In this document: positions 1-64,000 of the stretch, one piece after another
How positions within the stretch are numbered: position 1 is the first letter of the stretch
How the letters are laid out: each line of letters begins with the position of its first letter
Translations under genes and position numbers: made by a program
NCBI GenBank assembly: GCA_947039485.1
Contig: CAMQZC010000004.1
Span: forward strand, 1 to 64,000
Source: an uncultured Verrucomicrobiales bacterium
GTDB taxonomy: Bacteria; Verrucomicrobiota; Verrucomicrobiia; Verrucomicrobiales; Akkermansiaceae
Length of the DNA stretch: 64,000 nucleotides
Reading direction: 5' to 3'
Notes under the pieces: generated by a model
What the model saw: the letters and a program-made list of their open reading frames with translations, nothing else
The model's database searches: none
What the model was told of the DNA's origin: nothing

Positions 1-1727
1 TGGTCTTGCTTGTCTTGCTGGTCTTGCTTGTCTTGCTGGTCTTGCTTGTCTTGCTGGTCTTGCTTGTCTTGCTTGTCTTGCTTGTCCTGCTGGTCTTGCT
101 TGTCCTGCTTGTCCTGCTTGTCTTGCTGGTCCTGCTTGTCCTGCTGGTCCTGCTGGTCCTGCTGGTCCTGCTGTTTTTTCAATCGCTCAATTTCTTCTTC
201 TATTTTTTTAGAGAATTCTTGGAGCTTCTTCTTGTTAGCTTGGCTTTGTTTGAGCTTGGGATTGAGTTGATTGGCTTCGTCAAAGATTCCAATATCAGAC
301 TTGATGAGAGGGAGCATGTGCTCGAGTTCCTCGATGCTGGGATGCTTGGGTGCTGCTGCGACATTGATTCCCTCGCTCTCGGGCTGGTAGAGTTTGCGAA
401 GTTTTTCGATGTGCTGTTGACTGTTGATGATTCCGAGTTGGTACTTGGCGGCGGCTTGCAGCTGGGACTTCTCAGATAGCAGGGCTAGGGAGTAGGCTTC
501 TTTAGCCTTGGCAATTTGCTGATTTTGCTGGTAGAGGCTGCCGAGTTGGAAGTTGAGTACGGCATCGTTTTTGTGATCAGGCTCAAGGAGCTGGAGCTTT
601 TCGATCTGCTCGATAGCAGCGGCTTCCTTGTTTGTGCTGCTCTGTTGATTGAGGATGTCTCTGTTGCTTGCTTCGGCTTGGCTGCTGAGACCGAGCAGGG
701 CGAGGGCGAGTAGGTGGCTGCGTTTGAACTTGGCGCTCCGCCAGTCACTACCCAACAGGAGGCTGAGTTTGAGGGCGAGCACGGCGAGTAGAACGAAGTA
801 AAAGAAGAGGTCGTTGGGCTGTTTGCCAAAGGCGTGGCTGTCCTCGTGGGCATCGATGTCAGCGACGGCTCGCTTGGCAAAGCGGCTGAGGTCGACGCCA
901 CTACTCATGATAATGAAGTCCCCGCCTGTAGCCTTTGCAAATTCGCTCAGGGCAGGGATGTTGAGCTTGCTAATGACGTGCTTGCCCTGCGCGTCTTGAT
1001 AGAGCCCGTTCTCCCCATTCTTATCGGGGATGGGGGCACCAATTTCGCTGCCGATGCCGACGGTGATGACGAGGACTTTGTTTTTCTGGGCTTTTTGGGC
1101 GGTTGTTAAGGAGGATCCAACGGTGTCTTCTCCGTCGCTGAGCAGGACGAGGGCGTTGCTGCCCTGCGCATCGCTGCGCTTGAAGTCGATGAGGGCTTTT
1201 TCCAGCACGCGGCCGAAGTTGGTGCCTCCGTAGGGAGCCCAGTCGCTTTGAATATGGGCGATGGTCTCCTTGAGGGCGCGGTGGTCGTAGGTGAGGGGGA
1301 CGATGAGGTCAGCATCACCAGCAAAGATGATGAGCCCTATCTTGTCGGCTGGCAGGGCGTCGATGAGCTCATAGGCGGCAGCGCGGGCTTCCTCTAGGCG
1401 TGAGGGCTTGACGTCATCGGTCTGCATGGAGCGCGAGACGTCGATGGCGATGATGAGGTTGCGGCTCAGCACGCGGCTTTCTTGATCACTGTAGCCGTTG
1501 ATGGGGCGAGCGAGGGCGAGGATGCCGAGGCCGAGGGCGAGCAGGGCGAAGCTGGGTGGCAGGATGCTCTTCCAGCTGGGTCGTCGGCGCAGGAGCTCTT
1601 TCTCATACTGTTTTGAGACGAGGAGTCTCCAACCACGTGAGGCGCGGTGGTGCTGGCTGATGGCGATGACCGCCAGCAGGAGGGGGATGAGTAGGAGTAG
1701 CAGGTAACTGGGATGCAGCAATGTCAT
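1..1727 (-). CDS. BatB-type VWA protein fused to TPR region (3' end off window)
   Basis: I translated this frame by hand; it is open from ATG at 1727 to the window edge with no stop, so the gene is partial. Residues 4-23 and 58-73 are membrane segments, followed by a von Willebrand A domain with a MIDAS motif DVSRS (Asp96) and a SDGED strand. A third membrane segment lies near residue 310. Next come about 100 TPR-like residues (LNFQLGSLYQQ, AAKYQLGI), a Lys/Glu-rich coiled stretch and a tract of 19 [QK]-Q-D tripeptides reaching the edge. This matches BatB joined to BatC, part of the Bat (aerotolerance-type) envelope complexes driven by MoxR ATPases. It starts 13 bp after the batA stop and is the fourth gene of the operon. 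The exact role of Bat proteins is unsettled. Confidence 0.85.
   Translation of the reverse strand, partial: MTLLHPSYLLLLLIPLLLAVIAISQHHRASRGWRLLVSKQYEKELLRRRPSWKSILPPSFALLALGLGILALARPINGYSDQESRVLSRNLIIAIDVSRSMQTDDVKPSRLEEARAAAYELIDALPADKIGLIIFAGDADLIVPLTYDHRALKETIAHIQSDWAPYGGTNFGRVLEKALIDFKRSDAQGSNALVLLSDGEDTVGSSLTTAQKAQKNKVLVITVGIGSEIGAPIPDKNGENGLYQDAQGKHVISKLNIPALSEFAKATGGDFIIMSSGVDLSRFAKRAVADIDAHEDSHAFGKQPNDLFFYFVLLAVLALKLSLLLGSDWRSAKFKRSHLLALALLGLSSQAEASNRDILNQQSSTNKEAAAIEQIEKLQLLEPDHKNDAVLNFQLGSLYQQNQQIAKAKEAYSLALLSEKSQLQAAAKYQLGIINSQQHIEKLRKLYQPESEGINVAAAPKHPSIEELEHMLPLIKSDIGIFDEANQLNPKLKQSQANKKKLQEFSKKIEEEIERLKKQQDQQDQQDQQDKQDQQDKQDKQDKQDQQDKQDKQDKQDQQDKQDQQDKQDQQDKQD
3..173. repeat. 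19-copy 9-bp minisatellite coding [QK]-Q-D
   Basis: Nineteen consecutive 9-mers of the form gtcYtgctK (Y = c/t, K = t/g) run from 3 to 173 without interruption and continue to the window edge. On the minus strand each reads Gln/Lys-Gln-Asp in the BatB/BatC frame. Because the unit is 9 bp, changes in copy number keep the frame. It is not a CRISPR: there are no spacers. Confidence 0.95.
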
Positions 1728-1740
1728 GTTAAGTTTCCGC

Positions 1741-3390
1741 TTAGGGGGCTGGTTGGGGGCGAAGGTTGTTGAGAGCGAATCCGAAGCAGAGCAGGAGGCA
1801 GGCAAGGCTTAGGGGGTAGTAGTAGAGGGTCTCAAAGCTGACGAGGCTGCGCTTCTTGACCTCGCTTTTCTCAAGCTGGTCGATGGAGGAGAATGCCTTG
1901 GAGAGCTGCTGACCGCTGCTGGCGCGGAAGTAGCGCCCCTTGGACAGCATGGCTATTTTGCGCAGGCTTTTCTCATCGACGCCAGCGCTAATAACACTGC
2001 GCGAGATGCGCCCGTCTTGCTCTCCGATAGCGATGGGAAAGATACGGATGCCTAGCGTTGCGGCTTGTTTGGCGGCCTCGATGGGAGAGATGCTGCCCAT
2101 GTTGCTTTGTCCATCTGTAACGAGGATGATGACTTTGGATTTGGTCTCTTTACGCTCCTCAAGTCGGAGCGCGGCTGCGGCGATGGCAGAGCCAATGGCT
2201 GTGCCATGCTCGTTGATATAGCCCCTGCGCCCAGAGTGGGGATCCTCAAGGTAGAACTCGTTGATGATGTGAATGGCTATGGTGTGGTCGAGCGTCAGGG
2301 GGCAGCTCAGCTTGGTCTTGCCTGCAAAGGCGACAACGCCGATACGGTCGTTGGGACGAGCGGCGATGAATTCATTAATGACGCTCTTTGCGGCGGTGAG
2401 TCGGTCGACGCGCTGGCGCTGTAAGCGGTTGCGCGCATCTCGACTGGAGAAGACCATGTCGCGCGTCTCCATGGAGCCCGAGAGGTCACAGGCTATCATG
2501 ATGTCGATTCCGCTGACCTTCTCCTCGGTGATCTTGTGGCGCATCTGGGGCTGGGCTAGGGTAATGATGAGGGCTGCGAGCGCGAGGCAGTACAAGAGGG
2601 GGCCGAGGCGGCCTGTGAGCGTGGCTGGCACTTGGGGCTTGTCTGAGAGGAATCGCAGCCCGGGGTGGTTGATGCAGGATGATGAGCCTTGGCGGCGGCG
2701 CAGCATGAGCATGGGGATGAGTAGTAGCAGAAACCAGAGCCAATTAGCGGAGGCGAAAATGAACTCGCTCCCCCTTGCCGCATCCTCGATATTGGCTGCG
2801 GCAAGGGGGAGAAGCAGGGCATGGGTGCGGGTTTTCTTGCTGCTTGCCGCTTCCTGTTGCGCCTGCTCCGGACTCATCTCAAGGATGAGATTGCGGCTGC
2901 GCGTGAGTAGCTCATTGGCGCGTTGCTCATCATGATCGCGAGCTCCTGCATACTTGAGCTCTGCGAGATGATCCAGTAAGCTGTGCATGGCGTACTGCTG
3001 CTTGGGGGGGAGGGCGGAGAGGGAGTCGATGCGCTGGCTAAACTCCTGATGGGTCTCAAAGAGCGCGGGGTCCTGCGTCTGACCTGCGATGAATTGACGC
3101 ATAATCATGGAGAGGGTGATGCTGAACTCCTGCATATGAATCTCTTGATGCCTGAGCTTGTCAAGGGCGGTAAGGGCGATTTGCTTGGATGTGGGCGGAG
3201 GAACGACGCTTTTCTTGCGGTAGGCAAGGTAGAGGATGAGCATGAGCAGTACCAGCAGTACCAGCAGTAGCGCGCTGGCTCCTGCGATCATCAAGGGTGT
3301 CCAAAAGAGCTCTGGCATGAAGTTGCTAGGCTCGATGTTGTTCTCAAGCTGAGGGATCTGCTCAAGGAGGGTTGTGGGGGATGGCGTCAT
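1741..3390 (-). CDS. batA: BatA-type VWA protein with N-terminal DUF4381-like module
   Basis: 549 aa. Residues 31-57 form one membrane segment followed by basic RKK and a Pro-rich hinge, then a helical region (TALDKLRHQE...) resembling DUF4381, a module usually encoded separately beside batA. Near residue 220 a second membrane start (FIFASANWLWFLLLL) opens a normal BatA: two membrane segments, a VWA domain with MIDAS motif DLSGS, the downstream VTDGQSNMG strand and a C-terminal membrane helix. So it appears to be a DUF4381-BatA fusion. VWA domains bind metal and protein partners; in Bat systems they work with MoxR chaperones at the inner membrane. Gene order moxR-DUF58-batA-batB supports this. 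Stop is TAA, 13 bp before the batB start. Confidence 0.88.
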   Translation of the reverse strand: MTPSPTTLLEQIPQLENNIEPSNFMPELFWTPLMIAGASALLLVLLVLLMLILYLAYRKKSVVPPPTSKQIALTALDKLRHQEIHMQEFSITLSMIMRQFIAGQTQDPALFETHQEFSQRIDSLSALPPKQQYAMHSLLDHLAELKYAGARDHDEQRANELLTRSRNLILEMSPEQAQQEAASSKKTRTHALLLPLAAANIEDAARGSEFIFASANWLWFLLLLIPMLMLRRRQGSSSCINHPGLRFLSDKPQVPATLTGRLGPLLYCLALAALIITLAQPQMRHKITEEKVSGIDIMIACDLSGSMETRDMVFSSRDARNRLQRQRVDRLTAAKSVINEFIAARPNDRIGVVAFAGKTKLSCPLTLDHTIAIHIINEFYLEDPHSGRRGYINEHGTAIGSAIAAAALRLEERKETKSKVIILVTDGQSNMGSISPIEAAKQAATLGIRIFPIAIGEQDGRISRSVISAGVDEKSLRKIAMLSKGRYFRASSGQQLSKAFSSIDQLEKSEVKKRSLVSFETLYYYPLSLACLLLCFGFALNNLRPQPAP

Positions 3391-3406
3391 GGACTCAAAT
3401 GGATTT

Positions 3407-4300
3407 TCAATGACCTACTAAGCGGCTACGGCGCTGGAAGAGTCGGCCGAGGCTGGGGATAAAGTCTCCTGAGATGTTCAGGTCAATATGGTCGATTGAG
3501 AGCTGGTTGAAGCAACGTAACCAGTTTTCACGGTGTTTGTCCATACGCAGGGCGTAGGCTTCGCGCAGCTCCTCATCATCGAGTCTGGCCTCTTGTAGCT
3601 TGCCGCTCTCTGCATCGCGGAAGTAGATGCGCCCAGCCTCAGGCAGGGCGAGCTCGCAGGGGTCAGCAATGCGCAGGGCGATGAGCTCATGGCGGAAGTT
3701 GAGCTTGCCTAGTGCTCGCTTGTCAGGGTCGCTGAGGAAGTCGCTGATGAGGAATACCATGGCGCGTTTGCGCTGGGTGTGAAGGATCTCATTGGCAATG
3801 AGATCGAGGGGCTCATCTTGGCCTTCGGCAGGTGATGTGATGATTTCGCGCACGATGCGTAGGCATTGCTTGATACCCTTGGCTGGGGGGAGATAGAAGT
3901 GGGGTTTGCGACCGTAGATGAGTAGCCCTACCTTATCGCCATTCTTAGCTGCGCTGTAGGCGAGCACGGCGGCGATGCGTGCGGCGTAGTCGAGCTTGCT
4001 CTCGCTAATGCCTGCGCTGGCGTAGTTCATCGAGCCACTCGCATCAATGGCGATGAGCAGTACCTGCTCGCGCTCCTCGTGGAACTGGCGCACGTAGGCT
4101 GTGTTGCTCCGCGCGGTCACCTTCCAGTCGATGAAGCGGGGCTCATCTCCAGGCTGATACTCGCGGAAGTCGTCAAAGTCCAGCCCCTGACCACGGAAGC
4201 TAGATCGATACAGACCAGTAAAGCTGGCTGTAGATGCCTTGCGCGCCTGCAACTCAATGCGACGCACTTTTTGCATCATCTCTTGTGCCTTATCCAGCAT
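3407..4300 (-). CDS. DUF58 / VWA domain protein of the MoxR-Bat operon
   Basis: About 297 aa. The N-terminus (KVRRIELQARK), the DFREYQPGDEPRFIDWK block and the following VWA-like domain with IDASGSM are typical of DUF58 proteins, which almost always sit next to MoxR ATPases. I chose ATG at 4300 because family members begin just before KVRRIE and it leaves 19 bp after the moxR stop; the longer frame to 4354 uses TTG and would overlap moxR by 35 bp. Probably soluble: no clear membrane segment is visible. The next gene follows after 16 bp, consistent with one transcript. Confidence 0.88.
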   Translation of the reverse strand: MLDKAQEMMQKVRRIELQARKASTASFTGLYRSSFRGQGLDFDDFREYQPGDEPRFIDWKVTARSNTAYVRQFHEEREQVLLIAIDASGSMNYASAGISESKLDYAARIAAVLAYSAAKNGDKVGLLIYGRKPHFYLPPAKGIKQCLRIVREIITSPAEGQDEPLDLIANEILHTQRKRAMVFLISDFLSDPDKRALGKLNFRHELIALRIADPCELALPEAGRIYFRDAESGKLQEARLDDEELREAYALRMDKHRENWLRCFNQLSIDHIDLNISGDFIPSLGRLFQRRSRLVGH

Positions 4301-4319
4301 CGTTAAGTTGGGCAGGTGG

Positions 4320-5303
4320 TTACGGTACTGGTACCTTGCTAAGGATGTGGTCAATCACCTGATCACTCGTTACATTGGCGGCCTCTGCCTCGTAGGAGAG
4401 CAGGATGCGGTGGCGCAGGATATCGTGCGCGAGGTCCTTGATGTCTTGAGGTGTCACGTAGCCGCGCTGGCGGGTGAAAGCGAGTGCGCGTGATGCGAGA
4501 GCTAGATTGATGGTTGCGCGTGGGGATGCGCCAGCGCGTACCATGCCCTCTAGCGTGCGATCTACCTTCTCAGGTGTGCGCGTTGCGCGGACGAGGTCGA
4601 CAATGTAGTGCTCGACGGCAGGGTCGATATAGATTTGATTCATCAGCGCACGTGACTCCTCGAGCTCCTCAATGGTGACAACTTGGCTGGTCTCAGGGGC
4701 AGGGGCGGTGCTGCTCATCATCGAGAGTACGCGTAGTTCCTCGTCGCGGCTGGGGTAATCCACCATGAGCTTGAAGAGGAATCGGTCGAGTTGAGCCTCA
4801 GGCAGCTGGTAGGTGCCCTCCTGCTCGATGGGGTTCTGCGTTGCTAGTACGAGAAAGGGGTCGGGCAGGGGGTAGCTGGTCTCGCCCAGCGTGACTTGCC
4901 GCTCTTGCATCGCCTCTAGCAGCGCGCTCTGAACCTTGGCTGGGGCGCGGTTAATCTCATCGGCAAGGATGAGGTTGGCAAAGACAGGCCCCTTCTTCGC
5001 GCTGAAGTTGCGCTCATCGGGGTTGTAAATCATCGTGCCCAGCAGGTCAGCTGGCAGTAGATCGGGGGTGAACTGGATGCGGGAGAATGCTGCATGTAGC
5101 GTGCCAGATAGAGCCTTGACCGATAGCGTCTTGGCAAGACCGGGAACACCCTCAAGGAGGACGTGACCCTTGCAGAGTAGGCTGATGACAAGTCGATTGA
5201 CGAGGTCCTGCTGCCCGACGATCACCTTGGCCATCTCCATGCGGAGAGCTGTGATCCAGGCAGACTTTTGTGCAATTTGCTCGTTAAATTCCTGTGTGTT
5301 CAT
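4320..5303 (-). CDS. MoxR family AAA+ ATPase
   Basis: 327 aa. Walker A GVPGLAKT lies at residues 52-59, Walker B is LILADEINR, followed by a sensor region ATQNPIEQEGTYQLPEAQLDRF and a C-terminal lid with SPRATINLA. MoxR ATPases act as chaperones that activate VWA-domain proteins; the three VWA genes downstream are the likely clients. It is the first gene of the four-gene operon. The 106 bp between it and mutS contains its presumed promoter, which I could not define. Confidence 0.95.
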   Translation of the reverse strand: MNTQEFNEQIAQKSAWITALRMEMAKVIVGQQDLVNRLVISLLCKGHVLLEGVPGLAKTLSVKALSGTLHAAFSRIQFTPDLLPADLLGTMIYNPDERNFSAKKGPVFANLILADEINRAPAKVQSALLEAMQERQVTLGETSYPLPDPFLVLATQNPIEQEGTYQLPEAQLDRFLFKLMVDYPSRDEELRVLSMMSSTAPAPETSQVVTIEELEESRALMNQIYIDPAVEHYIVDLVRATRTPEKVDRTLEGMVRAGASPRATINLALASRALAFTRQRGYVTPQDIKDLAHDILRHRILLSYEAEAANVTSDQVIDHILSKVPVP

Positions 5304-5409
5304 GATACTTGAATGACTCTATATTAGCCTTTCAGGTGGCACAGCGCAAGCATCTTCTGAGGCAATGAGCCCACATGACAAAAACAGTTAAGGGAGGAGG
5401 GCTGGAGCA

Positions 5410-7911
5410 TCAATCATCCAAGATTTCAAACATGTCCATTTGTAGCATATCGGCGGCCTCTACCGCATGGGGCAGTCCGCGCTTGCGGTGAGCTCGTCGC
5501 TGCTCCTTGGCGTCACGTGCCGCAGAGGAAAGCTCTAAATGGGTCAAGATCTCTTTGGCTCGATTAATGATAGCTGGGGGAAGTCCTGCGAGGCGAGCCA
5601 CTGCGATCCCATAGGACTTGTCTGCTGGACCTGGCAGTACCTTGCGCAGGAAGACAATCTCATCACGCCACTCGCGTACCTCCACATGCCAGTTGCACAC
5701 GCCCTGATGCGTATGCTCCAGATCCACCATCTCATGGTAATGCGTCGCAAACATGGTGCGCGCCGCTGTCACGTCGTGCAGGTGCTCCGCCACCGCCCAT
5801 GCGATGGAGAGTCCGTCAAATGTGGCTGTGCCGCGCCCAATCTCATCGAGAATGATCAGCGATCTCTCTGTGGCGTTGTTGATGATGAGCGCGGTCTCGC
5901 TCATCTCGACCATGAAGGTTGACTGCCCACTAGCGATGTCGTCACTCGCGCCGACGCGGCAGAAGATGCGATCCACGAGCCCGATACGCGCTGAGTCCGC
6001 TGGGACAAAGGAGCCTATCTGCGCCATGAGCACGATGAGTGCTACCTGACGGATGTAGGTGCTCTTGCCCGCCATATTGGGGCCTGTGAGGATGAGCACG
6101 CGCTGCTGCTGCTGCTCCATCTCTGTGTCATTGGGCACAAAGGAGATGTCGGTCTGCACCTGCTCGATGACGGGATGTCGCCCATTGACAATTTGGATGT
6201 CTCCGCTCTCATTGAGCTCGGGTCGGCAGTAGTTGTAGCGGCGCGCTACCTCTGCCAGTCCCAGCAGGACATCAAGCTGAGCCAAGGCTGCCGAGCAGCG
6301 TTGGATAGCATCAATGTAGCTGCTGATCTCGGCGCGCAGCTCACAAAATATCTCATACTCTAGCTGGCGTGATCGCTCATCAGCTCCGAGGATGGTGCCC
6401 TCCATCTGCTTGAGCTCATCGGTCACGTAGCGCTCGGCATTTGCCAGCGTCTGCTTGCGCGTGTAGTGCTCGGGTACCTTGCTGATGTTGGCCTTGGTCA
6501 CCTCTAAATAGTAGCCAAAGACGTTGTTGTAGCGTATCTTGAGGGAGTCAATCCCTGTTGCCGTGCGCTCCCTCGCCTCCATGGCGGCGAGCCATTGCTT
6601 GCCCTCACGGCTTGCAGAGCGCAGCTCATCGAGGCGTGCATCATAGCCATCAGCTATCATGCCCCCTTCCTTGATTGTGACTGGAGGCTCATCAGCTAGG
6701 GCTGAGAGCAGTAGCGCGGAGAGCCCTGCAAAATCACCTAAGCAGCCCCGAATGTTTTGAAAGTGAGTCTTCAAACGCCCAAAGACCTCTAGATCGGCAT
6801 CCACATTGGGCAGCTGAGCCAGTGACATTCCCAGCGAGAGCAGGTCACGAGCATTGCCAGCCGCCTGCGAGAGGCGGGAGGAGAGCCGCTCCATATCGCG
6901 TACTGAGCGCAGCGACTCTCGCAGCTTGCTCATCATGAAGGGCTCGGTCAAGAATGCCTCAATCATATCTTGGCGACGATTCAACTCCGTCAAGTCATCC
7001 ACAGGGTGCAGCAGCCACTCACGTAGCAGGCGTGCTCCCATCGGGGTTGAGGTCTCATCAAGCGCGCCCAGCAGCGTGTGTGAGCGTCCGCCACGTGCAT
7101 CAATCAAATCTAAGTTGCGGCGACTCGCTGCATCAATGAGGACGATCCCATGAGTTGAGAGGCGCGAGAGCGTGCGCAGGTGATCCGTGGAGCGACGAAG
7201 TTGGTGCTTCAAATAATGTAAAATGGCCGCAGCCGCGCCCAGCGAAGCCGACATGTCCGCACAGCCAAAGCCCTCCAGCGAATGCACGCGGAAATGACTC
7301 TGAAGCGCCAGCCTCGCGGGACCTGGGAGGAAGGCGTAGCCATCATAATACAGCGTTAAGGGCAGCGATGGGAAATCTTCGCGCTGCTCATCACTGATGA
7401 GCAACTCGCGAGGCTGAAGCCTCGCAATCTCATCGGTTAGCAAATCAGCAGAGGAAAACTCAGCTAGAGAAAACTCCCCCGTCGTATGATCCGCCACGGC
7501 AAGTCCCCATATTTTTTTATGGCGATAGCATGCTGCGAGATAGTGGTGCTCATCGGAGAGCATTTGGTTGAACTCAGAGACCGTGGATGCAGAAATCACG
7601 CGTGCAATCTCACGCTCGACCAGCTTTCCGGGGATGGGGGTTGACACCTGCTCAGCAATTGCCACGCGCTTACCCATCTTCACCGCCTGTGCTATATAGC
7701 CCTCGGCTGCGTGATAGGGTACACCGCACATTGGTATGGTCTGCCTCTTGGTCAGTGTGATGCCAAGCAGGGAGGAGGCTATCTGAGCGTCCTCAAAGAA
7801 CATCTCATAAAAATCACCGAGGCGGAAAAAGAGTAAGACATCTTCGGGCAGTGACTGCTTCATACGCAGATACTGCTCCATCATCGGACTCACTTTGGGG
7901 GCTTCTGACAT
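5410..7911 (-). CDS. mutS: DNA mismatch repair protein MutS
   Basis: 833 aa, normal length for bacterial MutS. The mismatch-binding domain I starts with the LGDFYEMF motif (intercalating Phe and Glu). Connector, lever and clamp regions follow, then the ABC-type ATPase with Walker A GPNMAGKST near residue 610, the signature STFMVEM, Walker B LIILDEIGRG and the ATHYHEM His-loop. The C-terminus has the helical dimerisation region and a short tail. It recognises mismatches and small loops and recruits MutL. No damage is visible, so the many small deletions elsewhere in the window are not explained by loss of this gene. Confidence 0.98.
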   Translation of the reverse strand: MSEAPKVSPMMEQYLRMKQSLPEDVLLFFRLGDFYEMFFEDAQIASSLLGITLTKRQTIPMCGVPYHAAEGYIAQAVKMGKRVAIAEQVSTPIPGKLVEREIARVISASTVSEFNQMLSDEHHYLAACYRHKKIWGLAVADHTTGEFSLAEFSSADLLTDEIARLQPRELLISDEQREDFPSLPLTLYYDGYAFLPGPARLALQSHFRVHSLEGFGCADMSASLGAAAAILHYLKHQLRRSTDHLRTLSRLSTHGIVLIDAASRRNLDLIDARGGRSHTLLGALDETSTPMGARLLREWLLHPVDDLTELNRRQDMIEAFLTEPFMMSKLRESLRSVRDMERLSSRLSQAAGNARDLLSLGMSLAQLPNVDADLEVFGRLKTHFQNIRGCLGDFAGLSALLLSALADEPPVTIKEGGMIADGYDARLDELRSASREGKQWLAAMEARERTATGIDSLKIRYNNVFGYYLEVTKANISKVPEHYTRKQTLANAERYVTDELKQMEGTILGADERSRQLEYEIFCELRAEISSYIDAIQRCSAALAQLDVLLGLAEVARRYNYCRPELNESGDIQIVNGRHPVIEQVQTDISFVPNDTEMEQQQQRVLILTGPNMAGKSTYIRQVALIVLMAQIGSFVPADSARIGLVDRIFCRVGASDDIASGQSTFMVEMSETALIINNATERSLIILDEIGRGTATFDGLSIAWAVAEHLHDVTAARTMFATHYHEMVDLEHTHQGVCNWHVEVREWRDEIVFLRKVLPGPADKSYGIAVARLAGLPPAIINRAKEILTHLELSSAARDAKEQRRAHRKRGLPHAVEAADMLQMDMFEILDD

Positions 7912-8061
7912 GAGATTTGGGGGGGATGTAGCTAGTCTACCATAAAAGAGCCGCTAGCCGCAAGATATTTAGCTGGCAGTAACCCCAGCGCATCTTGAAT
8001 CAAGAATCTAGTCTTGAGTTGTCTTCTTTCCTCCCACGGACGAGGCCAGAAAAGAAAGGGC

Positions 8062-8089
8062 TTGCAAAGTCTAAACGAATGGCTAATAT
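8062..8089 (+). promoter_or_regulatory. candidate sigma-70 promoter for the ABM gene
   Basis: TTGCAA at 8062-8067 and TAATAT at 8084-8089 with a 16-bp spacer, about 90 bp upstream of the start at 8180. Pattern match only. Confidence 0.4.
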
Positions 8090-8179
8090 GAAATTTATCC
8101 ATATCCTCCTTCTCTTTTATCTTAATAAGATGACATGGTTAGAATGAAAATAGAAAAAGATTAAAAGAAATAATATGAA

Positions 8180-8509
8180 ATGAGCAAAATAATTGTGCTA
8201 TTTGAAGTAACGCCTACCAAGGAAGGCATGAAACGATATCTTGAATTAGCCGCGCAGTTGAAGCCTATGCTTTCTGGCTTTGACGGGTTTATATCGGCAG
8301 AGCGTTTCCAAAGTTTGACAGAGGAGGGAAAGTTGCTTTCTATGAATATTTGGGAAAATGAAGAATCCGTCACAAAGTGGCGAAATATCTTAGAGCACAG
8401 AATGAGCCAAAAAGAAGGTAAAGATCAATTGTTTGAAAGTTATAAAATCACGGTAGCTCAATCGGTAAGAGAATATACAAGTGATGATCGGAAAAATGCC
8501 CCATTGTAA
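8180..8509 (+). CDS. antibiotic-biosynthesis-monooxygenase (ABM) fold protein
   Basis: 109 aa. The alternation FEVTPTKEGMKRYLELAAQLKPML-like helix, GFISAERFQS strand and LLSMNIWENEESVTKWR segment is the ferredoxin-like dimeric alpha/beta barrel of the ABM family. Members include quinol monooxygenases, haem-degrading enzymes and many proteins of unknown function. No cofactor residue can be assigned with confidence. It stands alone between divergent mutS and the tRNA-Asp; its base composition is more AT-rich than its neighbours. The perfect hairpin at 8636-8670 could end it as well as the tRNA. Confidence 0.75.
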   Translation: MSKIIVLFEVTPTKEGMKRYLELAAQLKPMLSGFDGFISAERFQSLTEEGKLLSMNIWENEESVTKWRNILEHRMSQKEGKDQLFESYKITVAQSVREYTSDDRKNAPL

Positions 8510-8631
8510 TCTGCGGCTCTTGTAGGGGGAGGGGTTATTCCTGTCATTGTTGAAGAGCAAAAGTCGACATAACCAGGTGATGAAATTATCGTGTTGCTAA
8601 ATTAGCCTATGTCATCGGACAGAGTTGAGAA

Positions 8632-8670
8632 AACAAAAGAGGAGGTCATTGAAACAATGACCTCCTCTTT
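8632..8670 (-). terminator. rho-independent terminator after tRNA-Asp
   Basis: Perfect 16-bp stem (8636-8651 with 8655-8670) and a 3-nt loop. On the minus strand it is followed by TTTTGTTTT, immediately downstream of the tRNA-Asp 3' end. In the other direction it could also stop the ABM transcript. Confidence 0.85.
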
Positions 8671-8671
8671 C

Positions 8672-8746
8672 CGAAGCGGACGGGGCTCGAACCCGCGACC
8701 CCCAGCGTGACAGGCTGGTGCTCTAACCAAACTGAGCTACCACTCC
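8672..8746 (-). tRNA. tRNA-Asp (GTC)
   Basis: Cloverleaf read on the minus strand: acceptor GGAGTGG pairs with CCGCTTC (one G-T), D-arm GCTC...GAGC, anticodon stem CCAGC/GCTGG around loop CTGTCAC giving anticodon GTC, and T-arm GCGGG-TTCGAGC-CCCGT. CCA is not encoded. Confidence 0.96.
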
Positions 8747-8838
8747 TTTGTGATTGGGGAAATCTCTGCAATGCATCAACTTCTCCGATCACTCCTTGAT
8801 GGAGTTGCAACCTGTAGTTACCTACATGCTGCGGGGGG

Positions 8839-8867
8839 ATTATAGCGACTGATGGGTATGAGCGCAA
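8839..8867 (-). promoter_or_regulatory. promoter of tRNA-Asp
   Basis: On the minus strand TTGCGC (8867-8862), a 17-bp spacer and a consensus TATAAT (8844-8839), giving a leader of roughly 85 nt before the tRNA. Confidence 0.7.
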
Positions 8868-8901
8868 GCTTTTTTTGTAGTAAACTTACAAAAAACTTAC
8901 G

Positions 8902-8940
8902 AAAAAATCCCGAGCCGGGGTGAATCAGCTCGGGATTTTA
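8902..8940 (-). terminator. terminator of the outer-membrane protein gene
   Basis: Stem of about 11 bp (AAATCCCGAGC, 8905-8915, with its complement at 8928-8938) and a run of Ts on the minus strand. It lies 30 bp beyond the stop of the gene ending at 8970. A second small palindrome, CTGCGGC-TT-GCCGCAG, sits at 8941-8956. Confidence 0.8.
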
Positions 8941-8969
8941 CTGCGGCTTGCCGCAGAAAGGGGTGTTTT

Positions 8970-9959
8970 TTAGAACTGCCAGCCCAAATCACAACCAACG
9001 GTGAATTGGAATTTGTCGATGATGCTAGAGTTCATATCACGATAGATTTTGGCCTCGTTGCTGCCAGCCCATGCGAGTTGCACCCATGGGGCGATGCGCA
9101 TGTTGGCATCGCGGCCGAACTTGCCATTGAGGGAGTAGGGGAGTATGTTGGTGCGGATGCGGTAGGCGTCGATGCCCTCAGTGCTGCCAGTCCAGTAGTC
9201 CTTGGAGCCGGAGATGCCAACGATAAGCTCGAGGTCAAAGCCAACATTGCCGCTCAGATAGACATCCATGAATCGGTAGCCTACTTGCGTATCCCAGTAG
9301 CAGCCTTTGAGGCCTTGGAAGCCGTAGGCGAGCTCAGCACCGCCAAAGAAGCCTTGCTGCTTGTCATCAAAGCGCGCGCGCAGATTGAGCTCTTGGGTGA
9401 TGCGTTGGGAGCATTTGTCTCGAGCCTTGGCCATGTAACCCTCAAGACCCCCACCGTTGAGCTCGTAGCCGAGCTCGACCTTGAGGTTGGGGAAGATTTC
9501 TTTGCCCAGTGCGTAACCAGCATGACCGAGTGGGGCGCTGCCCAGTAGGTCTCCTGCACCCCAGATGATGCCAGCCTCGCCGCTCACGCGCTGGTAGATG
9601 CCCATCCCAAAGAGGTTGCGGTTGGGTAGGACGTAGGATCCATAGATGCTGGAGTAACCGTAGGCGCTGAAGCGGTCGGTGACACCCATGCCGCGCACAT
9701 TGTAGTTGCTGGTGTAGGCGTTGATGTTGAAATCAAAGTTCTTATCGCTGCTCTCAACAGGCGCAGGGGCTTCCGCTACGTGCATCGGAGCGGAGGATGT
9801 CTTGTAGTGAGCCGGCTCGCTGAACTGGTCAAAGACGGAGTCGTCGAAGATGTTGCTGTATTCGACCGATCCTGAGGGTATGGAGGGAGGGCTGGCCGTC
9901 GCGAGTGCTAAGGTGCTGCTCATTACTGCAGAGCAGATGCTGGTGAGTGTCTTTTTCAT
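8970..9959 (-). CDS. predicted outer-membrane beta-barrel protein
   Basis: 329 aa. Residues 1-22 are a Sec signal peptide (basic start, then SAVMSSTLALATAS). After a flexible acidic/Pro region the chain alternates aromatic strands (NFDFNINAYTSNYNVRGMG, VELGYELNGG, FFGGAELAYGF) and ends in GWQF; a terminal Phe after an amphipathic strand is the usual recognition signal for outer-membrane barrels. I cannot name a family. A TATAAT box ends only 10 bp before the ATG, so the transcript may be almost leaderless. Monocistronic, with its own terminator. Confidence 0.8.
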   Translation of the reverse strand: MKKTLTSICSAVMSSTLALATASPPSIPSGSVEYSNIFDDSVFDQFSEPAHYKTSSAPMHVAEAPAPVESSDKNFDFNINAYTSNYNVRGMGVTDRFSAYGYSSIYGSYVLPNRNLFGMGIYQRVSGEAGIIWGAGDLLGSAPLGHAGYALGKEIFPNLKVELGYELNGGGLEGYMAKARDKCSQRITQELNLRARFDDKQQGFFGGAELAYGFQGLKGCYWDTQVGYRFMDVYLSGNVGFDLELIVGISGSKDYWTGSTEGIDAYRIRTNILPYSLNGKFGRDANMRIAPWVQLAWAGSNEAKIYRDMNSSIIDKFQFTVGCDLGWQF

Positions 9960-9968
9960 CTTGATTGG

Positions 9969-9997
9969 ATTATAGGTATTTTTGAATTATCTGGCAA
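9969..9997 (-). promoter_or_regulatory. promoter of the OMP gene, near-leaderless spacing
   Basis: Minus strand TTGCCA (9997-9992), 17-bp spacer, TATAAT (9974-9969). Transcription would start near 9962, about 3 nt before the ATG at 9959. Confidence 0.65.
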
Positions 9998-10016
9998 GCT
10001 TAAAAGTCGAAATGAA

Positions 10017-10772
10017 TTAGGCTTTTTTTGTTAAAAGGTACCAGAGGAATAGGCTGTTGTGCGTGATGTAGCGTTTGAATAGGCGTCGTGGCTCCTTGAC
10101 GAGGCGGTAGAGCCACTCAAATCCATTGTTGCGAATCCACTTTGGCGCCTGCTGGACGAGGCCTGCATGGAAGTTAAATGCGGCTCCTACAGCAAAGTAG
10201 AGCCCGGGGGGCAGTGCTCCCTGAGCCTTGCGCTCATAGAGCCACTGCTCCTGCTTGGGGCAGCCGAGACCGACCCAAACGCAGTTGGCCCCACTCTCTC
10301 TGATGAGTTGGCAGATTTTCTCGTGCTCGCCCTCGGGCCACTCGCCCATGGGGGGGGAGTAGCTACCTGCGATGTCGATGCCCGGATAGCGGCTGGCAAA
10401 GGGACCTTGTAGCTGCGCGAGTGCATGCTCGCTGCCGCCGAGTAGGAAGTGGCGCAGCCCATGCTCGCGGCCGATATCCCAGACCTGCTCCATCATATCA
10501 GGCCCGTAGAGGCGGCAGCTCTCCTTGCGCTTGCGACGCAGCAGCCAGACGATGGGCATGCCATCGGGGCAGATGTAGTCAAAGTTCTGCATGCCCTTGC
10601 CATAGCCCTGCTCATCTTGGAGTATGCGGGTGAGCACGTGCACGTCGGAGTGCGCGATGAGTCGTGGCTGCTGCGTGCTGCTAGCCTGCTCTGCGAGATG
10701 CAGGGCTGCCTCCTCGAGAGAGGCTGAGACGTAGGGGATGCCAAAGATAGGGATGCAGCTAATTGCGGACAT
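10017..10772 (-). CDS. WecG/TagA/CpsF family glycosyltransferase (GT26)
   Basis: 251 aa from ATG at 10772, chosen because the family begins just before the IPIFGIPY strand; a longer frame to 10877 overlaps ispH. Diagnostic blocks: IAHSDVHVLTRIL, CPDGMPIVWLLRRK, RLYGPDMMEQV, FLLGGSE, VGLGCPKQEQWL and VGAAFNFHAG. GT26 enzymes add ManNAc-type or glucosyl residues to lipid-linked sugars during teichoic acid, enterobacterial common antigen or exopolysaccharide synthesis. The C-terminal WLYRLVKEPRRLFKRY is the usual basic, membrane-docking end. It lies 25 bp downstream of ispH on the same strand, so the two may be cotranscribed. Confidence 0.93.
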   Translation of the reverse strand: MSAISCIPIFGIPYVSASLEEAALHLAEQASSTQQPRLIAHSDVHVLTRILQDEQGYGKGMQNFDYICPDGMPIVWLLRRKRKESCRLYGPDMMEQVWDIGREHGLRHFLLGGSEHALAQLQGPFASRYPGIDIAGSYSPPMGEWPEGEHEKICQLIRESGANCVWVGLGCPKQEQWLYERKAQGALPPGLYFAVGAAFNFHAGLVQQAPKWIRNNGFEWLYRLVKEPRRLFKRYITHNSLFLWYLLTKKA

Positions 10773-10797
10773 GCGAGAGCGAGGGAGTGTGAGGAAA

Positions 10798-11994
10798 TTA
10801 GGAACGTAGCTCAAAAAGCCTTGTGATGACCTCATCAATGATGTTGGCCGGGCAGGAGGCTCCTGCGGTGACGCCAATCTTCTTGAACTTGTTGAGGTCA
10901 GCTGCTCCGGGTGGCATCAGGAGTAACTCTTCTTGCTTGCTTTCGAGGTTAAAGGCTCGCACCTCAGTCATGCTTAAGATGCATGAGGCTGAGTTAATGA
11001 AGTAGGTGGGGAGTCGTCGGCTGGCGATGTGGGCAAGGTGAGAGGTGTTGGAGCTGTTGTAGCCCCCGACTATGACCATGGCGTCTAAGTCCTGATCGAG
11101 CAGCTCGGCTAGGGCATTTTGCCTGTCTTGAGTAGCGCCGCAAATTGTGTCACAGGCTTGGAAGCGTGAGTCGTCTCCATCGCGCTCAATGACGGCCTCA
11201 CGGAGAATCTGCTGGATGCGCGCCGTCTCCTTTTGTAGCATTGTTGTCTGATTTGCCATGCCGATGAGCTGCAAATCACGCGTAGGGTCAAAGCCCGCGG
11301 AGAAGGCTCCTGTGAAGCGCTCGCGGAAGCCCGCGGCCTCTGCTTGACCTGTGATAAAGCCAGCTAGCGCGTGGGCGTCATTTTCATTAGAAATCATGAG
11401 GAAGCGTCCATCGCCTGCCTCACCGCGCGATTGCGAGGCTGTCGCCATGCTCTCCTCGTGATTGCACTTGCCATGGATGATGCTAGTTACGCCTAGCTTC
11501 GCATAGGTCCTGACCTTGTGCCAGACCTTGACGACATTGCCGCAGGTGGTGTCAACCAGCTGTGCACCCTTGTCGGAGAAGAACTTGCGCATGCCAACTG
11601 TTACCCCAAAAGCAGGGATGACTACCACGTCACCAGCCTCCACTTGATCATACTCAGGGGAGTTGATTTGCCATGGGAGTTGCTTAAAGTCAAGTGCGGC
11701 CAGACGTGCATTCACCTCGGGGTTGTGGATAATCTCCCCAATGATCCAGACGCGCTCCGTGGGGAAGTACTCGCGGGTTGAGTAGGCGATGTCAACGGCG
11801 CGGCGTACCCCATCGCAGAAGCCAAAGGCGGCGGCGAGATACACCGCCGTGTTGCCGCGGCGCAGGACATTACCTTGAGCCGTGATGCTATCGATGAGCT
11901 CACTATGGAAATGGGAGCTCATCTTGTTGGCAATTTTTGTCTTATCAATGCCGCGACGGACATTGATTGCTTTGCGTGGTTGGGGCTCACTCAT
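10798..11994 (-). CDS. ispH: 4-hydroxy-3-methylbut-2-enyl diphosphate reductase, long plant/cyanobacterial form
   Basis: 398 aa against about 310 for E. coli IspH. Cluster cysteines are visible in GFCDGVRRAV (Cys60), DTTCGNVV and DTICGATQ; substrate-contact motifs are IIHNPEVN, IIHGKCNHEES and YNSSNTSHLAHIA. It catalyses the last step of the MEP isoprenoid pathway with a [4Fe-4S] centre. The N-terminal extension and an insert after NHEE are features of the cyanobacterial/plant subgroup. The first 17 codons and upstream DNA are duplicated at 17398-17492, a scar of rearrangement (see repeats). Confidence 0.95.
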   Translation of the reverse strand: MSEPQPRKAINVRRGIDKTKIANKMSSHFHSELIDSITAQGNVLRRGNTAVYLAAAFGFCDGVRRAVDIAYSTREYFPTERVWIIGEIIHNPEVNARLAALDFKQLPWQINSPEYDQVEAGDVVVIPAFGVTVGMRKFFSDKGAQLVDTTCGNVVKVWHKVRTYAKLGVTSIIHGKCNHEESMATASQSRGEAGDGRFLMISNENDAHALAGFITGQAEAAGFRERFTGAFSAGFDPTRDLQLIGMANQTTMLQKETARIQQILREAVIERDGDDSRFQACDTICGATQDRQNALAELLDQDLDAMVIVGGYNSSNTSHLAHIASRRLPTYFINSASCILSMTEVRAFNLESKQEELLLMPPGAADLNKFKKIGVTAGASCPANIIDEVITRLFELRS

Positions 11995-12038
11995 GGCTTG
12001 ATATTTTGCCCTGATGCGCCCTGAGAGTCAAGCTTAGA
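11944..12038. repeat. ispH 5'-end repeat, original copy
   Basis: 95 bp spanning codons 1-17 of ispH and its upstream leader. It recurs with about four differences at 17398-17492, and its upstream part recurs more loosely at 19582-19619. Confidence 0.9.
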
Positions 12039-12297
12039 TACTCCGCTAGTTGCTGCGGAGTACTGGATTTAGTGTTGATTCTTCTTTTTGTTGTCATCTC
12101 TCGTTGCGTCTTTCCTCTTGAGAAAGCGTAGTATCTTGATGCTGACATCCGTTCCAAGAGGTCGGATGAACTCTCCTCTCGCCTGCTCACTGCCACGATT
12201 GCTTGCAGTTTAGATAAGCTTGAGCCAGGGCACTGACTGTGGGTGTTGCTTTACAAGCTCTGCTGCTGCATCTGAGGATGATGATGCTAACTTGGAT
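11995..12297. other. ispH leader and gene remnant region
   Basis: A hairpin (TACTCCGC/GCGGAGTA, 12039-12062) lies in the ispH leader. On the minus strand a short open tail (LASSSSDAAAELVKQHPQ... ending in TAA near 12226) looks like the C-terminus of a lost gene, but I cannot identify it. No intact gene. Confidence 0.5.
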
Positions 12298-13350
12298 TTA
12301 TTCACTGCCACGGCTCAATAATTTGAGGCATTTATTAAAGCAGGGGCTTGTCTTCGCTAGGACAAAGCGCTTGAGTGCGCGTTTGGCCTGCTTGAATTTG
12401 GAGAAGCTCGGCTGCTGCGGTATGCGTGCAACTTTGGTGTAAGGTTGAGTCACAATTTCAAAGTCCTTTGGATAAGTTGTTTTGAGATGCTCAAGGATAT
12501 CACCACGCCCCATTGTCATTCTGGCTAGTACGCAGTCAAGGAGCATCTCTTGTCTACCAATGCTAACATCAAGCTTGGTGATGCGCTCAACCTGTACAAA
12601 GAAGTTGAGCAGATGCTTGTAGTTCCTCGTGTAAAACGCATCAGATTTCCCTGCTTGGAACCAGACTCCACCACTGTGTCGACGGTAGACTGACATACAG
12701 CCTGGTAGATGCATGGACTTGCCCTGCAGCGCGTGCATGATATGTATCATCCTGTCTCCTGGGAATATTTTTTCAGGGAACTTGTCCTCAAATTTGTAGT
12801 CTGTGCGATTGAAGCCCCATCGATAGACGGCGGTGTTGGTGACGATGCTATTGCATGCAGCAAGCATCTCTACAGTTGCAACGCGAGCGGAGTCTCTATA
12901 GGGCTGAGCTGGATGGATGGAGTCGGGGTACTCCCCCTCCTTCCATCGGAATACGGCTGAGTGATGAGCAATTGAGAAATCTGGATTTGCCTCAAGGAAG
13001 TCCACTTGCTTTTGTAGCTTGAGTGGATCAGTCCAGTAGTCATCCCCTTCGCAAAACGCGACATATTTACCGCGTAGCTTAGGGAGTATGTTGTGCCATA
13101 TGTGCTTTCCTTGGCTATATTGGTTTTCCGTCTGATAGGTTACTTGCCATTGAATGTGTGGATTATTCTCCACATACTCTCTGATAATATCCTGACTTCT
13201 ATCAGTGGATGCATCGTCATGGATCTATATTTCAATAGGAAAATTGGTTTTTTGCATGATAAAACCATCAAGACATTGTCTTAAAAAATTCTCATGGTTG
13301 AAGACGAGGCAGGTAATGCTCAGTAGTGGGGTAGGGGGAGTGTGGCTCAT
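12298..13350 (-). pseudogene. family 2 glycosyltransferase, interrupted by in-frame TAG (copy 1)
   Basis: Reading from ATG at 13350 gives MSHTPPTPLLSITCLVFNHE..., a GT-A fold start, then TAG at 13225-13227 (codon 42), then IHDDASTDRS and a continuous frame to TAA at 12298. IHDDAST is the nucleotide-binding DD motif, so the stop falls directly before it. The rest keeps FCEGDDYWTDPLKLQKQ (metal-binding region) and the CMSVYRRHSGGVW acceptor segment. The paralogue at 18466-19505 has Leu (CTC) at the TAG position. Translation from the internal ATG at 13173 would lack the donor-binding half, so I treat this as a recently inactivated gene. The product would have added a sugar to a surface glycan. 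Confidence 0.85.
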
Positions 13351-13475
13351 TGGGATTTAGTCTTTTATCTTAGATAGTATTTACTCGTGGCGTTGCCGTA
13401 CTTGTTGGGCGCTGGCACAAACATAAGGCTGCGCATGAGGTGAGATTCTTTGCTCATAGGATAGCTGGGTTGGAT

Positions 13476-13741
13476 TTAGGATTGCTTCTTGATGAGCACG
13501 TGGCGGCGGAAGCTGAGTACATCTACGCCATCTTGGTTGCTCGCAATGCTCTCGACGTAGACAACGCCGCGGTCAGCCTTGCTCTGCGACTCCTTCTTAT
13601 CTAGTACGAGGGTGCGCACGTAGATGGTGTCGTTGATAAATACAGGGTTGAGGTGCTTTGCGCCTCGTAGCCGAGATTAGCAATAGCCTTGCCACTCACA
13701 TCAGGTACGGTGATTCCTACAGCGAGGGGAGAGGCTTGCAT
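13476..13741 (-). pseudogene. MaoC-like (R)-hydratase remnant
   Basis: Two overlapping frames together spell a C-terminal MaoC hot-dog segment: KAIANLGYEAQ in one, then HLNPVFINDTIYVRTLVLD, ESIASNQDGVDVLSFRRHVL to a TAA at 13476 in another, with the shift around 13660. NPVF-x-x-DT and the NQDG...SFRR ending are typical. About 40 or more N-terminal residues, including the catalytic Asp/His, are missing, so it is a dead fragment. Its presence in a glycan locus is unexplained; the methylmalonyl-CoA genes elsewhere in the window show no link. Confidence 0.75.
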
Positions 13742-13818
13742 AGTGCTTGTTGTGGGCTTTGCTGAATTAGGTGATTGGTTTTTCTTAATTATTGAAATTT
13801 CAATAATTATTTTCGGAC

Positions 13819-14478
13819 TTAAGCTCGTTTTTTGAGAATGTGGGCAGGGTTTCCGATAACGGTAAGATCGTCGCTTAGCTCTTTAAGAACGTTGGAGCAC
13901 TGGCCGACAATGTTGCGATTGCCGATGTGGATATTGTTGCCAAGGGTTGCTTTGAGTCCGACAAAGTTCATGTCTCCAATGTGGAGACCACTGCCGATGC
14001 ACGCTTGGGACGCGACGAAGTTGTTGTTGCCCATGGTGGTATCATGCCCAAAGTGTGTGCCATAGAGAAAGGTGTTGAAGTTGCCAATCCTTGAATTGGT
14101 ATTGACTGAGCAGTTGCAGAGGATGACGTTACCATAGCCAATGTTGACTGATCGAGCTATCATCACGGAGGGGTGGATGAAGTTACAATACTTTTCCGCA
14201 GGGAAGTCGAGCTCGTAGAGTATCTTTGAGCGCTCTTTTAAAACATCCATACGGTAAAGCTGATAGATGTATTTGACGTCATCATACTTGCCATATTGCT
14301 CATGCAGCTCGCGTATAGGGCAGAGAATCGGGTAGCCATTGACTGAGGGACCGCCTGAGAGGTCGTCAAGAGCAAGGCCTAGGACCTCAATATTCATGCC
14401 GCAGCGTGTGCGTGCATCTTCAATTTGATCGGCGATTACGGTAGGAGTGCCTCTCCCTCCGATGATAATGATTTTCAT
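13819..14478 (-). CDS. NeuD/PglD-like sugar O- or N-acyltransferase
   Basis: 219 aa from ATG at 14478 (MKIIIIGGRG), the normal family start; the longer frame to 14607 is unsupported. An N-terminal Rossmann-like domain binds the sugar nucleotide, then imperfect hexapeptide repeats (SVNIGYGNVILCN, GNNNFVASQACIGSGLHIG) form a left-handed beta-helix that binds acetyl-CoA, ending in VIGNPAHILKKRA. The catalytic His may be that of GTHFGHDT. Homologues acetylate sialic acids or bacillosamine-type sugars. It is the only apparently intact gene between the two broken genes that flank it. Confidence 0.85.
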   Translation of the reverse strand: MKIIIIGGRGTPTVIADQIEDARTRCGMNIEVLGLALDDLSGGPSVNGYPILCPIRELHEQYGKYDDVKYIYQLYRMDVLKERSKILYELDFPAEKYCNFIHPSVMIARSVNIGYGNVILCNCSVNTNSRIGNFNTFLYGTHFGHDTTMGNNNFVASQACIGSGLHIGDMNFVGLKATLGNNIHIGNRNIVGQCSNVLKELSDDLTVIGNPAHILKKRA

Positions 14479-14670
14479 AGTTATTGGTATAGGTAATAAA
14501 TTATTGTTATTGGAGCGTGATCTTGCAGAGATTGCTGTAGTTGGTAATGCTTTGCTGCATATCCTGCGCTGAATCGAGCTTGCCGCGAAGGGCAGTGACG
14601 GAGGCATTGGTTCCCATGCAGGTGCGAAGCTGGCTAGCCAATTTCTCTTATCTTGTTCATCTATAATGGA
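14479..14670. other. intergenic stretch with unidentified gene tail
   Basis: On the minus strand a short frame LASQLRTCMGTNASVTALRGK... runs to TAA near 14510. It looks like the end of a protein whose start was removed by the junction with the WbqC region. I could not assign a family. Confidence 0.4.
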
Positions 14671-15361
14671 TTAGTTTAGAAGGATAGGTGATTCGTGTAC
14701 CATGCTTGATGTTTTAGCTTTGCCGTTGAACATGAGCACATCCAGTATTGAAAGTCCTGCGATGAAATCTGGTCCAAATTGGGTGTAGCTCTGAATCGTA
14801 GGCTGGAGAAAGGATAGCTTGACCCCAGCGTCGCTGAAGTCTTTGTGTTGGTAGAGTGATTGCCCTCCAATAGCGTTGATATAGTGATTAGCAGATGTTA
14901 ATTTGCAGAGCTCTAGGACTTTTTCTTGTGCTGGCTTTAGGTTGTCAAAATGATAACTTGAGGCTAATCGCTTGGGCGTAGCTATATCGAGATGATCACA
15001 TATCATGGAGAGAGAGTGAGCCAAGTAGGGCAGCAGCTGGCGTTCTTCAAGAGTGATGATGCTGGATATTCTCCTCAAAGAAGGGTGCTTTTCTGTAGTT
15101 TTCTTCAATGCGCTTGATGAGTTTATCTGCGCGATAGAGCGTCGCTATCTCGCGCTGGCCAATGCTACTATTGAGCGCTGCTGATTTTATGGGTAGAGAG
15201 AAGTAAGCTGCTTGCTTTTTTTCCAAAAGCCTGTTTCTATTACACCAGCCATTTTTAGAGTACTGCGCTGTATCGTAAATTATATAGTGATCAACAGCTG
15301 CAATGAGCTGAAAATAACCAATATATGGCAAGAAATATGGCTGCATAATGCCTAGTTTCAT
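14671..15361 (-). pseudogene. WbqC family protein, frameshifted (copy 1)
   Basis: The start MKLGIMQPYFLPYIGYFQLI at 15361 is the canonical WbqC N-terminus (KxGIMQPYxFPYIGYFQL). The frame ends in TGA near 15047 after KAPFFEEN. The adjacent frame carries the rest: SSIITLEERQLLPYLAHSLSMIC, YINAIGGQSLYQ and GLSILDVLMFNG to TAA at 14671. Together they make a full-length (about 230 aa) WbqC protein, a family found in O-antigen and nucleotide-sugar loci and of uncertain chemistry. The ATG overlaps the upstream aminotransferase stop (ATGA). The same frameshift occurs in the second copy at 22315-22981. Confidence 0.85.
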
Positions 15362-16565
15362 GACGTGATGATGCTAGTGATTCGAACCAGTGTGCTATCT
15401 TCGATTCCGGCGTAAATAGGTAGGCAAAGGACAGTTTCTGCGAGCTTGCGCGCAACGGGGATGTGCGCAGCTTTCGCTGAGAGGGTGTTGCGATAGGCCT
15501 CGAAATCAGGGATGACAGGGTAGAAGTAGCGGCGCGCAAGGATGCCTTCAGCCTTGAGCTTGTTATAGAGCTCATCACGGCTCATGCCGTAGGCGGCCTC
15601 ATCGATGTAGATGGGGAAGTAGGAGTAGTTATGCTTAACTCCTGTAATATCGGCGATACAGCGGATTCCGGGGGTGTCAGCGAGAGCTGCGCGGTAAATA
15701 TTGGCAGCTTTTTTACGACTGGCAATAGCATCATCAATTTGCTTGAGGTTGAGTAGACCGTAGGCGGCGCGTATCTCATCCATCTTGGAGTTGATGCCAT
15801 GTGCGAGGACGCTAAGCTCCCCTGTGAAGCCAAAGTTCTTGAGCTGGTCAATATGCTGCTTGCTCTCGGCACTGGGGCAGATGAGGGCTCCGCCTTCTAC
15901 CGTGTTGTAGACCTTGGTCGCATGAAAGGAGAGGGTGGACATATCGCCCTGCCTGAGGATGCTCTCGCCATTGACCTCGACGGCAAAGGCGTGGGCGGCA
16001 TCATAGATGACCTTGAGTCCGTGCTTGTCGGCGATGGCTTGAATGGCGGATGTGTCGCATGGCGTGCCATAGACATGCACAGCCATGATGGCGACTGTGG
16101 CAGGGGTGATGGCTTCCTCGATGAGTGCGGGATCGATGTTGCCCGTCTCTACCTCCACGTCAACAAAGATGGGGGTGAGTCCATTCCACCAGAGGGAGTG
16201 GGTGGTGGCGACAAAGGAGTAGGGGGTGGTGATGACCTCCCCGCGACGCAGATTCATCGCCTGCAGGGCTGTGATGAGGGGCAGGGTGCCATTGGTAAAG
16301 AGGCTCAGATGAGGGGTCTTGAGATAGTCGCTTAGCGCGGCCTCTAGTAGCTGGTGATAGTGGCCGTTGTTGGTGAGCCACTTGCGCTCCCAGATATCAT
16401 CCAGTAACTCCTTGAACTCATCAAGGGGTGGTAGCAGGGGGCTGGTGACGGTAATAGGGGGCTGGCTCATAGCTTAGCAGAAGGGGCAGTATTTGCGTAA
16501 GTACAGTATGCCAAAATAGATAGCTGATGTCAAGCAGGCTTCAATGCTAAGTTGCGCATCGTTGA
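14720..16565. repeat. 1.85-kb near-identical block, copy 1 (wbqC-aminotransferase-flippase tail)
   Basis: Matches 22360-24290 at very high identity across the wbqC-like frames, the whole aminotransferase and the start of a flippase 3' tail. Relative to copy 2 it lacks about 70 bp near 16500, lost between short direct repeats containing cgta. Confidence 0.92.
15358..16470 (-). CDS. DegT/DnrJ/EryC1/StrS sugar aminotransferase (copy 1)
   Basis: 370 aa, PLP-dependent fold type I. Visible motifs: FTNGTLPLITALQAM, GEVITTPYSFVATTHS, the cofactor Asp in VIYDAAHAF, the Schiff-base Lys in LSFHATKVYNTVEGGAL and the C-terminal ARRYFYPVIP. Enzymes of this family add an amino group to keto-sugar nucleotides such as dTDP-4-keto-6-deoxyglucose; the rfbA/rfbB genes in this window could supply such a substrate, which is inference. 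A second copy at 22978-24090 differs at only a handful of residues. It overlaps the wbqC-like ATG by 4 bp, suggesting coupled translation. Confidence 0.93.
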   Translation of the reverse strand: MSQPPITVTSPLLPPLDEFKELLDDIWERKWLTNNGHYHQLLEAALSDYLKTPHLSLFTNGTLPLITALQAMNLRRGEVITTPYSFVATTHSLWWNGLTPIFVDVEVETGNIDPALIEEAITPATVAIMAVHVYGTPCDTSAIQAIADKHGLKVIYDAAHAFAVEVNGESILRQGDMSTLSFHATKVYNTVEGGALICPSAESKQHIDQLKNFGFTGELSVLAHGINSKMDEIRAAYGLLNLKQIDDAIASRKKAANIYRAALADTPGIRCIADITGVKHNYSYFPIYIDEAAYGMSRDELYNKLKAEGILARRYFYPVIPDFEAYRNTLSAKAAHIPVARKLAETVLCLPIYAGIEDSTLVRITSIITS

Positions 16566-16673
16566 GCAGGGCGCTTGCAGAGTGGTGGCTTCTTATTTAG
16601 CTACAAGCCGAGCCTTCATTATTAGGGGCTGCTCACATGCGCTGTGCTATAAGCAACTTTGCTTTACTTGATC
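16471..16673. other. stranded flippase 3' tail
   Basis: 16474-16565 aligns with the C-terminal coding end of the other flippase (24119-24290), including the terminal CPFC codons, but has a deletion and no open frame. It lies downstream of a different flippase C-terminus, marking a recombination edge. No intact gene. Confidence 0.7.
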
Positions 16674-17397
16674 TTATGCTTTTTTGAAACGGAAGATATT
16701 GCGCGCCTTTTCAACGACGCCCTTTTCCTTGATGATGTCGAGTGCCGGGATGAGTAGAGCAAAGGAAACCCCCTTTTTAATAAGAGTGAGGCGCAAGAGT
16801 AAGTCGGAGCGACCCTTGACAAGCCGTAGGTTGTTGTTGATGCTGCCGAAGTGGAAGCCCATGATGCCCCAGATGAGGATTTGCATGTAAGGGACGCAAA
16901 TCATCCATTGAGGCCCATAAACAAGGGCTACGAGGGGTTCGCTCAACGAAAACAAGAGACATCCGCCAAAAAATATACCAAGAGAGGTGATGCGAATGTA
17001 CTTGTGATATACCTCGATGAGGCGGATCTCGTCATGCTGAATGGTTGAGAGAATAGGAAAGGTGACAGAGCCAAGGATGCCATTAACTAATTTGTTGGGG
17101 GCCTCTGAGGTTTGGTAGGCTCTATTAAACGTACCCAGATCAGCGGCTCCGTAGTATTTGCCTATAAGTAGGCTTTTAGCATTGCTGTAAATTACATCAA
17201 CAATACCATTGAGGACGAGTCGGCTGCCAAAGGCAAAGAATTCTTTAAATGAGGTGAGGCTGAAGATTAGTCTGGGCTTCCACGGAGAGAATGTCCAGAG
17301 TAAAATCAGGTTGCAGACGGTACTAACCGCTGTCTGAATAACGAGGGCCCAATAGGACCACCCGCTATAAGCTGCCCAAATGCAGCATGGCATGGAT
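16674..17397 (-). pseudogene. Wzx-type polysaccharide flippase, N-terminally truncated (copy 1)
   Basis: The frame aligns from WSYWALVIQ and SPWKPRLIFSLTSFKEFFAFGSRL onward with the second half of the flippase at 24258-25247, then continues through more membrane helices to IFRFKKA and TAA at 16674. About 155 N-terminal residues are missing. At 17397/17398 the frame runs into an out-of-frame ispH 5' fragment, so the apparent GTG start at 17444 lies in foreign sequence. MATE/MVF-like flippases move undecaprenyl-linked repeat units across the inner membrane and need all 12-14 helices, so this copy is presumably dead. Confidence 0.85.
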
Positions 17398-17492
17398 ATC
17401 AATGCCGCGACGGACATTGATTGATTTGCGTGGTTGGGGCTCACTCATGGCTTGATATTTTGCCCGGATGCGCCCTCTGAGTCAAGCTTAGA
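17398..17492. repeat. ispH 5'-end fragment (second copy)
   Basis: 95 bp with about four differences from 11944-12038. It contains the ispH ATG, 17 codons and its leader, then runs into flippase sequence. This is what a tandem duplication with end points in ispH and a flippase gene would leave. Confidence 0.9.
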
Positions 17493-17642
17493 GTACGATA
17501 CCCTCTATCTGAGCGTAATCATCATCAGTGAAAGAGTTGCCATAATGGGACGATTGACAAAGTCATCCATGCCATCTCTGTGCATGCTTGTCTTAATCAC
17601 TAGATTCTTATCAGGAGAAAAGCCTGAGTTGATGAGAGGCGC

Positions 17643-18476
17643 TTAATGTTGTTGTTGTTTCGATAGGGTGTCGTAGATTGCATCGATGATATCCTTGTCA
17701 ATTTCTTCATTAAACTTACGAGCAAAGAAGAAGTTCTAAGTCATCGATTGTATATGTATAGGGGGCGCCTCGCAGCCAGTCAATTGCTCGTAAGGATCTC
17801 GTTGTATTGTTGTTGTCTCGGGATATATTGTCGCGAAATGGCGAGTTATAGATTGCCGTATGTTTATATATTTCATCTTGTTGATGAGGAATCGGACGCA
17901 GTTATCGGTGAGGCTGACCCAGTTAGAGCCCTTTTTGAGCTCGCCTAATTGAGTCCCTACTCGTTGGCAGCGTAGCTTACCCTGTATTCTCCACAATATG
18001 GCGTGCAGTCTATCATAATACTTGCTGCGTAGTGTCCTGAATCTTAATTTCCTTGTAAATAGGTGAATATATTGAAGTCTTGTTTTATCCCACTCTGTTG
18101 TTTGGAAACCTATAAATTCCTTGCCAGCATTCAGCTCGCAGAAGTGGTGGATTTCATCCTGACTTTTTAATGGGAGATCAACACCGCTAATTAAATGATA
18201 GTATGAATAGCTATTTGTTTTAGCTGCTGTTTCAAACAAATGTAGTTCGCATTGGATTTGCGAGACTTCGCCCCAGCGTACATCGAGGCGCTTATCAAGG
18301 ATGAATAAATTGGCGTGCTTGATGAGGCTTTTAAAGAATGCTACATCAGCATGCTTTTGTTTTTTGTCGATATGGAGGTAAATGTCGTTTCTTGAATCAT
18401 CCAGTAGAAGCAAGAGTCGCTCGAGTATGTAAAAATTCTGATGAGCGATAATAAGGTATGCATGCTTATTTTTCAT
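17643..18476 (-). pseudogene. GT14-like (core-2/I-branching) glycosyltransferase with in-frame TAG
   Basis: From ATG at 18476 the protein starts KNKHAYLIIAHQNFYILERLL and keeps DIYLHIDKKQ, YSYYHLISGVDLPLKSQDEI and KKGSNWVSLTDNCVRFL, the marks of the bacterial core-2/I-branching beta-1,6-GlcNAc transferase family. TAG occurs at 17736-17738 (codon 247), but the same frame goes on as NFFFARKFNEEIDKDIIDAI to TAA at 17643. FARKF is the family's usual C-terminal motif, so the TAG is inside the original gene, not its end. Whether the 246-aa product works is unknown. Its ATG overlaps the end of the preceding glycosyltransferase. Confidence 0.8.
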
Positions 18477-19505
18477 TTCTCCTCAATCGATTTGAGATTT
18501 TCTTCTTGACGAAGGCTATAAGCGGCAGGAGGTTAACTAGCTTGTCGAAGTCGGGTTTTGCTGATTTGCGTGCTGCTTTTGTGTAATTGCGTGTGATGAT
18601 GTCAAAATCTTCGGGGTGAGATTGCTTAAGCTCATTGAGCAGCTCCCCATTCCCTGTGGTCATGGATGCTAGGATACAATCCTCAATCATCGCTCTTCTC
18701 TGCACGCTAAAGTCGAGTCCTGTGATACGCTCTGCTTGGATGTAAAATTAATCAGACGTTTGTGGCTTTTTATAAAGAAAAAGTCAGAAAGCTCGGCATT
18801 GAACCATACGCCCCCGCTATGACGTCGATAGACAGACATGCAGCCAGGTAATTGCTTCGCTTTTCCTCTCTGGGCATGGAATAAGTCCATCATCAAGTCA
18901 CCGGGGAAAATCTTTTCAGGGAATTTGTCTTCGAATCGGTAGTCTGTTTGATTAAAGCACCAGCGGTAAACGACGCTGTTGGTGGCGTACTGTGTGCCTT
19001 CAGCTATGGTCTTGAGCTCCATAATGCCAGATTGAGAAGGTTTTAAATCTCTGGGAAAGATGTAGTCAGGCTGCTCTCCTTCCTCCCATGTCACGCGAGC
19101 GGAATGATAGCAGATGCTAAAATCGGGATTTGCCTCAAGGAAGTCCACTTGCTTTTGTAGCTTGAGTGGATCAGTCCAGTAGTCATCTCCCTCGCAAAAC
19201 GCGACATATTTACCGCGTACTTTGGGGAGTAGGTGAAGACTGGCTCTTTTTCCTTGGCTATGCTAGTTCTCTGTCTGATAGACAGGTCGCCACTGGATAT
19301 GAGGATAGCGCTCAACATATTCCCTTATGATGTCTGCGCTTTTGTCTGTCGATGCGTCATCGTGGATGAGTATCTCGATGGGGAAATTGGTTTTTTGCAT
19401 CACGAAGCCATCAAGACACTGCCTGATAAAATTCTCGTGATTCTAGACGAGGCTGTAGATGCTCAGCAGAGTCTGAGGGCGATGGGCGGTGTTATGGGCT
19501 TGCAT
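18466..19505 (-). pseudogene. family 2 glycosyltransferase with two TAGs and one frameshift (copy 2)
   Basis: Paralogue of 12298-13350. From ATG at 19505 the frame meets TAG at 19443-19445 (codon 21, before NHENFIRQCLDG; copy 1 has Phe) and TAG at 19263-19265 (codon 81, TEN-stop-HSQGK; copy 1 has Gln). It keeps EILIHDDASTDKS, FCEGDDYWTDPLKLQKQ and CMSVYRRHSGGVW. A one-base loss in the T-run at 18744-18747 then moves the last 80 residues (YIQAERITGLDF...RLRRNEK, TAA at 18466) into another frame. Three lesions make it a clear pseudogene. Confidence 0.9.
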
Positions 19506-19581
19506 GATGATTGGCGTTGCGCGGTAATCTTGACATCTCTTCTACTCATTGGATATATCTATCCGGAGGGTTTACGTAGAC

Positions 19582-19619
19582 ATATTTTGCCCAGATGAAC
19601 CACGAGAGTCCAGTTTAGT
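19582..19619. repeat. diverged ispH-leader fragment (third copy)
   Basis: ATATTTTGCCC, GATG and GAGAGTC blocks occur in the same order and spacing as at 12000-12037 (roughly 80% of positions match by eye). It sits just upstream of pseudogene copy 2, as the original leader sits near copy 1. Confidence 0.5.
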
Positions 19620-19908
19620 TGTGGTTTCTTGAGTTTTTAAATAGAGATTTTGAAAAATGCTCATCCGAGAGGACGCGCATTTTGTCTCTATGTTATTGGT
19701 GCCGTATTGTTGTATTAACTGACTGGGCGGGTGTCAAGGTGTTGTTTTTATAGTATAGTTGATCTTGTCTGAAGTTTATAATATTCTGTTTGATCGTGAA
19801 GCTTTGTTATATCTGTTCAATAGCTTTTATCATACTGGATTAGTAACGCTTTAGTGGACTCTTTATTATCGCATAGATGGTTTTTGCTATGATTGGAGTT
19901 TTGATTCC

Positions 19909-19960
19909 AATTCGAGATTCTAATTCGAGATTCTAATTCGAGATTCTAATTCGAGATTAT
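19909..19960. repeat. four 13-bp tandem repeats
   Basis: Unit AATTCGAGATTCT occurs three times exactly and once with a change, directly head to tail, ending 20 bp from the stop of the OCD-like gene. Confidence 0.95.
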
Positions 19961-19979
19961 CACATTGGGTAATATAGAT

Positions 19980-20978
19980 TTACCGCGGGAGATGGAGTCC
20001 TATATTTTCGCTGTTTAATTGTTGGTAGAAACAGTGAGAAATAGCTATATCTAGAAAGGCTAAACCCACGCTATTAAAATAAATGAACTCATCATTATTT
20101 TCTCTCCCAGGAGCTTTGCGTGCAATAATTTCGTAGAGGTTAGGGTGGATCATGTCGTCACGGAGTATACCTTCTTGATACATTTTGCTGATTGTTTGAG
20201 TTCGATGCTTAACATTCTCCCAGTCGTCGCAAACAATTTTATCCGCTTTGAGCGCTACTGCATATTCATCTTCCCATCCGCCAACGTGACAATAAAATGC
20301 TCCGTTTTTGATGCTGGATGCTTGAAGTAGCGGTGCTTGAGTACTCGTAGCGGTAACAATGATATCACAGTTTTTAGGCGCATTGCTTAGATTTGTATCA
20401 AATGTTGTGCATGAGATATCAGGATAGAGTCGTTCTAAATCTTCTTTGAGTTTTGCTTCACTTGCAGCTTGTCGAGAAACGATATGACACTGCTTTAAAT
20501 TTGGGAATACCTCTTTCATCGCGATGAAATGCATTTTTGCTTGTTCGCCTGCACCAATCAGGCAGATTGATTGTGATGATGGTTTGGCTAGGTATTTGGC
20601 AGCAACCGCACCGACGCCTGCAGTTCTAGCTGAGGTACAGTACGTACCGTCCATGATTGCAATTGGTAACCCCTTTTCTAGCTCTGACAATATGATTAGC
20701 CCCGCGACGTTTGCGATGTTGTGAAGGCTGGGGTTTTTAGGAAAAATGGATACCCATTTAACACCGCATATTTGATCGCCAAGCAAGGTGGCAGGCATAC
20801 AGTTGATTCTATTCTGACTTTCTAGATCAAATATTTGACAGATTTTTTCAGGTAGCAAAACCTGTCCTTGGCTGTATGCCAAAAATGCGGCCTCGATGAT
20901 GTTCAGAATATTTCGTATATGGCTACAGGGCGATTGAACAATATCATCGTAGCTGATGTATTTGAGGGTGGTTGTCAT
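19980..20978 (-). CDS. ornithine cyclodeaminase / mu-crystallin family (SbnB-like) dehydrogenase
   Basis: 332 aa. Family marks: KWVSIFPKNP, LPIAIMDGTYCTSARTAGVGAVAAKYLA (substrate loop, Arg/Thr-Ala pair), the NAD(P) Rossmann motif LIGAGEQAKMH, CDIIVTATST and the C-terminal DEFIYFNSVGLAFLDIAI. Members include ornithine cyclodeaminase, alanine dehydrogenase and SbnB, which oxidatively cleaves an amino-acid adduct in diaminopropionate synthesis; the substrate here cannot be read from sequence. It is 18 bp downstream of an ATP-grasp gene on the same strand and both are AT-rich, pointing to a horizontally acquired two-gene unit inside the glycan locus. Confidence 0.88.
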   Translation of the reverse strand: MTTTLKYISYDDIVQSPCSHIRNILNIIEAAFLAYSQGQVLLPEKICQIFDLESQNRINCMPATLLGDQICGVKWVSIFPKNPSLHNIANVAGLIILSELEKGLPIAIMDGTYCTSARTAGVGAVAAKYLAKPSSQSICLIGAGEQAKMHFIAMKEVFPNLKQCHIVSRQAASEAKLKEDLERLYPDISCTTFDTNLSNAPKNCDIIVTATSTQAPLLQASSIKNGAFYCHVGGWEDEYAVALKADKIVCDDWENVKHRTQTISKMYQEGILRDDMIHPNLYEIIARKAPGRENNDEFIYFNSVGLAFLDIAISHCFYQQLNSENIGLHLPR

Positions 20979-20996
20979 GCTAGTGACTCTCTATGT

Positions 20997-22247
20997 TTAG
21001 TTGTAAAGGTTAAATAAAAGATTTTCATCATGTTCATTATAAACGGCTAGAGTTGACATGATTCGGCGCTCTATATCTACTAACTCGTTCTTATTATTGC
21101 ATTCAATATGGATATATGCGAATACTTGCTGTGCGCTGCCCCAGCTCTCGATGATATCACCCTCTTGATGTACAAGAACAATCTGCTGAACTTCTTCGAA
21201 GGATTTAACCTCATCAAGCCTCTCTACTTTTACCATCTTACCTGCTTTGAGGTGAATAGGTAGAATAATATAGGTTTTTTCGTAGTTGTAACAAGGGGTT
21301 GGGATCTCCAGATTTTTGCCGAGTAATGCATATTCTATCTGATGTTGAAGTTGATCAATTTGGCTGAACTTTTTGACAGGGTAGTAAGTCAAAGACCCTC
21401 CGTACCTATAGCCCATTTCATTAAATGAGAACTCTCCGTGGTCGCAGAATGCTTCAATCCAAACAACGCCATTCTTCAAGCCTATGTCTTGGATCATGTC
21501 GATTGTTTGTTTGTTGAGCGTATTGAGATATATTTCTTCGTATAAGGAAGGGAATACTTGCAGGCTCATGATGGGAGCTCCATCATCAAAGACTTTCTTT
21601 GATGATTTATCCGACATACAACCATAATAAACAGCGCCATTGACAATCGTGTAATTGATGATGACGCTGTTTTCAAAATTCATCTTTTTTTCAATGAGTA
21701 TTTTTTTCTTCGTCGAATAATCTAGGGCATGGTTGCACGCGGCTTTGAGCTCGTCAAGATTATTACATATGGAGAAGCCTCGGCTGCCGCTACCGTCAGA
21801 TGGTTTGACGATAACAGGAAACTCGGAACTTTCGATTTGAAAAGTCTCCCAACTATCAAAATCATATTTTTTGGTGATAGGTATACCAAATTTAGTGCAG
21901 CATTGTTTAAACAATTCCTTATCATTAGTCATATCCCACTGTTTAGCACTACAGACGCAGGGCAGATTTAGTCTGTGGCAAAGTGTAATCATTTGCTCAA
22001 TGTTAAACTCATGCACGCCTGTGCAAACACCATCTATCTGGTGTTCTATGATATACTGCTCAAGTTCTGCAATATTCGCGGTGCTTATTTCTAATGTAGC
22101 ATCAGCTAGCTTCTTTGCTGGCGAACATGCATCGGATAAATAATCAGCTACCGTCGTGTGAATACCTAAGGATTTAGCGTATTGAACAATTTCGCAGGAA
22201 CCGATAGGTTTACCTCCTAAGATGAGGATTTTTTTTTCTTTTAACAT
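20997..22247 (-). CDS. ATP-grasp ligase
   Basis: 416 aa. N-terminal pre-ATP-grasp Rossmann domain (KKILILGGKPIGSCEIVQYAK), a cofactor segment EFPVIVKPSDGSGSRGFSIC with the ATP-binding Lys and Gly loop, and a metal-site strand FSFNEMGYRYGGSL (Glu/Asn). The layout is of carbamoyl-phosphate-synthase-like, BacD/PurK-type ligases that join a carboxylate to an amine through an acyl-phosphate. The acceptor is unknown. Pairing with an OCD-like dehydrogenase suggests synthesis of a small amino-acid conjugate or amidation of a glycan component. Codon use is AT-rich compared with flanking genes. Confidence 0.88.
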   Translation of the reverse strand: MLKEKKILILGGKPIGSCEIVQYAKSLGIHTTVADYLSDACSPAKKLADATLEISTANIAELEQYIIEHQIDGVCTGVHEFNIEQMITLCHRLNLPCVCSAKQWDMTNDKELFKQCCTKFGIPITKKYDFDSWETFQIESSEFPVIVKPSDGSGSRGFSICNNLDELKAACNHALDYSTKKKILIEKKMNFENSVIINYTIVNGAVYYGCMSDKSSKKVFDDGAPIMSLQVFPSLYEEIYLNTLNKQTIDMIQDIGLKNGVVWIEAFCDHGEFSFNEMGYRYGGSLTYYPVKKFSQIDQLQHQIEYALLGKNLEIPTPCYNYEKTYIILPIHLKAGKMVKVERLDEVKSFEEVQQIVLVHQEGDIIESWGSAQQVFAYIHIECNNKNELVDIERRIMSTLAVYNEHDENLLFNLYN

Positions 22248-22314
22248 AAGTGTGAATGTTTTGGTGTTTTTATGGATGAAGTTTAATGTTGTGATTTTCT
22301 TTACGATGTGATTG

Positions 22315-22981
22315 TTAAATCAGCTTGTAGTTGTTAATCATGCCGGCTGTTTTCTCTTTGCCATTAAACATGAGCACATCCAGTATAGAAAGTCCTGCGA
22401 TGAAATCTGATCCAAATTGGGAGTAGGTTTGAATTGTAGGCTGGAGAAAGGATAGCTTGACACCAGCGTCGCTGAAGTCTTGGTGTTGGTAGAGTGATTG
22501 CCCTCCGATGGCGTTTATATAGTGATTGGTAGATGTTAATTTACAGAGCTCTAGGACTTTTTCTTGTGCTGGCTTTAGGTTATCAAAATGATAACTTGAG
22601 GCTAATCGCTTGGGCGTGGCTATATCGAGATGATCACATATCATGGAGAGAGAGTGAGCCAAGTAGGGCAGCAGCTGGCGTTCTTCAAGAGTGATGATGC
22701 TGGATATTCTCCTCAAAGAAGGGTGCTTTTCTGTAGTTTTCTTCAATGCGCTTGATGAGTTTATCTGCGCGATAGAGCGTCGCTATCTCGCGCTGGCCAA
22801 TGCTACTATTGAGCGCTGCTGATTTTATGGGTAGAGAGAAGTAAGCTGCTTGCTTTTTTTCCAAAAGCCTGTTTTTAGAGTACTGCGCTGTATCGTAAAT
22901 TATATATTGATCGACAGCTGCGATGAGCTAGAAATAACCAATATATGGCAAGAAATATGGCTGCATAATGCCTAGTTTCAT
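22315..22981 (-). pseudogene. WbqC family protein, TAG plus frameshift (copy 2)
   Basis: Near-identical to 14671-15361 but with TAG at 22928-22930 (codon 18, GYF-stop-LI, where copy 1 has CAG Gln), an in-frame 18-bp deletion that removes GWCNRN, and the same frameshift after KAPFFEEN. The C-terminal part (from the frame starting at 22746) stays open to TAA at 22315. The last 15 residues differ from copy 1, marking the edge of the conserved block. Its ATG overlaps the aminotransferase TGA as in copy 1. Confidence 0.88.
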
Positions 22982-24290
22982 GACGTGATGATGCTAGTGA
23001 TTCGAACCAGTGTGCTATCTTCGATTCCGGCGTAAATAGGTAGGCAAAGGACAGTTTCTGCGAGCTTGCGCGCAACGGGGATGTGCGCAGCTTTCGCTGA
23101 GAGGGTGTTGCGATAGGCCTCGAAATCAGGGATGACAGGGTAGAAGTAGCGGCGCGCAAGGATGCCTTCAGCCTTGAGCTTGTTATAGAGCTCATCACGG
23201 CTCATGCCGTAGGCGGCCTCATCGATGTAGATGGGGAAGTAGGAGTAGTTATGCTTAACTCCTGTAATATCGGCGATACAGCGGATTCCGGGGGTGTCAG
23301 CGAGGGCTGCGCGGTAAATATTGGCAGCTTTTTTACGACTGGCGATGGCAACCTCAACTTGCTTGAGGTTGAGGAGACCGTAGGCGGCGCGTATCTCATC
23401 CATCTTGGAGTTGATGCCATGCGCGATGACGCTAAGCTCCCCTGTGAAGCCAAAGTTCTTGAGCTGGTCACTATGCTGCTTGCTCTCGGCACTGGGGCAG
23501 ATAAGGGCTCCGCCCTCCACGGTGTTGTAGACCTTGGTCGCGTGAAAGGAGAGGGTGGACATATCACCCTGTCTGAGGATGCTCTCGCCATTGACCTCGA
23601 CGGCAAAGGCGTGGGCAGCATCATAGACGACCTTGAGCCCGTACTTGTCGGCGATGGCTTGAATGGCGGATGTGTCGCATGGCGTGCCATAGACATGTAC
23701 CGCCATGATGGCGACGGTGGCAGGGGTGATGGCTTCCTCGATGAGTGCGGGATCGATGTTGCCAGTCTCCTCCTCCACGTCGACAAAGATGGGGGTGAGA
23801 CCATTCCACCAGAGTGAATGGGTGGTGGCGACAAAGGAGTAGGGGGTGGTGATGACCTCTCCACTCCGCAGATTCATCGCCTGCAGGGCTGTGATGAGGG
23901 GCAGGGTGCCATTGGTAAAGAGGCTCAGATGAGGAGTCTTGAGATAGTCGCTCAGCGCGGCCTCTAGTAGCTTGTGATAGTGGCCGTTGTTGGTGAGCCG
24001 CTTGTGCTCCCAGATATCATCAAGTAGCTCCTTGAACTCATCAAGGGGTGGCAGGAGAGGGCTGGTGACGGTGATGGGTGGATGGCTCATATGGTGACGG
24101 TGATGGATGGATTATAGCTTAGCAGAAGGGGCAGTATTTGCGTATCTTGGCAAAGACGCCTTTCTCTTCGATCGTGGAGAGTATCTCGGCGAATGAGTCA
24201 TCTTTACGTAAATGCAGTATGCCAAAATAGATAGCTGATGTCAAGAAGGCTCCAATGCTAAGTTGAGCATAGTCGGGTAGGGTGGTCAAG
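22360..24290. repeat. 1.9-kb near-identical block, copy 2
   Basis: Partner of 14720-16565. Identity fades within the wbqC-like 3' end on the left and inside the flippase tail on the right. Confidence 0.92.
22978..24090 (-). CDS. DegT/DnrJ/EryC1/StrS sugar aminotransferase (copy 2)
   Basis: 370 aa, intact and almost the same protein as copy 1 (15358-16470). Differences I see include SHPP for SQPP, EHKRL for ERKWL, KLLE for QLLE, EEETG for EVETG, VVYDAAH for VIYDAAH and VEVAIAS for IDDAIAS. The Schiff-base Lys (FHATKVYN) and PLP Asp are kept. Both copies are open while their wbqC-like partners are broken, so selection may still act on the aminotransferase or the duplication is recent. Likely role: amino-sugar nucleotide synthesis for surface glycan. 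Confidence 0.93.
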   Translation of the reverse strand: MSHPPITVTSPLLPPLDEFKELLDDIWEHKRLTNNGHYHKLLEAALSDYLKTPHLSLFTNGTLPLITALQAMNLRSGEVITTPYSFVATTHSLWWNGLTPIFVDVEEETGNIDPALIEEAITPATVAIMAVHVYGTPCDTSAIQAIADKYGLKVVYDAAHAFAVEVNGESILRQGDMSTLSFHATKVYNTVEGGALICPSAESKQHSDQLKNFGFTGELSVIAHGINSKMDEIRAAYGLLNLKQVEVAIASRKKAANIYRAALADTPGIRCIADITGVKHNYSYFPIYIDEAAYGMSRDELYNKLKAEGILARRYFYPVIPDFEAYRNTLSAKAAHIPVARKLAETVLCLPIYAGIEDSTLVRITSIITS

Positions 24291-25247
24291 CTGAGGGCAA
24301 AGGATGGGGCTGCGGACAAATGGCTCAGCGAGTGCTGCTAGGCTGATGACGGCAAAGAAGATGCCAAGCGATGAGACCTTGATGTATTTGCGGTAGGCGT
24401 TTATCAGTCGGGTCTCGTCATCTTGGATGCTAGCGAGGATGGGGTAGGTAATTTGCCCGAGGATACCAGAGACGGTGCTGACGGGGACCATGGCTAGTTG
24501 CGCACCTCTATTATAGAGACCTAGACTGGCGGTGCTGTAAAATGAGCCAATGATAAAGCTGTGAATGTTGCTATAACCTGTATCTAGTAGGCCGGAGACG
24601 GCTAAACGCGAGCCGAAGGCGAAGAATTCCTTGAATGATGTCCAAGAAAAGATAAAGCGCGGCTTCCACGGCGAGATAATCCAAACGATGATGAGGCCGA
24701 GTAGATTTGTAACAATTCCGCTAATGACGATGGACCAGTAGCTCCAGCCTGTGTAGGCGAGGTAAACGGTAATAGGCATGCCAATCATGGTGGTGATTGT
24801 GCCAATGATAGCGGGTGTTTTGAAATCTTTCCTTTTTGTGTAGAGTGTCCAATGCACCCCAGCACTGGATGTGACAAACATCATGATGGCTGAGATGCGT
24901 GTGAGCCAGATGAGCGCTGGCTCGTTAAAGATATCCGCAATCCAAGGGGCTGCGAGATAAAAAGCGCCCCCAAATACGGCATTGGACGCGATGTTGAACC
25001 AGAAGACGGTGTTGATGTCTTCCTCTGTCTCATACTGTTTTCGGATGAGCGCCTGGCCTATGCCTGCGTCTTTGAGTGTGCCTGCAATTGCGAAGAAAAT
25101 GCCTGCAAGCGCAAGGACGCCCATTTCATTAGTGGTGATGAGGCGTGCAAGGATGATGCCATAAATCATCTGTAGGGGCTGCATGGTGAACTTTTGGAGG
25201 ATCCGCCATTTTGCGCCCGTGATGGTTTCGTCTTTGATTTTTGACAT
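24119..25247 (-). pseudogene. Wzx-type flippase with internal deletion (copy 2)
   Basis: Starts at 25247 (MSKIKDETITGAKWRILQKF), the usual amphipathic start of lipopolysaccharide-type flippases, and runs through about ten membrane helices including the FAFGSRL and GLYNRGAQLA segments. After LAALAEPFV it leaves frame and ends in TAG at 24258. The C-terminal tail (QLSIGAFLTSAIYFGILHLRK...KYCPFC, TAA at 24119) continues in another frame from about 24300. The helices normally between these parts are missing, so a deletion of roughly 100 or more codons plus a frameshift has occurred. The 329-aa product may be unstable or inactive. Confidence 0.75.
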
Positions 25248-25769
25248 GGGGGATTAAAGAGTAGGCTAGCACGCTGGTTGAGGGCTGTCAAGAGATATCT
25301 AAGAGTAGATATTTTAAAGACTTTTTTCTCGATGTATGTGTTTTTCTGTGCTTGTAGGCTTTATCAAATTAGCTTATTCTCCTGAGTTTTTTAATGGTTA
25401 AATTTGTGATTTTTTAGCAGTTGGGCAGGTGCTGTTCTTTCTTGAATCATGGAATTAATAGAAGCGAGACAATCTCATGATTCAGGCTTCAACTTTGCAC
25501 CGCAGCCGCCAATAGGGGCTCAGGCTCGCCTCAAGGGGCTTGATAAAGAGTAGTTGGGACTCCTATGCCTGCCGGGCGTCAGTCATCGCGGTCGAGTAAG
25601 TAGATATAGTTGCCCGTGGCGGCAGTGATGCCTGTGTTGCGGCCTGCAGAGAGTCCTCGATTTTGCTCGTGCTTGAGGCTGATGTTAATTTTTCGGTGCC
25701 TCTGGGGCTTGTTTGTCTCTCTCTGATCTGTGGGGCTCATTAGGTACCATGTTGCCTAGCTGCCGTAGC
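25248..25769. other. gene-free region with collapsed copies of neighbouring glycosyltransferases
   Basis: 25248-25510 is AT-rich with no supported feature. 25515-25730 is a mosaic of three fragments from the GT2 and GT8 genes to the right (separate entry). No open gene. Confidence 0.7.
25515..25730. pseudogene. collapsed GT2/GT8 mosaic remnant
   Basis: 25515-25570 matches 26009-26066 (3' part of the GT2 gene at 25770-26849). 25571-25686 matches 26531-26656 (its 5' part). 25684-25727 matches 27167-27210 (5' part of the divergent GT8 gene, plus orientation). Order and orientation are those of the parent pair with the material between removed. Junctions fall at short shared words: gcagggc-like at the first and gatgt at the second. 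Confidence 0.88.
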
Positions 25770-26849
25770 TTACGATACTTGCTCTGAATTGTTTTTGTGG
25801 TAATTGAGGATGCTTTTGAGCTGGGCATCTTTGCGCAGCAGCCAATAGCGGCTGTAGATGTAGAGGAGCGCGGTGGCGATAGGGGTAGGGTACTTGCAGA
25901 GGCTGGCTGCTCGGCCGATGCGGATGTGGGCGCCCTTGCCGCCTGCTGCAATGAGGGCGCGAGGGTAGCAGCTCACATAGCGCTTGTAGTGGCGTAGTGT
26001 CTGTAGGGGGCTCAGGCTCGCCTCAAGGGGCTTGATAAAGAGTAGTTGGAACTCCCATGCCTGCAGGGCTTGGCGGTAGAGGGTGTTGCTCAGCGCATGG
26101 TGCTGCTCGCCTAGCTGTACGAGCTCGATAAAGATGCGCATGACGTGCTCAGCGCGGCGCATGATCTGCGCCCGATCTTGCCCCTTTGCGTTGGTGATGG
26201 AGCCCTCGCGCTCGAGGCGGTACCAGTAGGTCAAATCAGGGATGCCGATGATGCGAGGGCGGGTAAAGGCGACTTGCATGCTCCAGAGCTCGTCCTCGTG
26301 CAGGAGTCCTTCTGTGAAAAACAGCTTGTGCTGGATGAGAAACTCACGGGAGATGAGCTTGTTGCAGGCCATGGGGTAGTAATCGCCCCGCCAGTAGGCA
26401 TTCATCGCGTCTTGGTCGCTCAGGGCTTGGTCTACGGGGAGCCTGTGCCCCCATTCTCCACCGCTAGATTGGTCAATACAGCCAAGGGCGATGGCGCTCT
26501 CGTGCTCTGTGGCGGCTGAGAGGAGTTTTTGCAGGGCGTCAGGCAGGAGGCAATCATCGCTGTCGAGGAAGTAGATATAGTCGCCCGTGGCGGCCGCGAT
26601 GCCTGTGTTGCGGCCTGCGGAGAGTCCTCGGTTTTGCTCGTGCGTGAGGCTGATGTAGGGCCGACGATCAATCCAGTGCGCGTCAAGGTAGCGATGCGCT
26701 CGCTCAATACTACGATCCCCGCCGCAGTCGTCGATGAGGATGAGCTCTATGTCGGCTTCTTGCTCGCAGATAGAGCGTAGGCAGTCCTCGATGTAGTCCT
26801 CAACTTGATAGATGGGCAGGATGAGGCTGATGCATGGACTAGTTGGCAT
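25770..26849 (-). CDS. family 2 glycosyltransferase
   Basis: 359 aa from ATG at 26849 (alternative ATG at 26900 adds 17 residues). GT-A start SLILPIYQVEDYIEDCLRSI, nucleotide-binding LILIDDCGGDRSIE, NRGLSAGRNTGIAAATGDYIYFLDSDD with the metal-binding DSDD, and a helical C-terminus typical of capsule and O-antigen transferases (EpsJ/WcaA-like). Donor and acceptor cannot be read off. It is the first intact glycosyltransferase on the right side of the decayed region and is transcribed away from the GT8 gene. Fragments of it occur at 25515-25686. Confidence 0.9.
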   Translation of the reverse strand: MPTSPCISLILPIYQVEDYIEDCLRSICEQEADIELILIDDCGGDRSIERAHRYLDAHWIDRRPYISLTHEQNRGLSAGRNTGIAAATGDYIYFLDSDDCLLPDALQKLLSAATEHESAIALGCIDQSSGGEWGHRLPVDQALSDQDAMNAYWRGDYYPMACNKLISREFLIQHKLFFTEGLLHEDELWSMQVAFTRPRIIGIPDLTYWYRLEREGSITNAKGQDRAQIMRRAEHVMRIFIELVQLGEQHHALSNTLYRQALQAWEFQLLFIKPLEASLSPLQTLRHYKRYVSCYPRALIAAGGKGAHIRIGRAASLCKYPTPIATALLYIYSRYWLLRKDAQLKSILNYHKNNSEQVS

Positions 26850-27121
26850 GGTGTGGGTTTCTTTGGGGGTAAAGTCGAGCGCGTCGCTGCCCTTCTTCAT
26901 GCTATCATTAAGCTTTGTTTTTGCAACTCTTTTTTGGGTCTCGCTCGTGTGCTTCGCTTCCCTTTATATTCGTTGGTAGATGTTGGACGAAGGGTGATAA
27001 GTATCATTCTTGAGGATGAATAAAGAAAAACTGCTTCATGTTGAGATTCCTGCAGACGAGCGTTGCTCAGTCTCTCTCTTTGGTGTTGACGGGATATAGC
27101 TTCTCTATTACAATGGGTTTT

Positions 27122-28201
27122 ATGAAGTCTGGCTCCGATATAATGCATGTTGCTTTTTCTGCGGATGTTAATTTCTCTGTGCCTCTGGGGCTGGTTTGTC
27201 TCTCTCTGATGCGTGTAGCACGCCCAGAAGATTGCTATCACATCCATGTGCTGGGTGACGCAGTGGACGAGACCGTGCTCTCCGATATTCGCGCTCTTTG
27301 CGATACGCGTGGCTACGAGCTCTCCTACCATGATGTGGGCGAGGCGATGGCTAATGTGATTGAGACAGAGAATTTTCCGAAGATGGCATTCGCTCGCTTT
27401 TTGCTGCCTGATTTGCTGCCTACTGAGGTGACGCGCGTGTTTTATGCAGACTCAGATGTGATGCTGATGCGTGACCCTGCTGAGCTTTTTGCGCTGGATA
27501 TGGAGGGTTATTTACTCGCTGGCGTGCTAGATATGGCGCTGGCGCTAGATGATCGCTTGCGTCTCCATATGGATGATCTTTGTGTCGCCTATGGGGTGGA
27601 TCGTGATAGCTTCCGCAATTACTACTCAGGCCAGCTGCTCTTTAATCTGACACTGTGCCGCGAGATGTCCTATGGCAAGCGTGTGGTGGAGCTAGCTCAG
27701 CAGCCCAATGATGCGATTCTCTATCCTGATCAGGATATCATGAATGTGCTGGCACAGGGGCAGATTAAGACCCTGCCGCTCAATTACTGCGTGGTGCCAC
27801 ATATGGCCGCTCTCTATGATGCTGTGATTGTCCAAGGCGGTGATACGGTGTATCGCGCTGATGAGGTAGCCTCAGCCATCGCGCATCCTGCTCTGATGCA
27901 TTTTGCGACCTCCTACAAGCCTTTCGTACTCTACCCTTGTGCTCGCTGGTATGGGGCGTTTTATGCGCTCTGGCGCAGCTCTCCGTGGAAGAGGCGCTTG
28001 CCTTATGTTCCTCACAAAATCCGCAGAGGAGCCGCGCACTCGCTGCCTTGCAAGCTGGCGCTTGCTTGGATGAAGACGCTGCTCTACATCCCCTTTGGCT
28101 ATGAGCTCTGGTGGGCGGTCTTGTCGATATTGCCGTGTTCTGTGCGTGGCTGCGTTGCCAGAGCCTTTGCTTGGGATGAGCCCGACACGAAATTATCATA
28201 A
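27122..28201 (+). CDS. family 8 glycosyltransferase
   Basis: About 359 aa. The family start is HVAFSADVNFSVPLGLVCLSL; I take ATG at 27122, with ATG at 27143 equally possible. The DxD motif is in VFYADSDVML, followed by YYSGQLLFNLTLCRE (Ser/Gly acceptor loop) and a HFATSYKPF region with the third metal ligand His. GT8 retaining enzymes transfer galactose or glucose in LPS core and capsule synthesis. The stop is 1 bp before the next glycosyltransferase ATG, so the pair is an operon. A fragment of its 5' end is present at 25684-25727. Confidence 0.92.
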   Translation: MKSGSDIMHVAFSADVNFSVPLGLVCLSLMRVARPEDCYHIHVLGDAVDETVLSDIRALCDTRGYELSYHDVGEAMANVIETENFPKMAFARFLLPDLLPTEVTRVFYADSDVMLMRDPAELFALDMEGYLLAGVLDMALALDDRLRLHMDDLCVAYGVDRDSFRNYYSGQLLFNLTLCREMSYGKRVVELAQQPNDAILYPDQDIMNVLAQGQIKTLPLNYCVVPHMAALYDAVIVQGGDTVYRADEVASAIAHPALMHFATSYKPFVLYPCARWYGAFYALWRSSPWKRRLPYVPHKIRRGAAHSLPCKLALAWMKTLLYIPFGYELWWAVLSILPCSVRGCVARAFAWDEPDTKLS

Positions 28202-28202
28202 T

Positions 28203-29186
28203 ATGGAACCTCTTTTCACCATCATTATTCCAGTTTATAACTGTGAGCTCTATGTCTCGGCGAGCCTCGACTCGCTGCTGGCGCAGTCACTGGGCGATTG
28301 GGAGGCCGTTTGCATCAATGATGGCTCTCGCGATGGCTCGCAGGCTGTGCTGGAGTCCTATGCTGCTCGCGACGCTCGCATCCGCGTGCTCTCGCAGCAG
28401 AATGCGGGGGTATCTTGTGCTCGTAATGCGGGGCTGGATATTGCGCACGGACGCTATGTGCTTTTCCTCGACGCGGATGATACGCTGCTGCCTGAATCGC
28501 TCGCGCTGCTGGCGCAGGAGCAGCTTGCGGCACCTGATTCTCTGTTGATGTTTGGTGTGGCCTTTTGCGAGGAGTGCGGAGCTGTGGAGGATAAGGGACC
28601 TTATTCCGGGTACAGGACAGGCGAGGCGCTGAGATTTTCCATGACGCGCGAGTGGATATTTCGATTGCAGCCCTATAGTTGTAACAAGCTTTTTGATCGT
28701 GCTCGAATTGAGTCAAGAGGGCTGCGCTTTCCCCCCGGGGTGCCTCTCAATGAGGATTTGTGCTTTTTGCTCAATTATGCCTATGAGTTGGATAGCTGCG
28801 TCGCGCTACCAGAGCCGCTCTATCGCTATTACCAGCGAGAGAGCTCGGTCTGTGGTCAGGGCGCGAAGTTTGATCGCCCAGCTCAGCATTACCTCAATCA
28901 CGTAACACTCTACATCCCTCTGCTCGATAAGTTGCAATCCCTGCCCCTGCTGCGTCGTCGTCAATGGCAGATGGGGCTTTATCAGAAGGTGCACGCCCAG
29001 ATGCGTGCCTTGTGCGCATGGATGCGTGCCGAGGGAAATGCTCGCCCCGAATTACAGGAGGAACTGCTACGTGCATTGGCTGAATTTAAAGTGATGGTGC
29101 CTTTTTCTGTACGCGTGGAGCTGCTGCTCAATGCGCGCGCTCCCCGACTGATGCGCAGACTGTACCGCGCTCTGGGGGTGGGCTGA
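28203..29186 (+). CDS. family 2 glycosyltransferase
   Basis: 327 aa from ATG at 28203 (MEPLFTIIIPVYN), directly after the GT8 stop; the longer frame from 28095 overlaps GT8 and lacks family similarity. Motifs: VCINDGSRDGSQ, QQNAGVSCARNAGLDIAHGRYVLFLDADD and a LNEDLCFLLNYAYE segment (the ED pair of inverting GT2 enzymes). Predicted inverting transferase for the surface polysaccharide. It ends the rightward part of the glycan locus. Confidence 0.92.
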   Translation: MEPLFTIIIPVYNCELYVSASLDSLLAQSLGDWEAVCINDGSRDGSQAVLESYAARDARIRVLSQQNAGVSCARNAGLDIAHGRYVLFLDADDTLLPESLALLAQEQLAAPDSLLMFGVAFCEECGAVEDKGPYSGYRTGEALRFSMTREWIFRLQPYSCNKLFDRARIESRGLRFPPGVPLNEDLCFLLNYAYELDSCVALPEPLYRYYQRESSVCGQGAKFDRPAQHYLNHVTLYIPLLDKLQSLPLLRRRQWQMGLYQKVHAQMRALCAWMRAEGNARPELQEELLRALAEFKVMVPFSVRVELLLNARAPRLMRRLYRALGVG

Positions 29187-29231
29187 GAGAGGGGCGGTGG
29201 CAGCCACTTCGCGTGTTGATGAAAAAAAAGC

Positions 29232-29261
29232 TTTATATTGATGCTAACAATATGATATAAT
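29232..29261 (+). promoter_or_regulatory. candidate promoter of gdhA
   Basis: TTTATA (29232-29237), 18-bp spacer, consensus TATAAT (29256-29261), about 80 nt before the chosen ATG. Confidence 0.5.
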
Positions 29262-29348
29262 CGTGTCGCCATCTCACTCTATTGAGACTGCGGAAAATTT
29301 ATGCTGAGGATTTGCAGCTCAGGAGTAACCAGATGGTTCTCTATTATT

Positions 29349-30707
29349 ATGTCCGATTATACATCCCGTATTATGGACCAGGTTCGTGCCAAGAATGGTC
29401 ACGAGACTGAGTTCCTTCAAGCCGTACAAGAGGTGCTTGCCACCATTTCCCCCGTCCTCGCTGCTCAGCCTAAATATGAGGCAAACGCTATCCTTGAGCG
29501 TATCGTTGAGCCAGAGCGCGTCATTACCTTCCGTGTGCCATGGATGGATGACAAGGGTAACTATCAAGTCAATCGCGGCTACCGCGTTGAGTTCAACAGC
29601 GCCATTGGCCCCTACAAAGGTGGTCTGCGTTTCCACCCCAGCGTCAATCTGGGTATCCTCAAGTTCCTTGGCTTCGAGCAGGTCTTTAAAAACTCCCTTA
29701 CGACACTCGCCATGGGCGGTGGCAAGGGTGGTGCTGACTTTGACCCCAAGGGCAAGAGCGACAATGAGGTGATGCGCTTCTGCCAGAGCTTCATGTCCGA
29801 GCTCCAACGCCACATCGGTCCAGACACAGACGTGCCTGCTGGTGACATTGGTGTAGGTGGTCGTGAGATTGGCTACATGTTTGGCCAGTACAAGCGTCTG
29901 CGCAACGAGTTTACAGGTGTACTCACCGGTAAGGCTCGCAACTGGGGTGGTTCACTCATCCGCCCTGAGGCTACTGGTTACGGTACAGTTTACTTTGCTC
30001 AAAACATGCTTGCAACCAAGGGCGAAGACTTCGTCGGTAAGGTTTGCACAGTCTCTGGCTCCGGTAACGTAGCTCAGTACACTGTAGAAAAGCTCAACGA
30101 GCTCGGTGCTAAGCCCGTCACACTCTCTGACTCCGCTGGCTTCATTCACGATCCTGCAGGTATCGACGCTGAAAAGCTCGCTTGGGTCATGGACCTCAAG
30201 AATGTGCGCCGCGGCCGCATCTCAGAGTACGCTAAGCAATTCCCAGGTGCTACCTTCTACGCGGGTCAACGCCCATGGGGCATTACTTGCGACTGTGCTT
30301 TCCCCTCTGCTACGCAGAATGAAATCAACGGTGCTGAGGCAACGACGCTCATCAAGAATGGCTGCGGTCTCGTGGCCGAAGGTGCTAACATGCCCACAGA
30401 CCTCGAGGGTATCGACGTCTACCTTGAGTCAAAAATCCTCTACGGACCAGCAAAGGCTGCCAATGCAGGTGGTGTTGCTACCTCCGGTCTGGAAATGGCT
30501 CAGAACAGCCAACGCCTCAACTGGACTCGCGAAGAAGTTGACGCAAAGCTCAAGAGCATCATGAAGAACATCCATGACAACGCGCAGTCTCACGCTCGTG
30601 AGTATTCCGCTGACTCCAAGGGTGACTACACCAACTACGTCGCAGGCTCCAACATGGCCGGCTTTGTCAAGGTGGCTGACTCCATGATCGATCAGGGTCT
30701 GGTCTAA
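29349..30707 (+). CDS. gdhA: NADP-specific glutamate dehydrogenase
   Basis: 452 aa from ATG at 29349 (MSDYTSRIMDQVRAKNGHE), the normal start of the hexameric bacterial enzyme. Substrate-binding GPYKGGLRFHPSVNLG, the catalytic Lys in AMGGGKGGADFDPKGKSD, DVPAGDIGVGGREIGYMFG and the dinucleotide fold VSGSGNVAQYT are intact. It aminates 2-oxoglutarate with NADPH and ammonium, or runs in reverse; the ADFDPKGKSD sequence fits the NADP-type. Codon use is strongly biased (GGT, ATC, AAG), suggesting high expression. Single gene with its own terminator; stop is TAA followed by TAG. Confidence 0.97.
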   Translation: MSDYTSRIMDQVRAKNGHETEFLQAVQEVLATISPVLAAQPKYEANAILERIVEPERVITFRVPWMDDKGNYQVNRGYRVEFNSAIGPYKGGLRFHPSVNLGILKFLGFEQVFKNSLTTLAMGGGKGGADFDPKGKSDNEVMRFCQSFMSELQRHIGPDTDVPAGDIGVGGREIGYMFGQYKRLRNEFTGVLTGKARNWGGSLIRPEATGYGTVYFAQNMLATKGEDFVGKVCTVSGSGNVAQYTVEKLNELGAKPVTLSDSAGFIHDPAGIDAEKLAWVMDLKNVRRGRISEYAKQFPGATFYAGQRPWGITCDCAFPSATQNEINGAEATTLIKNGCGLVAEGANMPTDLEGIDVYLESKILYGPAKAANAGGVATSGLEMAQNSQRLNWTREEVDAKLKSIMKNIHDNAQSHAREYSADSKGDYTNYVAGSNMAGFVKVADSMIDQGLV

Positions 30708-30729
30708 TAGGCTTCATCCAAATTATTTC

Positions 30730-30768
30730 TCACCGCAGCTTCTTCTCAGAAGCTGCGGTGATTTTTTT
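30730..30768 (+). terminator. terminator of gdhA
   Basis: 14-bp stem (30730-30743 with 30748-30761), 4-nt loop, then a run of seven Ts. Confidence 0.92.
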
Positions 30769-30872
30769 GCCTAGAGAGGGCGGGGCGGGGGCGAGTTATC
30801 AGCTAGACCGTTTGGTGAAAAAAATGTGGTATCGCGCGCCTGAAGCTGCTATGATGCTGCCCACATCCCACC

Positions 30873-31616
30873 ATGCATATCTATCGACAGTACCTGCTTA
30901 TAGCCTTTAGCATGATTTTGCTCATTGGCTGCACGCCAGCCTCCTTGGACCACCCCTATAGCGAGAGCATCACCGAGCGACGCGCAGAGCTCAAGGATGA
31001 GCTACTCGCGCTTCTGCCCAAGGAAGATCGGGGTAAGCACATCGCGCAGCAGGAGGCGATATGGCTCGCCGACACCGCTTACGCGGCCGCGGCCGCCATC
31101 TCACGCATCAATGATTCCAACTTCCCCGGCTGGTCGGGTAACAATTTTGTCAATATGAACTGGCAGGATCGCGGGCTCTGCTGGCAGTACCAGCATGATA
31201 TGTACCGTGAGCTGCGCCGCCGCAAGTTGGCGTTCTTCCGCGTCGGTGCCTGTGTCCGTGATCAGGGTGATATGAGCGAGCATAACTGCGTCTACATTGC
31301 CGCTAAGTCTGGCTCTTGGCCACTGGCTTGGGTGCTCGATGCTTGGATGTGGAATGGTAGGCTCAAGGTTGATGCCGCTTGGGAGATGGATGCTGATCGC
31401 TGGGAGGATATCCCCGAGGTGCTCGACCGTATAGCTCCTGTCTATACTGAGGAGCATCGCTATCCTGTCGAGCACTGGTATCGTATCAAGACCTTCCGCG
31501 GTGAGTACGCGCCCTTTTGGTCCGATGATGCTCGCCGCTCTGAGCAATACGCACGGATGTATCAAAACATCCTTGATGGGGAGAAAGCTCGCTGCGGCAA
31601 ACTCACCAATTACTAA
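30873..31616 (+). CDS. lipoprotein with possible Cys-His-Asp (papain-like) site
   Basis: 247 aa. Signal with lipobox LIGC, lipidated Cys20. The mature part has GLCWQYQHDMYREL (Cys103), MSEHNCVYIAA (His137) and VLDAWMW (Asp156). That order and spacing resemble a transglutaminase-like or papain-like catalytic triad, though no family can be named with confidence. It would sit at the inner leaflet of the outer membrane or on the inner membrane. Spacing from gdhA (after its terminator) suggests independent transcription. The hairpin at 31634-31667 would end it. Confidence 0.7.
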   Translation: MHIYRQYLLIAFSMILLIGCTPASLDHPYSESITERRAELKDELLALLPKEDRGKHIAQQEAIWLADTAYAAAAAISRINDSNFPGWSGNNFVNMNWQDRGLCWQYQHDMYRELRRRKLAFFRVGACVRDQGDMSEHNCVYIAAKSGSWPLAWVLDAWMWNGRLKVDAAWEMDADRWEDIPEVLDRIAPVYTEEHRYPVEHWYRIKTFRGEYAPFWSDDARRSEQYARMYQNILDGEKARCGKLTNY

Positions 31617-31629
31617 AGAATCCGCTTGC

Positions 31630-31668
31630 AAAAAAAGCAGCCCCTCTTAAAGAAGAGGCGCTGCTTTG
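31630..31668. terminator. bidirectional terminator between lipoprotein and EF-hand genes
   Basis: AAAGCAG...CTGCTTT stem with an inner CTCTT/AAGAG (31634-31667, one internal mismatch). T-run on the minus strand and a shorter one on the plus strand, placed between converging genes. Confidence 0.8.
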
Positions 31669-31691
31669 TTGTATTGCTGAAAGTCGAAGAC

Positions 31692-32216
<525 letters not shown>

Positions 32217-32537
32217 GTGATGTTTTGTTGTGGGTTTTGAGGTTGAGCGAGAGAACCAGCCTCCCGCTATGAGTGAGAACGCGCTGATGTATGAAATATC
32301 CACAGACAAATTGCTTTTTTATTTTTTTGTTATCAGAGCAATGAGACCGTCATCTTAAACGCTCAGGGAGAGCGCGTATTTTAGCCTGCGTTGATGGTTG
32401 GGGCGCTTCTCGTGATGTGCGGATGCGAGGGCTATGTGTATATTTATCTTTTACTGGATGTTTTTCTCTTGACCTCAGTAATAATTGGTAGTATACTTCG
32501 CTTGCAGCGCAGTAATGCAAAGCAAATCCTAAGCAAA
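32217..32537. other. intergenic region upstream of tRNA-Glu
   Basis: Contains the leader of the EF-hand gene on the left and the tRNA-Glu promoter on the right; nothing else recognised. Confidence 0.6.
32469..32497 (+). promoter_or_regulatory. promoter of tRNA-Glu
   Basis: TTGACC (32469-32474), exactly 17 bp, TATACT (32492-32497), about 35 nt before the mature tRNA. One of the best sigma-70 matches in the window. Confidence 0.8.
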
Positions 32538-32610
32538 GTCTCGTTCGTCTAGCGGTCTAGGACTCTCGCCTTTCACGCGAGCAACACGGGTTCGAGTCCC
32601 GTACGAGATG
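32538..32610 (+). tRNA. tRNA-Glu (TTC)
   Basis: Acceptor GTCTCGT pairs with ACGAGAT; anticodon stem TCGC/GCGA around CTTTCAC gives anticodon TTC; T-arm ACGGG-TTCGAGT-CCCGT. CCA is not encoded. Confidence 0.95.
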
Positions 32611-32618
32611 CTTCAATT

Positions 32619-32652
32619 AAAAACACGTCCCTTTTCGGGGCGTGTTTTTTTG
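32619..32652 (+). terminator. terminator of tRNA-Glu
   Basis: Stem AAAAACACGTCCC with GGGGCGTGTTTTT (32619-32649, one G-T), loop TTTTC, followed by further Ts. Confidence 0.88.
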
Positions 32653-32698
32653 TTGATGCAGTCTTGCGCCATGACTGCCAGCATGATAAAATGGAGGC

Positions 32699-33139
32699 AT
32701 GCAAGCCTTTCGTCATTTAGAAGAAGCCGTAGAGCGTGTTCTTGAGCGGCACCCCGAGTACCATAGCGAAGCTTATACCCTCGTTCATTTGGCGTTGGGT
32801 GTTACCGTTGAGCGACTTGCGAAGCCGCATCACCTCAGCGCACGCGAGCTCTATCTGGGCTGCTGTGCTTACGCGATTGGGGAATACGGCCCCCTCGCAG
32901 GCGAAACCCTCGCGCACTGGGGGGTCACGAAGTCTGCGGACTTTGGAGCCATCGTATATAATCTCATCGAGGTTGGTATCTTTGCCCGCCAGAAGGAGGA
33001 TAGTCAGAGTGAGTTCAATGATTTGCCCCCCTTAGATCTCCTGCTCAGCGAGCCCTTTCTCTGTGGAAAAGACCTTGAGGATCGTCGCGCGGCCGCGGGC
33101 TATCCCTCCTCTAAGAAAAAAAGAAGTAAGAAAAAATAA
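32699..33139 (+). CDS. Minf_1886 family protein
   Basis: 146 aa. EEAVERVLERHPEYHSEAYTLVHLALG, LSARELYLGCCAYAIGEYGPLAGETLAHWGV and KSADFGAIVYNLIEVGIFARQKEDSQSEFNDL are the conserved blocks of this uncharacterised family, known to me from Verrucomicrobia and Planctomycetes (TIGR04138-type). The tail is very Lys-rich (SSKKKRSKKK), suggesting nucleic-acid contact. It shares one base with the next gene (TAATG), so translation is coupled with agmatine deiminase. Its presence is a good lineage marker; no molecular function is known. Confidence 0.85.
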   Translation: MQAFRHLEEAVERVLERHPEYHSEAYTLVHLALGVTVERLAKPHHLSARELYLGCCAYAIGEYGPLAGETLAHWGVTKSADFGAIVYNLIEVGIFARQKEDSQSEFNDLPPLDLLLSEPFLCGKDLEDRRAAAGYPSSKKKRSKKK

Positions 33140-34206
33140 TGATGAGCAATACCTCTCGACCAAGCCCCATGTCGGGCAATGAGCTTCGCTGGCCCGCTGA
33201 ATGGGAAAAGCAAGACGCCGTCTGGATATCTTGGCCGCATCGCGGCGATCTCTGGCAGGGTGGACTTGATGCGCTGCATGGCGACTACGCCCAGCTCGCC
33301 GCCCTCATCGCTCCTGAGGCGCAGGTACGCATCAATGCGGCGGCACCCTTGCATGCTGGCATAGCCGCCCAGCTCCAAGCCAAGGGACTCAATGCCAGCC
33401 AATACGCTCTTTACAATCACGCCACAGACGACGTCTGGTGCCGTGACCATGGCGGCATCATCGTGCATCGAGCCGATGGCGGACGTCAAGTAGCCGACTG
33501 GACATTCAACGCGTGGGGCGGCAAGTTTGCCCCATGGGACAAGGACAACGCTATCCCTGCGCAGATGGCGCGCGCCCTCAATCTGCCTTACCTTAGCTCA
33601 GAGGTCATCCTTGAGGGTGGCGGTATCGAGGGCAACGGCGAGGGACTCATCCTGAGCACCGAGGCCGTGCTGCTCAACCCCAACCGCAACCCCCACTGCA
33701 GCAAGAGTGAGATTGAGGCCGCGATGCATCAGCTTCTTGGCTGCAAGCAGGTCTTTTGGCTAGGGCAGGGCATTGAGGGCGATGACACCGATGGGCATAT
33801 TGATGATATGATCCGCTTTGTCAATGCTAGCAGCCTCGTCTCCATCATTGAGCCTGATAGCAAATCTCCCCACTACCGTGCTCTCGCAGAGAACAACGAG
33901 CGACTCCAGGATCTGCGCCGCCCCTGCGGCAGCAAGGTTGAGATTATCCCCCTGCCCATGCCTCGCCCCCTCATCGCTGAGGACTGGCGACTTGAGCAGC
34001 TGCCAGCTAGCTACGCCAACTTCCTCATCTGCAACAACCGCGTCATCGTGCCAATCTTTGCACAAAAGCGCGAGGATGACATCGCCCTTGGCATCCTGCG
34101 TGAGGCCTTTGGTCGTCGCTACGAGGTCATCGGCATGGACGCGCGCCGTCTTGTTATTGAGGGTGGTGCCATCCACTGCATCACGCAGCAAGAACCCAGC
34201 GCCTGA
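33139..34206 (+). CDS. aguA: agmatine deiminase (peptidyl-arginine-deiminase family)
   Basis: 355 aa. Opens with RWPAEWEKQDAVWISWPH; catalytic set visible as TDDVWCRDHGGIIV (Asp), EGDDTDGHIDDMIRF (His, Asp) and the nucleophile Cys347 in GGAIHCITQQEP. It hydrolyses agmatine to N-carbamoylputrescine and ammonia, for polyamine synthesis or arginine catabolism. No N-carbamoylputrescine amidohydrolase (aguB) is next to it in this window. ATG at 33139 overlaps the Minf_1886 stop by one base; ATG at 33142 is an equal choice. Confidence 0.94.
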   Translation: MMSNTSRPSPMSGNELRWPAEWEKQDAVWISWPHRGDLWQGGLDALHGDYAQLAALIAPEAQVRINAAAPLHAGIAAQLQAKGLNASQYALYNHATDDVWCRDHGGIIVHRADGGRQVADWTFNAWGGKFAPWDKDNAIPAQMARALNLPYLSSEVILEGGGIEGNGEGLILSTEAVLLNPNRNPHCSKSEIEAAMHQLLGCKQVFWLGQGIEGDDTDGHIDDMIRFVNASSLVSIIEPDSKSPHYRALAENNERLQDLRRPCGSKVEIIPLPMPRPLIAEDWRLEQLPASYANFLICNNRVIVPIFAQKREDDIALGILREAFGRRYEVIGMDARRLVIEGGAIHCITQQEPSA

Positions 34207-34355
34207 GGATATCACCACACCACCCTACACACGATGCCTTATTGCCTCGGGCTGTCGTGTTAGCTAGGGTTTTGTTTCTAGTACAACTTGACAAAGGGAG
34301 GGATGCATTCTAACCTGCCTCTAGTTATTTCTCTCTACCTCTTAGCTTGAAGCAT

Positions 34356-36321
34356 ATGAATCAGCCACCATCCCTGCATCAAAACACCTACTTTCCCCAC
34401 ATAGATGGTATACGCGCTATCGCGGTGCTCGCGGTCGTCCTCTATCATATCCGCGAGCTGACTTGCCCGGGTGGATTTGTTGGTGTTGATATCTTCTTTG
34501 TGCTCTCAGGCTACCTCATTACCAAGGGGCTCATCAAGGAGTCTGTGGAAGGGGATGTTCTCGATCAAAGACTTTTACCTGCGTCGCATCAGGCGCATCA
34601 TGCCAGCCTACTTCTGCCTCATCTTGATTGTCACCCTGATGAGTGGGGTTGTCCTTTATGGCGAGACGCTGCATCAGGCCGCACTCGCTGCGATGGCGAG
34701 TCTAGGCTTCTCTGCCAACATTTATTTCTTTTGTAATACAGACTACTTTGCTCCGGCCGCAGAGCTAAATCCCTACCTTAATTTATGGTCACTGGGGGTA
34801 GAGGAGCAGTTCTATCTCTTCTTCCCCCTGCTGCTGATGCTCTTTTGCCGCAAGCTAAAGAGGGGTTTTGGCATCGCCTTCATTGCTATTGCGATCCTCT
34901 CCTTGATCTGGAGTATCTACCTCTTGCACTCTGGGTAGGCCACATCCTCCTTTTACATGTTGCCATCTCGCGCATGGGAGCTGTTGGTGGGTAGTCTTTT
35001 GGCGATTTACCCTCGATTCTTATCCAAGCCTATCCTCGGACTTGGGCTTGTGGGTATTGTGCTTGCTATTCTACCCTGCTACCTGCTTAGCAGCGAGAGT
35101 CTCTTCCCCGGCTACAATGCAATCGTCCCTGTTGTGGCGGGCGTTATCCTGCTGAGGCAGGGGAGCTTTGGGATTGCTAGCAAGCTGCTCACCCTACGCC
35201 CCATGGTCTTTATGGGCAAGATATCCTACTCTCTCTATCTCTGGCACTGGCCCGTGCTTATCATCTACCAATATATCGCGCAAACTCACTTCATGAAGAA
35301 ACGCATGTATAGCGAGGACTCCATCGCTGTCTTTGCGATCTCGATGCTGCTCGCCGTGCTCTCTTGGTACTATGTCGAGACACCCTTTAGGAAGAGTAAG
35401 TATCAGGCCAAGACCTACGTCCTCCTCACAGGGCTGGGACTTATGGTGCTGCTCTCGCTCAATTACTTTGTGGCTTGTAAGTCGAGTGGTAAGCAAGGCC
35501 TCATGGCTCAATACGTCAGCTCGTACTGGACGGGGCCTCAGGTTGATGAGCGCCAGTATCCCGACCCTCAATGGGCTACGGTTGATAAGCATGATCGTTA
35601 TAGCCTCGTTCAGCTGGGGAAGCTGGGGCGAAAAAATCAATACCTGCTCTGGGGTGACAGCCATGCTATGGCTATTGCGCCAGGCTTTGACGCATTTTCT
35701 CGTCGCAATAATATCAATGGTATCTATATCGCGCGCAGGCACATTACAGCCTGCGACGCGTACAACAAAGGAGGACAAGCGGATAATCCTCAATATGTCA
35801 ATGACGTGATCGCGTGGTTGAAGCAGCACTCGGAAATCCACACGGTCGTCTTATCTAGTCGCTTGGGAATGGTGAGATTCAAACTTCGCGAGCACAATGG
35901 AAGCCCTCATGATAATATGAGGCGCGGCTTTATGGATTTGTTCCGCAAGCTCCATGAAATGGGTAAGGAGGTGATTGTTCTTGCTCCGGTTCCCGAGGTG
36001 GACGGGGATCCCTCGATGCGATTGTTGCATGATCTGAATCGCTCCGCCCAAGTGGGTCATTATCTCGAGAGCTATGAGGACTATATCGCCTCTCGTAAGT
36101 TTATTCTTGATCTGCTCGCCGAGGCGCAGGAACTTGGTTATATTACACTAATACGCAATGAAGATTGCTTTTATCCAGATGCTAAGCCGCTCAATATTTT
36201 CTGCGATAATAAATTGATGTACTTTGATTCAGATCATCTCAGTCCCTCTGGAGCTCGTCTCTATGTCGAGTATCTGGAGAAGGCGCTGCTCAATATAATC
36301 AAGAAGAAGGTAGAGCCTTAA
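34356..36321 (+). pseudogene. OafA/YrhL-type acyltransferase with SGNH domain, frameshift and in-frame TAG
   Basis: From ATG at 34356 it starts YFPHIDGIRAIAVLAVVLYHI and keeps GGFVGVDIFFVLSGYLIT, the acyltransferase-3 signature. A frameshift near 34550 moves it into the frame of KGMFSIKDFYLRRIRRIMPAYF, which then meets TAG at 34936-34938 (HSG-stop-ATSSFYMLPSRAWELL) and continues in the same frame to TAA at 36321. The last part holds an SGNH hydrolase-like domain: LLWGDSHAMAI (Ser), and DSDHLSPSGARLY (Asp/His). The intact protein would O-acylate a surface glycan through about ten helices plus a periplasmic SGNH domain. The 455-aa frame from 34957 might still make the C-terminal part. Confidence 0.88.
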
Positions 36322-36452
36322 CCTCCTCTTGTAGCTGGGGAAGGTCGGCTTGTTTCAATCCATGATCTGCCGATGAGAACGTCATATCTCATTGGATGAT
36401 AAAAAACCCCCCTTTGCAGTCACGTTTTTGCTTTCCTTGGCGGTGGCGGAAT

Positions 36453-36469
36453 GCTAAGATAATCTTAGC
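36453..36469. promoter_or_regulatory. 17-bp palindrome upstream of the mce-mmd operon
   Basis: GCTAAGAT-A-ATCTTAGC, a perfect inverted repeat 50 bp before the mce start. It overlaps the only AT-rich -10-like stretch (GATAAT), so it could be an operator. Confidence 0.4.
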
Positions 36470-36518
36470 GGCTACGTGACAATAGGCACGCGCCCACTTC
36501 CTAACAAAAATTATTACT

Positions 36519-36923
36519 ATGATTCAACAAATCGATCACATCGGCATCGCAGTAACCAGCCTCGCCGCCGCTATCCCTCACTACCGTGACGCACTCGGTC
36601 TTGGCGAGCCTACCATTGATGAAGTACCCACCCAGAAAGTGCGTATTGCTATGTTCAACGTCGCAGGTGTTCATATCGAGCTTCTTGAGCCCACCAGTCC
36701 AGAGAGCCCCATCGCTAAGGCAATGGAGAAGAATGGCGGTCGCGGTATGATTCATCACATTGCTTTCAAGAGTGATGATGTTCTCGCTCAGCTTGCTACG
36801 GCTAAGGATGCCGGTTGCGCACTCATCAATGAAGTACCTGTCCCCGGCGCCCATGGTAGCCAAGTGGCATTCCTTCATCCTAAGTCCACCTTCGGTGTGC
36901 TCACCGAGTTCTGCCAGCACTAA
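36519..36923 (+). CDS. mce: methylmalonyl-CoA epimerase
   Basis: 134 aa, vicinal-oxygen-chelate fold. IDHIGIAVTSLAAAIPHYRDALG carries the first metal His, VHIELLEPTSPESPIAKAM the Glu block, RGMIHHIAFKSDD the second His and GSQVAFLHPKSTFGVLTEFCQ the final Glu. It interconverts (R)- and (S)-methylmalonyl-CoA, linking methylmalonyl-CoA mutase to the decarboxylase encoded just downstream. First gene of the operon, with high-expression codon bias like the rest. Confidence 0.95.
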   Translation: MIQQIDHIGIAVTSLAAAIPHYRDALGLGEPTIDEVPTQKVRIAMFNVAGVHIELLEPTSPESPIAKAMEKNGGRGMIHHIAFKSDDVLAQLATAKDAGCALINEVPVPGAHGSQVAFLHPKSTFGVLTEFCQH

Positions 36924-36997
36924 ATGCTGCTTGATGCCCTGAGCTGCTCAATGCAAGTGAAGGGCATTTCTTCTAATTTTTACAAAAAACAAAAACT

Positions 36998-38563
36998 ATG
37001 GCTATTGATCCCAAACTTATTGAAGATCTCGAAGCCCGCCGTGAGAAGGTTATCCTCTCTGGTGGTCAAGAAAAGATCGACAAGCGTCATGCTAAAGGCG
37101 ACTGGACTGCACGTGAGCGCATCTCCGGTCTCTTTGATGATGGCTCCTTTACGGAAATCGGCATGCACACACGTCACCACTGCTCCAACTTTGGTATGCA
37201 GAAGAAGTACATCCCCGGTGAAGGTGTTGTCTCAGGCTTCGGTCTCGTAGACGGTCGCCCAGTTGCGGCTGCTTCCTCCGACTTCCTCGCTCAAGGTGGC
37301 TCCCTGGGCTACATGCACGCGATGAAAATCTGTGATGCTCAGAACTACTCCATGAAGGGTGGTATGCCTATCCTGCAAATCAACGACTCCGGTGGCGCAC
37401 GCCTCCAAGAGGGTGTTGAAGCACTCTCTGGCTACTCCAACGTATTCTACAACAACGTCGCCGCTTCTGGTGTCGTGCCTCAGATTTCGCTCATCCTCGG
37501 CCCCTGCGCTGGTGGTGCAGCTTACTCCCCAGCACTCACTGACTTCATCATCATCCGCCAAGGCGGCTCCGCTGGTATGTACATCACGGGCCCCAAGGTC
37601 ATTGAGCAAGTCACCTACGAGAAGTGCACGATGGACGACATTGGCTCTGCCGCTGTCCACGCCTCCGTCTCCGGCAACGCCCACTTTGTGGCTAGCAGCG
37701 ACGAGCATGCCCTGCAAATCGCCAAGGCAATCCTCTCCTACCTCCCCAGCAACAACACTGAGGATCCCCCTCATGATTTGAGCATCGGTCTTGACCTGTC
37801 AGATGATGACGGCATGAACGAAATCATCCCTGAGAGTAACAGCACCCCTCTGGACGTGCAAAAAGTCATCAGCCGCGTCTGCGATACTGATAGCTTCTTG
37901 GAAGTACACAAGGACTTTGCAAAGAACATCGTCATTGGCTTTGGCCGCGTCTGCGGTGTGGTCGTAGGTATCATTGCTAATCAGCCCGCTGTCAAGGCAG
38001 GTTGCCTCGACATTGATGCATCTGACAAGGCTGCTCGCTTCATCCGTTGCTGCGACTGCTTCAACGTCCCAATTCTCAACCTCGTTGACGTACCGGGCTT
38101 CCTTCCTGGCAAGCAGCAAGAGCGCGGCGGTATCATCCGTCACGGTGCAAAGATGATCTTTGCCTACGCTGCTGCTACCGTGCCTAAGGTCACCATGATC
38201 CTGCGCAAAGCCTACGGTGGTGCTTACATCGCCATGTGCAACAAGGATCTTGGTGCTGATGTCGTGCTTGCATGGCCCACAGCTGAGATTGCCGTCATGG
38301 GTGCACCAGGTGCTATTCCAGTGCTCTACGGTCGTGAGCTTCGCGCTATCGAAGACCCAGTCGCTCGCGCAGCTCGCCAAGCAGAACTGCTTGCTGAGTA
38401 CATGGCCGCCTTCTACAACCCTTACGCTGCTGCCGCTGCGAACCAAGTCACCGAGGTAATCAATCCTAAGGAGACCCGCGCTCGCATCGCTCTGGCTCTG
38501 CGCACGCTGCTCAACAAGCGCGAAGTGCGCCCTGCTAAGAAGCACGGCAACATGCCTCTTTAA
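36998..38563 (+). CDS. mmdA: methylmalonyl-CoA decarboxylase alpha subunit (carboxyltransferase)
   Basis: 521 aa, acyl-CoA carboxyltransferase (crotonase-superfamily duplicated fold). LIEDLEARREKVILSGGQEKIDKRHAKGDWTARERI start, the N-domain oxyanion loops (NDSGGARLQEGVEALSGY, GPCAGGAAYSPALTDF) and the C-domain DVPGFLPGKQQERGGIIRHGAK and RKAYGGAYIAM are all present. It moves CO2 from methylmalonyl-CoA to the biotin of MmdC. In isolation it could be a propionyl-CoA carboxylase beta subunit; the adjoining OadG- and OadB-type genes favour the Na+-pump decarboxylase. Confidence 0.94.
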   Translation: MAIDPKLIEDLEARREKVILSGGQEKIDKRHAKGDWTARERISGLFDDGSFTEIGMHTRHHCSNFGMQKKYIPGEGVVSGFGLVDGRPVAAASSDFLAQGGSLGYMHAMKICDAQNYSMKGGMPILQINDSGGARLQEGVEALSGYSNVFYNNVAASGVVPQISLILGPCAGGAAYSPALTDFIIIRQGGSAGMYITGPKVIEQVTYEKCTMDDIGSAAVHASVSGNAHFVASSDEHALQIAKAILSYLPSNNTEDPPHDLSIGLDLSDDDGMNEIIPESNSTPLDVQKVISRVCDTDSFLEVHKDFAKNIVIGFGRVCGVVVGIIANQPAVKAGCLDIDASDKAARFIRCCDCFNVPILNLVDVPGFLPGKQQERGGIIRHGAKMIFAYAAATVPKVTMILRKAYGGAYIAMCNKDLGADVVLAWPTAEIAVMGAPGAIPVLYGRELRAIEDPVARAARQAELLAEYMAAFYNPYAAAAANQVTEVINPKETRARIALALRTLLNKREVRPAKKHGNMPL

Positions 38564-38584
38564 TCCAACCACTTATATCATATT

Positions 38585-39043
38585 ATGACATCCTTCCCCT
38601 CCACGATCATCGCGAATATCACGATGGACGATGTGTACTATCAGGTGACAGGGATGGCCGTGGTCTTTGCCTGCCTCATCTTCCTGAGCCTCATCTTGAC
38701 GGTCTCTGGTGGTATAGCAGTCAAAATGGAGCAAGTCAGCAAGGCCTCCGCAGCCGCCGCAAAGGCAGCTGCTGATGCCGCAGCCCTCGCGGCTGCACCT
38801 GCAACAGCCTCCGCGGCTGCTGCTGCTGAGATGAGCCCCGCTGAGGTCGCAGCCCTTGCAGCTGGCATCTATAATACCGCTCGCAGCAACATCACCCCCG
38901 AGGTCGTTGCCGCAATCGCCGCAGCCGTGCGTGTCACGCTAGGCTCAGAGCAGCGTATCCTTGCCATCAAACCCGTTAATCCCAGCTTCGCTCATGGCGG
39001 GCGAGCTGCTATCATGAACTCCCACTTTCCCAAAAAGGGCTAA
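38585..39043 (+). CDS. OadG-like small membrane subunit of the decarboxylase pump
   Basis: 152 aa. One membrane helix near residues 21-43 (GMAVVFACLIFLSLILTVSGGIAV), then a long Ala-rich linker (KASAAAAKAAADAAALAA...) and a C-terminal domain MSPAEVAALAAGIYNTARSN...VAAIAAAVRVTLG. Size, topology and position between the carboxyltransferase and biotin genes match the gamma/delta subunit (OadG/MmdD) that anchors the complex to the beta subunit. The Ala-rich linker matches OadG but makes homology hard to judge. 21 bp after mmdA. Confidence 0.85.
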   Translation: MTSFPSTIIANITMDDVYYQVTGMAVVFACLIFLSLILTVSGGIAVKMEQVSKASAAAAKAAADAAALAAAPATASAAAAAEMSPAEVAALAAGIYNTARSNITPEVVAAIAAAVRVTLGSEQRILAIKPVNPSFAHGGRAAIMNSHFPKKG

Positions 39044-39096
39044 GTGAGACACGCCAACTTTAAACAAACAAAATCAACCCAAAAAAATATAAGATA

Positions 39097-39489
39097 ATGA
39101 AACAACTCCGTATTACCGTAGCCGGCCAGACCTTTGATGTGACTGTTGAAACCATCGGTGGCAGCACCCCTTGCGCCGCTCCCGTTGCTGCACCAGTTGC
39201 TGCCTTCGCACCAGTTGCCCCCATCTCCGCTCCCGTATCTGCTCCCGTCGCTGCTCCTGTAGCTGCCGCTGGTACAGGCACACCCGTAGCTAGCCCCCTC
39301 GCTGGTAAGGTAGTCTCCCTCGACGTCGCCCCCGGTGCCATCGTGAAAGAAGGCGACCAAATCCTCACTCTTGAAGCGATGAAGATGAACACCGTTATCT
39401 CCGCAGCATGCGACGGTACCGTGAGCGCCTTCACCGTCGTTCCTGGTGAAACAGTGACCGAAGGTCAGCCTCTGGCATTCATCGCCTAA
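39097..39489 (+). CDS. mmdC: biotin carboxyl carrier subunit of methylmalonyl-CoA decarboxylase
   Basis: 130 aa. N-terminal beta strands (KQLRITVAGQTFDVTVE), an Ala-Pro-Val swinging linker (residues 27-66) and a biotinyl domain with the modification site EAMKM (Lys96) in TLEAMKMNTV. Biotin carries CO2 from the alpha subunit to the beta subunit. The linker coding DNA is repetitive (APVAAPVAA) but free of frame damage. Confidence 0.95.
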   Translation: MKQLRITVAGQTFDVTVETIGGSTPCAAPVAAPVAAFAPVAPISAPVSAPVAAPVAAAGTGTPVASPLAGKVVSLDVAPGAIVKEGDQILTLEAMKMNTVISAACDGTVSAFTVVPGETVTEGQPLAFIA

Positions 39490-39512
39490 GCCATCCCTTG
39501 ATAGCCCCTGAG

Positions 39513-39557
39513 TAGTTGTCATAAGACGCAGTAAGTGCTGCGCCTGATGGGCAACTA
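39513..39557 (+). other. intercistronic hairpin between mmdC and mmdB
   Basis: Imperfect but long inverted repeat: TAGTTG at the base pairs with CAACTA and CGCAG near the top with CTGCG around a 6-nt loop, about 16 pairs in all. No T-run follows, so it is not a simple terminator; it may protect or tune the 5' end of the mmdB part of the message. Confidence 0.55.
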
Positions 39558-39588
39558 ACTGGGGATAAACTAACAAAAAATCACCAAT

Positions 39589-40992
39589 ATGGAAGGATTT
39601 ATCAACTCCCTGATGAACTTCGTCTCAGGCATGGGTATTTTTGCCCTCACGCCTCAGATGTGTATCATGTGGGGTGTCGTGATTCTCATGCTCTATATGG
39701 GTGTTGCAAAGCAGTTTGAACCGCTGCTGATGGTGCCAATCGCTTTTGGTGCCCTCATTGCCAACATCCCAGACAATGGCATGGTCATCACTCAGGCGCA
39801 AAAAGAAGTTGTCGCCATCAAGGAAGGCAAGGTATTGCGCACGCAAATGCGCGATGTGGGCTTCATTAAAGTAGCCGTCGTCCCCTACGAGTCGAAAGCA
39901 GCACCTGCCAAGGGTGTGACCCCTGAGGTCCAAGCAGAGTATGAAAAAGCTATGCATGTACCCATGGTTGCCAAGGACGCAGTCGATAAAGACGGCAATA
40001 AGATCAAAGGCCAGCTCTCGCTGGAAGGTCAACATGCCAATCACTTTGTCATCACAAGCCTCCATGGTGGTCTCTTTGACTTCATGGGTCTTGGTATCCG
40101 TGCTGAGATATTCCCCCCCATCATCTTCTTGGGTGTGGGTGCTCTTACCGACTTTGGTCCTCTGCTTGCATCGCCCAAGGCGCTGCTGCTGGGAGCTGCT
40201 GCGCAGGGTGGTGTTGCATTCACCTTCCTTGCTGCGATGGCTCTGGGCTTCACCCGTGAGCAATCATCTGCAATCGGCATCATCGGTGGTGCAGACGGTC
40301 CTACCTCAATCCTGCTCGCCTCCAAGCTTGCACCTGAGCTCCTCGGCGCTATCGCCGTGGCCGCCTACACCTACATGGCGCTTGTTCCGCTGATTCAGCC
40401 GCCATTTATGAAGCTGCTAACCACAGAGAAGCAGCGCAAGATTAAGATGAAGAGCCTGCGAATCGTCTCCAAGTCAGAGAAGTTATTCTTTGCCGTGGTT
40501 GTGACCATCGTTACCATCCTCATCTGCCCTGATGCTGCCCCCCTCCTTGGGATGCTCATGATGGGTAACTTCCTGCGAGAGTGTCAGGTCACTGACCGTC
40601 TCGTGAGCTGCGCTCAAAATGAGCTCCTCAACGTCACCACCATCTTCTTGGGCGTGGCTGTGGGTCTCACCATGCAAGGTGATCGCTTCCTGCAAATGCA
40701 GACGCTGATGATTATTGGCCTTGGTGTTGTGGCTTTTGCCATCGCTACCTGCTGTGGTCTCGCCTGCGCTCAACTCATGAACCTCGTTCCCGGTTGGAGC
40801 AAGAGCCCCATCAACCCCCTCATCGGCTCCGCTGGTGTATCCGCCGTGCCAATGGCTGCGCGCGTATCACACGTCGTGGGTCAGGAGGCTGACCGTAGCA
40901 ACTTCCTGCTCATGCATGCCATGGGCCCCAACGTCGCAGGTGTCATTGGCACAGCCGTTGTAGCGGGTTACTACATCAGTACCCTCACCTAA
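39589..40992 (+). CDS. mmdB: methylmalonyl-CoA/oxaloacetate decarboxylase beta subunit, Na+ pump
   Basis: 467 aa, multi-helix inner-membrane protein. The family's sodium-site motif is clear in IGIIGGADGPTSILLASKL, together with GVGALTDFGPLLASPKALLLGAAAQGG and the C-terminal NPLIGSAGVSAVPMAARVS and HAMGPNVAGVIGTAVVAGY. It decarboxylates carboxybiotin and exports Na+, conserving energy from propionate formation. It carries a moderate insert (about 70 residues near 66-150) compared with classical OadB. Last gene of the operon, followed by a strong terminator. Confidence 0.95.
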   Translation: MEGFINSLMNFVSGMGIFALTPQMCIMWGVVILMLYMGVAKQFEPLLMVPIAFGALIANIPDNGMVITQAQKEVVAIKEGKVLRTQMRDVGFIKVAVVPYESKAAPAKGVTPEVQAEYEKAMHVPMVAKDAVDKDGNKIKGQLSLEGQHANHFVITSLHGGLFDFMGLGIRAEIFPPIIFLGVGALTDFGPLLASPKALLLGAAAQGGVAFTFLAAMALGFTREQSSAIGIIGGADGPTSILLASKLAPELLGAIAVAAYTYMALVPLIQPPFMKLLTTEKQRKIKMKSLRIVSKSEKLFFAVVVTIVTILICPDAAPLLGMLMMGNFLRECQVTDRLVSCAQNELLNVTTIFLGVAVGLTMQGDRFLQMQTLMIIGLGVVAFAIATCCGLACAQLMNLVPGWSKSPINPLIGSAGVSAVPMAARVSHVVGQEADRSNFLLMHAMGPNVAGVIGTAVVAGYYISTLT

Positions 40993-41011
40993 GAGTTTGA
41001 TTGAAAAAAAT

Positions 41012-41050
41012 CTCAAACCACCTAGCTCCTAGAGCTAGGTGGTTTTTTTG
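41012..41050 (+). terminator. terminator of the mce-mmd operon
   Basis: 14-bp perfect stem (41015-41028 with 41032-41045), 3-nt loop and seven Ts. Confidence 0.92.
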
Positions 41051-41451
41051 TCGCTGGAGGGCGCTTAACTTGGCCTTGGTGATAGCTACTACATAGCGTA
41101 GCTAACAAGCAGATTGGGCTAGGATACCCATAGCAAAGCCGATGCAGCTGCCGATGCGGCCGTTCTTCTCATCCTCGGCTCACCGCGGGCAAAGGAACTT
41201 TGATCTATTGCCGATGGCTTCATACACGGAGGGTATACCTATACTGTGCTCTATCGTAGTGAGATTTTTTGCTTGTATTATGCGTTGCTTTTTGTTATGG
41301 TGACCGTGTATTGCTTTTTTCTCTTTTTTGATTCCTGTAAAGTCGTCTAAATTAGTGATTTGTCGTATACTTCACTTCCTTGTAAGGGCTGGGCAGTCTT
41401 GCCAGATTGTTACAGAATAAAAACCACCGAAGAACCTAAACTTCACCCATT
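41051..41451. other. gene-free leader region of the PEP-CTERM protein
   Basis: Left half is GC-rich and right half AT-rich, ending in the 5' leader of the next gene. TATACT at 41367-41372 could be a -10 box, but no good -35 lies at the right distance. A short reverse frame (DEKNGRIGSCIGFAMG...) near 41100-41180 may be a gene scrap; not assigned. Confidence 0.45.
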
Positions 41452-44400
41452 ATGAAATTAAAGATTAATCACTCACTCCGCCAGGCTCTCTATGGCGCCA
41501 TGATTACCGCAGTTGCCCCAGTGGCAACCATGTCGACGACTACTCTCTCTGCCGCGGCCATCGTCTGTGTCCTCGCCGCTCCTCAGGCCTCGGCTGCGGA
41601 TATTGACATCAATGTAAGCAATAGCTCTCTCTGGAGCACAGGGACGGCTGAGGATACGATTTTCGCGGATATTAGCCCTGGGTACATTGGTTATGGATTT
41701 ACGACAACAGCAGGTACTCTTGTCCTTTTTGAGATGAGCCTTAATAATGGCTTTTCTAATCAGACCTATACATTTGATTCGGTCGTGCGTGACGCTACGA
41801 AGGAGGAGCTCAATACTAAATATGCTCTCGGGAAAACTGCTGCTGAACTTGCTTCAATGAGCAAAGCAGACGTAGACGCCCTTGCTGCAGCAAAGGGCTA
41901 TACGGGTAGTATTAATACCAACTTTACTGTATCTAATCAAAACTATATTTTCACCAAAGACATGAGTGGCTTCTCTGGGGATATTATGACGTCTACGACC
42001 GGCCAGTTGAATCTTAAATTTACAGGTGACACTCGTACAGGTGCAGCGCTTGACGCGGTCTCTGGTACGGGTGAGATCAATCTGCAAGACAAAGAGGCCG
42101 CGGTCACCTATGATATAGCTGGTCAATCCACAGTGAAGAATACTAGTATCACGTCAAAGACTATTACATTCAACGCAACGGCTGGCTCCTCTACCTACAC
42201 AGTGAGCAGCGATATGAATGCTAAAACAGGCATCACACTCGGCGCGAATGCTCATGTCAAGACGGCAGGAAGCGCGTCAGTTGTGACTCCTAACCTCACC
42301 GTTGGTACAGGCGGTTCGTTTACCGTTTCCACAGGGACATCCCTGAGTCTTAGTACCTCGACTGGCTCTGTCAAGATGGAGGGCGGTAGCACACTCAAGC
42401 TGACTTCGGGTGCGACGATGGATTCCTTGACGCTGTTGGGTGGTAAGGCTCTTCTTGATATCGTTCTTTCATCGACGACGCCAAGCCTGACACTTGGGGA
42501 CTTTGCGAATGCAGGTGCGCTTGCAACGGAAAGTGCTTTTGACTTTAACATCAACTACTCTTCTCTATTGGTAACAGGTGATTTCTTCACCCTGATATCA
42601 GGTGTCACTGATTCGACCTTATTTGGAAATCTCGATGCAGCTACACTCAAATTCTATGACAGCAATGGCATTTTGGATGAGAATGTGACAGGCGTCCTCT
42701 CCGTTGATGCTAATGGTAACCTTATTGTGACGGTGGAAACAACAAACGTTGTTCTCGACTGGGCTGCAGGCGATGGAACATGGTCTACAGGTACAGCTGG
42801 CTTTAATGGCAAAGACTTTGTGGCAGGCTCTGACGTGCGCTTCTTAGGCGGTAATGCAACTACCCCTGCAGCAAGCACAGTGACCCTAGGGTCGGATGTC
42901 GCTGCCGGTGTTGTTACAATTGCTGCATATGCAGATATTACACTTGATACGGGCTCCTATATCTTTAGCGCTGAACAGATCGCTATCGGGACGGAGTCTT
43001 CCCTGACATTGGCTCAGACCTTGAGTTCTGGCAATGTCTCGATGTATGTGTCGGGGGATGCGAGCGCTAGCTTGACATTGACTGCAAATGCAAGTGGCAG
43101 CAACATTATTCTCAATGGAGGCCATGGTGCAAACTACCAAGGCCAGCTTACAATTGCAGCAGGTGTGGCAACGATGTCCTTGTCCGAGTTTACATCTCTC
43201 TCTGCGCTCAATCTGGCAGCTGGTTCGAGCTTTAGTGTCAATGACAAAATCACCACGAATGATTTAGATCTGACTAAGGTGAGTGGTGCAGGCGAGTTGG
43301 TTCTTTCCCTTCAAGGTGAATTGTATGACTGGGGTGGTTCAGGCACTTATGTGAGTGTTAAGCTCTCAGACGGCTTTACAGGTGACTTGCGCTTGACTTC
43401 TGGTTTGCTAGATGCTCAGGATAGCACATTGGTGGGTGTCAAGACCCTCGTGCTTCAGAATGCAGGCATCGTTTTCCGCCGCAATGTAACAATAGCCAAA
43501 GATATTCAGGTAGCTGATAACTCAACTGCTTATTTTCGCGCATACGGGGGGGCTGGAAATGCCTTCGTTAGCGGGGCCATCACAGGTGATGCAACGACGA
43601 CAATTGCGCAAACGGACTTGGGTCATATCACCTTGAACGACATCAGCGCATTTAAGGGTACGATCTCCGTCAGGGGCGGGTCTCTTACGATTGCTGGTGG
43701 TACGGATGCCTCTGCTCCTATGAAGGCGGACATCAAGGCTATTGATGTACGGGGTGGCAAGACGCTCAACTTAGGCGCCAATACTGATATTACCGTTGGT
43801 ACCCTGGCAGGCTCTGACCAAGCAATCACTCTGGGTGATAATGCCAACCTTAATGTAGGAGGTAAACTCAGCGTCAACTCTGCGGTGACACTTGGAACTG
43901 GCTCCAAAATTAATCTCCTTGACAATGCTACGCTGTTGTTCAATGGGACATCGACGACGACGGCTGGATCCAGCATCGTGGTCTCTCATGGCGCATCTAT
44001 CGTGAGTAATACTGGTGCCTCGTTGACACTTGCGGGCAATATCGTCAGTGCTGAAGGTTCTGCCACTTCAGATCTGCTGACAATGTCTGGCAATATGAAG
44101 ATTTATGGGAATATCAATCTTGTTGGTGATCTGGTATTCACGGACGGGACTATTAACCTTGGTGTGGGTGATAAATCGGCTTTGACAATTGCGGCTGATT
44201 CCATACAGCTCAATGCTGGCGCGACGCTTGTCGTGTCTCATCAAGGACATAATGGTACGGATAAATTTAATACGGATCTCATTCTTAATGGTGGCACGCT
44301 CTCGCTCTTCGATATGGGGAATAAGGGAAGGCCAGGTCACGAAAATGCTGGTGATAGTATTGCCTTTAAAGCGCTTAATGTGATAGCAGATAGCAAGATA

Positions 44401-45609
44401 TTACTTAATGATTATAATGGTGGATTTACCTTTGATACGCTGAGTGGTAATGCTAATCTTAGGATCGAAGCAAATGCCGGCGAGGCAAATCATGTTAGAT
44501 TCAATGGAGTGACGGACTATCATGGGACGCTTAACTACACTGGCAATGCATCCCTGTCTAGCCTCATCTTTGCTGGTACCATCAGCCAGAGCTCGGGGAA
44601 GCACATGACGGTGACTGGCGGCCATGCTGTCAATGCTGATGGCAACCTTCGCTTTACAGGTCAAGGCGGCGCAACATTCGATAGCGTTATTCAGGATAAC
44701 GGTGCTACCGTAGGCTCCCTGAATATTGCTGGTGGTTTTGACCTCAACCTCAATGCTAACAATACCTATAGCGGTAATACCGTGATTACAGGTGATCTTG
44801 TTAACGATGCTACCACAGTAACGGCAGGCAACAATGGGGCCTTTGGCACTGGCGCAGTCACAGCTACGGGCAATGCAGATGTCATCATCAAGAATGGAGT
44901 CACCATCGCCAACAGCGTGACAGTCTCCGCAGGCGCTGATCTCATTGTCAAGGGCACTGATACTACGAGCAATAAGATTACGGTAAGCACAAAAACAGGT
45001 ATTGCGACATCTACAGCAACGCTCAGCGGAATCTCCGCTGGTAGCATCACCTCTGCGACCCTCAGTAATGCCACTCTTAATCTTGCTGGGGCCACAACGG
45101 TGACCACACTCGATCTGTCCAATGGCGCGACTCTCGCTGCTATTGGTGGTAATGCCACACTTACGGCGACGGATGTGATCATTGCTGCTTCTGTAGCTGA
45201 TGGCACACTCACAATTACCGAAGGTGTTGTATCCCCCTTAGGCGATATCACGAGCACAAACCTCAGCATCAGTAGCCTCGGGGATGTCTCAACGATCATT
45301 AACGGCTCCCTCATCCTCAATATTGAGTTGACGGCAGACGAGTATGCGGCATTCACTAGTCTCAATGAGTTCCTCACCTTCACGGTTGATGGCTTGAAGT
45401 CACTGGATGGTGTCGATCTGAGCACTATCACCATTAACTTAGGTGATGGCACAGATTCGACTCAGTTTAATCCGGCGGACTTCTACATCAATTCGGCGGG
45501 TGATGTGACCTTTACCTCCTCGGCCTCTGTCCCTGAGCCAAGTACTGCGGTGCTGAGTCTTCTCGCGCTTGCTGGTCTCGCTGCTCGCCGCCGCCGCAAG
45601 CAAGCCTAA
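41452..45609 (+). CDS. giant secreted surface protein with autotransporter-type repeats and PEP-CTERM signal
   Basis: 1385 aa. A long signal peptide (residues 1-48, ending ...APQASA), then a Ser/Thr/Gly/Asp-rich parallel-beta chain with repeated strand patterns (TLGTGSKINLLDNATLLFNG) and one clear passenger repeat LNLNANNTYSGNTVITGDL of the type called autotransporter-associated beta-strand repeat. VLDWAAGDGTWSTGTAGFNG is another common motif of this class. The end is VPEPSTAVLSLLALAGLAARRRRKQ: PEP motif, membrane helix and Arg cluster, the sorting signal read by exosortase, so no beta-barrel translocator is expected. Likely an adhesin or surface structural protein. Nearly no Cys or Lys in the passenger; more even base use than neighbours. 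Confidence 0.9.
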   Translation: MKLKINHSLRQALYGAMITAVAPVATMSTTTLSAAAIVCVLAAPQASAADIDINVSNSSLWSTGTAEDTIFADISPGYIGYGFTTTAGTLVLFEMSLNNGFSNQTYTFDSVVRDATKEELNTKYALGKTAAELASMSKADVDALAAAKGYTGSINTNFTVSNQNYIFTKDMSGFSGDIMTSTTGQLNLKFTGDTRTGAALDAVSGTGEINLQDKEAAVTYDIAGQSTVKNTSITSKTITFNATAGSSTYTVSSDMNAKTGITLGANAHVKTAGSASVVTPNLTVGTGGSFTVSTGTSLSLSTSTGSVKMEGGSTLKLTSGATMDSLTLLGGKALLDIVLSSTTPSLTLGDFANAGALATESAFDFNINYSSLLVTGDFFTLISGVTDSTLFGNLDAATLKFYDSNGILDENVTGVLSVDANGNLIVTVETTNVVLDWAAGDGTWSTGTAGFNGKDFVAGSDVRFLGGNATTPAASTVTLGSDVAAGVVTIAAYADITLDTGSYIFSAEQIAIGTESSLTLAQTLSSGNVSMYVSGDASASLTLTANASGSNIILNGGHGANYQGQLTIAAGVATMSLSEFTSLSALNLAAGSSFSVNDKITTNDLDLTKVSGAGELVLSLQGELYDWGGSGTYVSVKLSDGFTGDLRLTSGLLDAQDSTLVGVKTLVLQNAGIVFRRNVTIAKDIQVADNSTAYFRAYGGAGNAFVSGAITGDATTTIAQTDLGHITLNDISAFKGTISVRGGSLTIAGGTDASAPMKADIKAIDVRGGKTLNLGANTDITVGTLAGSDQAITLGDNANLNVGGKLSVNSAVTLGTGSKINLLDNATLLFNGTSTTTAGSSIVVSHGASIVSNTGASLTLAGNIVSAEGSATSDLLTMSGNMKIYGNINLVGDLVFTDGTINLGVGDKSALTIAADSIQLNAGATLVVSHQGHNGTDKFNTDLILNGGTLSLFDMGNKGRPGHENAGDSIAFKALNVIADSKILLNDYNGGFTFDTLSGNANLRIEANAGEANHVRFNGVTDYHGTLNYTGNASLSSLIFAGTISQSSGKHMTVTGGHAVNADGNLRFTGQGGATFDSVIQDNGATVGSLNIAGGFDLNLNANNTYSGNTVITGDLVNDATTVTAGNNGAFGTGAVTATGNADVIIKNGVTIANSVTVSAGADLIVKGTDTTSNKITVSTKTGIATSTATLSGISAGSITSATLSNATLNLAGATTVTTLDLSNGATLAAIGGNATLTATDVIIAASVADGTLTITEGVVSPLGDITSTNLSISSLGDVSTIINGSLILNIELTADEYAAFTSLNEFLTFTVDGLKSLDGVDLSTITINLGDGTDSTQFNPADFYINSAGDVTFTSSASVPEPSTAVLSLLALAGLAARRRRKQA

Positions 45610-45639
45610 GGCTCGCGCTGCTAAAGCAAATAATTATTA

Positions 45640-45678
45640 AGCCGCCTAGCTCATGATGAGCTAGGCGGCTTTTTTTTG
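45640..45678. terminator. bidirectional terminator
   Basis: Perfect palindrome GCCGCCTAGCTCAT-G-ATGAGCTAGGCGGC at 45641-45669 followed by eight Ts. It lies between the converging PEP-CTERM and M16 genes. Its core GCCTAGCTC word resembles the stem of the 41015 terminator. Confidence 0.9.
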
Positions 45679-45697
45679 AGGAGCTGTTGAGCGTTTT

Positions 45698-48226
45698 TTA
45701 ACCCTGCGCGGAGACGCTTAGGTAGCTGCGCGTTGCTTCGGGGGCAAGTACTCTCTTGATAAAGGCTTGGATTTGCTCGTGGCTGACGGCGCGCAGTAGC
45801 TCCGGGGTCTGGAGGCTGTAGTTGATGTCGATGCCGAGTAGGCAGTTGACGGCAAGGCTGCTGGCGAGCCGTTTGCCTGTTTGCATATTCAGCTCATGTC
45901 CTGCTAGGGCGGTGGCGCGGCTGCGCTCAAGCTCTTCGGGGCTCATGCCCTTGGTAGCAATCTCTGCGAGGCAGCCATCTAGGGCGGCTCTCGCCTCGGC
46001 AAGTTGTGCCGGGGCGCAGCCGAGGTAGTAGTAGATGCAGCCGACGTCGATGCCTGAGAGGGATGCTGCTGAGGCGTAGTAGGCGAGGCCGCGCTTCTCT
46101 CGTATCTCGGTGAAGATGGGACCTGCCATGTCGCGCGCCCACTCGAGGTAGAGGGCGAGTAGGGGCATCTCCTCAGAGCTGGCTGCGAGCCCGGGGGTGG
46201 CGAGTGTGAGTACGGATTGCTCCTTGTCGCTGATGAGGTGGTGGCTTCCTGCTCGCTGGGCTGGGCTCTTGCTGCGCTGGATGGGGCTTCCTGCTGGGAG
46301 GGACGCAAAGAGGCTCTGCACGAGGCTAATGATTTGCTCTGGCTCGATGTCGCCCACAAGGCTGAGTACGGCGTTGCGACCGCAGCAGATGCGGCTGTGC
46401 TGGGCGAGGAGTTGTTTGACACTAAGGCTCTCGACGGAGTCAGCACTGCCATCGGGGCTCAGGCCATAGGCCTCATCGCCAAAGCAGTGGCGGCGCAGCT
46501 CGCGAAAGGCGAGGGCGGCTGGGTCCTCCTCTGCGTCGAGGATTTCTGCGATGAGTGCGTCTTTTTCGATGCGCAGGGTCTCCTCGCTGATGCGGGGGTT
46601 GAGGCAGATGTCGGCGAGGATGTCGAGCATGCTGTTGATGTCCTCGCTGAGGCAGTTAGCGCTGATGCAGAGGGTATTGTTCTCTGCGCTGCTGCTGAGG
46701 GAGGCGCCGAGGTTCTCAAGGATGCTGCCGAGGTCGCTGCGGCTCTGGCTCGCCTTGAGCATGCACTCGGAGAGTAGGCTGTTGATGCCTGATGTCTCGA
46801 TGCTCTCGCTGGCGACGCCTGCGCCAAGCGCGAGGCTGGCGTAGACCATGGGGATGCGCTTGTCGCAGCGGTAGAGGAGCTGGAGTCCATTGGCTAGCTC
46901 TAGCCGTTGGGGGGCTGCGAGATTGACGTTTTTTTGCTTGCTGCTCTCCTCGATATTGCTGCCGATGGGGTCGATGCTGATCTCGCAGAATTTGTTGATG
47001 GAGCTTTCTTGCATGTACTGGCGCATGACACGCTGTAGGTCGCTAGGCGTGACTCGCTTGAGGGCGTCTTCCCACTCCTCCATGCAGTTGCAGTTGTGGT
47101 TATGGTGCCAGCTCAGGGCAAGGATGGAGGCGCTGCCTTGGACGGTGGCTAGGCTGCTGAGTCGCGCGCTGCGCTGTTGTCGCAGGGCGCGTTGTAGTCC
47201 TTGGGCGAGGCTCTCGAGGCTCTCGCTGGTGAGGAGCTCGCCGATGGTGGCGATGATGGCGGCGTGGACTTGCTCTCGCTTGTCGCGGTCGCAGTCCGCC
47301 TCAATGACGATGGCGCTCTCGCCGTCGCGTGATGGGATGATGCTGCATGAGAGGTCATGGGCGATGCCCTGCTGATCATGGAGTCGCGTATGGAGTAGTG
47401 CGGCTCGTCCATCTCCGAGGATGCTGGCGAGCAGGCTCAGGGGGGCGGCATCGGGGTGCTGGGATGAGGGGCTGCGCCATGCGAGCATGAGGGAGCTGGT
47501 TGGCTGGGCAAACTCTCGCCTATGGAGACGTGGTCCCCACTGGGGCTGCTCGTAGGGGCTGCTCTGCGGCCATGGCGCACGGGCTGGGCGGCTGCCGGAG
47601 AGTTGCTGCACGGCCTCAAAGAATTGCGCTGGCTCTATGATGTCTCCTCCTGCGCTGCAGGCGATGAGGAGTCGAGAGGGGATGTAGTGGTTTGCGTGGT
47701 AGCTACACATGTCCTCATAGCTTAATGCGTCAAAGTTGGCGAGCTCACCGATGACGGGGAGGCGGCGGGGGTGGGCAAGGTAGAGGGTGCTTTGCAGGGC
47801 GTGGTAGGAGGCGTCGCAGGGGTCGTCGTTGTACATCTCCATCTCGCGGCGGATGACCTCGCGCTCACGCTCCCATTCTTCGCGGGGTAGGCTGGGGAGC
47901 AAGACGAGCTCGTGGAGCAGGTTGAGGAATTCGCGCCAGTGCTCGGCTGGGCCGTCGATGTGGTAGACGGTGCGATCGGTGCTGGTGTAGGCGTTCCAGA
48001 TGCCGCCAAGGGATTGAACCTTTTGCGCGAGTGCTTCACCGCTGTAGTTTTTTGTGCCCTTGAAGACCATGTGCTCAAGCAGATGCGAGAGTCCAGAGCC
48101 AAGATGCTCCTCCTCGTGGATGGAGCCAGTCTGTACCCAGAACTGTAGGGAGAGTAGGGGGGCTTGGGACTGTGTGTTGAGCAGAACTTGGACTCCGTTG
48201 GGACAGCGATACTGATGGGCTTGCAT
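45698..48226 (-). CDS. M16 family zinc metallopeptidase, two-domain (pitrilysin type)
   Basis: 842 aa from ATG at 48226 (MQAHQYRCPNGVQVLL); the frame to 48262 adds 12 residues. The inverted zinc motif HLLEH (His48, Glu51, His52) and the downstream Glu in EREVIRREMEMYNDDP mark the active N-terminal half. Residues from about 430 (RLELANGLQLLYRCDKRIPMVYASLALGAGV) form the second, catalytically empty M16 repeat, with the substrate-binding REKRGLAYYASAA block. Fused two-repeat forms are normal for M16B/C. It probably degrades peptides in the cytoplasm or periplasm; no signal peptide is visible. Confidence 0.93.
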   Translation of the reverse strand: MQAHQYRCPNGVQVLLNTQSQAPLLSLQFWVQTGSIHEEEHLGSGLSHLLEHMVFKGTKNYSGEALAQKVQSLGGIWNAYTSTDRTVYHIDGPAEHWREFLNLLHELVLLPSLPREEWEREREVIRREMEMYNDDPCDASYHALQSTLYLAHPRRLPVIGELANFDALSYEDMCSYHANHYIPSRLLIACSAGGDIIEPAQFFEAVQQLSGSRPARAPWPQSSPYEQPQWGPRLHRREFAQPTSSLMLAWRSPSSQHPDAAPLSLLASILGDGRAALLHTRLHDQQGIAHDLSCSIIPSRDGESAIVIEADCDRDKREQVHAAIIATIGELLTSESLESLAQGLQRALRQQRSARLSSLATVQGSASILALSWHHNHNCNCMEEWEDALKRVTPSDLQRVMRQYMQESSINKFCEISIDPIGSNIEESSKQKNVNLAAPQRLELANGLQLLYRCDKRIPMVYASLALGAGVASESIETSGINSLLSECMLKASQSRSDLGSILENLGASLSSSAENNTLCISANCLSEDINSMLDILADICLNPRISEETLRIEKDALIAEILDAEEDPAALAFRELRRHCFGDEAYGLSPDGSADSVESLSVKQLLAQHSRICCGRNAVLSLVGDIEPEQIISLVQSLFASLPAGSPIQRSKSPAQRAGSHHLISDKEQSVLTLATPGLAASSEEMPLLALYLEWARDMAGPIFTEIREKRGLAYYASAASLSGIDVGCIYYYLGCAPAQLAEARAALDGCLAEIATKGMSPEELERSRATALAGHELNMQTGKRLASSLAVNCLLGIDINYSLQTPELLRAVSHEQIQAFIKRVLAPEATRSYLSVSAQG

Positions 48227-48264
48227 GGGTGGTATTGTGCCACAGATGCTGCAGTAGTACAAAG

Positions 48265-48301
48265 CAAAAAGAAGGCATGGGGCTTGTTGCCCTATGCCTT
48301 C
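48265..48301 (-). terminator. terminator of the rhamnose operon
   Basis: Minus-strand stem GAAGGCATAGGGC with GCCCCATGCCTTC (48289-48301 and 48271-48283, one mismatch), 5-nt loop, then TTTTT. Confidence 0.85.
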
Positions 48302-48326
48302 TCCTTAGATTTTGCTGCTGCGTTTC

Positions 48327-49340
48327 TTATCCTTGGTTGAGGTACCAGAGGATTGTCTTGTCGATGCCGCTCTCAAAGTCCTCCTCGGCCTTCCAGCCGA
48401 GCTCGGTCTCGAGCTTGGTGGCGTCGATGGCGTAGCGGAGGTCATGACCGGGGCGGTCGGTGACAAAGGTGATGAGTTCTCTGTACTTGGCGCCGCTCTC
48501 GCGTGGTTTCTGCTCATCGAGGATGTCGCAGATGGTGTTGACAATTTGCATGTTGGTGCGCTCGTTGCGCCCTCCGACGTTGTAGGTCTCTGCGGAGCGT
48601 CCCTCGTGGTAGACTAGGTCGATGGCGCGGGCGTGGTCGAGGACGTAGAGCCAGTCACGCACGTTCTCTCCCTTGCCGTAGATGGGGATTGATTCACCTG
48701 CGAGGCATTTGCGGATGATGGTGGGGATGAGTTTCTCTCCATGCTGCTTTGGTCCGTAGTTGTTGGAGCAGTTGGAGGTGGTCACATCCATGCCGTAGGT
48801 GTGGTGGTAGGCGCGCACGAGGAAGTCGGAGCTTGCTTTGCTGGCTGAGTAGGGGCTGTTGGGGGCGTAGGGGGTGGTCTCCTCAAAGAGGCCGCTATCG
48901 CCGAGGGTGCCATAGACCTCATCGGTGGAGATGTGGTGGAAGCGGCAGCTCTCATAGCCATCCTTGTAGCACTTGGGGGCAGTCATCCAGTGGCGACGTG
49001 CGGCCTCAAGGAGCTCGAATGTGCCGATGATGTTGGTCTGGATGAAGGCGCCGGGGCCTGTGATGGAGTTGTCTACGTGGCTCTCAGCGGCAAAGTGGAT
49101 GACGCCGCGGATGTCGTGCTTGGTAAAGAGCTCGTCAAGCAGTGCGCTCTCGCAGATGCTGCCTTGCACGAAGCTGTAGTTGGTCATGCTCTCGCACTCG
49201 ACAAGGTTCTTGAGGTCGCCTGCGTAGGTGAGCAGGTCGAGGTTGATGATGTCGTATTGGGGGTACTTCTCGCAGAAGTAGGGGACGAAGTTAGCACCGA
49301 TGAAGCCGGCGCCTCCTGTTACGAGTATTGCTTGAGACAT
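48327..49340 (-). CDS. rfbB: dTDP-glucose 4,6-dehydratase
   Basis: 337 aa, extended SDR. NAD motif TGGAGFIGANF at the start, HFAAESHVDNSI, HISTDEVYGTLGD (Thr/Asp/Glu catalytic set), YSASKASSD (Tyr-Lys) and SNCSNNYGPKQHGEKLIP are all diagnostic. It makes dTDP-4-keto-6-deoxyglucose, used for L-rhamnose and other 6-deoxysugars. Last of four rml genes; its start overlaps the end of rfbD by 22 bp. Confidence 0.97.
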   Translation of the reverse strand: MSQAILVTGGAGFIGANFVPYFCEKYPQYDIINLDLLTYAGDLKNLVECESMTNYSFVQGSICESALLDELFTKHDIRGVIHFAAESHVDNSITGPGAFIQTNIIGTFELLEAARRHWMTAPKCYKDGYESCRFHHISTDEVYGTLGDSGLFEETTPYAPNSPYSASKASSDFLVRAYHHTYGMDVTTSNCSNNYGPKQHGEKLIPTIIRKCLAGESIPIYGKGENVRDWLYVLDHARAIDLVYHEGRSAETYNVGGRNERTNMQIVNTICDILDEQKPRESGAKYRELITFVTDRPGHDLRYAIDATKLETELGWKAEEDFESGIDKTILWYLNQG

Positions 49341-50164
49341 GTGATGAGGCTTTCTTTCCAGTGTGGGATTGTGATGTTGAAATCGTTTTTGATTTTGCTC
49401 TTGTCGAGCAAGCTGTAGAAGGGGCGTTCGGCAGGCGTGGGGTATTGATCGCTGCGGATGGGGCTAATCTGGCAGCTTGTGATGCCAGAGAGGGCGGCTA
49501 TCTCTACGGCAAAGTCATACCAAGAGCAGGCACCCTCGTTGCTGTAGTGGTAGATGCCCTTGGTTCCTGCTGTGAGCTGAGGGATGATTTGCACGATGGC
49601 CGATGCAAGATCTCCTGCAAAGGTGGGGCTGCCTATCTGATCCGCGACGACATTGAGGCTCTCGCGGCTCGCGCAGAGCTGACGCATGGTCTTGACGAAG
49701 TTCTTGCCATGGGCGGAGTAGAGCCATGCGGTGCGGATGATGAGGGCTGTTGATGCCTCTGCCAAGACGGCGTTTTCGCCATCGAGTTTGGTCTGTCCAT
49801 AGACGGATTGGGGGCAGGGGCTGTCATCCTCGCGGTAGGGTCGGTAGTTGCGGCCGTCAAAGACGTAGTCGGTGGAGACGTGGATGATGGCAGCTCCGCT
49901 GCGCGCGAGGGCGCGGGGGCCATCAACGTTGATTTTGGCGGCGAGCTGTGGCTGCTCTTCGGCGAGGTCGACGGCGGTGAAGGCGGCGCAGTTGATGATG
50001 TGACTAATCTTGTTGTTCGTCACAAAGCTCATCACGGCGGCTTCGTCGCAGATGTCGAGCTCGGCTACATCGGTGAGGATGGCATCTGGGAGGAGGCGGG
50101 CGAGCTCTCGGCCTAGCTGGCCATTAGCCCCTGTAATGAGGTATATGTTGGATTGCTTTTGCAT
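49319..50164 (-). CDS. rfbD: dTDP-4-dehydrorhamnose reductase
   Basis: 281 aa. TGANGQLGRELARLL nucleotide motif, INCAAFTAVDLAEEQP, STDYVFDG and VYGQTKLDGE (catalytic Tyr-Lys) identify RmlD, which reduces dTDP-4-keto-L-rhamnose with NAD(P)H. The start overlaps the end of rfbC and the stop overlaps the start of rfbB, so translation is tightly coupled. Confidence 0.96.
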   Translation of the reverse strand: MQKQSNIYLITGANGQLGRELARLLPDAILTDVAELDICDEAAVMSFVTNNKISHIINCAAFTAVDLAEEQPQLAAKINVDGPRALARSGAAIIHVSTDYVFDGRNYRPYREDDSPCPQSVYGQTKLDGENAVLAEASTALIIRTAWLYSAHGKNFVKTMRQLCASRESLNVVADQIGSPTFAGDLASAIVQIIPQLTAGTKGIYHYSNEGACSWYDFAVEIAALSGITSCQISPIRSDQYPTPAERPFYSLLDKSKIKNDFNITIPHWKESLITCLKQYS

Positions 50165-50675
50165 TGCGGTCTTTCTCTGAGATGATGGCCTTGTTGGCAG
50201 CGATGCCCCAGTCGATACCGAGGCTGGGGTCGTCGTAGCGTGCGGATATCTCCGCGTCTTTGCAGTAGGCGTTGTCGCATTTGTATGCGAATGTGGCGCT
50301 CTCGCTCAGTACGCTAAAGCCGTGCAGGAAGCCGCGGGGGATGAGGAGCTGACGCTTGTTCTCACCACTGAGCTCAACGGCGACGTGCTGCCCAAATGTA
50401 GGGCTACCCTCGCGGATGTCGACGGCGACGTCGAGGACGCGGCCTTGGATGACGCGCACGAGCTTGGCTTGTGCGTGCTCTCCATCTTGGGCATGGAGGC
50501 CTCGGATGGTGCCGTGGCTGGAGCAGGACTCGTTGTCTTGGATAAAGCGGTTGGGGATGCCTGCGGCCTGGTAGCTCGCCTCGTTGTAGCTCTCAAGGAA
50601 GTAGCCTCGCTCATCGGCAAAGACGCGGGGCTCAAGGATGAGCAGGCCTTCAATCGCTGTGTGTGTGATGTTCAT
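50124..50675 (-). CDS. rfbC: dTDP-4-dehydrorhamnose 3,5-epimerase
   Basis: 183 aa from ATG at 50675, the family start (the frame to 50813 runs into rfbA). Cupin fold: ILEPRVFADERGYFLESYNE, FIQDNESCSSHGTIRGLHAQ (catalytic His), GRVLDVAVDIREGSPTFG and IPRGFLHGFSVLSE, with the later Tyr in FAYKCDNAYC. It inverts C3 and C5 of dTDP-4-keto-6-deoxyglucose. It lies 10 bp after rfbA. Confidence 0.96.
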   Translation of the reverse strand: MNITHTAIEGLLILEPRVFADERGYFLESYNEASYQAAGIPNRFIQDNESCSSHGTIRGLHAQDGEHAQAKLVRVIQGRVLDVAVDIREGSPTFGQHVAVELSGENKRQLLIPRGFLHGFSVLSESATFAYKCDNAYCKDAEISARYDDPSLGIDWGIAANKAIISEKDRNAKAIQHIPHYRG

Positions 50676-50685
50676 TTTGTTGTGA

Positions 50686-51561
50686 TTATCGTGAGCTGAT
50701 GATTTTCTCCAAGTAGCTGCGGTAGTCGCAGTTTGGCAAGGCGTCAATGAGTTCTTGCATCTGGGCTTTGTTGATGAAGTTGCGTGTGTAGGCGATCTCC
50801 TCAAGGCAGGCAAGCTTGAGGCCTTGGCGCTTCTCGATGATTTGGATGAATTGGCTAGAGTCCATCAGTGACTCTGGTGTGCCCGCGTCAAGCCATGCAT
50901 TGCCTCGACCCATGGGCACGACGTTCATGCGGCCTTCTTGCAGGTAGAGGTTGTTGAGGTCTGTGATCTCGTACTCGCCGCGTGCGGATGGCTTCAACGC
51001 GCGGGCTTTTTGCACGATGTCGCTGGGGTAGAAGTAGAGCCCAACTGAGGCAAAGTTTGATTTGGGATTGCTGGGTTTTTCCTCGATGGAGAGGGCCTTG
51101 TTGTTCTCGTCAAACTCGACAACGCCAAAGCGCTCTGGGTCGGCAACGTGGTAGGCAAAGATGGTGGCGCGCTCGCCTTTGTTCTGCTCGACCTCTTGCT
51201 TGAATGATTCAAGTGCTCCACCCATGTAGAAGATGTTGTCCCCAAGGATGAGGGCAACATCATCATCTCCGATAAAGTCGGCGCCGAGGGTGAATGCTTG
51301 TGCGATGCCCTTGGGCTCGGCCTGCACCTTGTAGCTGATCTTGAGACCGAGCTGGCTGCCATCGCCAAAGAGTCGCTCGATGTTGGGCGTGTCTTGGGGG
51401 GTGGAGATGATGAGGATGTCGCGGATACCAAAGATGAGCAGTGTGGAGAGCGGATAATAAATCATCGGCTTATCATACACGGGCAGCAGTTGCTTGGATG
51501 TTGTTTTGGTCAGGGGGTAGAGTCGGCTGCCAGAGCCGCCTGCGAGTACGATGCCTTTCAT
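50686..51561 (-). CDS. rfbA: glucose-1-phosphate thymidylyltransferase
   Basis: 291 aa from ATG at 51561 (MKGIVLAGGSGSRLYPLT). Nucleotide-binding GGSGSRL, KQLLPVYDKPMIYYPLSTL, the metal Asp in LILGDNIFY and AWLDAGTPESL are typical of RmlA. It joins dTTP and glucose-1-phosphate to start the dTDP-rhamnose pathway. First gene of the rfbA-C-D-B operon, with a promoter about 100 nt upstream. Confidence 0.97.
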   Translation of the reverse strand: MKGIVLAGGSGSRLYPLTKTTSKQLLPVYDKPMIYYPLSTLLIFGIRDILIISTPQDTPNIERLFGDGSQLGLKISYKVQAEPKGIAQAFTLGADFIGDDDVALILGDNIFYMGGALESFKQEVEQNKGERATIFAYHVADPERFGVVEFDENNKALSIEEKPSNPKSNFASVGLYFYPSDIVQKARALKPSARGEYEITDLNNLYLQEGRMNVVPMGRGNAWLDAGTPESLMDSSQFIQIIEKRQGLKLACLEEIAYTRNFINKAQMQELIDALPNCDYRSYLEKIISSR

Positions 51562-51924
51562 GATGATTGGATGTGAGCTTTTGATTGTAAAGAGTTTTTG
51601 TTTTGTTATTGCTTCTGTCGCGCCCGCAGGCGCTTCGTGGCTTATGCCCAATAATAAAATATGATGGGTTTATTTTAACATGTTGATGCTGTTTTGCAAG
51701 CCATTTTACCACCTCTGTTTTTCTTTGTAAACTTATTGATTCTGAGTCGGATACGATGACTAGATTTGAAGGGTTAATTTCTTCCTCTTGTTTGATGAAG
51801 GCTGTTTTTTTTGAGGATATACAGCATCCGAATAGGGGGATGCGTTTTTCTTTGAAATCAGGCTTGCTGCTCAGGGGATTAACTTCTTGCTCCACGGGGC
51901 ATGGTCTTGAAGATGAAGCGCCTC
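51562..51924. other. AT-rich region between yifB and the rhamnose operon
   Basis: Holds the rfbA promoter on the left and no supported gene. A reverse open frame (51895 down into rfbA) is low-complexity (QEEEINPSN, KKTAFIK) and overlaps rfbA, so I do not call it. Confidence 0.55.
51672..51699 (-). promoter_or_regulatory. candidate promoter of rfbACDB
   Basis: Minus strand TTGCAA (51699-51694), 16-bp spacer, TAAAAT (51677-51672). Confidence 0.55.
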
Positions 51925-53490
51925 TTAGTCGCGGAGTTGTTTTTCAAAGCTGCGCAATTGGATTGCTTCAAAGATGTCGTTGTCTTGCATCTGATCTCGG
52001 CCTGCGAGGTCTGCGATGCTGCGTGCGACGCGCAGGATGCGATCAAATGCGCGTGCCGAGAGGCCAAATTGCTCGCAGGCGGCGAGGAGGAGGGATTTTT
52101 GCGATTCTGTGAGGGGGCAGTGCTCGCGCAGTTGCTTGCTGCTCAGTCGGGCGTTGCAGCTGCAGTTGCTGTTTTTGTAGCGTGCCTGCTGGCGTGCTCG
52201 GGCGGCGATGACGCGGGCGCGGATGGCGGCCGAGCTCTCGCCCTCTGGCTTGTCGAGGAGGGCGGCTGGGGCGACGGGGGGGACTTCGATGAGGATGTCA
52301 AAGCGGTCGAGCAGGGGGCCTGAGATTTTTTTGCGGTAGCGTAGGACGTCCGCAGGGCTGCAGCGGCAGCGGTGGGTGGGGTCGCCTAGATAGCCGCAGG
52401 GGCAGGGGTTCATGGCGGCGAGTAGCATGAAGCTGCAGGGGAACTCAAGGCTGCCCGAGGCTCGTGAGATGGTGATGCTGCCGCTCTCAAGGGGCTGGCG
52501 CAGGGTCTCAAGGGTGCGGCGGTGAAACTCGGGTAGCTCATCGAGGAAGAGGACTCCATGGTGAGCGAGGCTAATTTCCCCGGGGCTGATTTTGCTGCCC
52601 CCACCCATGAGCCCGATGTCGGAGATGGTGTGGTGGGGCGCGCGGAAGGGGCGGTACTCAAGCAGGCCGCTGCCTTGGGGCAGGGTGCCGCAGACGGAGT
52701 GGATTTTGCTGGCCTCTAGTTGTTCCTCCTGTGTCATGAGGGGTAGGATGCTAGGCAGGCGGCTCGATAGCATGCTCTTGCCGCTGCCGGGGCTACCGCA
52801 CATGAGTAGATTGTGTCCACCTGCGGCGGCTATTTCAAGAGCGCGTCGTGCGTAGGGCTGCCCCTTGACCTCGTCAAAGTCGACGGGGAAGCTGGGGTCT
52901 GTGAGGCGTGCTGGGGGCTGGATAGACTCGAGTTTGTCGCGATGCAACAGGGTGTCCCATGCTTCCGTGAGTGTGCGCACGGGGTAGATGGCAATGCCTG
53001 TGACGAGGGCTGCCTCTGCGGCATTCGCCTCGGGGAGCATGAGGTACTTCTTGCCCCGCTCCTTGGCGGCGATGGCGAGGGGCAGGATGCCGCGCGTGGG
53101 GCGCAGGCCTCCGTCGAGCCCGAGCTCGCCGATGATGCACCAGTCCTCTAGCTCCGTGGGGCAGCTGCGACGCATCGCCTTGGGGATGTCCTTGTGGTTT
53201 TGCTGGACGGCGATCTCGATACCCAGTGCGATGGCTAGGTCAAAGCCCGGACCCTGCTTTTTGAGGTCAGCAGGGGCGAGGTTGACCGTGACAATCATGC
53301 TGTCTGGTCGCAGAAATTGGCTGTTGCTAATGGCGGCGAGTACGCGCTGGGTGCTCTCCTTGATGGCGGTGTCTGGCAGCCCGACGATGCTGATGCGGCT
53401 GCTGTCCTGCACCTGATAGGCGTCAACTTCGACATGGACTTCGTAGCCTGTCACGCCATGGACGGATGCGGCACTGAGGCGCGTAATCAT
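51925..53490 (-). CDS. YifB/ComM family Mg-chelatase-like AAA+ ATPase
   Basis: 521 aa. N-terminal Lon-substrate-like domain (VHGVTGYEVHVEVDAYQ, SMIVTVNLAPADLKKQGPGFDLAIALG), central AAA+ domain with Walker A GSPGSGKSM, FRAPHHTISDIGLMGGG and Walker B VLFLDELPEF, and a C-terminal zinc-like cluster CPCGYLGDPTHRCRC. ComM relatives are helicases that help integrate transforming DNA by branch migration. The start overlaps the end of the upstream membrane-protein gene by 4 bp. Confidence 0.94.
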   Translation of the reverse strand: MITRLSAASVHGVTGYEVHVEVDAYQVQDSSRISIVGLPDTAIKESTQRVLAAISNSQFLRPDSMIVTVNLAPADLKKQGPGFDLAIALGIEIAVQQNHKDIPKAMRRSCPTELEDWCIIGELGLDGGLRPTRGILPLAIAAKERGKKYLMLPEANAAEAALVTGIAIYPVRTLTEAWDTLLHRDKLESIQPPARLTDPSFPVDFDEVKGQPYARRALEIAAAGGHNLLMCGSPGSGKSMLSSRLPSILPLMTQEEQLEASKIHSVCGTLPQGSGLLEYRPFRAPHHTISDIGLMGGGSKISPGEISLAHHGVLFLDELPEFHRRTLETLRQPLESGSITISRASGSLEFPCSFMLLAAMNPCPCGYLGDPTHRCRCSPADVLRYRKKISGPLLDRFDILIEVPPVAPAALLDKPEGESSAAIRARVIAARARQQARYKNSNCSCNARLSSKQLREHCPLTESQKSLLLAACEQFGLSARAFDRILRVARSIADLAGRDQMQDNDIFEAIQLRSFEKQLRD

Positions 53491-55127
53491 GGTTGTGGGC
53501 AGGAGGTTGGGACTCGGCCGCCAAAGCTGTCAAAATCGCTCTTGAGTAGGGTATCGCGCATGCGCAGGGAGAAGCTCTCTGGGGGGATGGCGTAGGCTTC
53601 TTTGCCGTAGATGACTTCTCGGGTGTCGAGATTGCGATAGACCTCGCGGTAGCCTCCTTGATTAAGGGCTTGGGCGAGCTCGTCGGAGATTTGTGGCTTG
53701 AATTGGCTGTAATCGCCATTGTAGTATTTGCCGCTGCCTACGTGACCACAGATGAAGTTAGCCTTTCCTTGGCTGATAGCCTCAAGGCGCAGGAGTTCTT
53801 TTTCCTGACTCTCCCCTACCTGCTTGCTCCAGTTGAGGGTGGCTGGTAGGCTGCGCGCCGTAATGCCATAGCCATGATCGTGTCCGAGGTTGATGATGCG
53901 GGGTTGCTCTTTTTGGCGGATGATGTATTCACTTGCAAAGAAGTTAGTCGAGCTTGTGTTGCGGAAGAAGAATGTTGACTTTGAGGTGCTATCGACCATG
54001 GTGATGCACAAGGCGGTGGCAACTGTGCAAATGAAGGCTGTTTTCCACCCATTGAGCTTGATGACGAGGTAGGGGCGCAGCAGCATGATGATGGCAAAGA
54101 TTCCAAAGGGCGAGATGATACTGGTGTAGTAGGTCCACTTTTGGATGCTGGGGAAGATGGAGATGGTATAGAGGAGTAGCAGGATGAAGGGTGCGCTGCG
54201 GTAGAGGCGACTGCCTTTTTCCTTATATCCCCAAGCGATGGTCGCGATAGAGCAGATGAGGAGGATGCCGCTGCACTGTCGAGGCAGGGTGAGCAGCACT
54301 TTCCAAGCGGCTGTAAAGATGGGGCTGAGGGCGCTTGATTCTTTGGTGAGTATATTGGTCTCGCCCATGGTGGCGATGGTGCTAAAGATGTACTCGTTGA
54401 AGAAGTTTTGCGTGATGCCATGTGCTTGAAAGTAAATAATAAAGGGTGCGATGATCATGCCCGCCCCGAGGGCGGATGTGAGCGAGACGCGCAGGATGCT
54501 GCTCAGGATGCCTTGGTTCTTGAACTGCGAGTAGGCGAGTGCGGCTAAGGGAATGGCGGCATTGAGTGCGAGGTTGAACTTGCAGAGAAAGCAGGCCCCG
54601 ATACCTGCCCCGAGGATGAGGCTGTGCCAGAGCGCTTGTTTAGGTGTTGTGTCTCCTCTTAGGCTATGGAGTAGCACATAGAGAGAGAAAATGAGCGTTG
54701 AGAGACAAAACTCCTCGGGTCTCGTGATCGCGTAGTAAGCTGGGGAGAAGAGGAATAAGCTCCAGAGTGTTGTGGCGATGAGTCTCCAGCGGCGCTCCTG
54801 GATAAAGAGGCCTGTGATAAGGTAGATGCCCAAATAGGAGGCGCAGATGATGGGTATTTCAAGCAGCCATACTCCCATGTGACTCTCTGGTGAGATGAGG
54901 TAGGCTAGCGCGTAGACTAACAAGAAGAAGGGCCCCTTGGAGTCGGTGAAGTCGGTATAGGGCAGCAGACCCTCAGCCCAAGCGCGGCCTGCCATGTAGA
55001 ACCAGTTGAGGTCTCCGTCTCGTGAGATTGCAAAGAGGGGGGATGTGGGGCTGGCAAAGAGGAGGATGATGGCGGAGAGCAGGAGGAAGTAGAGGATAAT
55101 GCTCAGCCTTGGTAAGGTGGATTTCAT
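53487..55127 (-). CDS. GT-C fold membrane glycosyltransferase-like protein
   Basis: 546 aa with about 10-12 hydrophobic helices in the first 370 residues and a soluble periplasmic C-terminus. The first loop holds ISRDGDLNWFYMAGRAWAEGLLPYTDFTDSKGPFF; an Asp/Glu-bearing first loop followed by a KGP(F) motif is characteristic of ArnT/PMT/GT39-type enzymes that use polyprenyl-phosphate sugars. TRPEEFCLSTLIFSLYVLL matches the helix that follows. No exact family can be named. Lies 11 bp downstream of the UXS gene and next to a GtrB-like gene further right, so it may transfer a sugar to an exported glycan or protein. Confidence 0.75.
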   Translation of the reverse strand: MKSTLPRLSIILYFLLLSAIILLFASPTSPLFAISRDGDLNWFYMAGRAWAEGLLPYTDFTDSKGPFFLLVYALAYLISPESHMGVWLLEIPIICASYLGIYLITGLFIQERRWRLIATTLWSLFLFSPAYYAITRPEEFCLSTLIFSLYVLLHSLRGDTTPKQALWHSLILGAGIGACFLCKFNLALNAAIPLAALAYSQFKNQGILSSILRVSLTSALGAGMIIAPFIIYFQAHGITQNFFNEYIFSTIATMGETNILTKESSALSPIFTAAWKVLLTLPRQCSGILLICSIATIAWGYKEKGSRLYRSAPFILLLLYTISIFPSIQKWTYYTSIISPFGIFAIIMLLRPYLVIKLNGWKTAFICTVATALCITMVDSTSKSTFFFRNTSSTNFFASEYIIRQKEQPRIINLGHDHGYGITARSLPATLNWSKQVGESQEKELLRLEAISQGKANFICGHVGSGKYYNGDYSQFKPQISDELAQALNQGGYREVYRNLDTREVIYGKEAYAIPPESFSLRMRDTLLKSDFDSFGGRVPTSCPQP

Positions 55128-55138
55128 CGTGAGATGGC

Positions 55139-56092
55139 TTATTGGTTGATTGCTTTGCGGAAGTAGGCGATGGCGGAATCCAGTCCTTCATTGAGGGCGA
55201 TTTTGGGCTTCCAGTCGAGGTTTTCCTTCGCGAGGCTGATGTCGGGCTTGCGCAGGGTAGGGTCATCTTGGGGCAGGGGGCGGTAGACGAGCTTGCTGCC
55301 AGTACCGGGGATTTTCTCAAGTACCTTCTCGGCGAGTTGTAGGATAGTGAACTCCCCGGGGTTGCCCATGTTGACCGGTCCGCTAAAGTTAGAGGGAGAG
55401 CCCATCATGCGAATCATGCCCTCGATGAGGTCATCAATGAATTGGAAGGAACGCGTCTGCTCTCCATTACCATAGATGGTGATGTCCTCGCCGCGCAGGG
55501 CTTGGCAGATGAAGTTGGAGACAACGCGTCCATCATCGGGGCGCATGAGGGGGCCGTAGGTGTTAAAGATGCGGATGACCTTGATGTCCACGCCCTCGTG
55601 ACGTTGGTAGTCAAACATGAGGCTCTCCGCGCAGCGCTTGCCCTCGTCATAGCAAGAGCGGATGCCGATGGGGTTCACGTTGCCGCGGTAGCTCTCGCAC
55701 TGTGGATGTTCCTTGGGGTCGCCATAGACCTCAGAGGTGGAGCTCAGTAGGATGCGTGCGTCGTGTGCCTGTGCGAGCTCTAGCATATTGATGCTGCCCA
55801 AGACACAGGTCTTGGTGGTGAAGATGGAGCGGCGACCTTGGTAGAAGGGGGGGGAGGCTGGGCAGGCGAGGTTATAAATCTCATCAAACTTGCAGTCTGT
55901 GGGCATGTAGGGCTCAATGATATCGTGCTCGACAAAGCGGAAGTTAGGCTGATTGATGAGCTGCTCGATATTGCGGAGACTTCCTGTGTAGTTGTTGTCG
56001 AGGCAGGTGATATGGTACCCATCTGCGTGGAGTCGTTTGCAGAGATTGGCGCCGACAAAGCCTGTGCCGCCTGTGATGAGGATTTGTTTCAT
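55139..56092 (-). CDS. UDP-glucuronate decarboxylase (UDP-xylose synthase)
   Basis: 317 aa, SDR. TGGTGFVGANLCKRL, LDNNYTGSLRNIEQL, NLACPASPPFYQ, LSSTSEVYGDPKEHPQ, YDEGKRCAESLMFDY (Tyr-Lys) and RIFNTYGPLMRPDDGRVVSNF are the hallmarks of UXS. It converts UDP-glucuronate to UDP-xylose. No UDP-glucose dehydrogenase is in the window. It would feed the xylose branch of the same surface glycans as the rhamnose genes. Confidence 0.95.
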   Translation of the reverse strand: MKQILITGGTGFVGANLCKRLHADGYHITCLDNNYTGSLRNIEQLINQPNFRFVEHDIIEPYMPTDCKFDEIYNLACPASPPFYQGRRSIFTTKTCVLGSINMLELAQAHDARILLSSTSEVYGDPKEHPQCESYRGNVNPIGIRSCYDEGKRCAESLMFDYQRHEGVDIKVIRIFNTYGPLMRPDDGRVVSNFICQALRGEDITIYGNGEQTRSFQFIDDLIEGMIRMMGSPSNFSGPVNMGNPGEFTILQLAEKVLEKIPGTGSKLVYRPLPQDDPTLRKPDISLAKENLDWKPKIALNEGLDSAIAYFRKAINQ

Positions 56093-56158
56093 TGTAATAG
56101 AGCTGATATACTTATAGTCTACACAAGCGCGGGCTCCCTGACAAGTTAAATCTTGCGC

Positions 56159-56187
56159 TTGCTCCTAGGGCTACCCTGTGGTAGAAT
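56159..56187 (+). promoter_or_regulatory. promoter of mrp
   Basis: TTGCTC (56159-56164), 17-bp spacer, TAGAAT (56182-56187), about 30 nt before the ATG. Confidence 0.6.
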
Positions 56188-56220
56188 CTCGCCCAAGACA
56201 AGCCCTAGCCTGCCAATATT

Positions 56221-57291
56221 ATGCCTGAATACAACTTAAGCCCCGAACTCATCCGAGCCGCTCTTACGACGGTGAAATACCCCGGATTTAGCCGCGATAT
56301 CGTCTCCTTTGGACTCATTAAGAATATTGCCATCTCTGAGGCGGGTGGCGTTACTGTGGATCTCATCATTGAGAGCAAGAACTCCGATGTACCTCGCTAC
56401 ATTTACGAGGGCGTGATGGGTGTGGTCAAGGAGCTGCAGGGTGTCACGAGTATTGATGTGAACATCGATCACCACGCGCCTGAGGCCAAAAAGGGATCCA
56501 ACGATGATCCTGCTGCGTGGAAATCCAGCATTGCAGGTGTGAAGAATGTTATTGCCGTTGCCAGTGGCAAGGGTGGTGTGGGCAAGAGCACCGTCTCTGC
56601 AAACCTTGCCGTGGCGCTTTCTAAGCTTGGCTATCGCGTTGGCTTGCTTGACTTGGATATTTATGGCCCATCCATGTCACTGATGTTTCACACAAAGGAA
56701 CGTCCCGGTTGCAACGATAAAGAGGAGTTTATCCCTGTTGAGTCCCACGGTGTGAAGCTGCTCTCTATGGGTCTGCTCATCGAGGAAGATTCTCCTGTGG
56801 CTGTCCGCGGTCCTTTGGCAACACGCTACGTCCAGCAGTTCTTGCGCAATACGGATTGGGGCGGCTTAGACTTCCTTTTGCTCGACCTGCCTCCCGGTAC
56901 AGGTGATATTCAGCTGACGGTTGTGCAGACTGTGGATATCACAGGTGCTCTCATCGTCACGACTCCTCAGGAGGTGGCTCTCATTGATGCTCGCAAGGCT
57001 GTGGGTCTCTTCCAGCGCGTGGAGACTCCAATCCTCGGTATTGTTGAGAATATGAGCCACTTTGTCTGCCCCAGCGATGGGCAGGTCTACCACATCTTTG
57101 GTCAGGGCGGCGGCGAGCGAGAAGCTGAGGCTCTCGGCGTGCCTCTCCTTGGCAAGATTCCTCTCGATATCGACACGCGTAGCGGTGGCGACACGGGTAG
57201 CCCAGTCGCGCTCAAGGACACGGCAGATAGCATGGTCTCAGCGGCATTCCAAGCGCTGGCTCGTGAGCTCGCTGAGACGCTCAAGGCCTAA
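56221..57291 (+). CDS. mrp: Mrp/ApbC-type P-loop iron-sulfur carrier
   Basis: 356 aa. N-terminal MIP18/DUF59 domain (residues 5-80), then the deviant Walker A SGKGGVGKST at 115-124, GLLDLDIYGPSMS, LLLDLPPGTGDIQLTV and the ENMSHF block. Mrp proteins usually bind a bridging Fe-S cluster with CxxC after ENMS; here the sequence is FVCPSDGQ, with only one Cys. Some Mrp proteins lack the pair, so this may be a lineage variant with altered or lost cluster binding. Monocistronic, strong terminator. Confidence 0.94.
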   Translation: MPEYNLSPELIRAALTTVKYPGFSRDIVSFGLIKNIAISEAGGVTVDLIIESKNSDVPRYIYEGVMGVVKELQGVTSIDVNIDHHAPEAKKGSNDDPAAWKSSIAGVKNVIAVASGKGGVGKSTVSANLAVALSKLGYRVGLLDLDIYGPSMSLMFHTKERPGCNDKEEFIPVESHGVKLLSMGLLIEEDSPVAVRGPLATRYVQQFLRNTDWGGLDFLLLDLPPGTGDIQLTVVQTVDITGALIVTTPQEVALIDARKAVGLFQRVETPILGIVENMSHFVCPSDGQVYHIFGQGGGEREAEALGVPLLGKIPLDIDTRSGGDTGSPVALKDTADSMVSAAFQALARELAETLKA

Positions 57292-57310
57292 GGCTCGTCA
57301 ATTATATTTA

Positions 57311-57352
57311 CATCAAAAAGCCAGTGACCGCAAGGTCACTGGCTTTTTGATG
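57311..57352. terminator. bidirectional terminator
   Basis: Perfect 19-bp stem (57311-57329 with 57334-57352), 4-nt loop and internal T-runs on both strands, between converging mrp and the glycosyltransferase ending at 57359. Confidence 0.95.
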
Positions 57353-57358
57353 TCCTCA

Positions 57359-58300
57359 TCAATGGGTGCTCTGCTGCACGATGAAGGGCGGTCTCTGCTT
57401 GGTCTCTTTAAAGATGCGGCCTAGATAGAGCCCGATGACTCCCATGAAGACGAAGTTGAAGCTGCCAAAGAAGCAGGTGAGGAGAAAGATCGAAGTCCAT
57501 CCGGGTATAATGTTCCCGAGATACCATTGGGTAATGCTGTAGATGGTTGCGGCAATGCTTCCTAGCAGACCGATAAATCCTATCCAGAGGATTATGTGGA
57601 GGGGGGCTTCTGAGAAGTTGATGATGCCATCCCATGCAAACTTGATCATCTTGAAGAGTGGGTATTTACTCTCTCCTGCCATACGTGTCTTGCGTGCGTA
57701 GAAGACGCTGCATGAGGGGAATCCCAGCAGGGGGATAACACCACGCAAGAAGAGGTTGACCTCCTTAAACTGCTTGAGTGCCTCCACTGAGCGCTTGCTC
57801 ATGAGGCGGAAGTCAGCGTGATTGGGGATGGTTTGGCAGCCTAGCTTGCTGCGCATCCCGTAAAAGAGTGCTGCGGAGCTGCGTTTGAAGAATGTGTCGC
57901 ATCCACGGTCACTTCTCACGCCATAGACGATGTCGTAGCCATCAGCGTAGGCGCGTAGCATGTCGCGTATCTTGCTCTCATCATCTTGAAGGTCAGCGTC
58001 GATGCTCACGTAGACATCCGCCTCACTGTTAAAAAGACCTGCGAGCAGAGCCCTTTGATGCCCAAAATTACGTGAGAGGTTGATGCCTCGCACGTACTTG
58101 CTCTTGCGACTGTGCTGCTCAATGAGAGGCCATGTGCGATCTTGACTGCCATCGTTGACTAAGCAGATGTAGCTCTCGGGGGAAGCCTCATTGGCGATGA
58201 TTGCCTCATTGAGTAGACTGATGAGAATCTGTATTGTAGATGGGAGAACCTCTTCCTCGTAATAACAGGGGACAATAATAGATAAGATAGGAGTAGTCAT
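57359..58300 (-). CDS. GtrB/ArnC-type family 2 glycosyltransferase (polyprenyl-phosphate sugar synthase)
   Basis: 313 aa from ATG at 58300 (MTTPILSIIVPCYYEEEVLP). VNDGSQDRTW, NLSRNFGHQRALLAG, YVSIDADLQDDES (DADLQD metal site) and the FLRGVIPLLGF-x-RKTRMAGESKYP block are the dolichyl/undecaprenyl-phosphate glucosyl- or mannosyltransferase signature, followed by two C-terminal membrane helices (ILWIGFIGLLGSIAATIYSI, IFLLTCFFGSFNFVFMGVIGLYLG). It makes the lipid-linked donor that GT-C enzymes such as the one at 53487-55127 could use. Confidence 0.94.
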   Translation of the reverse strand: MTTPILSIIVPCYYEEEVLPSTIQILISLLNEAIIANEASPESYICLVNDGSQDRTWPLIEQHSRKSKYVRGINLSRNFGHQRALLAGLFNSEADVYVSIDADLQDDESKIRDMLRAYADGYDIVYGVRSDRGCDTFFKRSSAALFYGMRSKLGCQTIPNHADFRLMSKRSVEALKQFKEVNLFLRGVIPLLGFPSCSVFYARKTRMAGESKYPLFKMIKFAWDGIINFSEAPLHIILWIGFIGLLGSIAATIYSITQWYLGNIIPGWTSIFLLTCFFGSFNFVFMGVIGLYLGRIFKETKQRPPFIVQQSTH

Positions 58301-58672
58301 AGGCGTTAGGATGTATAGAAGTATAGCGCGGGGCTCTATAGAAGGCAAGCGAAGACTATATTCTTGGCGATGTCTATCTTTTGCCTCAAGTTCAACTTTG
58401 TGTTAGCATTGGTTCCCGATATGCTCAATCTCATGCTTCACGCCCTCACGGAGTAGGCTGCTGGGGAGCTGTCTGGCGAGTAGTAGGGGGCAATCATGGA
58501 TAAGATAGGGCTGCTCATGCTGATATGCGCATCTAGGTATTGGCGTATAGCGCGGCTCTCTATAGAAGACACGCTAAGACTGTATTCTTGCCGATGTCAA
58601 TCTCTTGCCTCAAGTCCAACTTTGTGTTAGCATGGGTCGCAGATATGCTCCATCTCATGCTTCAAGCCCTCT
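58266..58672. repeat. tandem duplication of a divergent-gene control region
   Basis: 58266-58452 and 58485-58672 are direct copies at roughly 80-85% identity by eye. Each holds the 5' end of the leftward glycosyltransferase, the shared spacer and the 5' end of the rightward transporter. Copy 1 keeps the live glycosyltransferase start and a dead transporter start (MLNLMLHALTE then TAG at 58454). Copy 2 keeps the live transporter start and a dead glycosyltransferase start (MSSPILSMIAPYY...). Confidence 0.92.
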
Positions 58673-59631
58673 TGGCATCCCTGCCTGTGCACTTTCTCTT
58701 TCTGCTGGGTTACTACTTGCGTCGCAAGGGAACTATTGATCAGTCAGATGCGCGCGTGATGACGCATCTTGCCATGGATGTTGGCTATCCCTGTCTCGTC
58801 TTTTATAATATTGTGAAGAATATTGGAGGGCAGGGCGATGGTCGACTCTCCTCCCCTGACTTTGTATTCTCGGCCATGGGCTGCGGTTTTTTAGAGATGG
58901 TTATAGGCGTGGGTGTGGCCTACGCTGTGGCAAAGCTGATCCACCTCAAGGTGGGCAGTGGCCTGCGAACCTTTGTTGTGAGTACGGGCTTACAAAATTA
59001 TGTCTTCTTTGCGATTCCCGTCTTGCAGATACTCAGCCTAGGAGCCGATGACCCCTCGCTCGGGGTGCTCTTTGTTCATAATGTGGGCTGCGAGCTCTTT
59101 GTCTGGACTCTGGCTATCTTCTTGCTGAGTGGTAGGCGTGAGGATTTGAAATTTCGCGCGATGATACGCGGTCCTTTGATTGCCGTGGTCGCCTCCTTGT
59201 CCGTTGTCTGGTTGGGCTGGGCGCCTCACATTGCGCATCCCACACTGATGCGCAGCTTGGAGTTAATCGGGGGTCTGGCAACTCCTCTGCCGCTCATTCT
59301 CTGCGGCTGCTCCATCTATGACATGACTCGTAACCAGAGCTGGGACTATCGCGTGATGAGTGCGGGGTTGATGACGCGCCTGCTCATCCTACCCGTGATG
59401 ATTCTACTGCTGGCATGGGCTCTGCCTATCGACCCTCTCATCAAGCGTATCATGGTCATCCAAGGCTCCATCCCCAGCGCGGTTGTTACTGTCATGCTGG
59501 CACGCCGCTTTGGGGGCATTCCTGAGCTGGGTACTCAGATTGTGATTTCGACCACAGTTTGCTGCATCATCACCTTCCCTCTTTGGTTGGTGCTGGGGCA
59601 TCTGCTGATTACACCCATGCTCTCCCTTTGA
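58645..59631 (+). CDS. AEC family (auxin-efflux-carrier-type) transporter
   Basis: 328 aa from ATG at 58645; the longer frame from 58540 lies in the duplicated spacer. Ten predicted helices in two five-helix halves; HFLFLLGYYLRRKG starts helix 1, LAMDVGYPCLVFYNIVKN and VSTGLQNYVFFAIPVLQ are typical AEC blocks, and PLPLILCGCSIYD opens the second half. Bacterial AEC proteins include malate/malonate carriers (MdcF-like) and putative efflux permeases; the substrate here is unknown. Confidence 0.88.
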   Translation: MLHLMLQALLASLPVHFLFLLGYYLRRKGTIDQSDARVMTHLAMDVGYPCLVFYNIVKNIGGQGDGRLSSPDFVFSAMGCGFLEMVIGVGVAYAVAKLIHLKVGSGLRTFVVSTGLQNYVFFAIPVLQILSLGADDPSLGVLFVHNVGCELFVWTLAIFLLSGRREDLKFRAMIRGPLIAVVASLSVVWLGWAPHIAHPTLMRSLELIGGLATPLPLILCGCSIYDMTRNQSWDYRVMSAGLMTRLLILPVMILLLAWALPIDPLIKRIMVIQGSIPSAVVTVMLARRFGGIPELGTQIVISTTVCCIITFPLWLVLGHLLITPMLSL

Positions 59632-59844
59632 GCGTGCGCGTTCGCAAATAGCGTCACTATTTTTGTGGGTTGTAGCGCTTCTTTCTTGATTGGTGGGGGA
59701 AAGAGGAGGTGTTTACAGTCAACCTTGCCCCTATATCCTCTTATGCTGAGATGGTCAGGTAATAAGGGCTAAGGTCTTGCGCTGTGACCTTTTATGCTTG
59801 CTATCGGAGGTCTCATTTGCTAGGATGCCTAAGTTAATACGCTT
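59632..59844. other. intergenic region before the ABC transporter
   Basis: No gene or convincing promoter seen. Confidence 0.4.
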
Positions 59845-61596
59845 ATGCTGGATTTACGCAACATCTCTCTAGAAATCGACCAGCGCGATGAGCCCTCGCT
59901 CTTCCTGCTGCGTGATGTGAACTTCTGCATCCCTCTGGGGCATTTTATGGCAATCGTTGGACCCTCTGGCTGCGGGAAATCGACGCTACTCAAGGCCATT
60001 GCCGGTATTAAGGAGATTACCGAGGGTCGTATCAACTGGCTGGGTCGTGATTTGGAAGAAGATGATGACTTTGAGCCCGGCGAGATTGGCTATGTGCCTC
60101 AGTTTAGCATCGCTTACGAGGATCTCACCGTTGATGAGAATATTGAGAGTGCCGCGCGCCTGCGCCTTGATTTGTCTGAGGATGACCTCAATGAGCGCAT
60201 TGATGAGGTGCTGGAGGAGACAGGTCTCACCGCTATTGCCGAGCGACCTGTCAAGCTGCTCTCTGGCGGGCAGCGTCGTCGCCTCGCCTTGGCGATGGAG
60301 CTTGTGTCCTCCCCACGCATTCTCCTCTGTGATGAGGTCACGAGCGGACTAGACCCCAACTCGGAGCGCGAGATAGTCGAGCTGCTCCACAAGTTGAGCC
60401 TGCGTGATGGTCGTATCGTCATCTCTGTGACGCATAGCTTGGCTCAGATGGAGTGCTATGATAGCATCATGGTGCTCAAGACCGGCTCACTGGTCTACCA
60501 CGGCTCACCCAATGCGATGAATCACTACTTTGGCGTGGATCATTTTGAGCATGTCTACCCCGTCTTAGAAGCCCGCGATGGGCAGGACTGGGCGCAAAGC
60601 TGGATTAAGCATCGCAAGTCGTACTACATGCGCCTGGAAAAGGAGCATGTGAACAAATTTAATGAAAAAGGCCTCGATATCCCCCTCTCCAAAAGAAAGG
60701 AGGACGAGGATGGCGACGAGGAAGAATCGGAGGTCGCTCGCCTGCCAAGTCTGATCAGCCAGCTGCTAACGCTGCTGCGCCGTCGCTACACCCTCCTCTT
60801 TCGCGACCGAGGGCAGCTCGTACTACAAATCGCCATGATCATCATCTTCCCCCTGATGGTGGCACTCTTTTCTAGCAAGGGGCAGGATCAGCTGCTCATC
60901 TTGGCGGATAGTCAGGGCGGCAACATTGCGGCTGAGATTCAGGCACAGCAAGAGCAGGCAGAGCTGCGCGCGCTCGTCGGATCTGCGGTCTCTGGCATTA
61001 TTATGTTTCAAGTCATCTTGCTGGGGCTGATGGGCTCCAATAACTCATCGCGCGAGATAGCAGGTGAGCGCTTGATTATGGAGAAGGAGAAGTTTGCAGG
61101 CGCACGCAGCCTCGCCTACCTCGGCTCCAAGCTGCTCTATCTAGGTAGCCTCGTGCTGGTGCAGAGCCTCTGGATGTACGCCTTTGTCCAGTACTTCTGG
61201 CCGCTGCGTGGTGATACAATGAATCACCTGCTCTTTCTCATCCTCGCCAATGCTGCGATGACCAGCGTATGCTTGGGCATCTCAGCCAACTGCCGTAGTG
61301 CTGATCAGAGTTCACTGCTCTGCATCTACCTCGTGGGCTTCCAGCTGCCGCTCTCAGGCGCCGTGCTCGCGCTGCCTAGCTTTGTGGCCACATTCACCCA
61401 GCCCTTCATCTCCGCATACTGGGCATGGAGTGGTAGCATTGAGGGCGGTCTGGACGCAGACGTGCTCAAGGCTGTCAAGAGTATTGTACAGACCGACTTT
61501 AGCGGTCTGCAACTCTGTGTCGGCATCCTGCTCGTACATATTCTCGTGGGGATTCTCCTCGCCTACCACGGCCTGCGAAAGGCTCGCTGGGATTAA
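59845..61596 (+). CDS. ABCG-type ABC transporter (ATPase and permease fused)
   Basis: 583 aa. ATPase first: Walker A GPSGCGKST, Q-loop VPQFSIAYEDLTV, signature LSGGQRRRLALAMEL, Walker B ILLCDEVTSGLD and the H-loop SVTHS. After an acidic linker (KRKEDEDGDEEESE) come six helices of ABC2-type (QLVLQIAMIIIFPLMVALF ... LLVHILVGILLAYHGL). The ATPase-then-membrane order is of the ABCG/White half-transporter type, which exports lipids or other hydrophobic molecules as dimers. The next gene starts 27 bp downstream. Confidence 0.93.
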   Translation: MLDLRNISLEIDQRDEPSLFLLRDVNFCIPLGHFMAIVGPSGCGKSTLLKAIAGIKEITEGRINWLGRDLEEDDDFEPGEIGYVPQFSIAYEDLTVDENIESAARLRLDLSEDDLNERIDEVLEETGLTAIAERPVKLLSGGQRRRLALAMELVSSPRILLCDEVTSGLDPNSEREIVELLHKLSLRDGRIVISVTHSLAQMECYDSIMVLKTGSLVYHGSPNAMNHYFGVDHFEHVYPVLEARDGQDWAQSWIKHRKSYYMRLEKEHVNKFNEKGLDIPLSKRKEDEDGDEEESEVARLPSLISQLLTLLRRRYTLLFRDRGQLVLQIAMIIIFPLMVALFSSKGQDQLLILADSQGGNIAAEIQAQQEQAELRALVGSAVSGIIMFQVILLGLMGSNNSSREIAGERLIMEKEKFAGARSLAYLGSKLLYLGSLVLVQSLWMYAFVQYFWPLRGDTMNHLLFLILANAAMTSVCLGISANCRSADQSSLLCIYLVGFQLPLSGAVLALPSFVATFTQPFISAYWAWSGSIEGGLDADVLKAVKSIVQTDFSGLQLCVGILLVHILVGILLAYHGLRKARWD

Positions 61597-61622
61597 CCCT
61601 TTATATACCACATCTCTTTATC

Positions 61623-62075
61623 ATGGCACGTCGTCGTAGTAGCAAAAAATCATCATCGCGCAACAATCAATCACAGCTCGTTTTTAAAGGTCTGTTGATT
61701 CTTGCCATCGGGGGCATCCTTGTCTTTGTCTTTGGTCTAGGTAAGGGGAAGGCTGGCAAAGAACCCGATACCAACTTTAGCATCGCCCAGTATAGACAGG
61801 ATGGCTCGCGCTTTGCCTCAACAGGCAACAAGTACCTCCTCAAGGCCAAGGTCGAGCATATCGAGACTCATGGGGGAGATCGCCTCATCATCGTCTCGCT
61901 CCCCCGCAACCGCGATGAGCGACTGCCCCTGCTGATGCCTGCTGGCACAGTGAGCTCGGTTAATATCACGCGCGGTGACAGCTTCCTATTCGATGTGAGC
62001 TGCCGCACAGGTCGCAGCGAGGAGGGCACCCAAGTCAAGGGCATCCTCGTCGTTAATCACGTCGTCACGCAGTAA
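61623..62075 (+). CDS. small single-pass membrane protein, unknown
   Basis: 150 aa. Starts very basic (ARRRSSKKSSSRNNQ), then one membrane helix at about 22-41 (LVFKGLLILAIGGILVFVFGLG) and a soluble domain with alternating strands (NKYLLKAKVEHIETHGGDRLIIVSLP, GDSFLFDVSCRTG) that looks like an OB-type or other small beta fold. N-in orientation is expected from the Arg/Lys cluster. Follows the ABC transporter by 27 bp and precedes the next gene by 18 bp, so the three may be one operon. Not recognised. Confidence 0.7.
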   Translation: MARRRSSKKSSSRNNQSQLVFKGLLILAIGGILVFVFGLGKGKAGKEPDTNFSIAQYRQDGSRFASTGNKYLLKAKVEHIETHGGDRLIIVSLPRNRDERLPLLMPAGTVSSVNITRGDSFLFDVSCRTGRSEEGTQVKGILVVNHVVTQ

Positions 62076-62093
62076 CATAGATAGATTGATAAG

Positions 62094-63956
62094 ATGAATA
62101 CACTTCGCAACAGCCTTTTTTTCCTCTGCTTGAGCCTCGGACTTGCCCAAGCGCAGGTGCCATCCAGCTTTGATGCCTCCGGTAGCTCGCTTAAGGATAA
62201 CTCCGCCTCTTCCACCAGCGACAGCAGCACAGGCGAACCCGCCAATCCTCAGCTACTGGGGATGGAGATGCCCCTGCTTGACCCCGCCACAAACACAGCG
62301 AGCTACAATGGCGGCAAGTTTGATGTGGGAAATAATGCCCTCGTGCGAGCTCGCTTTGAGAAATACCTCCAGCAAGTCCCCGACACTAGCTCTGAGGCAA
62401 AACGCTATAATAACCGCATCAATGGTATCTTGCGCATCACGCGCGGCTCTAACTACAGCAACTCCATCGTAGGCAGCAAGACCCTCTCCAAGATTGGCCG
62501 AGGGCTCTATGACGTGAGTGAGTTCCCCGCCGATGGTGGACAAGCCAATGCGCTGGCAACAGCGATCCTCTCAGCTCTTGACGTGCAGAGAGGCGTTAGC
62601 TCCCGCAATCGAGAGAATGAAGCCCTCGACAATCAAATCGACGAGCTTGTCGGCGAGACTAATGAAAAACATAACTTGAATGCCGCCCGTCTCAGGTCGA
62701 AGCAACCTCTTCGTCACGTCTTCACCATCGGTGTCAACACCAAGGACATCGCCACCAAGACAGGCATCCAAGCAAAGAATGACGTCACTACCGCGGCAGC
62801 CCTCGCGATGGGCAAGCTCAACTATCAGAGCCTGCTCATGACGATGCTCGTGCAGCGACGCTTTGATCATGTTGTCATCGGCTCTCGCGTCTATCGCCAC
62901 GTTTTTAAGGACGGTGATGCTAAGATTAATATCAAGGAGGATAGTGAAGCGGGGCGCCTCGTTAGCGACGGATCAGGCATGCCAGCCACCATCAATACGC
63001 TTGACACACTCGCAAGCACCGCTCGTCGCGATGCCGACCAGAGCGTGCAGGCCGTCCATAACCTCCTCGCTCAAAATCGACTTGGAGATGCGACAGTACA
63101 CCTGATTAATGCCGTGGCAATCGGGGAATTCATGCACAGCGTTACCAGTTTTCCTGCGGAGAGCCGCCGCCGCATCGCTACCTACTGGACACTGCGCAAG
63201 CGCAGCCTCACCGCCCTCAATGCTCGAGACTACGGCACCCTTGAGGAGGTAGCAAAGAAGATGAAGGAACTTGATGCTAACTTTGACGACTCCCTCGTCA
63301 TGACCTACTGCGCAGGCAAGAAACGCCTCAGTGACCTGCACATCCGCAATGCGATGAAGGCCATGCAGGCTGGGAATGAGGAGGAGTTCAACAAGCAAAT
63401 CACCCTCGCTGGTAGCATCTGGCCTCGCAATCCTAACCTCGATAAAGGCGTGGATAAACTCAAGGAGCTCGATAACCGAGAGCCAGATAAGGCGGAGTTC
63501 CGCACCCTGCTTGCGCGCAAGGACTACCGGACCATCTATAATGAGCAGGATCGCTTCGAGATTGTAGCCATCGACCCCGAGCTCAAGAAAGACTACAAGG
63601 ACGTCCTCACCCTCGTGGCCACCCTAGATGCCATGCTCGAACAGCTCGAGGATGTCGCCAAGCAAGACAAGCGTATGGGTCCCTGTGTCGCCTACGAGAC
63701 ACTCCTTGAAAAGGGAGAAGACGAACCTCGCTTCACGGAAGACGTCCTCTACAAAGATGCCATTGCTCGCTATGAGAACCAAGCCTATGAGTTTGTCAAA
63801 TCCCTGCGCGAGGCAAAAGAGAGTGCCGTACGCGAGGAAAATGGCTCCGCCCTCTCCGCCTATCAGCGAGCCCTGTGCATCTACCCCAGCTCCAAGCTCG
63901 CCAAGAAGGGCAGCAATGAGCAGATGCAAATCATCATGCGAGCCAAGTTCGATTGA
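62094..63956 (+). CDS. exported protein of unknown function
   Basis: 620 aa. Signal peptide 1-21 (NTLRNSLFFLCLSLGLAQA), a Ser-rich linker with DASGSSLKDNSASSTSDSS, then a helical, charged chain. Segments such as RIATYWTLRKRSLTALNARDYGTLEEVAKKMKELD and AMKAMQAGNEEEFNKQITLAGSIWPRNPNL suggest TPR-like helix pairs in the second half; a middle block (FTIGVNTKDIATKTGIQAKNDV) does not match anything I know. Probably periplasmic. Third gene after the ABC transporter; a link to its function is inference. Confidence 0.75.
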   Translation: MNTLRNSLFFLCLSLGLAQAQVPSSFDASGSSLKDNSASSTSDSSTGEPANPQLLGMEMPLLDPATNTASYNGGKFDVGNNALVRARFEKYLQQVPDTSSEAKRYNNRINGILRITRGSNYSNSIVGSKTLSKIGRGLYDVSEFPADGGQANALATAILSALDVQRGVSSRNRENEALDNQIDELVGETNEKHNLNAARLRSKQPLRHVFTIGVNTKDIATKTGIQAKNDVTTAAALAMGKLNYQSLLMTMLVQRRFDHVVIGSRVYRHVFKDGDAKINIKEDSEAGRLVSDGSGMPATINTLDTLASTARRDADQSVQAVHNLLAQNRLGDATVHLINAVAIGEFMHSVTSFPAESRRRIATYWTLRKRSLTALNARDYGTLEEVAKKMKELDANFDDSLVMTYCAGKKRLSDLHIRNAMKAMQAGNEEEFNKQITLAGSIWPRNPNLDKGVDKLKELDNREPDKAEFRTLLARKDYRTIYNEQDRFEIVAIDPELKKDYKDVLTLVATLDAMLEQLEDVAKQDKRMGPCVAYETLLEKGEDEPRFTEDVLYKDAIARYENQAYEFVKSLREAKESAVREENGSALSAYQRALCIYPSSKLAKKGSNEQMQIIMRAKFD

Positions 63957-64000
63957 TGCGCAGCCGCTTTGCCCCATCACCGAGCGGCCCCCTGCACGTG

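Follow-up and report, generated by a model that had tools for sequence, protein, structure and literature searches.

A probably transferred ATP-grasp ligase and OCD-like dehydrogenase gene pair in a bacterial glycan locus is a candidate cassette for capping a surface amino sugar

The stretch of DNA analysed here (64,000 nucleotides, referred to as the window) carries a glycan locus in which a gene for an ATP-grasp ligase is followed on the minus strand by one for a dehydrogenase of the ornithine cyclodeaminase (OCD)/mu-crystallin family. The minus-strand order is a truncated Wzx gene, a DegT aminotransferase gene, a WbqC pseudogene, the ligase and OCD-like genes and an array of 13-bp repeats, and a duplicated unit at 13.8–17.4 kb holds near-identical DegT and WbqC copies with a NeuD-like acyltransferase gene instead of the pair. 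The features referred to below are:

13819–14478 (−): NeuD-like hexapeptide acyltransferase (PF00132) of the duplicated unit, at the place equivalent to that of the pair
15358–16470 (−): second DegT aminotransferase copy, protein 96% identical to the other copy
19903–19958 (no strand): 13-bp tandem repeat, 4.3 copies, a single array
19980–20978 (−): OCD/mu-crystallin-family NAD(P)-dependent dehydrogenase, SbnB-like, 332 aa, ATG start, intact ORF
20979–20996 (−): intergenic gap of 18 bp from the stop of the ligase gene to the start of the OCD-like gene
20997–22247 (−): ATP-grasp carboxylate-amine ligase, 416 aa, ATG start, intact ORF
22315–22981 (−): WbqC pseudogene between the aminotransferase and ligase genes, with a frameshift, an in-frame stop and a small deletion
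22978–24090 (−): DegT aminotransferase, intact; best curated model DesI (dTDP-4-keto-6-deoxyglucose 4-aminotransferase), under cut-off
24258–25247 (−): Wzx-type flippase gene, C-terminally truncated
48333–49328 (−): RmlB homologue (dTDP-4-keto-6-deoxyglucose supply), 51% identical to its RmlB-like counterpart in locus L066
50701–51561 (−): RmlA homologue (dTDP-glucose supply), 57% identical to its RmlA-like counterpart in L066

The ORF coordinates confirm the claim of a preliminary description of this DNA that the two genes are intact and 18 bp apart, a gap that would be consistent with a single transcript. The pair is also AT-rich, as had been described, with 40.3% GC against 53% (in the lowest 2% among window stretches of the same size) and GC3 values of 0.39–0.41 for its genes against 0.65–0.74 for several neighbours. 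Pseudogenes were said to flank the pair and do so in the form of the broken WbqC and the truncated Wzx, while of the 13-bp tandem repeats said to flank it there is one array, found only downstream of the OCD-like gene. The pair was further said to replace a MaoC/NeuD segment; this holds for the NeuD-like gene, and the MaoC is a fragment at best (13476–13619; top hydratase match E 0.013, under cut-off). The other WbqC copy (14671–15361) carries the identical frameshift, with overlapping frames, and because it is common to both copies the frameshift is probably older than the duplication, or else programmed. A literature search on WbqC function returned nothing useful. A further partial duplication is seen at 25515–26656, where short direct repeats of 63 and 111 nt lie internally around the gene for the glycosyltransferase at 25770–26900, and a 9/18-bp repeat, (GTCTTGCTT)n, of about 19 units translating as LLVLLV repeats occupies positions 1–172 at the window edge.

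The OCD-like protein matches OCD_Mu_crystall in Pfam (PF02423, E 7.6e-55), and SbnB is both its nearest solved structure by sequence comparison (4m54, E 3.6e-47) and the top Foldseek match (E 6e-34) of its structure model (pLDDT 94), with pyrroline-2-carboxylate (Pyr2C) reductase and alanine dehydrogenase (AlaDH) also near by structure and a Z of 40 when the fold was compared with the ornithine cyclodeaminase 1x7d. Scores against curated models are lower than required in each case: 102 bits for the PRK07589 ornithine cyclodeaminase equivalog (cut-off 350), 195 bits for the TIGR03944 SbnB equivalog (cut-off 327) and 202 bits for the TIGR02371 archaeal-type AlaDH equivalog (cut-off 409), with the Pyr2C reductase model likewise under cut-off, and we have therefore written no single known activity on the gene. 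K74 and R118 do not vary among the aligned rows, while the Arg of the AlaDH LRAMP motif is replaced by Asn in the window OCD clade (INCMP) and in the C. difficile proteins discussed below (YNVMP), and the AlaDH loop carrying PGK is absent from the window clade, as it is from SbnB. At the regions corresponding to Glu56 and Asp228 of the Pseudomonas putida ornithine cyclodeaminase (PMC3840593), the window protein has N59 and a five-residue loop gap relative to AlaDH and Pyr2C reductase, in an alignment made without the P. putida sequence. SbnB, which belongs to the L-Dap pathway of staphyloferrin B, shares the fold and the NAD cofactor and takes an N-carboxyalkyl-type amino acid as substrate; the window protein differs in scoring under the SbnB equivalog cut-off and in having no SbnA partner, as no SbnA equivalog over cut-off was found in six genomes (the host G000, G060 and four Clostridioides-type genomes). 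Together these two results weaken the diaminopropionate chemistry raised in the preliminary description.

The ligase has Pfam matches to CPSase_L_D2 and ATP-grasp_4 (E ~1e-8), and K148, E186 and R281 are invariant among 24 homologues. Its structure model, which was built without two rows from plasmid records, has a pLDDT of 89 and its top match is the L-amino acid ligase 3vot (Z 34.9), with biotin carboxylases close. The protein is L-amino acid ligase-like in having the ATP-grasp fold with the nucleotide-site Lys/Glu and the active-site Arg kept, and the L-amino acid ligases BL00235, BacD and RizA are its nearest functional kin by profile and fold, although they share only ~13–20% identity with it and release free dipeptides, whereas the acceptor proposed for the window enzyme is an amino sugar. 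In line with the SbnB and BacD-type structures suggested earlier for comparison, SbnB is the solved structure closest to the dehydrogenase and L-amino acid ligases are among those closest to the ligase.

Scanning with the OCD-like protein located the same two genes, adjacent and in the same order, in the capsule locus of a Clostridiales MAG (L023), where the order is DegT, sugar transferase, ATP-grasp, ATP-grasp and OCD followed by glycosyltransferases, and where the ligase and dehydrogenase share 30% and 50% identity, respectively, with those of the window. In maximum-likelihood trees the window and L023 proteins are sisters, both for the ATP-grasp ligases (support 99/97) and for the OCD proteins (82/74, or 87/87 in a reduced set; this support is moderate and comes with a long-branch warning), and the same join in both trees points to a cassette inherited together. 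The pair is, judged by sequence, a real conserved unit and no chance neighbourhood, and the genome search proposed earlier, which also recovered it in a more divergent form in Clostridioides-type flagellin loci, did not bear out chance co-occurrence. Neither gene has an ortholog in the further genomes sampled from the host genus, which makes acquisition by horizontal transfer likely. As for the vehicle, a phage origin was rejected as there was no ligase relative among the phage records and no OCD relative in the viral contigs, and plasmid records gave distant matches only, except for an Acaryochloris plasmid OCD (52% identical) whose gene is divided between two frames and has no ligase with it.

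Elsewhere the two families mostly occur apart. Members of the window OCD clade (>460 bits, ~50% identity to the window protein) are otherwise stand-alone genes beside peptide ABC transporters, peptidases such as an M81 metallopeptidase, or redox genes such as flavin oxidoreductases, and the next-nearest relatives adjoin an octopine/nopaline dehydrogenase (PF02317); these neighbourhoods are suggestive of opine or peptide chemistry and of nothing beyond that. We note that in three loci (L112:5942–8060, L113:7289–9408 and L114:5901–8058) the neighbours of an OCD-like gene are large putative transporter genes and a gene of octopine/nopaline-dehydrogenase type (PF02317 for L112 and L113), which is a possible opine-use operon. 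The ligase clade (A1 profile >140 bits) is found in many Clostridia glycan loci, mostly without an OCD gene, and eight fetched loci with ligase relatives (L065, L066, L069–L073 and L077) also encode a DegT protein 41–48% identical to that of the window, several of them with RmlA/RmlB as well. DesI is the top-scoring model for the DegT proteins of the window, L066 and L077, though under cut-off (280 bits for the copy at 15358–16470, with a cut-off of 650). At L077:8139–13567 a single glycan locus combines DegT with an intact WbqC, one glycosyltransferase and a tandem of two ATP-grasp ligases, and the glycosyltransferase set of L077 resembles that of the window.

The preliminary description knew of no described system with this pairing. 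This was wrong, as the C. difficile type B flagellin locus encodes a FemAB protein (0244), an ATP-grasp protein (CDR20291_0245), an OCD-like protein (CDR20291_0246) and FdtB (0247), and the adjacent 0245 and 0246 genes have mutant phenotypes: the mutants make the core trisaccharide only and lose the terminal sulfonated peptidylamido-Fuc3N, with the precise roles of the type B cap genes left unassigned (PMC5207246). We recovered this locus in four Clostridioides-type genomes (L212–L215), recognised by the gene order around fliC (fliC, three glycosyltransferases, FemAB, ATP-grasp, OCD, FdtA and FdtB); the flagellin pair was detected by the ligase profile only. Peptostreptococcaceae OCD-like matches at E<1e-30 were set aside as generic genes outside glycan loci. 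The target of the flagellin cassette is a surface-glycan amino sugar, and the cassette, like the window, has an ATP-grasp gene followed directly by an OCD-like gene together with a DegT aminotransferase gene. Unlike the window, it has FemAB, FdtA, an FdtB-type (3-amino) aminotransferase and fliC, and a tblastn search with the L212 FemAB gave no match in the window. The flagellin ATP-grasp proteins are sister to the window ligase clade (89/90) and lie outside it, while the flagellin OCD proteins share only 27–30% identity (81–90 bits, compared with >460 within the window clade) with the window OCD and form a separate long branch. With sister ligases and distant OCDs, the pairing is alike in kind and may have arisen separately, and by analogy the window pair appears to work in the manner of the flagellin cassette without belonging to it, having no FemAB and an OCD of a different subclade.

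The C. difficile cap is Fuc3N acylated by glycine, which is followed by an alanine N-alkylated with ethylsulfonate (PMC5207245). By structure this N-(2-sulfoethyl)alanine is tauropine, which is our own reading as the word is absent from that paper. None of the papers searched names both the C. difficile 0245/0246 genes and tauropine. Tauropine dehydrogenase catalyses the reductive condensation of pyruvate and taurine. The OCD family includes a tauropine dehydrogenase from a sponge (PMC3840593, PMC4113996), which can be likened to the window dehydrogenase as a member of the same protein family. Taken with the structure of the cap, this suggests roles for the C. difficile proteins in which 0246 would form tauropine from taurine and pyruvate, FemAB would add the glycine and 0245 would form the amide.

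The reading that we favour on balance, and hold with some confidence, is that the window pair is a transferred two-gene cassette by which an amino-acid-type group is added as a cap to a surface-glycan amino sugar, and the earlier proposal that the pair may add an amino-acid group to a glycan is supported as the best role for what is a conserved unit. The substrates and order of steps we propose are that RmlA and RmlB would provide dTDP-4-keto-6-deoxyglucose, which the DesI-like DegT would convert to a dTDP-4-amino-4,6-dideoxy sugar; the OCD/SbnB-like dehydrogenase would reduce the imine of a 2-oxo acid and ammonia or a primary amine to an amino acid or an N-(1-carboxyalkyl) amino acid (opine), and the ligase would activate the carboxylate of this product as an acyl phosphate before forming an amide with the sugar amine. 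As the duplicated unit has the NeuD-like acyltransferase at the place of the pair, the two units would be expected to yield the same sugar with different acyl groups. Several observations weigh against a capping cassette: the window OCD is closer to the stand-alone OCDs than to its flagellin counterpart, an adjoining OCD is lacking for most ATP-grasp relatives, FemAB is missing from the window, the neighbouring WbqC and Wzx are broken, and the DesI score is far under cut-off. A more specific version, which we put forward tentatively, is that the dehydrogenase works as an opine synthase, reversing SbnB chemistry, and the ligase places the opine on the 4-amino sugar, with a dedicated module of this kind having arisen on at least two occasions (in window/RUI376 and in Clostridioides flagellin) and the C. 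difficile cap being tauropinyl-glycyl-Fuc3N. The predicted type of product is known in nature, as the Providencia alcalifaciens O35 O-antigen is described, in work cited in PMC10609480, as having an alanopine derivative of 4-amino-4,6-dideoxyglucose, the very sugar expected from the DesI-like enzyme of the window; the gene pair is as yet a prediction for that organism.

The same cassette might instead supply a plain amino acid only (alanine, through reductive amination, or proline, with a cyclic imine as precursor) for the ligase to load on the amino sugar with no opine involved, and our confidence in this and in the capping reading overlaps, as they describe one cassette with a different dehydrogenase product. 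AlaDH and Pyr2C reductase are close relatives of the OCD-like protein by structure and sequence, and D- and L-alanine amides of amino sugars occur in O-antigens (PMC10609480), but alanine and proline are already plentiful in cells and a dedicated supplier would be odd, the curated AlaDH, Pyr2C reductase and OCD models all score under cut-off, and the flagellin pair is linked to an N-alkylated alanine (PMC5207245), so that the plain amino acid seems doubtful to us.

Two further explanations are rivals to the capping cassette. Since the locus is decaying, with the adjoining WbqC a pseudogene and the Wzx copies truncated, the transferred cassette may now be a functionless relic, and neither gene has an ortholog in the other sampled genomes of the genus; against this, the pair and the upstream DegT copy are full-length with their catalytic residues kept, and we consider the loss of present-day activity unlikely. 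That the pair makes a soluble small metabolite (a diaminopropionate conjugate, dipeptide or siderophore-like compound) and has ended up in a glycan locus by accident could draw on SbnB being the best solved match and on the resemblance of the ligase to BacD/RizA-type dipeptide ligases. We judge this very improbable, given that the pair recurs in a second glycan locus with congruent trees, its divergent counterpart acts on a glycan, the SbnA equivalog is lacking from G000, G060 and the four Clostridioides-type genomes, and genes for a transporter, an NRPS or a siderophore were not seen next to the pair.

If the capping cassette is what we propose, a similar pair with a proven role in flagellum sugar modification probably gives both window genes candidate jobs. 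Opines and N-alkylated amino acids on bacterial glycans are already known as structures, and the pair would then be a genetic signature for such caps, which alter surface charge and antigenicity; the same pair would be predicted in other organisms with opine-substituted amino sugars, and the C. difficile genes would gain specific reactions in tauropine synthesis and amide ligation. It should be noted that in our Clostridioides-type flagellin loci the OCD and FdtB genes are separated by an FdtA-like gene that is intact (PF05523, 155 bits; L212:12936–13364, also in L213–L215), where the R20291 locus is stated to be without an FdtA homologue (PMC5207245).
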